Assembly (NCBI GenBank): GCA_011389735.1
Contig: JAABTS010000047.1
Location: 1 to 36,148 of the forward strand
Source of the DNA: Desulfobacteraceae bacterium
GTDB taxonomy: Bacteria > Desulfobacterota > Desulfobacteria > Desulfobacterales > JAABTS01
Length of the DNA stretch: 36,148 nucleotides
Direction of reading: 5' to 3'
The notes under the pieces were generated by a model that saw only the letters and a program-made list of their open reading frames with translations, had not been told where the DNA came from and made no database searches. The stretch's first letter is position 1. Each line of letters starts with the position of its first letter. Positions 1-36,148 of the stretch are shown here, one piece after another. A program made the position numbers and the translations under genes.

Positions 1-60
1 AAAAGAGAATAGTAACTGTTCAAAATAACGTCCATGATAGAAATTTATCACCCCGTATCA

Positions 61-74
61 TGAAATGAATTTCA
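61..74. promoter_or_regulatory. Candidate operator of the toxin-antitoxin operon
   Basis: A perfect inverted repeat, TGAAAT-GA-ATTTCA, lies 21 bases upstream of the preferred antitoxin start and just before its Shine-Dalgarno AGGAG (81-85). A weaker inverted repeat (TGATAG/TTATCA, 35-50) precedes it. Type II antitoxins of this kind usually bind palindromes over their own promoter, so the position fits autoregulation. This is inference from position and symmetry only. Confidence 0.35.
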
Positions 75-95
75 CAGTAAAGGAGATAGTTGAAA

Positions 96-329
96 ATGCT
101 CCAAAATATCGAAGAACTAACAACAGAATTAATCAAATTGCCAAAGAGGGAACGTTTAGAAATTGTAAGATTTCTTCTCTTCCTCGATAACCGGTCACCA
201 GATGTTGATGATATTGATTCGGCTTGGGAAAAAGAAATTTCCGACAGAGTTCGAGCCGTTGATGAAGGCAAAGCAATCGGTATTGATTATGATGAAGCGC
301 TGCAGAGAATTGAAGAGCGGTTTGTATAA
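96..329 (+). CDS. Antitoxin, addiction-module component family (TIGR02574-like)
   Basis: Small acidic protein of 77 residues that should neutralise the ParE-type toxin encoded immediately downstream. The family pattern is visible: an N-terminal helix IEELTTELIKLP, then the ERLEIVRFLL stretch, an acidic linker, AWEKEI, and a C-terminal tail with YDEALQRIEERF. The ATG at 96 is preferred because AGGAG (81-85) sits 10 bases upstream. A TTG two codons earlier is in frame but only 4 bases from AGGAG. The stop codon overlaps the toxin start by one base (TAATG), which is typical of toxin-antitoxin operons and implies translational coupling. Confidence 0.85.
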   Translation: MLQNIEELTTELIKLPKRERLEIVRFLLFLDNRSPDVDDIDSAWEKEISDRVRAVDEGKAIGIDYDEALQRIEERFV

Positions 330-631
330 TGAAAAAGATAATTCTGCAGCAGGCATTTAACGAATTAGATGGCGCAGTATCATATTATGAGGAACAGCAG
401 GCAGGATTAGGGTTGAGATTAATGGACGAATTTGATCGGCATGTCATCTGGATTTTGAGCAATCCAACTGTTCCTCGTATTCGCAGAGGCGGTTACCGGC
501 GAGTTAATCTCAAAACATTTCCATACTATATCGCTTATGTTGTTCGTGAAGATATTTTATGGATTCTTGCTATGACACATGGTCATCGCAAACCCGAATA
601 TTGGATTGAAAGAAAAAACAAAATCATTTGA
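329..631 (+). CDS. ParE/RelE-superfamily toxin
   Basis: Protein of 100 residues, the usual length for ParE/RelE toxins (PF05016). The family pattern is clear: an N-terminal beta strand KKIILQQAF, the two-helix hairpin from about 12 to 45 with SYYEEQQAGLG and DEFDRHV, then RRGGYRRVNLKTFPYYIAYVV and the closing strand with THGHRKPEYW. ParE members poison DNA gyrase and RelE members cleave mRNA on the ribosome. Sequence alone cannot separate the two here, although the long N-terminal helical hairpin and the HGHRKPEYW ending look ParE-like. Its start overlaps the antitoxin stop by one base. Confidence 0.85.
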   Translation: MKKIILQQAFNELDGAVSYYEEQQAGLGLRLMDEFDRHVIWILSNPTVPRIRRGGYRRVNLKTFPYYIAYVVREDILWILAMTHGHRKPEYWIERKNKII

Positions 632-869
632 GAACATCAAAAAAATAACCCATCGGTCGACCGGACCGGGTTTACTCCGCTACGCTCCGTAAACCCTGCA
701 ACATAATCAGACTTGCAACATAATTCCAGTGAGTGGTATTTAGCATGGATGAAAGTTTAACTTATTTAAATGAAAGGAAATAAGCCATGAATGAAATAAG
801 CGCCGGAGACGCATTAAAACTCTCTATACCTGAACGAATAATTTTGGTTGAAGAAATATGGGATACAAT

Positions 870-892
870 GGGCGCATTCCCATTTTCCCGGT
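870..892 (+). repeat. Left terminal inverted repeat of the IS
   Basis: Twenty-three bases, the exact reverse complement of 2392-2414. The match stops on both sides (869/2415 outward, 893/2391 inward), so the ends are sharply defined. Confidence 0.9.
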
Positions 893-982
893 GTAGGAAT
901 ATAAACAAAATAGTAGATTTCTTCTGATACATTTGATATGCACTGTTTCGAAAATGTAAATTTAATTTTAGGAGCAGACTGC

Positions 983-2392
983 ATGATAAATGAAGAAACA
1001 AATACTACGGGATGTCGGGAAAAAGAAAATTTGTTTGCCCAACTTCAAGGGATAAGAAAATTTTCTCCGAAGCTCAACTGTTCGGAAGATTTAGGAAACT
1101 TGGAGCAGGAAGTGTTCGGCTGGTCGAATCGGATAGGTGAGATGATTTTACAAGAGAACCTACAGGCTATATTAGATTCTGATGAGCATCAAAAAAAGGA
1201 GAAGCAATTGATCAAGGATTGGCCTGCAAAAATGAAAAGTGAAGGATACGTGACAGTAAGTATCCGAACAGCAGGGGGTTCCTGTATATGTCTCAGGGTG
1301 CGGTACTACAGGCGCGTCTGCGATCGCCGTAACGGAAAAAGGCATAAAGGAGTATATGCGGGGCTTATATTGTTAGGTATTCATGACCGGTGTACACCGC
1401 AGTTAGCTGCTATGATCAGCGCGTGGTCAGCATTGCTGAGTTCATTTGATGAGGTCAGACAGGTGCTTTTGGAGCAAGGAATTGTTTTGGATGTAAAGGT
1501 TATCCGAAAAATCGCTTATCGCTATGCAGAAAGATCGCGAATAATGCAACAGGCTGGGCATATACCGATAAGTGACGAAGACAAACTTCAAGGGAAAAAG
1601 GTGGTAGTGAGCATGGATGGCGGGCGAACGCGATTACGTGAGAATAAACGAGGGCCAAAAACAAAGAAGGATAGAACACGATACAAAGCTTCATGGCGAG
1701 AGCCAAAACTTTTTATCGTTTACGTTGTGAATGAGGATGGGAAACTTGAAAAGAGTTTTAGCCCTTTTATCGATGGTTGCATCAAAGGCCCTGACGCCAT
1801 ATTTAAGATGTTAAAAGCTTATTTGTCATCGCTTTCTATTCAAGACGCCGACCGCATATTATTCATTGCTGATGGAGCACGTTGGATTTGGAATCGAATA
1901 TCCGGTCTGGTTAAGCAGCTTGGTTTGAATCTGGCTCAAGTTCATGAACTCATAGATTTTTATCATGCGGTGGAGCATTTGGGCAAAGTGGCTGCATTGC
2001 GTAAAAAATGGTCTACCAAAGAACGTAAATCTTGGATCGCAAAACAACGTCGCCGCTTTCTGAAAGGTGAGTCTGATTTGGTAGTCAAGGCTGTTCAGGA
2101 TATTTGCCGTGGGCGTAACGGTAAGGCAATAGCAACAGAACGTGATTATTTTATCCGAAACGCCAAAAGGCTGGCTTACCCGGAAGCAAAAGCATTAAAC
2201 CTACCAATTGGAAGCGGTGCTGTGGAAAGCGCGATTCGCAGAGTAATCAATTTACGCCTGAAAGGGCCATGTATTTTTTGGTACAAAACAAATGCCGAAA
2301 AAATTCTCCTGCTACGCTCATACTATAAATCAGGTCGGTGGAGTTGCTTGAAAAAAATGGCCAATTCTTATTTGTCATATATTTTAATATAA
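983..2392 (+). CDS. Transposase, ISKra4-like family
   Basis: DDE-type transposase of about 469 residues that cuts and moves the surrounding element. The acidic catalytic positions are recognisable: D in VVSMDGGRTR, D in LFIADGARWIWN, and E in GSGAVESAIRR. The family phrases DFYHAVEHL and NLRLKGPCIFW between and after them are typical of ISKra4-type enzymes. ATG at 983 is preferred over an in-frame ATG at 938 because TAGGAG lies about 8 bases upstream. There is no frameshift or internal stop, so the gene looks intact and the element may still be mobile. Confidence 0.85.
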   Translation: MINEETNTTGCREKENLFAQLQGIRKFSPKLNCSEDLGNLEQEVFGWSNRIGEMILQENLQAILDSDEHQKKEKQLIKDWPAKMKSEGYVTVSIRTAGGSCICLRVRYYRRVCDRRNGKRHKGVYAGLILLGIHDRCTPQLAAMISAWSALLSSFDEVRQVLLEQGIVLDVKVIRKIAYRYAERSRIMQQAGHIPISDEDKLQGKKVVVSMDGGRTRLRENKRGPKTKKDRTRYKASWREPKLFIVYVVNEDGKLEKSFSPFIDGCIKGPDAIFKMLKAYLSSLSIQDADRILFIADGARWIWNRISGLVKQLGLNLAQVHELIDFYHAVEHLGKVAALRKKWSTKERKSWIAKQRRRFLKGESDLVVKAVQDICRGRNGKAIATERDYFIRNAKRLAYPEAKALNLPIGSGAVESAIRRVINLRLKGPCIFWYKTNAEKILLLRSYYKSGRWSCLKKMANSYLSYILI

Positions 2393-2414
2393 CCGGGAAA
2401 ATGGGAATGCGCCC
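2392..2414 (-). repeat. Right terminal inverted repeat of the IS
   Basis: Perfect 23-base partner of 870-892. Its first base is the last base of the transposase stop codon. Confidence 0.9.
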
Positions 2415-2433
2415 CTCGGAAAGCCTTGATTTT

Positions 2434-2494
<61 letters not shown>

Positions 2495-2676
2495 CGTCAA
2501 AAAAACCGGAATAATACATGAAAAAGAGAATTCATCATAAAGATATTTTTTCACTTATATTCCTATATTCCTTTGTTTTTTTTGTTTCGGCATTGAAAAA
2601 ATAGTTTGCCTTCCATGGGATTGAAGGGAAGGTCTCGGCAAAAAGAATTTCTTATATAATCACAGATACAAAATAG

Positions 2677-2883
2677 CAAGCATTTTATCGGTCCATCCGA
2701 AAAAACATTACTGATGTTCCCGCTTTCATCGAAGAAGAGTGGGCCTGGAATGAAAGCAGCATTGTTTCCGGCGGTTTGGAAAATCTTTCTCAATTTAACC
2801 GTCACAGGCTTTTTACAATCCCTGACGATGACTGGATTGAAGAACGGATCAAACAGGATCTCAATTTTCTGAGAGCCGCATAA
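2677..2883 (+). pseudogene. Unidentified coding remnant without a start codon
   Basis: An open stretch of 68 codons reads protein-like (DVPAFIEEEWAWNESS, then FTIPDDDWIEERIKQDLN) and ends LRAA-stop, just upstream of a good terminator. No ATG, GTG or suitable TTG opens it and a stop precedes it at 2674. It may be the 3-prime end of a lost gene. The product is not recognised. Confidence 0.3.
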
Positions 2884-2915
2884 TCAGGAACTCACCAAAA
2901 AATTTTACCCTGACG

Positions 2916-2956
2916 GGGATACAAAGCCCCGCTGGACGCATTTGTATCCCTTTTTT
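2916..2956 (+). terminator. Rho-independent terminator
   Basis: A 10-bp perfect stem GGGATACAAA / TTTGTATCCC with a 15-base loop is followed immediately by six T. It sits 32 bases after the stop of the remnant ending at 2883, which supports that remnant once having been transcribed on the plus strand. Confidence 0.75.
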
Positions 2957-2987
2957 CGGTATTGATTCAAACAAGGAGGGATACCAA

Positions 2988-3071
2988 ATGACGATAGAAT
3001 CAAATCAAAACAATGAAAATAAACTGAGAATGTCTAATAGCCAGCCACATTATTCCCTGGATCGTGAATGA
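2988..3071 (+). CDS. Very small ORF with a strong ribosome binding site
   Basis: A 27-codon frame (starting MTIESNQNNENKLRM) begins with ATG after a near-perfect AAGGAGGGATACCAA. It overlaps, in another frame, the remains of an HNH endonuclease. The good start signal suggests that the original 5-prime end of that or another gene survives, joined by a deletion to the HNH remnant. No function can be assigned. Confidence 0.3.
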   Translation: MTIESNQNNENKLRMSNSQPHYSLDRE

Positions 3072-3378
3072 AGGAAGAAGAACGGACCCCTCGAACGGTC
3101 TCTGGTTAAGCGCAACTTTCGATCGCTTGTTTGATCAAGGACTTATCACAATAACGACGGAAATGCGGGTTGAAGTTTCGAAGGAACTGCTCTCCCTGGC
3201 AAACTCGGCTGCTCAACGTCTCATCATATGCTATCACGGCGAAAGGATAATTTCTCCCTGTAGATTCCTTCCCGCAATGGATTCGCTTGAATGGCATAGT
3301 CCGACCATCCTGCTCAAAATAAATGATCCGAGGTTTGGAACGGTATGCCAGGGCAGGATCAGAAAGCGGCTGTTATAG
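3028..3378 (+). pseudogene. HNH endonuclease remnant (HNH_2, PF13391-type)
   Basis: The frame after the TGA at 3025 reads ECLIASHIIPWIVNEGR, then DPSNGLWLSATFDRLFDQGL, followed by VSKELL and later SLEWH. This is the core of the HNH_2 domain: the metal-binding ASHI-PW histidine, the D-P-S-NGL-L loop and the FDRGLI-like strand. The upstream half of the protein, which normally contains a DUF3427-like or variable region and a CxxC-type element, is missing, and a stop codon lies directly in front. A GTG at 3064 would give a 104-residue product lacking the first catalytic histidine. This is therefore a truncated gene. Confidence 0.65.
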
Positions 3379-3386
3379 GCCATAAA

Positions 3387-3983
3387 ATGGAGATTCTTCT
3401 CCCGGACGGGCTTATCCCATCCGATGAACCGGTCCCGACATTCGATGTGTCTCGGGACCGATGACCATGTCAGGCAGGCGGCCGGTCTTTTTCCGGAAAA
3501 GATCATGTATTTCAGGTGTTCTCCGACAGGTTGAACATACCCGAGATAGTGGAATTCGTGGATCAGGCTGTTTTCATCGGCTGTCCTCCTTGTTTTGACA
3601 GCCGCATATCACCTTCCTAAAATGTTTTCATGGATGCTTGCCGGAAGGATACAGTCGGCCGGGCTCATCTTGGACGCGATTTCGAAGATCAACCTGCTCA
3701 AGCTGCTATTGCCGCAAACCTGCGTCACCCTGACTACGTTCGCATCCTTTGCGGTTCCCTGGACCATCTTCATAACGCTTTTGCGGATCTTGATGAATAG
3801 GCTCTCGCTGACGCAAATTCCTCTCTTCAGAAGTAATCGAGATTCCGACCTTCAAAAGCGTGTTCGTACTCTTTTGGATCAGATCGACGATTACGATTTG
3901 AATGGTTAAATTTCATTGATATTTTGTCGAAATTGGAATTTTCACACCCGTTGTTTGACGCGGTACGAGACTCTCGGCTTTAA
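3387..3983 (+). pseudogene. Multiply broken coding remnant, unidentified
   Basis: A single frame reads protein-like in blocks separated by stops at 3462, 3618 and 3798: MEILLPDGLIPSDEPVPTF, then DHVFQVFSDRLNIPEIVEFV, then HPDYVRILCGSLDHLHNAF. After a shift to the next frame it continues DSDLQKRVRTLLDQIDDYDL (up to 3909). Back in the first frame it reads NFIDILSKLEFSHPLFDAV, ending at 3983. Purine-rich first codon positions in these blocks support real former coding. A hydrophobic alternative frame starting at 3595 is probably a shadow in its first two thirds. The product is not recognised. Confidence 0.35.
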
Positions 3984-4287
3984 ACCAGTTTCGGGGCTCT
4001 GCCTGGTTTTAAAGGTTGGTGAAAAGAATTTCGGAATCTTGGCCAAAGGTAAAATATTGAATTCATCCGGGATTTGCATTTTACCGGCGGTTGTTGAGGG
4101 AAATTCATGCCTCCAGTTTTCAGATGGTGGTCGGCGACTTGCAAATCAGCCAGGAGGCCGCTCATTTTTTTCAGATTATGCATGCCTGCCGAAAGAATAC
4201 TGTTTTTAAACCGTTTACCGGAATCTTGACCGACAATTAACGAATTTCGATTTCAATGCGGACGCGCCTGCGGTTCGGTAAAATTGT
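3984..4287. other. Gene-poor stretch
   Basis: No convincing gene is present. It contains one copy of a short dispersed motif, CATGCCTGCCGAAAGAATAC (4181-4200). Diverged copies of this motif occur at 3632-3655 and 33795-33814. Minus-strand reading frames here have no ribosome binding site and no recognisable domain. Confidence 0.5.
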
Positions 4288-4316
4288 TTGCATATTATCA
4301 AATGCTCCATTATAAT
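4288..4316 (+). promoter_or_regulatory. Sigma-70-type promoter
   Basis: TTGCAT (4288-4293), a 17-base spacer, and a perfect TATAAT (4311-4316). It points toward the Rpn-like gene, whose start is about 165 bases from the expected transcription start. A long leader carrying one dispersed repeat (4431-4460) lies between. Confidence 0.6.
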
Positions 4317-4430
4317 GAGAATGTTCGGTATTTGATGGAAATTACAAAATCCAAGACTATCGTCTTACCGGAAATAAAATTTCACTGCGATGTCGGCCCT
4401 GGATGTACGAATAATACGATCCTGGCCCTC

Positions 4431-4460
4431 CGCCTTGTGAAATTTAATTTCTGAAAACCT
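4431..4460 (+). repeat. Dispersed intergenic repeat, copy 1
   Basis: CGCCTTGTGAAATTTAATTT and the following CTGAAAACCT recur at 20688-20715 (CGCCTTGTGAAATTTGATTT, then CCGGAAGG). Inverted copies occur at 30256-30280 and, partially, near 32766. All copies are intergenic. Confidence 0.65.
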
Positions 4461-4488
4461 GTAACCTTGACTCACACGGCGACATTAT

Positions 4489-5352
4489 ATGATCCCCTGG
4501 CATCGCTTGTTCGGTATAACGCTTGAAGATTTCTTTTCAGGCTCCTCGTATTCAGTCGAAGTTGAACTGGATTTGTCATTGAAACAGCAGCTTCTGGATA
4601 TTGTGATCATTGAAAAAAAGGAGGGAAAAGCACCGGCGGTGCTGCCGGACGGTTTCGAAAATCTTGCGGCGTACAATCTGATCACTTACAAATCCCATCA
4701 GCAGTCCATGGACGTCTGGTCGGTCAGAGAATTGTGCGGACATTATGTCAACTACCGGAAAAAAATCAGCCCATCGTTTAACAATCTGATCGATGAAGCG
4801 GAATTCAATCTGTATGCGGTCAGCACCAAATATCCCGCTAAACTTGGGGAGCGAGTCGATTTTGAACCTGCGGGACAGGGAATTTACGATATTAAATCCG
4901 GTCTTTTCGATATCCGGCTGATTGTACTGAACCGTATCGCCGAATCCGAAAGAAACGCGCCCTGGTTGATGTTCAGCGCGGAACCGGAAAAAGTGAAATA
5001 CGGCGCCGATCATTACGAGTGGCGACTTCCGGTCAGCTTGATTGTCGACAGGCTTTTTGAGAAATACAAGATAGAAGGAGTGACCATGCCTTATACATCC
5101 AAAGACTTTTTACGAGACGTGCGGAAAGAAACGCTTAAAAGTTTGAACAAAGAAGATATCGAAAAACTATTATCCGAGATGGATCCGGAAGACCGCCTAA
5201 AAGGATTAAAGCCGGAAGACCGGTTGAAAGGATTAAAGCCGGAAGATCGGTTGAAAGGGTTGAAGCCGGAAGATCGGTTGAAAGGGTTGAAGCCTGACGA
5301 AGTGGAAGAATACTTAAAAAGGCTGAAACAGAAAAAAGGTGGTGTTGTTTGA
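4489..5352 (+). CDS. Rpn-like PD-(D/E)XK nuclease with C-terminal PEDRLKGLK repeats
   Basis: Protein of 287 residues resembling the Rpn/recombination-promoting nuclease and putative transposase-like families common in Desulfobacterota and cyanobacteria. The N-terminus PWHRLFGITLEDFF, the strand LLDIVIIEKKEG (probable catalytic Asp) and LITYKSHQQSMDVWSVREL (probable catalytic Lys region) match the family phrases, followed by HYVNYRKKISPS. The conserved RLFEKYKIEGVTMPYT region follows at about 187-205. The C-terminus (from about 233) carries four perfect 9-residue repeats. Family members are predicted DNA endonucleases that can promote RecA-independent recombination, and are often numerous in one genome. 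No clear Shine-Dalgarno precedes the ATG. Confidence 0.8.
   Translation: MIPWHRLFGITLEDFFSGSSYSVEVELDLSLKQQLLDIVIIEKKEGKAPAVLPDGFENLAAYNLITYKSHQQSMDVWSVRELCGHYVNYRKKISPSFNNLIDEAEFNLYAVSTKYPAKLGERVDFEPAGQGIYDIKSGLFDIRLIVLNRIAESERNAPWLMFSAEPEKVKYGADHYEWRLPVSLIVDRLFEKYKIEGVTMPYTSKDFLRDVRKETLKSLNKEDIEKLLSEMDPEDRLKGLKPEDRLKGLKPEDRLKGLKPEDRLKGLKPDEVEEYLKRLKQKKGGVV
5185..5292 (+). repeat. Four tandem 27-bp coding repeats
   Basis: Four consecutive 27-base units each encode PEDRLKGLK, differing only at silent positions (GAC/GAT, CTA/TTG and GGATTAAAG/GGGTTGAAG). The in-frame length lets copy number change without a frameshift. Similar repeats end many Rpn-family proteins. Confidence 0.95.
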
Positions 5353-5551
5353 AACATCCGCCTTTATGATTTTGTTTAATCATTGTTCTTTCAAGGCGCA
5401 CGGAAAATGCGGGTTGACTCGTTTTGAGGTTTATGCGGCAATCCTGATGAAATAATGGGGCATGAACCTGTTTTCAGCCAATATGGTTTCGACCTCAAAG
5501 GCGGAACGTTCGAAAAGATTTAAGAGATAACTGAAACAAGAAAGGAACAAA

Positions 5552-6160
5552 ATGGCTGGTAAAAACCAAATATTTCAATTTAAAATTGCATTGGCTGAAA
5601 TGGAACCTGAAATATGGCGAAGAATTCAGGCGCCTTCGAATTACAGCTTCTGGGATTTTCATGTCGCTGTTCAGGACGCCATGGGATGGGCCGATTATCA
5701 TTTACATCAGTTTTCGGTTTTGAAACCGGGTTCTGACGAGATTGTCGAAATCGGAATACCGGACGATCAATTTGGCGTTGACGATGATAATGATCTCCTT
5801 ACGGGTTGGGAAGTGTGCATTGGGGACTATTTTAACAGTCCCGGCGACCAGGCGTTGTATGAATATGATTTCGGCGATGACTGGCGGCATCATATCCTGT
5901 TGGAGGACATTCTGAAAAAAGAAAAAGGCGTTAAATATCCCAAATGCATCGCCGGTGAAAGAAAGTGTCCTCCGGAAGACTGCGGTGGGTGTGACGGCTA
6001 TTTTGACTTTTTGGAAGCCGTGATGAATTCGAACCATGAAGATCATGAAGAAATGATGGAATGGTGCGGCGGAGAATATGATCCGTATGATTTCAATCCG
6101 GAGACCGTAAAATTTGACGATCCCGCAAAGCGTTGGAAACAGGCGTTCGAGCGCAGGTGA
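5552..6160 (+). CDS. Plasmid pRiA4b ORF-3 family protein
   Basis: Protein of 202 residues matching the pRiA4b ORF-3-like family (PF07929, also called the IS1096 passenger TnpR-like family). Hallmarks seen are QFKIALAEMEPEIWRRIQAP at the N-terminus, then FWDFHVAVQDAMGW and HLHQF, YEYDFGDDWRHHILLE, and the cysteine-rich CPPEDCGGCDGY followed by an acidic C-terminus with PAKRWKQAF. The cysteines suggest a metal site. The molecular role of the family is not established. The start is supported by AAAGGAACAAA before the ATG. Its stop overlaps the next gene by four bases, so it heads the run 5552-13161. Confidence 0.85.
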   Translation: MAGKNQIFQFKIALAEMEPEIWRRIQAPSNYSFWDFHVAVQDAMGWADYHLHQFSVLKPGSDEIVEIGIPDDQFGVDDDNDLLTGWEVCIGDYFNSPGDQALYEYDFGDDWRHHILLEDILKKEKGVKYPKCIAGERKCPPEDCGGCDGYFDFLEAVMNSNHEDHEEMMEWCGGEYDPYDFNPETVKFDDPAKRWKQAFERR

Positions 6161-7173
6161 AGCGAGCCCTTTTTCATGAAAGATCAATTATAAAACGGAT
6201 ACTGATTTATAATTTGTCGCTTGTCTCGATTATTGTTCTGGCGTCGCGCTTGATAACGGCGATTCATGAAATTCTGGGTCACGGGGCGGCGGCCGTGGCT
6301 TACGGGTTCCGAGTTTCCGTTATTCATATCAGTCTGTTCGGAGGTGGAAAGGTTGTTTCGAATTTCAATCATCCGGAGCCCTGGGCGAACTTCATTTACG
6401 GCATGGCCGGCATTATCGTCAATATCGTCGCCGGAGGTTTGTGCATTATACTGATCCGGAAAACGAAAAAACCGAACAACACCAGACATCTGTTTTGGAT
6501 TTTGTTCGCAACGATGAGCCTGGTTGGTGCGCTGGCGTATCAAATTACGGGGGCGTACTATGGTTACGGAGATCCGGCCGGCTGGGCGGGTTTTTTGCCG
6601 AACAGCCATCCGGTGTTCTGGGCGCCGTTTTTGGCGCTGTCGCCCTTTGTGACGTATTATTGCACAAAACAATACCTTTCGGTTCAGGAAATATTTTTTC
6701 CGGTCCGGTCCTTCGGCCGGCGGCTGTCGATATCCGCCGCAACACTCGGCGCGGCCGTATGCGCCTATATCGCCTTGTTCGTTATCGCGAATCAAACCAC
6801 GGCCTTTCTTCGCGCTCCGGATTACGCATACAATAAAGCCCGGCTCCGGGTGATCGAGCAAAAGAGGGCGGATCTGTTCAAAAAGCTCCAGGAACAATAT
6901 CCGGATCTTACCAGTGAAGAAATTTTGAACAAAGCTATAGGGACGGAAATCAAAGTCGATCGGGATGAAATCCCTGAGCGCTTTCCGATCCTACATATTC
7001 TGATTGCTTTGAATATCGCCGGAGGGTTGGCGGCGGTACGGTTCGCCGGCGCCGGACAATCCGATCAGGCTGTCAACCAAAACACCGGGGAGGTAGTTTA
7101 TATAACGATGACGGCCATGGTCGTCCTTGCCTTTTTGGCTTCCGTAAACGGCTTCGTTTATGTCAATATATGA
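6157..7173 (+). CDS. Multi-pass membrane protein with HEILGHG motif, M50-like
   Basis: About 338 residues with GTG start overlapping the previous stop (GTGA). An in-frame TTG at 6133 is less likely. Hydrophobic segments lie near 15-33, 72-95, 108-128, 145-165, 185-210 and in the C-terminal 70 residues. The first contains ITAIHEILGHGAAAVAYG (about 34-51), resembling the zinc motif of site-2/M50 membrane proteases. The second histidine is one residue too far away (HExxxH instead of HExxH). A later GMAGIIVNIVAG resembles the GP-x-x-N element of M50 enzymes. A soluble charged loop (about 215-265) separates the last helices. It could be a protease variant or a derived scaffold. Confidence 0.6.
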   Translation: MKRALFHERSIIKRILIYNLSLVSIIVLASRLITAIHEILGHGAAAVAYGFRVSVIHISLFGGGKVVSNFNHPEPWANFIYGMAGIIVNIVAGGLCIILIRKTKKPNNTRHLFWILFATMSLVGALAYQITGAYYGYGDPAGWAGFLPNSHPVFWAPFLALSPFVTYYCTKQYLSVQEIFFPVRSFGRRLSISAATLGAAVCAYIALFVIANQTTAFLRAPDYAYNKARLRVIEQKRADLFKKLQEQYPDLTSEEILNKAIGTEIKVDRDEIPERFPILHILIALNIAGGLAAVRFAGAGQSDQAVNQNTGEVVYITMTAMVVLAFLASVNGFVYVNI

Positions 7174-7213
7174 TAAAAGCCCCTGGAATAAAACGATGAG
7201 GAATTGAATAAAT

Positions 7214-8128
7214 ATGCTGTATGAAAACGTCGACGACGCTCAGAACAAGCTGGAAGTATCCGGCTATATTGCATCGAGGGAAATCGCCACAGTCATATTT
7301 CTGGCTTCGGCGACCAATAAACCGGTGCTTGTGGAAGGCCCGGCCGGGGTCGGAAAGACCGAACTGGCCAAAGCTGTGTCCCGGAATTTAAACCGGCGTC
7401 TGATTCGCCTTCAATGCTATGAAGGGCTTGATGAGGCCAGGGCGTTGTACGAGTGGGAGTACGCCAAGCAGTTGCTGTATACGCAGATCGTAAAGGAGAA
7501 AATTCACGATCTGATCGCCGGAGCGGGCAGTCTGGTGGAGGCGGTGGATTGTATTGCAGCTCAGGAAGACGCTTTTTTCTCGGACCGGTTCATCCAGACC
7601 AGGCCCCTGCTGGAAGCGATTTCATCGGATTCGGCAGTGGTGCTGCTCATAGACGAGGTGGATAAATCCGATCCTGAATTCGAAGCTTTTCTGCTCGAAT
7701 TGCTCAGCGATTTTCAGGTCACCATCCCCGAAATCGGAACACGCAAGGCGATCCACATCCCTTTTGTGTTTTTGACCTCCAACAATTACCGGGACATGAG
7801 CGACGCCTTGAAACGCCGGTGCATCCATTTGTATATCGATTTTCCCGAAAAAGAACTTGAAATGAAAATCATCCGGTCGAAACTTCCGGGAATCGACGAA
7901 AGGCTTCTTGAAAAACTGGTCAGCGCGATCGGCGGAGTTCGCAAACTCGGATTGAAAAAAAGCCCGTGTATTTCCGAAACCCTGGATTGGGCCATGTCCC
8001 TGATCGCCCTTCAGGTGGATGACCTGTCCTCCGAAGTGATGCGGGACACTTTGAACGTGATTTGTAAATACCGGTCTGATGCGGAAGCCGTGAAACAATC
8101 CGTTGATGCGATCATGGACGGTCTGTAA
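7214..8128 (+). CDS. AAA+ ATPase, MoxR/CoxD family
   Basis: Protein of 304 residues that should hydrolyse ATP as a ring-shaped chaperone. Walker A GPAGVGKT is at 42-49, Walker B VLLIDE at 143-148, sensor 1 TSNN at 188-191, and an arginine-finger region ALKRRC at about 198-203. The phrase EGLDEARALYEWEYAKQLL is diagnostic for the CoxD branch of MoxR ATPases. CoxD-type ATPases work with CoxE-type VWA proteins in maturation of complex enzymes such as the copper-sulfide centre of CO dehydrogenase. The VWA partner is the next gene, overlapping by one base. GAGG lies about 12 bases upstream of the start. Confidence 0.88.
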   Translation: MLYENVDDAQNKLEVSGYIASREIATVIFLASATNKPVLVEGPAGVGKTELAKAVSRNLNRRLIRLQCYEGLDEARALYEWEYAKQLLYTQIVKEKIHDLIAGAGSLVEAVDCIAAQEDAFFSDRFIQTRPLLEAISSDSAVVLLIDEVDKSDPEFEAFLLELLSDFQVTIPEIGTRKAIHIPFVFLTSNNYRDMSDALKRRCIHLYIDFPEKELEMKIIRSKLPGIDERLLEKLVSAIGGVRKLGLKKSPCISETLDWAMSLIALQVDDLSSEVMRDTLNVICKYRSDAEAVKQSVDAIMDGL

Positions 8129-9510
8129 TGGTGAATCTAGTTCTAAAATTCGCGCAATCCTGCCGGGCCGCGGAACTCGGCGTATCCACGGCGGAAGTGC
8201 TCGACACCATCCGGCAACTGGAATATATCGAGGTGCTCGATGAATCTCAGTTCAGAACCGTCCTGCGGTCAAATTTCTCGAAAAGCCGCCGGGATCAGGG
8301 GCTGTTCGATTCACTGTATGATCTCTTTTTCCATGATATGTGCGAGGACGCCTGCATGATCCGCCCTGACGCGCCCAATCATCCACTGGAACACCTTTTT
8401 GATGAATTGAAACGGGAAAATCAGGATGATGAAATATTTCAGGCAATTACGGATTTTTTGGCCGGCGATGCAGCCGGATATATCGCATTGATTCATAAAA
8501 TCCAGGTGCAGCCGGACGTTCAAACGGGCGTGGTCAAATCCAATCTGGCGTCGGTGTCGAACAAGCTTTCCGTCATGCTCAAATTAAACCGGGTGCGGGA
8601 GGCGGCCGCACGGTTTTCCGGCGATATTTACGGCCCTGCTGGCAATGAAGAACGGAAACGGGTGGATCTGTTTTTAAACCATCGTTTGAACAGGGCGTTT
8701 GAAATGCTTCAGGAAGATCCCAGGCCCAAAAACGACAGTATGAAACAGGTTCTATCCAGGGAAAAACGGCTGGGGGAGATGGGGGAACGGTCTTTTGCGT
8801 CCTTGAGTCCCAGGGAAGTGGAAGATATGAGAGCCTTGATCGATCAGCTAGCCCGAAAACTCCGGGATATTGTATCCCGCCGCTATAAGGCGCGGAAAAA
8901 AGGCGTGCTGGATGTCAAAAAAACCCTGCGCCGCTCCGCCGGACACCAGGGTGTTCCCATCGACGTGCGGTATCGTGAAAAACCGCCTCGAAAAGGCCGG
9001 GTGGTCACTTTATGCGACGTGTCCGGGTCGGTCTGGTCAGCCGCACGGTTTATGCTCAACATGCTTTATTCCCTTCATGATTGTTTCAGCCAGATTCGAA
9101 GTTACGTCTTTGTGTCGGGGCTCGCCGAAGTGTCGGATATTTTTGAGCATTACGAAATCAACGACGCCATCGAAAGAGTCATGACCCATCCTGATATCCG
9201 CTATCAGGAATTGACCGATTACGGTGAAACATTCCGGCGTTTTCAGCAACATCACATGGATCAGTTGACACGGAAAACCACGCTGATCATCGTTGGGGAC
9301 GGCCGTTCCAATTATCTGAATCCCCAGGAGGCGATCCTCGAGGAAATGCGGAAAAAATCAAGGCGGATTATCTGGCTGAATCCCGAAGATCCGTCGTTAT
9401 GGAATACAGGCGACAGTGAAATGCATCGGTACAAGGCCTGTTGCCATGAACTGAGGTCCTGCCGGAACTTGAACCAGTTATTCGAATTTGTGGAAGATCT
9501 GGTGCTTTGA
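8128..9510 (+). CDS. VWA-domain protein, CoxE-like
   Basis: Protein of 460 residues. The N-terminal two thirds are helical and charged; the C-terminal 170 residues form a von Willebrand A domain. The metal-ion-dependent adhesion site is intact: DVSGS at 297-301, Thr in LTDYG near 363, and Asp in IVGDGRSN near 391. The basic SRRYKARKKGVLD and DVKKTLRRS stretch before it is typical of CoxE-like proteins (PF05762). It is the expected partner of the AAA+ ATPase encoded just upstream. Start and stop overlap both neighbours (TAATG and TTGA), implying tight co-translation. No molybdenum CO dehydrogenase gene is in the window, so the client is unknown. Confidence 0.85.
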   Translation: MVNLVLKFAQSCRAAELGVSTAEVLDTIRQLEYIEVLDESQFRTVLRSNFSKSRRDQGLFDSLYDLFFHDMCEDACMIRPDAPNHPLEHLFDELKRENQDDEIFQAITDFLAGDAAGYIALIHKIQVQPDVQTGVVKSNLASVSNKLSVMLKLNRVREAAARFSGDIYGPAGNEERKRVDLFLNHRLNRAFEMLQEDPRPKNDSMKQVLSREKRLGEMGERSFASLSPREVEDMRALIDQLARKLRDIVSRRYKARKKGVLDVKKTLRRSAGHQGVPIDVRYREKPPRKGRVVTLCDVSGSVWSAARFMLNMLYSLHDCFSQIRSYVFVSGLAEVSDIFEHYEINDAIERVMTHPDIRYQELTDYGETFRRFQQHHMDQLTRKTTLIIVGDGRSNYLNPQEAILEEMRKKSRRIIWLNPEDPSLWNTGDSEMHRYKACCHELRSCRNLNQLFEFVEDLVL

Positions 9511-10634
9511 AAACCGGGTTTCCAATCGAAAATTATATCCGTTTCGCAAGGGAAATGATCGCTCCCTACGGAGTATCCGCAGCGGTTTCGGAATTTTCAC
9601 CCGGGCTTTGCAATACAATGTCCGAGCGCGGACTTTTCGGGGTTGTTGTTCCCAAACCGTTCGGAGGCCGGGGCTTTGGATGGAAAGATCTGGCGGAGGC
9701 CGGCGCCGCCCTGGCCTTCGAAGGCGGCAATATGGGAATCGTCCTGTCATGGATCGTGCATGAAATCGTAACGGGATTTATCGTTCGAAAATTTGGAATC
9801 GGCCGGGGGGAGGAGAGCATGATGATGGATTCCGCCGGGGGCCGGAAAATCATTTCCCTGGCTGTGTCCGAACAGGGCGCGGGAGCCCATCCAAAATATT
9901 TGAAAACGTATGCGGAAGCGGTTTCAGGCGGGTTCCGATTGAACGGCGAAAAAACCTGGTTGACCAACGGGCCTGTCGCGGACTGGTTCGTGGTCGTCGC
10001 CGTCTCCGGTAAATCCGGAAACAAAAATCGGTTTAGCGCATTTCTGGTTCCGGCGAACACTCCGGGTTTGATCCGGAGCGAACCTTTCCACATGCCTTTT
10101 GTGCGCTCATCACCTCACGGCGGAATCAAGATGACCGATTGTATAGTACCTCCCGAAAGCCTTATCGGCTGTCGCGATAGCGCTTATGAAGATATGGTCG
10201 TCCCCTTCAGATGGTGCGAAGACGCCATAATGCTTCGGGTAATCATGGCCGGGATGGAGCGTCAAATGCGGCTGGCGGCGGCGTTGGCCCGAATACCGCA
10301 CGAGCCCGCGGCCGGAGAAATAAAAATGGATGCTGGACGGTTGATGTCCATGATCGAATCCGGAAAGACGCTCTCTCGTGAAGCCGCCGAATCGATCGAC
10401 CTGGGAACGCATCGAACCGGCCTGTTGATTTTTCTGAGGGCGCTGACGACGGATTTCCAGGGCCGGTTCCGGTCGTTCGCTGGCCGCTTGGGGGTCGAAG
10501 CCAATGAAGAACTGGACGTGTTGACCAGCGATTTGAAAGGGCTCGGGGCCGTCGCCGGACGCGCCGCTGACGCTGAAACCTTACGGATGGGAGACCGCTG
10601 GACCCGCTCGGGTGATTTGGATGGCGGCCTCTAA
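9507..10634 (+). CDS. Acyl-CoA dehydrogenase homologue with atypical C-terminus
   Basis: Protein of 375 residues starting at TTG in a 4-base overlap with the VWA gene. The N-terminal and middle domains are recognisable: RGLFGVVVPKPFGGRGFGW, then the FAD-binding phrase SLAVSEQGAGAHPK, then NGEKTWLTNGPVADWFVVVA and TDCIVPPESLIG. The C-terminal helical domain (about 230-375) lacks the usual arginine-rich FAD/tetramer motif and the GY-x-x-E catalytic-base region. It ends with a short hydrophilic tail. Canonical members oxidise acyl-CoA to enoyl-CoA and pass electrons to ETF. Catalysis here is doubtful or non-standard. Genetic coupling to a CoxD/CoxE pair suggests that the pair remodels this protein. 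Confidence 0.7.
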   Translation: MKTGFPIENYIRFAREMIAPYGVSAAVSEFSPGLCNTMSERGLFGVVVPKPFGGRGFGWKDLAEAGAALAFEGGNMGIVLSWIVHEIVTGFIVRKFGIGRGEESMMMDSAGGRKIISLAVSEQGAGAHPKYLKTYAEAVSGGFRLNGEKTWLTNGPVADWFVVVAVSGKSGNKNRFSAFLVPANTPGLIRSEPFHMPFVRSSPHGGIKMTDCIVPPESLIGCRDSAYEDMVVPFRWCEDAIMLRVIMAGMERQMRLAAALARIPHEPAAGEIKMDAGRLMSMIESGKTLSREAAESIDLGTHRTGLLIFLRALTTDFQGRFRSFAGRLGVEANEELDVLTSDLKGLGAVAGRAADAETLRMGDRWTRSGDLDGGL

Positions 10635-13161
10635 TTTTTTAAAGACGACCCGGAAATCCGTTCACGAACCGGCTTTTGTTTTATTCCTGCTGATTTACGC
10701 GGTGGCGTCCCACGGAGCGGTGACAGCGGGGCCTTTGCTGGCTTTTCAACTGACAGTCATCGCCGGAACGTTCTTCTGGCTGTGGGGGATGACCCGATCG
10801 GCAAGGCCCGTGTTCTATCGCACGCCCGTCGATATTCCGGTTCTACTGTTCTTTCTCTGGATTACGGCGGCCGGTTTTCAATCCGAATACAGTTACGCCA
10901 CCCGCCGGGAAATCCTGTGCTTTTTCACGTATGGATTGATTTTCTATTTTATCGTCAACCGGATTACGACTCGGGAAAAAATCAAGAAACTGGCGTGGGG
11001 TATCGCGATTTTTGGCGGCCTTTACGCCACCGCCGGCCTGATTCTTATCGAAGGATCCATGCTCGGGCCGGATATTTTCGTCCCGCAAAACGCCAGGATT
11101 TCCATGACTTTCGCCAACCCGAACCATTTCGCCGGGTTCCTCGAAATGACCGCATGGCTGTCGATCGGTCTGGCCCTGTGTTACGACGGCGGAAAGCGTC
11201 AACTGCTTGTTTGTATGGGCGTTTATTCAGCGGCCGCGGCTGTGTTTTCCCTGTCGAGGGGCGGCGTTATCGGACTTCTGGGAGGTCTTTCGTTTATTTG
11301 CCTGGTTCAGTTTTTCGGAAAAAAAAAGCGGTATCTGATGTTGACCGCCGGTTTCGCGGCCATTGTGTGTATGGTCGTTGTATCCGTGGATACCGGAGAA
11401 CTGGCGGCCCGGCTGTTGACTCTGACCGATCCGTTGATGGCTGGAAAAGGGCGAATCGAAAGATGGAAAGGGGTTTTGGAGATGGCGCTTGATTATCCGG
11501 TTTGGGGGGCCGGCGCCGGTGCGTTTCGATTTGTTTTCGAACGATATCAATCGGCGCTGTCCTCGAATTCTACGGTCAATCACGCGCATAACGATTATCT
11601 GGAAATTCTCGCTGAAACCGGAATACCGGGGCTGGCGATCGTGATTTGGGCGATTGCGGCGTTATTCGTTTTCGGCATACGCAAATACAGACGGTATTCC
11701 CGAAGCCGGACGGCTCATCTGGGGCTTGGCGCATTGACCGCCTGCTTTTCCCTGCTGGTTCACGCCATGACCGATTTTAATTTTCGTATCCCGTCCAATG
11801 CGCTTCTTCTGACCATATGCGCCGCAGTCAGCATCAATTGTTTCAATATCGTCCAAAGAAACAGAATTCCAGCCTATACGTTACCCGGTTTTCGTACACC
11901 TTCGGCCGGGGCCGTTCGCGCATTGATCGTTGTCGGAGCGTTGCTGGCGACGGGATGGGCTTTACCGCCCTATCTGGGAGAACGGATCATCGCCGGGGCC
12001 GACGCAATGAACCGCCGGGAGGATTATGGCGCCGCTGCGAATCTTCTCGAAACCGCCGCAAAGGTGGATTTCGGAAACGCCGACCATTATCGCAAACTTG
12101 GGGATTTGGCCGTGTATAGATCCATGCGGTCGCCCCGCCTCAAAGACCGTTTTTTTAAAGACGCCCTGGCCGCGTATCAAAACGCCGTTCGCCTGTCCCC
12201 GACGAACGGCTATTATTATTCGAAAATCGGCCGGCTTTATCTTCGATCCGGCGACCCGGAATCGGCTCGCGCCGCCTTTTTGACCGCGGCGGATTATTCG
12301 CCCGTAGATCCCTCTATTGCATCGGATCTTGGCCGGGTGTGCCTCGTTCTAAAAGAAACGGACCAGGCGCTCGAACACTACCGGCGTTTTATAAGGTTGC
12401 GTCCGGTCAATCTGGTCATGGCGTTGAATGAATTACGGGAATTCGGGGCCGGTTATGAAGAGATGCGACGGATCGTTCCTCGGGATCCTTACATGATAAA
12501 GCGATTCGCAAACTATTTGTTTTCGATGGATGAAAAAGAACAGGCGTTACAGGAGCTTTCGCGCGCCGTTGAAATTGACCCGTCTCCCGAACACGCGATC
12601 TCCCACCTTCAAGGTATATTTAAAACCCGCGATTATGAAAAATCCCTGGCCCAATGCGACGCCTATATCGATCAGTTCGGCCCCGAGCGGTCGTTTTTGA
12701 CGTTTAAAATACGCATATTGACCCAATCGGGGAAAACCGAACAGGCGGCCGGTCTTTACCGGCTGTTGATCCAGGATGATCCTGACGACCATTCCCTGTA
12801 TCTCCGGTTGTCCAATTTGTATATCAGAGACGGGCGCCCCGGCGACGCCCTATCCGTACTCGAAAAAGGACTGGAAAAAAGTCCTGACAACACTGAACTT
12901 CTGATGGCGCTGGCGAATTACGAAAGAAGGTTCGGCCAAAGGGAAAAGGCGCTCTATATTCTCAAAAACATTATTCAACTGAAACCGAACCAGGCCGCTT
13001 ACAGGCTTGAACTGGGCAGGGAATTCGAATTTTATCAGATGTATCATGAAGCCATCAATCAATGGAAAACCTGCCTGGATTTCAATCCTGAATACAACCC
13101 CTGCCGCCGCAAAATCAAGAATGTTTACCGCCGTCTGGGCCTTGCTGAAAAGCCTGAATAG
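10621..13161 (+). CDS. O-antigen ligase/polymerase-like membrane protein with TPR domain
   Basis: About 846 residues from ATG 10621, overlapping the previous gene by 14 bases; an in-frame GTG at 10612 is possible. The first ~440 residues hold about ten to twelve membrane segments with Wzy/WaaL (PF04932) signatures: FANPNHFAGFLEM, FSLSRGG (about 210-215), GRIERWKGVLEMALDYPVWG and NHAHNDYLEILAETGIPG (about 320-337). The C-terminal half is soluble, with roughly nine tetratricopeptide-like repeats (for example SPTNGYYYSKIGRLYLRSGD and PDNTELLMALANYERRFG). Such fusions join or polymerise surface glycans and may glycosylate proteins; the TPR part probably binds partners. Its place at the end of the AAA/VWA run is unusual. 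Confidence 0.82.
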   Translation: MAASNFLKTTRKSVHEPAFVLFLLIYAVASHGAVTAGPLLAFQLTVIAGTFFWLWGMTRSARPVFYRTPVDIPVLLFFLWITAAGFQSEYSYATRREILCFFTYGLIFYFIVNRITTREKIKKLAWGIAIFGGLYATAGLILIEGSMLGPDIFVPQNARISMTFANPNHFAGFLEMTAWLSIGLALCYDGGKRQLLVCMGVYSAAAAVFSLSRGGVIGLLGGLSFICLVQFFGKKKRYLMLTAGFAAIVCMVVVSVDTGELAARLLTLTDPLMAGKGRIERWKGVLEMALDYPVWGAGAGAFRFVFERYQSALSSNSTVNHAHNDYLEILAETGIPGLAIVIWAIAALFVFGIRKYRRYSRSRTAHLGLGALTACFSLLVHAMTDFNFRIPSNALLLTICAAVSINCFNIVQRNRIPAYTLPGFRTPSAGAVRALIVVGALLATGWALPPYLGERIIAGADAMNRREDYGAAANLLETAAKVDFGNADHYRKLGDLAVYRSMRSPRLKDRFFKDALAAYQNAVRLSPTNGYYYSKIGRLYLRSGDPESARAAFLTAADYSPVDPSIASDLGRVCLVLKETDQALEHYRRFIRLRPVNLVMALNELREFGAGYEEMRRIVPRDPYMIKRFANYLFSMDEKEQALQELSRAVEIDPSPEHAISHLQGIFKTRDYEKSLAQCDAYIDQFGPERSFLTFKIRILTQSGKTEQAAGLYRLLIQDDPDDHSLYLRLSNLYIRDGRPGDALSVLEKGLEKSPDNTELLMALANYERRFGQREKALYILKNIIQLKPNQAAYRLELGREFEFYQMYHEAINQWKTCLDFNPEYNPCRRKIKNVYRRLGLAEKPE

Positions 13162-13348
13162 AACCTTCCCGGGATAATTCCTCCCGTTTTACGCAATTGG
13201 CGGCTGAACGAAAAACCTCCTCACGCTCTCAGGGGATTTGCAACGCCCGTTGGCCACGAGAAGTACACGCGGGTTACAAACCTGTTTAGAACCATATTTT
13301 GCGGCTTTTGTTTCAAGCACTGATTGAATCGATAATTGGGTATTCCAT
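13162..13348. other. Convergent intergenic space
   Basis: No gene is seen between the convergent O-antigen ligase and purB genes. It includes a degenerate version (about 13250-13295) of the GCGGGTT-CAAACC/TTAGAACC module that forms part of the repeats at 15990-16240 and 30440-30549. No convincing terminator was found. Confidence 0.4.
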
Positions 13349-14701
13349 TTAAAACGGGATAATTCCGGTATAAGTTTCCGGTGTGATGTTGCGCAATTCC
13401 TCTTTCACGTTTTCCGGCAGATCCAGGGAATCCACGAATTTGGAAATACTTTCCCGGTTGAACTGTTCATGGGTTCGTGTAAATGTTTTCAGCGCCTCAT
13501 AGGGGTTGGGATATCCTTCGCGGCGCAGAATGGTCTGGATAGCCTCGGAAACAACTTCCCAATGCCGTCCCAGGTCTTCCGATATCGCTTTATCGTTGAC
13601 GATCAGTTTGTTCAGGCCGCGTATCAGGGATTTGAAACCGATGAGCGTGTGGGCCATCGGCGTTCCGATATTGCGTGTTACCGTTGAATCCGTAAGATCC
13701 CTCTGAAGTCTCGATATGGGCAGTTTGGCCGTCAGATGTTCGAAAAGAGCATTGGCCACGCCCAGGTTGCCTTCGGAATTTTCAAAATCAATCGGATTTA
13801 CCTTGTGCGGCATGGTCGATGATCCCACTTCGTCTTTTTTGATCTTTTGCTTAAAATAATCCATTGAAATGTAGGTCCAGATATCCCTGTTCAGATCGAT
13901 CAGAATTGTATTGATCCGTTTCACGGCGTCGAAAAAAGCGGCCATGTGGTCGTAATGGTCGATCTGAGTTGTCACGGCGGACCGTTTGAGCCCCAGGATT
14001 TCATTCACCAGCCGGTTGCTGAAATTGATCCAGTCGATCTTCGGGTATGCAATATTGTGGGCGTTCAGATTTCCGACGGCCCCGCCGAATTTCGCTGAAA
14101 ATGGGATTTGTTCGATCAGGTTGAGCTGGTTCTCGATTCGATCGACAAACACATAGATTTCTTTTCCGAGACGGGTAGGAGACGCCGGTTGTCCATGAGT
14201 CCGGGCCAGCATGGGAGTCAACTTCCATTGGTCAGCTTTTTCCTTGAGTATTTCGATCACCTGGTACAGAGACGGTTTTACGGTGTGCATCCAGGCTTCC
14301 TTCAGGGACAGCGGAATCGCAGTGTTGTTGATATCCTGGGATGTGAGGCCGAAATGGATAAATTCCTTGCAGTCGGCGAGCCCCAGGTCGTCAAAGCGTT
14401 CCTTGAGGTAATATTCAACGGCCTTGACATCATGATTGGTCACGGATTCGATTTCCTTGACCCGTTCGGCGCCTTCTTGGGAAAAATCTAAATATAGCGA
14501 CCTTAATGCTTTAAACGATGACCGGTTCACATGTTTTAGCTGGGGCAGGGGGATTTCGCACAAGGCGATAAAATATTCGATTTCCACCAGAACCCGGTAT
14601 TTGATAAGCGCGCCTTCTGAAAAAAAGACGGCCAGCGGCTCCGTCCCATTTCTGTATCGTCCGTCTATCGGGGATATAGCGTTTAATGTTGAAATGTTCA
14701 T
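13349..14701 (-). CDS. purB: Adenylosuccinate lyase
   Basis: Protein of 450 residues, close to the 456 of the E. coli-type enzyme. It cleaves SAICAR to AICAR plus fumarate, and adenylosuccinate to AMP plus fumarate, in the cytoplasm. The fumarase/aspartase-superfamily signature GSSTMPHKVNPIDFENSEGN is intact. So are FGLTSQDINNTA, the catalytic-histidine phrase LARTHGQPASP, and the N-terminal SPIDGRYRNGTEPL typical of this subgroup. AGGAGAATAATT precedes the ATG. It lies about 16 kb from the split purH genes, so the purine genes here are scattered rather than in one operon. Confidence 0.95.
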   Translation of the reverse strand: MNISTLNAISPIDGRYRNGTEPLAVFFSEGALIKYRVLVEIEYFIALCEIPLPQLKHVNRSSFKALRSLYLDFSQEGAERVKEIESVTNHDVKAVEYYLKERFDDLGLADCKEFIHFGLTSQDINNTAIPLSLKEAWMHTVKPSLYQVIEILKEKADQWKLTPMLARTHGQPASPTRLGKEIYVFVDRIENQLNLIEQIPFSAKFGGAVGNLNAHNIAYPKIDWINFSNRLVNEILGLKRSAVTTQIDHYDHMAAFFDAVKRINTILIDLNRDIWTYISMDYFKQKIKKDEVGSSTMPHKVNPIDFENSEGNLGVANALFEHLTAKLPISRLQRDLTDSTVTRNIGTPMAHTLIGFKSLIRGLNKLIVNDKAISEDLGRHWEVVSEAIQTILRREGYPNPYEALKTFTRTHEQFNRESISKFVDSLDLPENVKEELRNITPETYTGIIPF

Positions 14702-14813
14702 AATTATTCTCCTGTGTTAAAGCCTTAATTATTTTGGTTTTGAAGCGCTGTCTTTCGCTAACCGGAAGAATCGAAAACGAACCGTTTTTCAGGAACCGCC
14801 TTTAACGACAATT

Positions 14814-15734
14814 TCACCGTTTGTCAATCTTGGAAGCGTTATACCCGCCCCAGGTCTGTTGTGACACCCCCACCACCATGAAGGCTTCCGGATCGATCCG
14901 GGATATGATGTACTTGACATCGTAAATCCTCGACCGCAATGCGGTCAGATACAACATGGTGCGTTTTTTTTGCGAATATCCGCCTGTGACTTCCCAATGC
15001 GTAACCCCTCGTTGAAGCTCATACATGATCGCGTCCCGGATCGGTTCCGGCTTTTCGGTAATTATCATCAGAGTACGCATTTGGCTCGGGCCTTCGAGTA
15101 CAAAATCGGAGAAAAAGCCGGTGATGATCAGGGTGATCAACGCCAGTAGCGCGGTTTCCAAATTGAACACCAAACCGGCCAGCAATATGACCGCCATATC
15201 CGTAAATAAGTAGGACTGACTCAACGGGAACCCGGTCTTGTTGTAGATAATCCGAGCAGTTATGGATGTGCCGCCGATAGTTCCGCCATAGCGGTAGATC
15301 AAACCTGTTCCCAGGCCGTATAGCGCTCCCGCGTAAATGCAAGATAACAGGCCGTCCGAGGTGACGGGGTATTCCGGAAGCCATGTGGGCAACCAGGTTG
15401 CGAAAAGGTCCGCGGTTACGGAAAACAGTATGACGGCCACAATGCTCGACCATACAAACCGCCAGCGCCCAAGAGTGAAGAACCCTAAAAAGAACAGGGG
15501 AATGTTCATCAACAAAAAGAACATTCCCACGGGAAATCCGCTCCATTCATGGATGATAATCCCCAGTCCGCTGACTCCGCCCGCCGCGATGTTGTGCGGG
15601 AGCTGAAACGCGGCGTAAGCCAGGGCGGACATCACAGCTCCGAAAGAAATCATGATTTGCTGCACGGCGAGCCTTGCTATCATCCGGCGCCGCGATAAGG
15701 TGAGCTTACGTTTTACACTTTCAGGTATATGCAT
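14814..15734 (-). CDS. YitT family membrane protein (DUF161/DUF2179)
   Basis: About 306 residues. Five to six membrane segments fill the first ~210 residues, with the repeated glycine-rich phrases LPHNIAAGGVSGLGIIIH and IYRYGGTIGGTSITARI that mark the YitT family. The C-terminal DUF2179 domain (about 220-306) contains RGVTHWEVTGGYSQKKRTML and IDPEAFMVVGVSQQTWGGY. The family is thought to include small-molecule or ion transporters or exporters, but substrates are not established. The ATG at 15734 is preferred because AAGGGATCAATATTT precedes it; an in-frame ATG at 15767 has no proper spacing. It is followed by purB 112 bases later, without obvious coupling. Confidence 0.85.
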   Translation of the reverse strand: MHIPESVKRKLTLSRRRMIARLAVQQIMISFGAVMSALAYAAFQLPHNIAAGGVSGLGIIIHEWSGFPVGMFFLLMNIPLFFLGFFTLGRWRFVWSSIVAVILFSVTADLFATWLPTWLPEYPVTSDGLLSCIYAGALYGLGTGLIYRYGGTIGGTSITARIIYNKTGFPLSQSYLFTDMAVILLAGLVFNLETALLALITLIITGFFSDFVLEGPSQMRTLMIITEKPEPIRDAIMYELQRGVTHWEVTGGYSQKKRTMLYLTALRSRIYDVKYIISRIDPEAFMVVGVSQQTWGGYNASKIDKR

Positions 15735-15867
15735 AAATATTGATCCCTTTTTTTGTTCCGTGTACATCCCCGTTCACAAGAAAATATTCGGGCCTGGTTC
15801 TAATTTCGGCCATTTTTTTGTTCGATCATTCAAAATCTCTCACAAATACACAGAGTCACAAAGCTAT

Positions 15868-16380
15868 GGAAAAATTAAGATTGATTGCGCCTTTATCTCT
15901 TTATCTCTTTCTCTCTTTGTATTTTTGTATCTCTGTATCTCTGTGCCTCTGTGAGAGAAATATTTTGATGGCCGGTCTGAGAACGAAGCCCAAATATTGC
16001 AGGGCTTGGTTCTAAGATCGGCTGGAGCGCCAGGATAAGCCGGGGGTTGCAAACCCCCTCTGAGCGGGGAAAAATTAAGATTGATTGCGCCTTTATCTCT
16101 TTGTGTTTTTGTATCTCTGTGCCTCTGTGCCTCTGTGAGAGAAATATTTTGATGGCCGGTCTGAAAACGAAGCCCAAATATTCCAGGGCCTGGTTCTAAG
16201 ATCGGCCGGTGCGCCAGGGTAAGCCGGGGGTTCAAACCCCCTCTGAGCGGGGAAAAATTAAGATTGATTGCGCCTTTATCTCTTTATCTCTTTGTATTTT
16301 TGTATCTCTGTATCTCTGTGCCTCTGTGCCTCTGTGAGAGAAATATTTTGATGGCCGGTCTAAGAACGAAGCCCAAATTT
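15868..16380 (+). repeat. Three tandem copies of a ~185-200-bp intergenic repeat
   Basis: Units start at 15868, 16068 and 16251 with GGAAAAATTAAGATTGATTG. Each continues with a CTCTGTG(C)CTCTGTG block (the widespread CACAGAGGCACAGAG dispersed repeat read on the other strand), GAGAAATATTTTGATGGCC, and AACGAAGCCCAAAT. Units 1 and 2 then carry a tail with TTCTAAGATCGG and GCGCCAG, plus a hairpin GGGGGTTGCAAACCCCC. Unit 3 ends before this tail, at about 16380. An inverted copy of the tail lies at 30490-30549. Open frames across the block, in either direction, are repeat translations and not genes. Confidence 0.9.
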
Positions 16381-16395
16381 TCCATATCTAAAACG

Positions 16396-17076
16396 CTATG
16401 GAAAAATAACGCCGTTGATCGCCGATAATGCGCATATGGCCGAATTTCCTAGAATATGAATACAAATAGGAACGATCAGGTTTCCTCTGAATTCGTAAGC
16501 AACGCAGAATAGAACTCCGCCGACGATTTGATTGACGCCGAAAGTCCCGTGCAGTGGAATAAACACCAGATTGCTCAAAGTTACAGCCGCTAAAAATCCC
16601 CATCGCCTTAAAAATCCGTACAAAACCCCCCTGAAGAATATTTCTTCCGCCACGGGCCCCACAACCCCTTTCAGGAGAAAGAAAAAGGCATAGGCCCAAA
16701 TGGTGTCGAATCTTACTCTTCCAAAAGCCTTCAGCGGATTCATTCCGGCTATCCACATGATACAGCCGAATACGGCGACGATCACGCCGAATGTTAAAGA
16801 CCAGATAATTCCTGATCGAATTCCGGAAAGGATTTCGGATCGCCTGAGCCCGATAACGCCAAGATCCGAATCTGAGAAACGCACGGCCGGAATGATAAGG
16901 GCCATCTGAATCAGGCGAACGGCGATCAATGTAATCGTCGGAGGGACCGAATAATTTGAAATCAAGATTCCATAAAAAATCTCCGGCAGAATGATTCCGG
17001 CTACGGCCAGGCATAGAGTTCGCAGAGACGGCGGGCGATTGTGAAAGGCGAATTTGCTCCGAACCGCATCAATCAT
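16396..17076 (-). CDS. CPBP family intramembrane metalloprotease
   Basis: Protein of 226 residues with about six to eight membrane helices. The CPBP (CAAX protease and bacteriocin-processing, Abi; PF02517) motifs are all visible: EEIFFRG (Glu144, Glu145, Arg149), the F-x-x-x-H element in LVFIPLHG (His176), and H-x-x-x-N in ICIHILGN (His207, Asn211). These enzymes cleave within or near the membrane; bacterial members often act in bacteriocin maturation or immunity, or in signalling. The substrate here is unknown. The start overlaps the upstream DUF697 gene by 8 bases, indicating one transcript with it and probably with copA. Confidence 0.85.
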   Translation of the reverse strand: MIDAVRSKFAFHNRPPSLRTLCLAVAGIILPEIFYGILISNYSVPPTITLIAVRLIQMALIIPAVRFSDSDLGVIGLRRSEILSGIRSGIIWSLTFGVIVAVFGCIMWIAGMNPLKAFGRVRFDTIWAYAFFFLLKGVVGPVAEEIFFRGVLYGFLRRWGFLAAVTLSNLVFIPLHGTFGVNQIVGGVLFCVAYEFRGNLIVPICIHILGNSAICALSAINGVIFP

Positions 17077-17578
17077 TCGATCCGAACCGCGCTCCTTTCA
17101 TTTTGTCTCCAATGATTTTGCCTTCTTTCAACATCCGGTGATAATACTCCTTCATTGTTTCAGGATTAAAATCCGAAAAATCCCCTCCGGCGCTAAAATG
17201 GGTTTCGAATACTTTGCCCACGGCGTAGGTGGCGGCGCCCGCCAATGAAGGCATCGTGACAGCCCCGGCGGTTTGTCCCACGATCGGAATAAACTTGGCG
17301 AAACTAGACAGCGTTCCCGCCACGGATACGGAAACCGTACTTCCCGCCAACGCCGTAATAAAAGATTTGACCTCGGATTTTGAAAACGGAACGTCATATA
17401 TTTTCGCCAGTTTTCGCACCAGCTTGATTTGTACGGCGGTCAGGGCCGCAATATCGATCACCGGGAATGGAATCAGCCCGATTCCCATTGAACCGAAAGC
17501 GTATTTCCGGATGATCCGGTCGGCGGACCCTGAGCCTTCTTTTTTTTCGTTTTTTTTCTCGACTCGTTCATCAGTCAT
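17069..17578 (-). CDS. DUF697 family protein
   Basis: About 169 residues with a charged, lysine/glutamate-rich N-terminus (about 1-25). A DUF697-like helical region follows: RIIRKYAFGSMGIGLIPFPV, IDIAALTAVQIKLVRKLAK, YDVPFSKSEVKSFITALAGS, and then glycine/alanine-rich hydrophobic helices up to about 135. DUF697 (PF05128) occurs in membrane-associated proteins, often next to small GTPases, with a possible role in membrane remodelling; its function is not established. The ATG at 17578 has AGGAG 8 bases upstream, which favours it over a GTG at 17602. It begins 32 bases after the copA stop. Confidence 0.75.
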   Translation of the reverse strand: MTDERVEKKNEKKEGSGSADRIIRKYAFGSMGIGLIPFPVIDIAALTAVQIKLVRKLAKIYDVPFSKSEVKSFITALAGSTVSVSVAGTLSSFAKFIPIVGQTAGAVTMPSLAGAATYAVGKVFETHFSAGGDFSDFNPETMKEYYHRMLKEGKIIGDKMKGARFGSND

Positions 17579-17610
17579 GAATTTTTCTCCTGATATTGAC
17601 ACCCGCCGGT

Positions 17611-20064
17611 TTATGGTTTCCGGGATGGTGAGGATCGATAAAGCCGCAAGCTGTTCATCACCACGGTAATGCTGCTCAGAGACATGGCGAACGCGGCCAG
17701 AATAGGGTGAAGCTCCCGGAGCATAAACGGCATGGATGAAAAAGGATACAGAACTCCTGCCGCCACGGGAATTAACGCCGTATTATAAAAGAAGGCCCAG
17801 AACAGATTCTGACGGATAGTCCGCATGGTGCGACGGCTCAAGGCGACCGCCCGGTTCACCCCGTTCAAGTCGCCTCCGGACAGAATCACGTCCGCAGCTT
17901 CAATTGCAACGTCGGTTCCCGTGCCGATGGCAATGCCGATATCGGCGCGGGCCAGGGCCGGCGCATCGTTGACGCCATCGCCGACCATCGCGGTCATGGA
18001 GCCGCTTTTCCGGATTTCTTCGATTTTCAAGGATTTTTCGTCCGGCCGGACTTCAGCGTATATTTCATCGATATGGAGCTGTGATGCGATGGCCTGTGCG
18101 GTCTGCCGGTTGTCTCCGGTGAGCATGACGATTTTGAGATGCTGTTCATGGAGGGCTTTAACGGCGTCGGCGGCTTCGGGTCTCAAGACGTCCGACACAG
18201 CGATCACGCCTTCGATAAAGCTGTCTACCGCCGCCGGCATGACCGTTTTTCCCTGATTCCGCAATTCGGCCATACGATCCTCGACGCTATCGATGGATAT
18301 GTTCAGTTCTTCAAGCCAGGACGGTTTTCCCACATGTACGATACGCCCGCCAATTTCGCCTCGAACGCCCATGCCGCCGGTTGATTCGAAATCGACCGGA
18401 TCGCCCGGTTCCAGACCTCGCCGTTCCGCTTCACGGACGATGGCTTTTCCCAGTGGATGCTCGGACCCTTTCTCCACGGCCGCCACGATGGTTAGAAGCT
18501 CGTTTTCGCCAAAGGTTCCCGCCGATACGATATCCGTCACCACCGGATCGCCCGTTGTCAATGTCCCGGTTTTATCGAACACGATGGTTTGAAGGCGGGC
18601 CGCTGTTTCGAGCGCCCGGCTGCTTTTGAACAACACGCCCTGTTCCGCGCCCTTGCCTGTTCCGGCCATGATGGCGGTCGGGGTCGCCAGGCCCAGAGCG
18701 CAGGGACAGGCGATCACAAGAACCGCCACGAGCCGGATAATGGCCGGCGTAAACTCGCCGCCCGCAATCCACCATACAACGAAAGTCAGGACGGCGACGC
18801 CGATCACCGTCGGCACGAACACCCCCGCGACTTTGTCGGCCGTCGCCTGAATGGGGGCCTTGCTCCCCTGAGCTTCCTGAACCAGACGAATGATTTGCGC
18901 CAGCGCCGTATCTTTACCGACTTTTTCAGCCTTGAATTTAAGCATCCCCTGCACATTCAGGGCGCCGCCGACCACTTTATCGCCGGGCTTTTTATCGACC
19001 GGCAACGGTTCTCCACTGAGCATGGATTCATTTACCGAAGACGCGCCTTCCGCGACTTCGCCGTCCACCGGGATACTCCTGCCGGGCCGGACAATAATCA
19101 TATCCCCCACGACAACATCGGACAGAGGTATTTCGTTTTCCTTGCCGTCTCTGAGCACCACTGCGGTCTTTGGACTGAGATCCATGAGCTTCCGAATCGC
19201 TTCGCCGGTTTTTCCCTTGGTTCTGCTTTCAAGGAGTTTGCCCAGCTTGATCAAGGTGATGATCACCGCCGAAGTTTCGAAATACACATGGTCTCCGAGC
19301 GCCGGAATGAGCATTACGAAAATGGAATACACATAGGCGGTGCTCGATCCCAGGGCTACCAGCACATCCATGTTCGCGGTCTTGTTGCGCAAAGATTTGA
19401 ACGCTCCTGTGTAATAATCCCACCCTGTATAAAATTGAACCGGCGTGGCCAGAAACAAAAACAGCAGGTTTACCCAGGGCGCATGGCTCCAGGCTCCGAT
19501 GAGACCGAAATCCCTGCCCATGCTGAGTACAAATAGAACGGAGGCGAAAACGGCGCCGATCACGAATTTACGGGTTTGATCCCGAATTTCTGCTTTTCGG
19601 GCAGCTCGCTCGGCGTCTTCTGCCGATTCAGCGTCCTCTCCACTGATAATGGCCCCATAACCCGCTTTTTCAATAGCTCCGGCCAAATCTTTCGGTGTTG
19701 TCAAAGTTGGAATATAATCGATCGACGCCCGTTCGGAGGCGAAGTTGACCGATGCGTTCAGGACGCCCGGCGTCCTCTTGTTCAATGTCCGTTCGATATT
19801 GGCCGAGCAATTGGCGCAGGTCATTCCGGTGACCGGGAACTCCAGACGGGCGGCGGTCACCCCGTAACCGGCCTTTCTGATTCGTTCCACTATGTCCGAC
19901 AGTTTTGTTTTATTAGGATCGTAGGTCACGGACGCCTGTTCCGACGCGAAATTAACGCCCGCTTCAACCACGCCCGCTTCCTTTTTAAGGCCGCGCTCGA
20001 TGTTCATGGCGCAATTGGCGCAAGTCATCCCTGTAACGGGAATTACAACCGTTTTTGATGCCAT
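17611..20064 (-). CDS. copA: Copper-translocating P1B-type ATPase
   Basis: Protein of 817 residues that exports Cu(I) across the inner membrane using ATP. It has two N-terminal heavy-metal-associated domains with CANC motifs (Cys15/Cys18 and Cys83/Cys86), eight membrane segments, and the transmembrane CPC metal site at 453-455. It also has the actuator SGE motif, the phosphorylated Asp in DKTGTLT (497-503), the SEHPLG nucleotide-binding motif, and [10 protein letters not shown]. The helix 7 and 8 residues FFYNTALIP and [13 protein letters not shown] match Cu(I) specificity (P1B-1). AAGGAT lies upstream of the start. A small HMA protein precedes it; DUF697 and CPBP genes follow. Confidence 0.95.
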
Positions 20065-20127
20065 ATCGGAAATTTATCCTTATCATGAGGCCTCCGGGGC
20101 AACCTCGGAGGCCCTCCGGTTTACAGG

Positions 20128-20334
20128 TCAGGCTGACGCCGGATAATTAATCTCTTTCAGTGTTTCAATAATTGTGGCTTCTGTCGCGGGGGCGTCCCAT
20201 TCCACGGATACTGTTTTTGTATCGGGATCGCCTTCGACTGTTAAAACACCGTCAATCTCCGACAATTCAGTCTTGATCGACATTACACAATGGCCGCAAC
20301 TGATATTGGGGATGTTAAATGTCTTGCTTTTCAT
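20128..20334 (-). CDS. Small heavy-metal-associated (HMA) protein, CopZ-like
   Basis: Protein of 68 residues, the size of single-domain copper chaperones. The metal site ISCGHCVMSIKTELS (Cys-x-x-Cys) is followed by the beta-alpha-beta-beta-alpha-beta pattern with GVLTVEGDPDTKTVSVEW and ETLKEINYP. The GHC order, with His between the cysteines, matches a subset of copper and mercury-type HMA domains. It probably hands Cu(I) to the CopA encoded 63 bases downstream. The ATG at 20334 is chosen because AGAGGTTATACT precedes it; an in-frame start at 20391 would add a lysine-rich extension without a binding site. Confidence 0.85.
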   Translation of the reverse strand: MKSKTFNIPNISCGHCVMSIKTELSEIDGVLTVEGDPDTKTVSVEWDAPATEATIIETLKEINYPASA

Positions 20335-20381
20335 AGTATAACCTCTTTTTTTGGGACCGTCTTTTTTACTCCCGCTTTTAT

Positions 20382-20407
20382 TCTTGCTCAAGATTTTCCG
20401 GGCAAGA
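20382..20407. promoter_or_regulatory. Candidate metal-regulator operator upstream of the copper genes
   Basis: A perfect inverted repeat TCTTGC (20382-20387) / GCAAGA (20402-20407) with a 14-base gap lies about 50 bases upstream of the HMA start. The left arm is also half of a tighter palindrome, TCTTG-CT-CAAGA. Copper-responsive repressors and MerR-type activators bind sites of this kind, but no regulator gene is present here and the match to any known consensus is loose. Confidence 0.3.
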
Positions 20408-20506
20408 TCAGGAGCTATAGCTTTTCAGACAATTAATTTCACCGCGTTTTCGGTTCACGAATATACGATTTTTAGGCGTCCTTCATCTGTCAGTTTACAC
20501 TTTGAA

Positions 20507-20642
20507 ATCCCGATCCCGATCCCGACTTGGAAAGTGTCAACCACTTTCCTGGGTTTATGAAGGATGCCGATTTTTATTATGTTAAATGTTGAATGTGAGT
20601 CCCCCATTTAACATTCAACATTCAACATTCAACATTCAACAT
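20507..20642. repeat. Short tandem repeats: GATCCC hexamers and ACATTCA heptamers with hairpin
   Basis: About three GATCCC units end near 20525. At 20579-20596, ATGTTAAATGTTGAATGT is followed by an array of ACATTCA heptamers (about 20611-20642, roughly 4.5 units). The two can fold into an 18-bp stem with one mismatch. A related array with the same leading bases (GAGTCCC-CATTTAACATT) lies at 30671-30751. Confidence 0.85.
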
Positions 20643-20687
20643 GAATAATTTGGCGTTCAACACAAAATGCAACAATTTCGGGGCGGC

Positions 20688-20715
20688 CGCCTTGTGAAAT
20701 TTGATTTCCGGAAGG
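20688..20715 (+). repeat. Dispersed intergenic repeat, copy 2
   Basis: CGCCTTGTGAAATTTGATTT with CCGGAAGG after it. Same family as 4431-4460; inverted copies lie near 30256-30280. Confidence 0.65.
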
Positions 20716-20751
20716 CTATATGAACCGAACGAACCCCGTACGAGATTGTGT

Positions 20752-21753
20752 TCACCCGCTTATCCAATCATCGACAAGGGTGACAACGCCCCCTCCAGCG
20801 TCCATAGACACCGTAGCGCCGATGGGAAATGTGAACATCGGATGGGTGTGGCTGCAATCAAATTCGGCTAAAATAGGGAAATTTACATCCCCGGCGACTT
20901 CCAAAAGAATTTCCCAGGGCTGCTTACCGGTTCCCTGGTCGTCGAATCGTTCATGCTTTCCGAGCAACAATCCGCCGATCCGTTCAAACACTCCGTTCAA
21001 TTCAAGAAAGGTAAACAACTTTTCGGTAAACGACGCGGTTTTAGCGGTGTCTTCGATCAGGAGAATATCGTTTTCATTGATTTCCGGCATATAAGGGCTT
21101 CCCCATATTCCGGTTATGGCGTTAAGGTTGCCGCATATCGCCCGGCCTTGAGCTGTTCCTGGGTTCACCGTAATCCAACCGTTTTCGCGCTGTTCCTTTG
21201 CTTTTTCCCATTCTTCCCAGTTGATGAATTCATCCGTCCAGAATGGAAAGGGTTTGTATTCATAGGGTTTCTCCGGCTCCATCAAAATATCTCGAAATGA
21301 AGAAAAGGTGTAATCCACGAAAGGGGGGAATTCGCCGAACGATGGAATCAAGGCGGGGCCGTAAAAGGTGATGACGTTTGTTTGAGCGTATACGCCAAGC
21401 TGAATGGCGGTGACATCCGAATATCCGACCAGAATTTTCGGATTTTCGATAAAGGCCGCGTAATCGATATATGGAAGCAGTGAGTTGGAATTGAGCCCGC
21501 CCATTGCGGAAATAATACATTTAATATCCGGATTTCGTATGAGTTCGTTCAATTCGCCGGCTCGTTCCAGGGCGTTCCCCGCCCGGTAAAAATCCTTTTT
21601 ACCCGTCAGGTTTCCCGAAACCAGGTTGAACCCTTTGTTGGATAAATATTCAAGCGAGCGGGCGAATCGTTTCGGCGCCGTGGCCGTAGCCGGAGTCGCA
21701 GGGGAATAAAAGGCGATAGTGTCACCCGTGTTCAGTCTTTCAGGTAATATCAT
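20752..21753 (-). CDS. S66 peptidase, LD-carboxypeptidase/MccF-like
   Basis: About 333 residues. The serine peptidase S66 pattern is present: nucleophile Ser112 in VGYSDVTAIQLG, Glu in LLIEDTAKTASFTEKLF, His in CSHTHPMFTFPIG, and the loop SAMGGLNSNSLLPYID. The last resembles MccF more than the RGGYG loop of LdcA. LdcA trims the terminal D-Ala from murein tetrapeptides during recycling. MccF removes the toxic group of microcin C and related compounds. The sequence fits the MccF-like branch best. ATG 21753 follows GGAGACATTACT, and an upstream TTG is less likely. The gene lies 16 bases after moaA and probably shares its transcript. No signal peptide is seen, so it should be cytoplasmic. Confidence 0.85.
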   Translation of the reverse strand: MILPERLNTGDTIAFYSPATPATATAPKRFARSLEYLSNKGFNLVSGNLTGKKDFYRAGNALERAGELNELIRNPDIKCIISAMGGLNSNSLLPYIDYAAFIENPKILVGYSDVTAIQLGVYAQTNVITFYGPALIPSFGEFPPFVDYTFSSFRDILMEPEKPYEYKPFPFWTDEFINWEEWEKAKEQRENGWITVNPGTAQGRAICGNLNAITGIWGSPYMPEINENDILLIEDTAKTASFTEKLFTFLELNGVFERIGGLLLGKHERFDDQGTGKQPWEILLEVAGDVNFPILAEFDCSHTHPMFTFPIGATVSMDAGGGVVTLVDDWISG

Positions 21754-21769
21754 AGTAATGTCTCCAATC

Positions 21770-22762
21770 TTACCCTCCAATGCACGACATCTCCGCCGGC
21801 GCCCGATAGTCGGGAATCACGCCGAGAGTATGCCGGTGCGGTTTCATTTGAACCGATTCCAGGACGGCCGATTTCAATTTGTCATCGTTTTCACCGTTCC
21901 GGATCAGTGTTTTCAAGTCTATCTGGTCGTTGGACAAGAGGCACGACCTTAGATAACCGCCGGCGGTCAGGCGAAGCCGATTGCACCGGTCGCAAAAATG
22001 ATGGCTAACCGGCCGGATGAACCCGATTTCACCGGCGGCGCCTTTAAATTTATACCGGACGGCCGGTCCGTCATGAATTTCCGCCGCAACCGGAACGGGT
22101 TCGCCCAATGTTTTAATCCTGTTCATGATTTCCGAATACGGCAGAAAAAGTTCCGGAGCCGATGAATGGCTGCTGATGGGCATGTATTCAATGAACCGGA
22201 TATGAAACGGCAGTTTGAACGACAGTGCCGCGATATCGGCTAGTTCGTCGTCATTGATGTTTTTCATGGCCACAACATTCAATTTAATCGGATTCATACC
22301 GGCTTCGTGAGCCGCCTCAATAGCCCTCCAGACCCGGCTGAATCCATCCCGGCCGGAAATGGATTCGTATTTTCGGCGGTTCAAGGTGTCGAGGCTGATA
22401 TTGATGCGTCGAACACCGGCTTTCAGGATGTCTTCAAGATATCGTTCCAGAAGAATACCGTTGGTTGTCAAAGATATATCCGAAAGCGTCTTTATGCCGG
22501 CCAGTTCGTTTAAAAATTCCGGAAGCCCTTTGCGCACAAGCGGTTCGCCGCCGGTAACCCGGATCTTGTTGATTCCCATCGAGGTTCCTATCCGGACAAT
22601 GCGGAGTATTTCTTCGTACCGGAGCACCTCTTCCGGCGGGAGCTTTTTGATCGCGTGTATAGGAGATACGCAGTATACGCATGAAAGATTACAGCGATCC
22701 GTAACGGATACACGAAGATAATTGAGCCTGCGGTTGTATTTATCGATCAGCATACCGGTCAT
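21770..22762 (-). CDS. moaA: GTP 3',8-cyclase, molybdenum cofactor biosynthesis
   Basis: Protein of 330 residues, normal for MoaA, a radical SAM enzyme that converts GTP to 3',8-cyclo-dihydro-GTP in the first step of molybdopterin synthesis. The SAM-cluster motif RCNLSCVYC (Cys24, Cys28, Cys31) is intact. So are TGGEPLVRKG, the second-cluster motif FCDRCNRLRLTAGGYLRSCL, and a C-terminal Gly-Gly (CIGG) required for activity. The start overlaps the stop of the HEAT/PilZ gene upstream (ATGA), so translation is likely coupled. No other moa or moe gene is in the window. Confidence 0.95.
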   Translation of the reverse strand: MTGMLIDKYNRRLNYLRVSVTDRCNLSCVYCVSPIHAIKKLPPEEVLRYEEILRIVRIGTSMGINKIRVTGGEPLVRKGLPEFLNELAGIKTLSDISLTTNGILLERYLEDILKAGVRRINISLDTLNRRKYESISGRDGFSRVWRAIEAAHEAGMNPIKLNVVAMKNINDDELADIAALSFKLPFHIRFIEYMPISSHSSAPELFLPYSEIMNRIKTLGEPVPVAAEIHDGPAVRYKFKGAAGEIGFIRPVSHHFCDRCNRLRLTAGGYLRSCLLSNDQIDLKTLIRNGENDDKLKSAVLESVQMKPHRHTLGVIPDYRAPAEMSCIGG

Positions 22763-25755
22763 TTCTGTTTGGGGATTAAAAGCGGCAAGGGCTCGTCAAA
22801 CGCGAAATGAACGGAAAAGCGATTGGAATCCGGTTTGTTGACGGCGACGATTGCGCCTGTGACGTCGATGGGGTATTGCTGCTTTTTGATCGTCAACGCG
22901 AAGTTTAAATTGAGTCGCCGGTTCAAAAATAAGGACGCTCCTTCATTTTGACCTTCTACCGAAAAACAAAGGCCGCCCGCGCTGATGTTGATCATTTCCC
23001 CGGGTATTTCCGGGCTTTCGGGTTTTTCGGATTCATCGAGCGGCAGACCCGATAATTTGCATGCGTAACCAAGGCGTTTGTATTCCCGCCGGTCAAGATC
23101 TTCCCGGTTACGAATGAGTTCGGAAAATTTTTCATGGTCAAAACAATATCCTTTTAATTTGGATTCCATTTCCGGAAAGTCGGATTTGCATGTTTCCAGG
23201 AATTCGGAGGTGAGGACTTTGATTTCGGCGTCGGTATGGGCGAGGAGTGTTTCGGTGCATACGGTGATTTCGAAAAACGAGCGCGACCCTGCAATATCGC
23301 CGGGAGTCAGTCTTTTGATAAGAATATCTTCGCCGCCGCGCCGAAACGTCAAAGAAAACTCACCCTGTTCGATGAAAAAGAGTTTGTCGTTTGAGCGCCC
23401 CTGTTTTAAAAGCGGTTGTCCGGATTTGACCCGGGCCTTTTTCAATGCGCTATCGAGCGCGCCGGTTTCTTCTTCTGAAAGCCTGTGGTAAAGTCCCGCC
23501 CATTTGGCGGCGTCATCATAGGGGATCGGTTGTTCATCTTCGGGAACCTTGTCTTTGAGCGTATCCGCCGGTCCAGGTTGTTTTTCCTCCTGTATGGATT
23601 CATGCGTCGCGGTATCCGGCTGTTCGACTTTTTCCGGGGGCGCGGTTTTTACCTCCGGCCGCTTTTTGGGTTTTTCTTTCGCATAACTGATTGATTCAAG
23701 AGCCTTTTCGGCCGCCTGTTTCACTTTTTCATCAAAGGGTTTATCCCCCATAAGTCCTTTTTTCCGCTGTCCGATAATTTCCGTCAGATACGATACAGCT
23801 TCCGTGGAACCGATATTGCCCAGGGCGATACAAACTTTTTCGGCGATTTCATTCCGATAGCGGGATTTGTTTTCAAAGAGCGCCAGCAGTTCCGGAACCG
23901 CTTTTTCCGATTCAAGCGCGCCCAGCATCGCGGCGATATCCATTTTCAACCGGTCGTCCGCATCGGATAATTCGGAGATAAGTATTTCTTCCGTTTGAGG
24001 GCCGCCAATATTGTAGATCGCATTGACAGCTTCCCGTTGAACTCTGAAATCACCGAATTTCAGGTAAGGAAGAATCAGTTCGAATTCGGATTCCTTTCCC
24101 GCTTTCCCGATCAACAAAACCAGATTCCGAATAAAATACCACGGTTTTCCCTCGGCGATCCTTTCCGTCAACACCGGCATGGCGAGCGCTCCGATATCGG
24201 TGATAAGCTGGAGAATACGCGACCGTTCATACCGGTCCTTGCTCAATCGCAATAATTCCACAAGGTTTTCGGCCGCCCGGTCACCCAAAATAATCAATAA
24301 CCTGACCGCTTCATCTCGTTTGTCGTTATCGTTTGTCTGGAATTCATTGATTAACGGTTCCAGAACATCATCGGAGGCAATATTGCGAAGTATCGTGCGG
24401 ATCGATTCCTGAATTTCATCATGCTTTTCGATTTCGCCTCGCCGGATCTTTGAAAGCGGGGTAAGAAGCGATTCAGCCTCCTCATAGCGGCCGTTCAAAA
24501 TCATGTCTTGGGCGAGGGTGCGGATCAGAGACCCGAACTGATCCAGCGCAGGCGACGGTTCCGAAATAACGGCAGCCCATTCGGACGCCTTTTTCCCTAA
24601 ACCGGCCAGAAACTCGCCATGAGTTTCCGGGTCCAGTTCGCCGGAAACCGCCGCCAAAACAGGCGCAACCTGTATACATGCGTTTTGGTCGTCACTGCCA
24701 AGCCCTTCGCATAGAGTGCTTAAAATGGCGTAGGCGGATTTAATCTTTTCTTTTGACAGCAATTGACTGACGGTCCTGGGCACGGCTTCAAGCACTTTTT
24801 CATCACCCAGATAAGTGGTTTCACCCTTGAGTATGCTGTTTATTCCCGCGGTCGCATGAGCTCGAAGCGCTTCTTTTTTGGCTTTTTCTTCGGCCTCCCG
24901 GGCTTTCAAAGCCTCCCGATAAGATTTTCCTTTTTCCGATGAAATCAGGCTTTCATAGGCATGCTTAATTGTCTCCGCCTCGGATGAATCAACCCCGCTT
25001 TCTCCGGATTCGATTTCCCGGACAACCCCCCTGAACCGGTCGAGCATTTTGTCAAAACGTTCCTGATCCATATTTTCAACGATATAATTGAGCATTCCAC
25101 TGCCGACATCGCCTCGCATATTTTGGGTGAGAACCATGACTATTACGTCGTCCGGTTTTTTCATCAAGGATTCGGCCAGTAGCCGGGACACCTCGTCTTT
25201 GTATTCGGGTTCGAGGACATCTTCGAGAGTCGATATCATCGGCACAAAGGATTCTTTGACCACATCCGCCCGTTTTTCTCCCTTTTTGGTGACCTCATGG
25301 TTTTTGTCCACGGCGACATAAACCTTCTGGTCAAGCTCGATATGGGGGAGGCGTTCATCTTTCAAGATATTTTGAAGCCCCCCGCCTTCCTTGAGTTCAT
25401 TCGGCTTGCGGCTCATTACCTCCAGAAGAACGCCCAATTCTTCGATCGTCAGTCCTTTTTTCAATGTCAGGCTCTTAATTTCAAGACTGGTCATCAGATC
25501 CTGGAAGGATGTCACCTGAGGCGACCGCCGGTCTTTTTCATCGAGAGGCCGGTCGCAAATCAGCAGTGTGCCTTCAGATTCGGCGAATGCAACCTGGTCC
25601 ATCGATTCAAAAATGATGTTTATATTGTTAAAGGCTTTATCGAGAGCGTTTTTGGTGGAAGTGCTGGTGGATGGATACAGCCGGATATTACGAATCGCGG
25701 CATTAACGCCGATCATCGTCCTGACCGCTTTTTTCTGAATATCGCCGTCCGTCAT
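22759..25755 (-). CDS. HEAT-repeat / cNMP-binding-like / PilZ protein A
   Basis: Protein of 998 residues. Residues 1-150 form a domain seen in other HEAT and signalling proteins (RNIRLYPSTS, then LTIEELGVLLEVM). A helical, lysine/glutamate-rich linker follows (240-300), then a HEAT-type array (about 303-685) that includes KPWYFIRNLVLLIGKAG. Next come a proline/lysine/glutamate-rich linker (690-750), a cyclic-nucleotide-binding-like beta roll (about 775-880; KLFFIEQGEFSLTF, LTPGDIAG), and a PilZ domain (about 888-985). The PilZ domain carries the c-di-GMP motifs RREYKR and NISAGG. The cNMP pocket lacks the usual Glu and Arg-Ser/Thr-Ala positions. It has no membrane segment. It is probably a c-di-GMP-responsive scaffold. 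The start has GGAG 6 bases upstream. Confidence 0.8.
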   Translation of the reverse strand: MTDGDIQKKAVRTMIGVNAAIRNIRLYPSTSTSTKNALDKAFNNINIIFESMDQVAFAESEGTLLICDRPLDEKDRRSPQVTSFQDLMTSLEIKSLTLKKGLTIEELGVLLEVMSRKPNELKEGGGLQNILKDERLPHIELDQKVYVAVDKNHEVTKKGEKRADVVKESFVPMISTLEDVLEPEYKDEVSRLLAESLMKKPDDVIVMVLTQNMRGDVGSGMLNYIVENMDQERFDKMLDRFRGVVREIESGESGVDSSEAETIKHAYESLISSEKGKSYREALKAREAEEKAKKEALRAHATAGINSILKGETTYLGDEKVLEAVPRTVSQLLSKEKIKSAYAILSTLCEGLGSDDQNACIQVAPVLAAVSGELDPETHGEFLAGLGKKASEWAAVISEPSPALDQFGSLIRTLAQDMILNGRYEEAESLLTPLSKIRRGEIEKHDEIQESIRTILRNIASDDVLEPLINEFQTNDNDKRDEAVRLLIILGDRAAENLVELLRLSKDRYERSRILQLITDIGALAMPVLTERIAEGKPWYFIRNLVLLIGKAGKESEFELILPYLKFGDFRVQREAVNAIYNIGGPQTEEILISELSDADDRLKMDIAAMLGALESEKAVPELLALFENKSRYRNEIAEKVCIALGNIGSTEAVSYLTEIIGQRKKGLMGDKPFDEKVKQAAEKALESISYAKEKPKKRPEVKTAPPEKVEQPDTATHESIQEEKQPGPADTLKDKVPEDEQPIPYDDAAKWAGLYHRLSEEETGALDSALKKARVKSGQPLLKQGRSNDKLFFIEQGEFSLTFRRGGEDILIKRLTPGDIAGSRSFFEITVCTETLLAHTDAEIKVLTSEFLETCKSDFPEMESKLKGYCFDHEKFSELIRNREDLDRREYKRLGYACKLSGLPLDESEKPESPEIPGEMINISAGGLCFSVEGQNEGASLFLNRRLNLNFALTIKKQQYPIDVTGAIVAVNKPDSNRFSVHFAFDEPLPLLIPKQK

Positions 25756-25876
25756 GATTGACTCCGAATCCTACAGGTTTAATATTGATTTAGAGTTGAA
25801 TGGGAACCAAAAACAACCTTACGGAAATCTATATCATACTTTCGCGGAAAAATCGACCTTTTTGTCACGGCCCGGA

Positions 25877-28501
25877 TTATGTTGGAATGACGGTTCTCAG
25901 GAATATGTCGTCGCCGCCGCTCTGGTTCGGATCTTCCAGTCTGGCGTTTCCCGTGACTGGAAATACTTCGAGCAATTCAACCGGGATTTCGTCAAATTTT
26001 AAATGCAGCCTGAATTCTTTTTGGGCGTTTCCCTTGTATACGCTTACGACCGATCCGAATTGTTCCACCCGAATGGTCTCATTGTCGAACACCAGATTAA
26101 ATTTGACGCGTACTCGAAGTTGAGTGACGACAGGCAGTAAGGATTGGCCGATGGTCGTGATACAGGCCACGCCGCCGGTGGAAATATCGTTTGCTTTTGC
26201 CGTAAACGGACCGGCTTTGGGCGTATCGTTGTTGTCAAAGAATTGGAGCGACACAGTACCGGATATTGGAAACCGATGGTCGATACGCCTTTCCATGCCG
26301 TATTGTTGGAGGATATCGTTAATGCTTTCCCTGGATTCGCAAAAAGCTCTGACTTTTCGTTCAATACCGGGAAAATAACCGCAAACCGCATCGAAATCCG
26401 CTTTGCTGAGAATACGGAGCTTCACGTCCGACAATGTTCTCATGGATGTTGTAAACACTGAATCCAGAAGAAACGATTCGTATCCGGCGATGTCCCCCGG
26501 GCTCAGGTTTTTGATCCAGACTTCTTCATCGTTCCAGCCGTCGACATCGGTCTTTCCGAAGGGCCGGATAACTTCGCCCTGGTCATACGCCAGCACCAGT
26601 TCGCCTGTTTCGATAAAATACACCCCGGAATTCTTTTTTCCCTGTTTATAAATGAGCTTTCCTTGAGTGCAAACGCCTTCTTTCAGAGTGTGGAAAAACA
26701 CTTTGGCTTCATCTTCGGTCAGCGTGTCATACAATTCCGCCCATCTTTTTCGATGTTCCTCATCGACGCCAGGCAGGCTTTCCACCTTCAATTCCGCATT
26801 GGTTTGATCGCCGGGTTCTGTTTCATGTTTTTCAAGAGGAATCCTCTGAGTCGGGATGGACTGGATCGTATCATCTGCTTCGCCGATCTTGTCAATCGCC
26901 TGGAGTGCTTTGCGAACAAGGGTTTCATTAAGGGGAGACGATGCAAACGCGCCCCGCCGTTCAATGATATCCCGCAGAACCGCCAGAGCTTCGGAAGACT
27001 GGATTCGGCCTAAAATATCTATGATTTTTCCAGCCGATTCGTCCATTTCAGAATCCGGATCAGGCGTTAAAAGCTTCAACAGGTAAGGAACCGCTTTTGT
27101 GCTTTTCATGGATCCGAGCGCCTCCACGATATCCGGGAACAATCGCTGATCGGAATCGGACAGCATGGAAATCAATATGGACTCTTTCTTGTTCCCTCCG
27201 ATTAACGAAACCGTTTTTACGGCCTCCCGCCGGACTCGGATGTCATTGTATTTTAAAAACGGGATAACGTGATTCACATGAGCGCCGTCGCCGACTTCTC
27301 CGAGCAGCAGGATGATGTTCCTGATATAAAACCATTCCTCGGCCTCTTGCAATTGAGAGGTAAGTTCGTTGGCCGCATAAGGCCCGATATCGGTGACGGC
27401 CTGGAGAATTCGAGCCCGCTCGGTTCTGGACGGACTGTCTTTTAACATTACCAGCAAGGGTTCGGTTGCGTATGCTCCAAATTTCGGAAGGAGATTCGCG
27501 ACCTGCTTGCGTTTACCGTTTCTGTCCGTCTGAAATTCATCGATTAAAATTTCAACGACGCCGGAATCCGATATTTCCCGGACTGTTTGATCCGCCAGAT
27601 CCCTCAGCTCTTCATACCCATTCCTTCGCCGGGTCATCAAGGTAAAGAATGTTTCCAGGATATGGTTCGTATCGTTGAACCGCTGTTCTTTGATCAGAAA
27701 AATGACCAGTTCCTTGAGCTGAAAGACGATTTTTTTTACTTCCGGGCTCACTGTCTTTTTCGCTTTCAGCCATCGTATCAACTGAGGTGACAGCGTCGCC
27801 ATAATATCGGTGTATTCCGCATTGATCAGCATTTCGCTGATTTCAACGACGGCGTTGATCGTATCGCTTCGCAGTGCGGGATCTTCGGACAGCAAACCTT
27901 CGGACGCCTTTTTGATAATGGCTATCGCGGTTTTGGCCTTGTTTTCCATCAGCATTTGAGTGACTGCGTCGGGAAGGGATGTCACCAATGTCTGTTTGCT
28001 TTTATACGAAATTTCGCCTTTTAACAATTTGTCTAAATCAGTGTGGAGCCGGGCGTACTTCCTGATTTCCTGAACTTTTTGATCGATCTCCTCTTTTTTT
28101 TGCTTCGCACTCCGCAATCGGCCCTTGGAGGAGTTCATCAAGGTGGAAAGCGCGTTTTCAATACGGACGGCGGCGCTCGTAGAACCGTTTTCATTAAAAA
28201 CCAGATCTTCCCTCTGGCGGCTCAGATCGGATAAAAATTGCTCGAATCGCTGGTCGTCCATCAGATCGATAATTCGATCCATGATCAATCGTTCAAACGA
28301 GGAACGGCCTTTATGGCACAAAAGAGGCAGGATATTTTTGTCTTCAGCCTCGACTACCGAGGCGGCGAAAGTCTGCGCTATTTCAAGCTTTTCTTTGGAA
28401 GGGAGGCGCTGATCGACAGCCTCCAAACACCGTGAAACAATGGTTTCCATAAAATAACAGGCATGATCGACAAAATCGTCCCGGTCAGGTTGTTTATTCA
28501 T
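25877..28501 (-). CDS. HEAT-repeat / cNMP-binding-like / PilZ protein B
   Basis: Protein of 874 residues, a paralogue of protein A with a different N-terminus (1-150, helical; contains KQKKEEIDQKVQEIRKYAR). The shared HEAT module runs about 155-545. It opens with LLKGEISYKSKQ and includes EEWFYIRNIILLLGEVG (about 388-404) and YNDIRVRREAV. A cNMP-like fold follows (about 605-720; VYFIETGELVLAYD, LSPGDIAGYESFLL), again without the Arg-Ser/Thr-Ala pocket signature. The PilZ domain (about 738-845) has RRIDHRF and NDISTGG, so c-di-GMP binding is expected. It has no signal peptide. The gene has its own promoter and a perfect leader hairpin, and ends 121 bases before protein A starts. Confidence 0.8.
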   Translation of the reverse strand: MNKQPDRDDFVDHACYFMETIVSRCLEAVDQRLPSKEKLEIAQTFAASVVEAEDKNILPLLCHKGRSSFERLIMDRIIDLMDDQRFEQFLSDLSRQREDLVFNENGSTSAAVRIENALSTLMNSSKGRLRSAKQKKEEIDQKVQEIRKYARLHTDLDKLLKGEISYKSKQTLVTSLPDAVTQMLMENKAKTAIAIIKKASEGLLSEDPALRSDTINAVVEISEMLINAEYTDIMATLSPQLIRWLKAKKTVSPEVKKIVFQLKELVIFLIKEQRFNDTNHILETFFTLMTRRRNGYEELRDLADQTVREISDSGVVEILIDEFQTDRNGKRKQVANLLPKFGAYATEPLLVMLKDSPSRTERARILQAVTDIGPYAANELTSQLQEAEEWFYIRNIILLLGEVGDGAHVNHVIPFLKYNDIRVRREAVKTVSLIGGNKKESILISMLSDSDQRLFPDIVEALGSMKSTKAVPYLLKLLTPDPDSEMDESAGKIIDILGRIQSSEALAVLRDIIERRGAFASSPLNETLVRKALQAIDKIGEADDTIQSIPTQRIPLEKHETEPGDQTNAELKVESLPGVDEEHRKRWAELYDTLTEDEAKVFFHTLKEGVCTQGKLIYKQGKKNSGVYFIETGELVLAYDQGEVIRPFGKTDVDGWNDEEVWIKNLSPGDIAGYESFLLDSVFTTSMRTLSDVKLRILSKADFDAVCGYFPGIERKVRAFCESRESINDILQQYGMERRIDHRFPISGTVSLQFFDNNDTPKAGPFTAKANDISTGGVACITTIGQSLLPVVTQLRVRVKFNLVFDNETIRVEQFGSVVSVYKGNAQKEFRLHLKFDEIPVELLEVFPVTGNARLEDPNQSGGDDIFLRTVIPT

Positions 28502-28565
28502 GCACGCCTTTCCTTATGGGCTTAAGGGAAGTAACGGAAAATCGGTTTTCGGATATCCTCTTGCT

Positions 28566-28610
28566 GATTGTAAAGGATTTTGGGGCTATTCCCCAAAATC
28601 CTTTACAATC
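28566..28610 (-). promoter_or_regulatory. 20-bp perfect leader hairpin before gene B
   Basis: GATTGTAAAGGATTTTGGGG, a 5-base loop CTATT, and the exact reverse complement. On the minus strand it begins about 16 bases after the predicted start of transcription from the promoter at 28633-28662 and ends 65 bases before the ATG of protein B. No U-run follows on either strand, so a simple intrinsic terminator is unlikely. It could protect or process the 5-prime end, or control translation, or act as a processing site between genes C and B. Confidence 0.7.
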
Positions 28611-28632
28611 GTCATTCTTTGATAATCTGGTG

Positions 28633-28662
28633 ATAATTAGGTAAAATATCGGCTTTTGTCAA
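28633..28662 (-). promoter_or_regulatory. Sigma-70-type promoter of gene B
   Basis: On the minus strand a perfect TTGACA (28657-28662) is followed, 18 bases later, by AATTAT (28633-28638; four of six consensus bases). It sits just downstream of gene C, so proteins B, A, MoaA and the S66 peptidase can be transcribed independently of gene C. Confidence 0.55.
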
Positions 28663-28696
28663 ACGTTTTCCTTTAACGAGACGACAAGCGCTATGG

Positions 28697-29929
28697 TTAG
28701 CTGCTTTTCATAAGCGCATCCGCGGCGGAGGAGCGGATCGAGTCCCAGACGTCTTCGCTGAATCGATGCGGCCTTTTTTGTTTGATCACCTCCACGAGAG
28801 TGGGCATAGCTTCAGGAGATCCGATTTCGCTCAGCGCCTTGCAGATACTTTCGATTACATAAGCGTCCGATTCGCTGTTTTCGGAAGCCGATGATTCCAG
28901 CAATGAAATCATTGGCCGCAAGGCTCGGACGCTCCCGATCGACCCCAACGCCCGGATTAAATTCGGCTTTAAACGTTCATCGCAAGATTCCAGCATTGAA
29001 AGAAATATCCTTTCGCGGTATTTCCCGCCTATATTTAAAATCGTGGACAGGGTCTCACGCTGGACTCGAATATCTTCATGCGCCAGAAAAGGCTTCAAAA
29101 TCTGAAGATGCGCTTCATTGCCCACTTTTCCGAATAACAGAACCAGATTACGGATATAATACCAGGGCCCGCCGCGCATCAAATGTTCGGTCAAAGGCGG
29201 AATAAAAGGATCGCCGATATCGGATATGGTTCTGAGAATCAATATCCGCTCGGACATATCCTCGCTGTTCAAAAGCCGATTCAGCAGCCTTTCCCCCAAA
29301 GGGGCGGCGAGATGAGTCATGCAGGTCAAGGCGTCATCCCGTTTGCCGTGCTTGTTTTCGTGATATTCGTCCAGGAGCGCGTCCACGATCTCTTCGGTCA
29401 CGATGGAATCAAGAGAATCGGAAACCAGCTCCCTGATCGCCCCGTCCTTTCTCACCAGCCCGCTTTCTATCAGATTGAAATCTTCGAGGATGTTTTCACA
29501 TTCCTTGAATTCCGATTGCGTTATCCGCCTTTGCGCCAGTTCGCCGAGTTGTCCGCAAATTTTTCGCATGGAAGACGTTACCGAGGTTTCAATTCGGATC
29601 CAGCTCAATAACCGGCCCGAAAACGTGTTCATCACATCCAGCCGGTCTGTTTCCAGAAGGCGTTCTCCGATCTTCGACAAAGCTCTTGCGATTTCACTCC
29701 GGATCTCAGGCGGTTCGGTAAGCAGCCCGTTACTCAGCCATTGTATAATATTCCCGGAAATCTTCGGCTTGCCTTTATTGTACATATGATCCACAGTGGA
29801 GGGCAGAGCCCGCACCAGTTCGGGGTCTTCAAACGCTGCTGTTTCGCCCTTGAAGATGCTGTCCAAACCCTGTCTCAAATGATCCACCGCTGACCGGATG
29901 GTGTCGTCCCGCATTGTTTTATTTTCCAT
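28697..29929 (-). CDS. HEAT-repeat protein C (minimal paralogue)
   Basis: Protein of 410 residues that consists almost only of the HEAT module shared with proteins A and B. It opens with LDSIFKGETAAFEDPELVRA, as A and B do (both have KGE at this point). It contains GGPWYYIRNLVLLFGKVGNE (about 253-272), HEDIRVQRETL and ALGSIGSVRALRPM, and lacks the cNMP-like and PilZ domains. It has no signal peptide or membrane helix. It could be the adaptor or partner onto which the sensor-bearing paralogues assemble. HEAT arrays bind proteins, and no catalytic motif is visible. The start has only a weak GGGAAT upstream. Confidence 0.75.
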   Translation of the reverse strand: MENKTMRDDTIRSAVDHLRQGLDSIFKGETAAFEDPELVRALPSTVDHMYNKGKPKISGNIIQWLSNGLLTEPPEIRSEIARALSKIGERLLETDRLDVMNTFSGRLLSWIRIETSVTSSMRKICGQLGELAQRRITQSEFKECENILEDFNLIESGLVRKDGAIRELVSDSLDSIVTEEIVDALLDEYHENKHGKRDDALTCMTHLAAPLGERLLNRLLNSEDMSERILILRTISDIGDPFIPPLTEHLMRGGPWYYIRNLVLLFGKVGNEAHLQILKPFLAHEDIRVQRETLSTILNIGGKYRERIFLSMLESCDERLKPNLIRALGSIGSVRALRPMISLLESSASENSESDAYVIESICKALSEIGSPEAMPTLVEVIKQKRPHRFSEDVWDSIRSSAADALMKSS

Positions 29930-30040
29930 GATAATATTCCCGGCGTATTGTGTTTAGTCTTGAACCACATTCGATTTTCCATGCATTTTTGAAAGGAGGC
30001 AGGTTCAAGGGGGCAGGTTAGAAACAGAATTATGAAAAAG

Positions 30041-30072
30041 CCTGCACCCTGCACCCTGCACCCTGCACCCTG
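30041..30072. repeat. CCTGCAC heptamer array
   Basis: Four and a half perfect copies of the 7-base unit CCTGCAC lie about 110 bases upstream of gene C in the divergent intergenic region. Confidence 0.9.
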
Positions 30073-30255
30073 TAAGCGTGAAGACTTATCTCCTTGTATA
30101 TTTTCCTCACAGCTATGGCGCAGGCCGTAAAAATTGTCAATAGGGTGGTAAGAGTATTGGCCGATAGGTATTATCCTACTCGATCCGGGCAAGGTTCAAA
30201 ACCAAAGGAGCGTCAATACGGTCTTGACGAACATAACCTGTTTGGCTTACTATGG

Positions 30256-30358
30256 CCTTCCAGAAATCAAATTTCATTGGGTTGTCGGCCCGGCATATAC
30301 ATAATTCTATTATGTTGAATGTTGGATGTTGAATGTTGAATGTTGGATGTTGAATGTG
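30256..30358. repeat. Dispersed repeat (inverted copy) plus TGTTGAA/TGTTGGA heptamer array
   Basis: CCTTCCAGAAATCAAATTTC (from 30256) is the inverted form of the repeat at 20688-20715. It is followed by CGGCCCGG-ATATAC-TAATT, then CTATTATGTTGAAT, also found at 32788-32820. From 30312, seven-base units alternate TGTTGAA and TGTTGGA up to about 30355. Confidence 0.75.
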
Positions 30359-30670
30359 AGAGCGTGTTTGATAAATTGGGCTTGATGCTAATTGCGGCCA
30401 TAGTTACTCGGGTACTCCGGAGCGCCAAAGCCGGAGTCTTGCGCTTCGTAAGGCGCGGGTTGCAAACCCGCTCAGAGCAAGAGACCCGCTCAGAGGGGGT
30501 TTGCAACCCCCGGCTTACCCTGGCGCTCCGGCCGATCTTAGAACCAAGCCCGATAAATTACATGTGAACGCCTGGAAAATGGCGATATTTAAAAAACGGC
30601 ATATTTCATGAAAATTCAATCATATCAATTGGATATAGCGGCTTAGAGGGTGTTTGAAAAATACCCTCTG
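30359..30670. repeat. Intergenic space with two palindromic GC-rich repeats in opposite orientation
   Basis: One unit (about 30417-30478: CGGAGCGCCAAAGCCGGAGT and GCGGGTTGCAAACCCGC) reads forward. The next (about 30490-30549) is the inverted tail of the 15868-16380 repeat: GGGGGTTTGCAACCCCC, GGCGCTCC, CCGATCTTAGAACC. Together they can form nested hairpins. No gene is seen in the remainder. Confidence 0.75.
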
Positions 30671-30751
30671 AGTCCCCTCATTTAACATTTAACATTTAGC
30701 ATTCAACATAAATATTTTAGCATTCAACACAAATATTTTAGCATTCAACAC
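30671..30751. repeat. Tandem repeats upstream of the split purH
   Basis: CATTTAACATTTAACATTTA is followed by two perfect 21-base copies of AAATATTTTAGCATTCAACAC (30710-30730 and 30731-30751). The block resembles 20597-20671 and ends 44 bases before the IMP cyclohydrolase start, so it lies in or next to that gene's promoter region. Confidence 0.85.
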
Positions 30752-30795
30752 AAAAAATAAAAACCCCGGAAAAAAACAGAAAGGGCGCAAAACGT

Positions 30796-31497
30796 ATGAG
30801 CATCAATCAAGTGAAGAACATTGACGACGGAGTCAAAGTCAACCATGTTTTAATCAGCGTGTCCGATAAAAGCGGGCTCGATGAACTGGTCAACGGACTT
30901 TTAGAAATAAATCCCGGTGTCGGGATTTTCTCCACCGGCGGCACATTCAAGCGGATCAAGGAAATTTTGGGCGGCAGGGCCGATTCAGTGCTGACTCAGG
31001 TGTCGGACTATACGGGACAACCTGAGACTCAGGGAGGTCTGGTCAAGACTCTCGATTTTAAAATTTATCTCGGTCTCCTCACTGAAACCTACAACGATTC
31101 CCATCAGTCGGATCTGGATCGCACCGGCGCCGTCCGTATCGACATGGTTGTCGTGAATCTATATCCGTTCAAGGAAACCATCGCCCGGCAAGACGTAACG
31201 GTCGAAGAGGCCAGGGGCCAGATCGATATCGGCGGGCCGTGCATGATCCGGGCCGCCGCGAAAAATTTTATCCGGGTGGCGCCGCTGACGGATCCATCGG
31301 ATTATTCTGAAGTTCTGAATGAATTAACGAAGAATGAGGGGCGTATCCCTTTTGAAACCCGCTACAAACTGGCTCGAAAGGCGTTTGCGCTTACCGCCGG
31401 ATACGACCAGGCGATCGCCGGCTTTCTATCGGAAAAATCCGTGCATGACGCCGGATCATGTTATGAAAAAATAAATTCCAATAACGAAAAGAGGTAA
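30796..31497 (+). CDS. purH: IMP cyclohydrolase (N-terminal half of PurH as a separate protein)
   Basis: Protein of 233 residues matching the methylglyoxal-synthase-like IMP cyclohydrolase domain of PurH, which closes FAICAR to IMP in the last purine step. SVSDKSGLDELV (21-32), FSTGGTFKRI (45-54), VVNLYPFKETIA (119-130) and DIGGPCMIRAAAKNF (144-158) are all conserved. The normally invariant KTLHPK-HGG phrase here reads KTLDFKIYLGLL, losing both histidines but keeping the lysine. The protein ends after the cyclohydrolase domain, and the transformylase domain follows as its own gene two bases later. Confidence 0.85.
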   Translation: MSINQVKNIDDGVKVNHVLISVSDKSGLDELVNGLLEINPGVGIFSTGGTFKRIKEILGGRADSVLTQVSDYTGQPETQGGLVKTLDFKIYLGLLTETYNDSHQSDLDRTGAVRIDMVVVNLYPFKETIARQDVTVEEARGQIDIGGPCMIRAAAKNFIRVAPLTDPSDYSEVLNELTKNEGRIPFETRYKLARKAFALTAGYDQAIAGFLSEKSVHDAGSCYEKINSNNEKR

Positions 31498-31499
31498 AA

Positions 31500-32750
31500 A
31501 TGACGGAAGATCTCAAAAAAATGTATCGCACAATGGTAAAGGAAAATTTTCCGGCTCAAATGGAAATCAGCTTCATCGACGCCGGCGGACGCCGAACCCT
31601 TCGATACGAAAAAGTCACCTGGCTGATCGACGGTGTGGAAAAGGGATTGCGATACGGTGAAAATCCGGGACAGGAGGCGGCCCTTTACAAACTGGTGAAC
31701 GGAAATCTGATTCTGGGTGATGTGGAAATGATTCGGCCCGGGCAATATTTGACCTCGGATTCGGAATTGATTCAATCCGGTAAACACCCCGGCAAAATCA
31801 ATATCACCGATGTGGACAACGCACTCAATATTCTTCGATATTTTAGTGATAAACCGGGCGCGGTCATTGTAAAACACAATAATCCTTGCGGAGCCGCACT
31901 GGGAAACACCCTTATGGAAGCCTACGACAAAGCCTACATGGCTGACCGCGTTGCCGCTTTCGGAGGGTGTATCGCCCTGAATCGAGCCGTCGATATAGAA
32001 ACGGCCGAAGCTGTTTGCCGTCAATACGCCGAGGTGGTGGCGGCGCCTGATTTTGAGGTAGGCGTCATGGATATTCTAAACAAGAAGAAAAATTTACGCG
32101 TCATTCAAATTCGCAACATGGAAAACCTCCAGGCGTTTGTGGGAAAACGATTCGTGGATTTCAAAAGCTTGATCGACGGGGGCCTTGTGGCGCAATGGTC
32201 TTTCGTGCCGGAAGTGAGAAGCAAAGCGGATTTCAAGCCGGCTGAATGCGAATACAACGGAAAAAAATACGTTATTGAACGCTCTCCGACGGATAAGGAA
32301 TATGAAGATATGGTGTTTGGATGGCTGGTGGAATCCGGAGTCACGTCCAATTCCGTCATTTACGTCAAGGATCTCGCCACCGTAGGGATCGGCACGGGCG
32401 AACAGGACCGGGTCGGAGTGGCTGAAATCGCCAGAGACAAGGCCTATCGCAAAATGGCGGACCGTTACTGTTATCAAACCTACGGCGTGGCCTACAACGA
32501 TTTGAAAGACGAAGACAAGAAAAAAGAAATCGATAACCGGACCGCCCTGGAAAAAGGCGGGCTTATCGGAGCATCAATGATCAGCGACGCATTTTTCCCC
32601 TTCCGGGACGGCGTCGACGTGGGGATCCGGGAAGGTGTTTCAAGCGTGGTCCAGGCAGGCGGGTCGGCCAATGATTATCAATCCATCGAAGCCTGTAACG
32701 AAGCCGGAGCAACCATGGTGTTTACCGGCCAGAGGAGTTTTAAACACTAG
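31500..32750 (+). CDS. purH: AICAR formyltransferase (C-terminal half of PurH as a separate protein)
   Basis: Protein of 416 residues corresponding to the AICAR transformylase domain, which transfers a formyl group from 10-formyl-THF to AICAR. LRYGENPGQEAALYK (50-64) and the catalytic Lys-His phrase IVKHNNPCGAA (123-133) are present. So are FGGCIALNRAVD, ASMISDAFFPFRDGVD and the final GATMVFTGQRSFKH. GAGGTAAAA overlaps the upstream stop and serves as ribosome binding site, with the ATG two bases after the TAA. The two purH halves are clearly co-translated. A separate N-terminal extension of about 40 residues precedes the domain. Confidence 0.9.
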   Translation: MTEDLKKMYRTMVKENFPAQMEISFIDAGGRRTLRYEKVTWLIDGVEKGLRYGENPGQEAALYKLVNGNLILGDVEMIRPGQYLTSDSELIQSGKHPGKINITDVDNALNILRYFSDKPGAVIVKHNNPCGAALGNTLMEAYDKAYMADRVAAFGGCIALNRAVDIETAEAVCRQYAEVVAAPDFEVGVMDILNKKKNLRVIQIRNMENLQAFVGKRFVDFKSLIDGGLVAQWSFVPEVRSKADFKPAECEYNGKKYVIERSPTDKEYEDMVFGWLVESGVTSNSVIYVKDLATVGIGTGEQDRVGVAEIARDKAYRKMADRYCYQTYGVAYNDLKDEDKKKEIDNRTALEKGGLIGASMISDAFFPFRDGVDVGIREGVSSVVQAGGSANDYQSIEACNEAGATMVFTGQRSFKH

Positions 32751-32820
32751 CGTTGCCTTGCAATAACCGGATTTCATTGCGGCGCCGGCCCGGGATATAC
32801 GTAATTCTATTATGTTGAAT

Positions 32821-32895
32821 ATCGCTATCGCTATCGGGATCGGGATCGGGATCGGAATTGAATCCTTCGATCCCGATCCCGATCCCGATCCCGAT
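32821..32895. repeat. Hexamer arrays forming a 23-bp perfect hairpin between convergent genes
   Basis: Two ATCGCT units and three ATCGGG units plus ATCGG (32821-32855) face an array of GATCCC units (32869-32895). Positions 32833-32855 and 32873-32895 are exact reverse complements with a 17-base loop. The hairpin sits between the stop of the AICAR transformylase gene and the stop of the opposite HSDR_N-like gene. It could therefore serve as a bidirectional terminator, though without U-runs. Confidence 0.85.
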
Positions 32896-32939
32896 TTGAA
32901 TTTCCGAAAACCTGGGCAGACCATGAACCGGCCTGCGGA

Positions 32940-33470
32940 TTATTCGGCGCGGTTGACATTCATGGAATCATAAGATCTGAAAATCAGACATTCCTTGTGT
33001 CTCCTGGGCTCGGGAAGCGGCTCCGCTGAAAGCGTAGGGAGCGCTTTTTCAGCCGCGTCTTTTGAAAACAAAGCCGCCATTCCTTCTCCAACAGGCTTTC
33101 CGGTCAATGCGTCCATCACAATAGCTTCGGCTCCGTCAGATACGGCGGCGAACGGAATTTGACGGTCATTGATAATCCTTGCGGCGCTGACGGCTTCGCG
33201 TTCCCTTGACCCCAGCGACCCCGCCGCGCATTTGATCACCATGAAAGGTTCGCCGCCAACGCTGGCCACAATGTCGATTTTGGTGGCGTAAGTTTCATTG
33301 GAAACATTGATTTTAAAGGGCCTGCCCACCTCGATATCGGTTTTAAGCCATCCTTTTTTATCAACCAGATATCGCAACACGGCCTGCCGGTTTGCCTCCG
33401 CTCCAGTATTGGGGATTGAAGCCGATGTGATGTAATCCGTTATAAATTCAACATGTGTGGGTGATTCCAT
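32940..33470 (-). CDS. HSDR_N-like protein (type I restriction R subunit N-terminal fold)
   Basis: About 176 residues. It resembles the stand-alone proteins labelled type I restriction enzyme R N-terminal domain (PF13588-like): ANRQAVLRYLVDKKGW (26-41), KIDIVASVGGEPFMVIKCAA (64-83), then SREREAVSAARI and IPFAAVSDGAEAIVMDALTG. In true nucleases the second strand ends in E-x-K. Here it reads VIKCAA, so the catalytic Glu and the second Lys are changed, while the Asp at 66 remains. No helicase domain follows. Its role is unknown and nuclease activity is doubtful. The start at 33470 has GGAGAG upstream; a longer form to 33575 is unlikely. Confidence 0.7.
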   Translation of the reverse strand: MESPTHVEFITDYITSASIPNTGAEANRQAVLRYLVDKKGWLKTDIEVGRPFKINVSNETYATKIDIVASVGGEPFMVIKCAAGSLGSREREAVSAARIINDRQIPFAAVSDGAEAIVMDALTGKPVGEGMAALFSKDAAEKALPTLSAEPLPEPRRHKECLIFRSYDSMNVNRAE

Positions 33471-33882
33471 AATAGTCTTTCTCTCCGTTTTATCTCGGTA
33501 TAGAGCGCCTCTGAAATATTTGAAACAGCGAATCGCGGCTTTTTTTCGGCCCGGCCCGGGCGGAAATCGAATCATTTTTACAGGATCGATAGCTGAGTAT
33601 CAAGGAAAATTTTCCTGATCATATCGGATTTCGGGAAGGTAATTTAATGCTGAAAAGCTATATCTGTTTTTAAATCCAATACCCTTGAATGAATACCATG
33701 CACCCGGTTTTATCCCCGTAGAACAGGCATCCTTGCCTGTTTATACCGCCTGTCGGCGCCGTTTTTAATGTTGTTCAAAAATATGAATCGTATTCATGCC
33801 TGCCGAAAGCACACTTAAATTCTGAATCCTTTATGTCGAATCGCATAAAAATAATGAGGATGTGATTGTATGAAAATTTATA
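33471..33882. other. Intergenic stretch with short palindromes
   Basis: No gene is seen. It contains the hairpin AACAGGCA-TCCT-TGCCTGTT (33722-33741), a type common as a dispersed palindrome in environmental genomes. It also contains one copy of the dispersed motif CATGCCTGCCGAAAGCACAC (33795-33814). Confidence 0.55.
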
Positions 33883-33911
33883 TTGACTTTTTTCGACAGT
33901 CGTCTTACCAT
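33883..33911 (+). promoter_or_regulatory. Sigma-70-type promoter of the methylase-like gene
   Basis: TTGACT (33883-33888), a 17-base spacer, and TACCAT (33906-33911), 40 bases upstream of the methylase-like start. The region around it is AT-rich like the first part of that gene. Confidence 0.5.
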
Positions 33912-33951
33912 CCGTAAATTGTTAATGTGATTATGTGATAATGGAAATATT

Positions 33952-35268
33952 ATGAAAGCTAATGAATACCTGAAAGCAAGACAAATTAAATCAACTAAAC
34001 TGCAAAATGCTAAAATCGGCCGACTGTCTATAGATGAAGAGTTCCAATTATCAGGCAAGCGAGGAGTCATCATCAGACCTAAGCGAGGTACCGTTTCAGA
34101 TAGATATCTAAATCTGCTGAATGAAGATGGAGTGCATTTTGTTGTTGTCGAAAATTCGACTGATCTTCTTTTTTTTTCCAAGCTTGAAAAAAGAGACGGT
34201 ATTATTCCTGTTCGGGCATTGACGCCAACTACAAATCGTTTTTTTCCCACAATAGAGATTTTGAATTACCTTTACAGCCAACTTCGTTATGCTGTAAAAA
34301 AGAATGAATTGGTACGAAATATTGTTTCTAATATTATTATTGAAAGAATATCCGATGAGAAAGAAGGCGCACTTAATCATTGGACTAATTCGTTTGCCGA
34401 TCCCCTCGAAGATTGCTCTGAACTTTTAAAAAAGATTGTTGAAAAAGAATGGAGTTCTTTTATTGATATCGAGGCAATACTAAAAGTTTGTGCAATTATC
34501 GCCGGCTTTAGAATCAGTCCAAATACAAATGAAGAATCGATTCTCCTACTTGATTTGTACGGTCGATTTCATGATGCGGAGAGCTTGCCATATGGATTTC
34601 CACCGGCGTTGGTTCCATTTTTTAAAGCGATTGGAGAAAGGTCAGAAAATATATTAATAGCATCATCTGCAATTGGGGCTCAATTTTCCGCCCTTACCAA
34701 AAAATCGTCAGGCCTAATTATTATAGAAAAAGGTAATCCCGAGACACTTACTTTATTACAGATACTTTTTCCAAATATGTGCTTTGCAGCAGGAAGTTTT
34801 CTTGATTATAAAACAGATGTTGATGATACTTTTGACACAATAATTTTGATACCGCCCATCGGTATGTTCTTTTCTGCATTGTCGGAAGTTAATTTTACTG
34901 TTTCATTTTTTAAGAACAAAACCGTTTCAACTAAGTATCCAGCCGAATATCTTTATACATTTAGGGCAATCGAGCAATGCCGGCCTGACCGCCTGATCGC
35001 AGTCGTATTGCCGGAAGGGATTTTATCTGGAGCAAGCCACAAGGCTTTCCGTGATTGGCTGCTGGATGCCGTGCAAATCCTTGGCGTCGTCAGCTTGCCA
35101 CCCGGATTCTGTTTTTCCGGCACAGGCATTCGATGCTCTATTTTGTTCATGAAAAAAGCCAAACAGCTTCCCGATGATTACTCGATCTCAATGATTGAGC
35201 TTGAGCAGGAGGATTTTGATAGCGAGGAAATAATTGGAAGAATAAAGGAATTAGGAGTTAGGAGTTAG
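33952..35268 (+). CDS. N6-adenine DNA methylase homologue with degenerate catalytic motifs
   Basis: Protein of 438 residues. The last third carries the type I methylase (HsdM-like, PF02384) ending: RAIEQCRPDRLIAVVLPEGI, FRDWLLDAVQILGVVSLPPG and TGIRCSILFMKK. The AdoMet motif I, normally DPxxGSGG, reads IASSAIGA (about 236-243). The catalytic motif IV, normally NPPY/F, reads IPPI (300-303). Both are lost, so methylation is very unlikely. The N-terminal 230 residues are unrecognised. DNA encoding about residues 1-340 is AT-rich; the last part is GC-richer like the next gene. The final residues LGVRS-stop are encoded by a heptamer repeat array. An HsdS-like gene follows. Confidence 0.7.
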   Translation: MKANEYLKARQIKSTKLQNAKIGRLSIDEEFQLSGKRGVIIRPKRGTVSDRYLNLLNEDGVHFVVVENSTDLLFFSKLEKRDGIIPVRALTPTTNRFFPTIEILNYLYSQLRYAVKKNELVRNIVSNIIIERISDEKEGALNHWTNSFADPLEDCSELLKKIVEKEWSSFIDIEAILKVCAIIAGFRISPNTNEESILLLDLYGRFHDAESLPYGFPPALVPFFKAIGERSENILIASSAIGAQFSALTKKSSGLIIIEKGNPETLTLLQILFPNMCFAAGSFLDYKTDVDDTFDTIILIPPIGMFFSALSEVNFTVSFFKNKTVSTKYPAEYLYTFRAIEQCRPDRLIAVVLPEGILSGASHKAFRDWLLDAVQILGVVSLPPGFCFSGTGIRCSILFMKKAKQLPDDYSISMIELEQEDFDSEEIIGRIKELGVRS

Positions 35269-35278
35269 GAGTTAGGAG
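35251..35278 (+). repeat. TTAGGAG heptamer array at the methylase stop codon
   Basis: Four perfect tandem copies of TTAGGAG. The stop codon TAG of the methylase-like gene (35266-35268) lies within the array, so gain or loss of one unit changes the frame and the C-terminus. Confidence 0.95.
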
Positions 35279-35407
35279 ATTTGAAATGAGCAGATCACTT
35301 GGTCGAGTTCCGATGATGATATTTATGAAACGCATAATGTATATGTCTTTTAATGCGTTACGCAGCTATTCTAACTTCTCAATTCTAAATTCCAACCCCT
35401 TTTAACC

Positions 35408-36148
35408 ATGAGAAGTACAGTGATCCATCTGAAAAAGTTTCGCAAAAAAGGCAACCGCCTCGACCCCCGGTTTTACCTTGGTGAAAAGACGGTAAAGACC
35501 ATTACAAACGGTAACTACGACAGCTTCATCAAGCTGGGGGACCTGCTTGACTATTTTGCCGACGGCTCACGATTGACTTCATGTGAAGCAGGTATCCCGA
35601 TGCTGCGTCTCAGTAATCTCGACGCATGCGATATCCATTTTTCCGGGTTGAAATATGCGTCAATAGACAAGGCCGCCAAGTGGACGGCGGTAAAGCCTCA
35701 TGATGTGCTGTTCACTCAGGCTGCCGAGCCTTTCAGGGCGGCGGTTATGCCCGATGGGTTTGATGTTATTACCGTGTCTTCCGAGATCACGGTCATGCGC
35801 CCGAAGTCTGCCGTTGTACCCGAATATCTGGCGGCCATACTGTCCGCACCCACCATGGGCAAGATTCTGAAAGATCTCGCCTACAGGCGGTCTGCCACAG
35901 CGTTAAGACGATTGCGCCTTAAAGATATTGCCGGAATTCCCATCCCGCTTCCGGGCCGAGAACTGCAGAACAAAATCAAGAAGGCTTATGACGATGCAGC
36001 GCGCCTGAGCCAGGAGTCGGAAACAGAAATGTCTCAGATTATACAGGCTGTCCATGCGGAGATCGACCGCAAGACACAGATGCAGGTGACCATGCGCCGG
36101 TTCAAGATTCGGAAAACGGAATTGATTGGCCGATGGGATGTTGCGTAT
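35408..36148 (+). CDS. Type I restriction specificity (HsdS)-like protein, partial
   Basis: An open frame of 247 codons continues past the window end. It reads as an HsdS-type DNA-recognition protein: LDPRFYLGEKT near the start, IPMLRLSNLDACDIHF, VKPHDVLFTQAAEPFR, ITVSSEITVMRPKS, VVPEYLAAILSAPTMGK, then LRLKDIAGIPIPLPG and QNKIKKAYDDAARLSQESE. The last elements are the conserved end of a target-recognition domain and the start of the coiled-coil spacer. One recognition domain is seen; a second may follow outside the window. It would direct a methylase or nuclease to a DNA sequence. The preceding methylase homologue lies 139 bases upstream. No clear ribosome binding site precedes ATG 35408. 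Confidence 0.75.
   Translation, partial: MRSTVIHLKKFRKKGNRLDPRFYLGEKTVKTITNGNYDSFIKLGDLLDYFADGSRLTSCEAGIPMLRLSNLDACDIHFSGLKYASIDKAAKWTAVKPHDVLFTQAAEPFRAAVMPDGFDVITVSSEITVMRPKSAVVPEYLAAILSAPTMGKILKDLAYRRSATALRRLRLKDIAGIPIPLPGRELQNKIKKAYDDAARLSQESETEMSQIIQAVHAEIDRKTQMQVTMRRFKIRKTELIGRWDVAY

Follow-up and report, generated by a model that had tools for sequence, protein, structure and literature searches.

Three HEAT-repeat genes stand side by side in the window (the whole 36,148-nucleotide stretch of DNA analyzed here, which is contig C385 of a 477-contig assembly), and two of them continue into a cNMP-like and a PilZ domain. The locus raises the question of what such a union of a helical-repeat scaffold with a putative second-messenger sensor might do, and whether the products of the three genes, denoted A, B, and C, act together, as a preliminary description of this DNA had proposed in the form of a c-di-GMP-responsive assembly.

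Module composition of the three paralogs

The three genes share a strand, are separated by intergenic gaps of 121 and 195 nt, and retain intact frames with a coding-like base composition by codon position (Table 1). Pairwise BLASTP comparison of A with B (29% identity over 832 aa, 9e-107), A with C (31%, 4e-60), and B with C (34%, 4e-63) confirms that they are true paralogs, with a similarity far beyond chance. In the HMM check, Pfam places HEAT_2 in all three proteins and cNMP_binding and PilZ in A and B, each above its gathering cut-off; NCBIfam yields only matches far below cut-off. The paralogy and the domain order first described for this cluster are thus upheld, and the W-(Y/F)-(Y/F)-RN motif that had been pointed out as common to the three proteins proves to be a hallmark of the entire family, PW(Y/F)(Y/F)xRN, in which W539, R543, and N544 are conserved in 98%, 98%, and 97%, respectively, of the aligned rows that cover the motif.

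Table 1. Features of the window, with coordinates, strand, and the evidence for each assignment
Feature	Position	Strand	Description	Evidence
Gene C	28697..29929	-	410 aa; HEAT module only (HEAT ~17-407)	Pfam HEAT_2 2.2e-18; HEAT profile 389 bits
Gene B	25877..28501	-	874 aa; helical region 22-146, HEAT 151-542, cNMP 583-733, PilZ 734-840	Pfam HEAT_2 1.2e-15, cNMP_binding 9e-9, PilZ 2e-5 (25.3 bits, cut-off 22.5); profiles
PilZ of B (residues 734-840)	25982..26302	-	RIDHR and DISTGG	Pfam, profile, sequence
Gene A	22759..25755	-	998 aa; N domain 3-152, helical region 170-295, HEAT 300-692, disordered linker ~702-745, cNMP 750-883, PilZ 886-991	Pfam HEAT_2 9e-19, cNMP_binding 1.9e-10, PilZ 2e-7 (31.7 bits, cut-off 22.5); profiles; AlphaFold2
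N domain of A (residues 1-150)	25306..25755	-	unnamed alpha/beta domain, RLYP motif	no Pfam match
PilZ of A (residues 886-991)	22783..23100	-	RxxxR = R890/R894; (D/N)xSxxG = N923, S925, G928	alignment columns, 63 homologs
moaA	21770..22762	-	begins within the final 4 nt of gene A (ATGA)	Pfam Radical_SAM and Mob_synth_C
S66 LD-carboxypeptidase gene	20752-21780		overlaps moaA by 11 nt	
purH	30796..32750	+	divergent, split in two ORFs; recurring upstream neighbor	Pfam
Inverted repeat between C and B	28566..28610		perfect 20 bp, 5-nt loop; single copy in genome; no T run on the C-to-B strand	

Profiles for the individual domains, cut from an alignment of relatives, reveal a common plan for the family that consists of an N domain (~150 aa), a helical region M, the HEAT module (~390 aa), a helical segment T, and the cNMP and PilZ domains. 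A corresponds to N-M-HEAT-cNMP-PilZ, B to M-HEAT-cNMP-PilZ, and C to HEAT only; segment T, which precedes cNMP in most relatives, is not recognizable in A or B, and inspection of the DNA around C for eroded remnants of N, cNMP, or PilZ revealed none that could be recognized. The locus therefore harbors three side-by-side copies of an undescribed family that joins a helical-repeat scaffold to a predicted c-di-GMP sensor. In the literature searched we found no description of a HEAT-cNMP-PilZ architecture, nor of an alpha-solenoid scaffold fused directly to a c-di-GMP receptor. An extended version of the plan is seen in genome G475, where a 1680-aa fused relative (L187:7013-12055) matches helical M four times in tandem ahead of HEAT-T-cNMP-PilZ.

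An AlphaFold2 model of A, obtained with 94 sequences (mean pLDDT 89.7, pTM 0.56), comprises a confidently modeled N domain, an uninterrupted helical solenoid, the disordered linker, and the cNMP and PilZ barrels. Residues 300-694 are all-helical with pLDDT mostly >90, as befits a HEAT solenoid, and Foldseek matches this region to PP2A-A-like structures and the cNMP barrel to CRP/PKA-like ones, with Thermus CAP superimposing on the barrel at an rmsd of 2.8 Å over 132 columns; profile searches, which match PKA/PKG and CRP/FNR chains, further support the cNMP fold. Given a pTM of 0.56 and a disordered linker of ~45 residues, a relay from one domain of A to another is something that we infer rather than read from the model. 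The solenoid resembles PP2A A-subunit-like HEAT/PBS-lyase scaffolds in its fold and in its HEAT_2 and HEAT_PBS matches but is distinguished by its own conserved W-x-x-x-R-N signature and by fusion to a signaling receptor.

PilZ and cNMP sites

The PilZ motifs RxxxR and (D/N)xSxxG, reported as intact in the preliminary description, are essentially invariant across the 63 homologs: R890, R894, D/N at position 923, and G928 (A numbering) are found in 63/63 and S925 in 62/63. The cNMP domain has the fold of a cyclic-mononucleotide receptor but not its Arg + Glu cassette. The ligand arginine of the phosphate-binding cassette is absent in 63/63, with positions 833 to 836 occupied mostly by C/S, T, V/T, and S/T, and the cassette glutamate (position 820) is retained in only 9 of the 63, with Asp in its place in 41. 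Taken together, these patterns suggest that the c-di-GMP site is likely used and that the cyclic-mononucleotide site departs from the canonical type; as judged from these residues, conventional binding of cyclic mononucleotides by the cNMP domain is unlikely. In lacking the arginine, the domain resembles those barrels of the FNR type that make no use of cAMP. A and B share the barrel fold with CRP/FNR-type proteins, but the arginine is missing from every family member and no DNA-binding domain was found. With PilZ c-di-GMP receptors (the YcgR class and multi-domain PilZ proteins) they share a PilZ domain that carries both motifs; they differ in that no YcgR N domain was identified and in that their PilZ domain is joined to both a HEAT solenoid and a cNMP-fold barrel. 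The same genome contains 19 GGDEF and 10 PilZ matches, gene A being among the latter, and c-di-GMP is thus very probably made in this organism. An Rfam scan of the window returned no RNA family, and hence no known c-di-GMP riboswitch.

Scaffold-receptor linkage and the origin of the trio

The family profile matches 123 of 390 genomes in a class-wide sample (1e-25), some via the cNMP-PilZ part only, a tally that, like those below, rests on metagenome-assembled genomes (MAGs), some of which are incomplete. When named contigs were searched, A as a single-protein query gave no match and an alignment-based query gave 29 loci; the named relatives belong for the most part to Desulfobacteraceae and allied MAGs, among them the Olavius algarvensis Delta 4 endosymbiont. 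Among 126 genomes of the order, cNMP-PilZ is present in 23 of the 29 that bear HEAT, where ~12 would be expected (29 x 52/126; Fisher p 2.6e-6, a value that ignores relatedness). The two modules are fused in 14 of these 23 genomes, directly adjacent in five (G070, G111, G127, G230, and G306, the last apparently a fused gene with a frame break), unlinked in three (G026, G039, and G079), and undecidable in one, where contigs end (G082). Fused genes occur in families f3, f9, f11, f15, f18, f19, f52, and f62 and, outside the class, in f85 and f163; f60 instead has two adjoining genes in constant order, one for N-M-HEAT (~570-760 aa) and one for T-cNMP-PilZ (~333-375 aa). Of the functional evidence that we obtained, this pattern of gene fusion is the strongest, and the fused or adjacent state of the modules in relatives makes it very likely that the HEAT scaffold and the cNMP-PilZ sensor work as a unit. 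At the threshold used, no cNMP-PilZ relative is seen in six of the 29 genomes that bear HEAT, which argues that the scaffold can also work without one, and the HEAT module is absent from 29 of the 52 cNMP-PilZ-bearing genomes. A T-cNMP-PilZ protein of about 340 aa is encoded in many genomes (L109-L119, L161, L163-L165), with no family HEAT gene seen beside it in L109-L119.

The N domain of A is the only copy detected in its genome. The N-M region, modeled separately, reaches a pLDDT of 90.2, and a Foldseek search with the modeled N domain and helical region as query gave no PDB match at E<=0.001. Elsewhere in the phylum, the N domain also heads N-HD-GYP proteins, and in other families a shorter N-HEAT gene (about 530 aa) adjoins a gene for a ~450-aa N-domain protein with an HD_5 domain and HD...GYP motifs. 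Such neighbors were recognized at three loci by Pfam and inspection (L179, L180, and L181) and at thirteen by motif (L197, L199, L200, L203, L205, L208, L209, L211-L214, L217, and L220). These pairs share the N domain and the HEAT module with A by profile, although the HEAT match is much weaker (about 77-154 bits versus 300-500) and the partner is an HD-GYP enzyme rather than a PilZ receptor. HD-GYP proteins are typically c-di-GMP phosphodiesterases, but their substrates vary and not all act on c-di-GMP. N-HEAT genes beside HD-GYP genes provide a second, predicted genetic link to c-di-GMP.

The C-B-A order was sought in loci from order-, class-, and phylum-level searches, in which no genome of the same family was listed, and was not seen elsewhere. 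Its nearest match is family f23 (L038, L102, and L103), the one other family with a tandem pair, in which N-M-HEAT is followed by HEAT-cNMP-PilZ and then by moaA; because the neighborhood maps derive from a longest-ORF caller, antisense ORFs can mask genes, as they do N-M-HEAT in L102 and L103. The claim of a conserved three-component assembly is therefore not supported. In a tree of the cNMP-PilZ part, B groups with the f23 gene that precedes moaA (support 100/98) and A with f62 (99/86), which indicates that A and B are old paralogs. A recent duplication of A and B was considered and, given these two well-supported groups, is not supported for this part. The HEAT-module tree has an unresolved backbone with end branches of 0.8-1.1 for A, B, and C; the tree neither supports nor rejects a clade of all three (p-AU 0.384), nor does it reject trees in which B or C joins the copies from f23. 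We suggest that the three adjacent genes may represent a lineage-specific tandem set, with N-HEAT plus cNMP-PilZ as the basic unit of the family.

Predicted c-di-GMP adaptors, alternatives, and gene context

On the basis of conserved sequence features, we favor a reading, to which we assign a probability of roughly 0.62, in which A and B are adaptor- or scaffold-type receptors predicted to bind c-di-GMP. The C-terminal PilZ domain would bind c-di-GMP, as its motif conservation suggests; the cNMP-fold barrel, having lost the cyclic-nucleotide arginine, may serve as an interaction or relay domain; and the PilZ-cNMP unit would control what the HEAT solenoid, together with the N domain in A, can bind. 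B would add a second receptor sharing the HEAT scaffold, and C, which has no receptor part, would be a scaffold subunit able to bridge partners or to compete for them. PilZ proteins usually target motility or surface-polysaccharide machinery. Of the c-di-GMP-responsive A-B-C assembly originally envisaged, the c-di-GMP-responsive HEAT scaffold survives, given the PilZ motifs in 63 homologs, module fusion or adjacency, and the 19 GGDEF matches, and the conserved C-B-A arrangement is not supported; assembly of the three proteins is conceivable but has a low probability. More tentatively, the unnamed N domain and the HEAT solenoid might form the shared core of a modular c-di-GMP adaptor system that extends across the phylum. 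The partner of this core would be an N-domain HD-GYP enzyme (the eraser side) in one branch and a fused or adjacent cNMP-PilZ receptor (the reader side) in another, and in this genome the core would have been expanded to three proteins, one of them free of a receptor. To our knowledge, c-di-GMP effectors in sulfate-reducing Desulfobacterota are largely unmapped; the family, if correctly interpreted, would offer a handle on what c-di-GMP controls in such marine and sediment bacteria and would put a name to a new N-terminal domain that connects a branch of PilZ receptors to one of HD-GYP proteins.

The same data might instead reflect three independent paralogs with separate targets; the cluster would then be no more than what is left of a tandem duplication, and C a scaffold that is decaying or unrelated. 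The old and separate branches of the A and B cNMP-PilZ parts and the deep divergence of each HEAT module are consistent with this, but the three intact, coding-like frames and the co-linear order kept beside moaA in two families, which suggests some constraint, make it rather improbable. That A, B, and C constitute a single hetero-oligomer, with C bridging A and B via the common HEAT module, is doubtful: the shared module, the common strand, the short intergenic gaps (121 and 195 nt), and the tandem pair in f23 argue for it, but C-B-A was found in no other genome, the three HEAT modules differ at about two thirds of positions, and most family members are single genes, which indicates that the fold needs no paralogous partners. 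Integration of two second messengers in one protein, with cAMP or cGMP bound by cNMP and c-di-GMP by PilZ, draws on the cNMP fold seen by Pfam, profile matches, and Foldseek and is unlikely in view of the altered cassette. An operon that couples c-di-GMP sensing to molybdenum-cofactor (moaA) or purine (purH) synthesis is very improbable, since the ATGA overlap and the moaA adjacency in f23 that speak for it, along with purH in the loci listed below, are offset by unrelated neighbors in other families (gpmI, rsfS, nadD, and proB in f60), so that the link is not maintained.

The 4-nt overlap of A with moaA was verified, and moaA recurs next to family members in all three f23 loci; with unrelated housekeeping neighbors elsewhere, the coupling of A, moaA, and the S66 peptidase gene is probably operon or chromosomal context rather than part of a signaling module. 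purH lies near family members at five loci in five families (the window, L038, L040, L046, and L087; upstream in L038), which suggests an old chromosomal position. The 20-bp inverted repeat between C and B is possibly an mRNA processing or attenuation hairpin. Beyond purH, the window encodes an HSDR_N_2 protein (32940-33575), homologs of which are found directly upstream of the f60 N-HEAT gene, hinting at an older shared neighborhood. Finally, the long gap between C and purH contains tandem repeats based on ATGTTGAATG and, about 330 nt from them, a second set that is roughly complementary (30310-30367 and 30679-30754).
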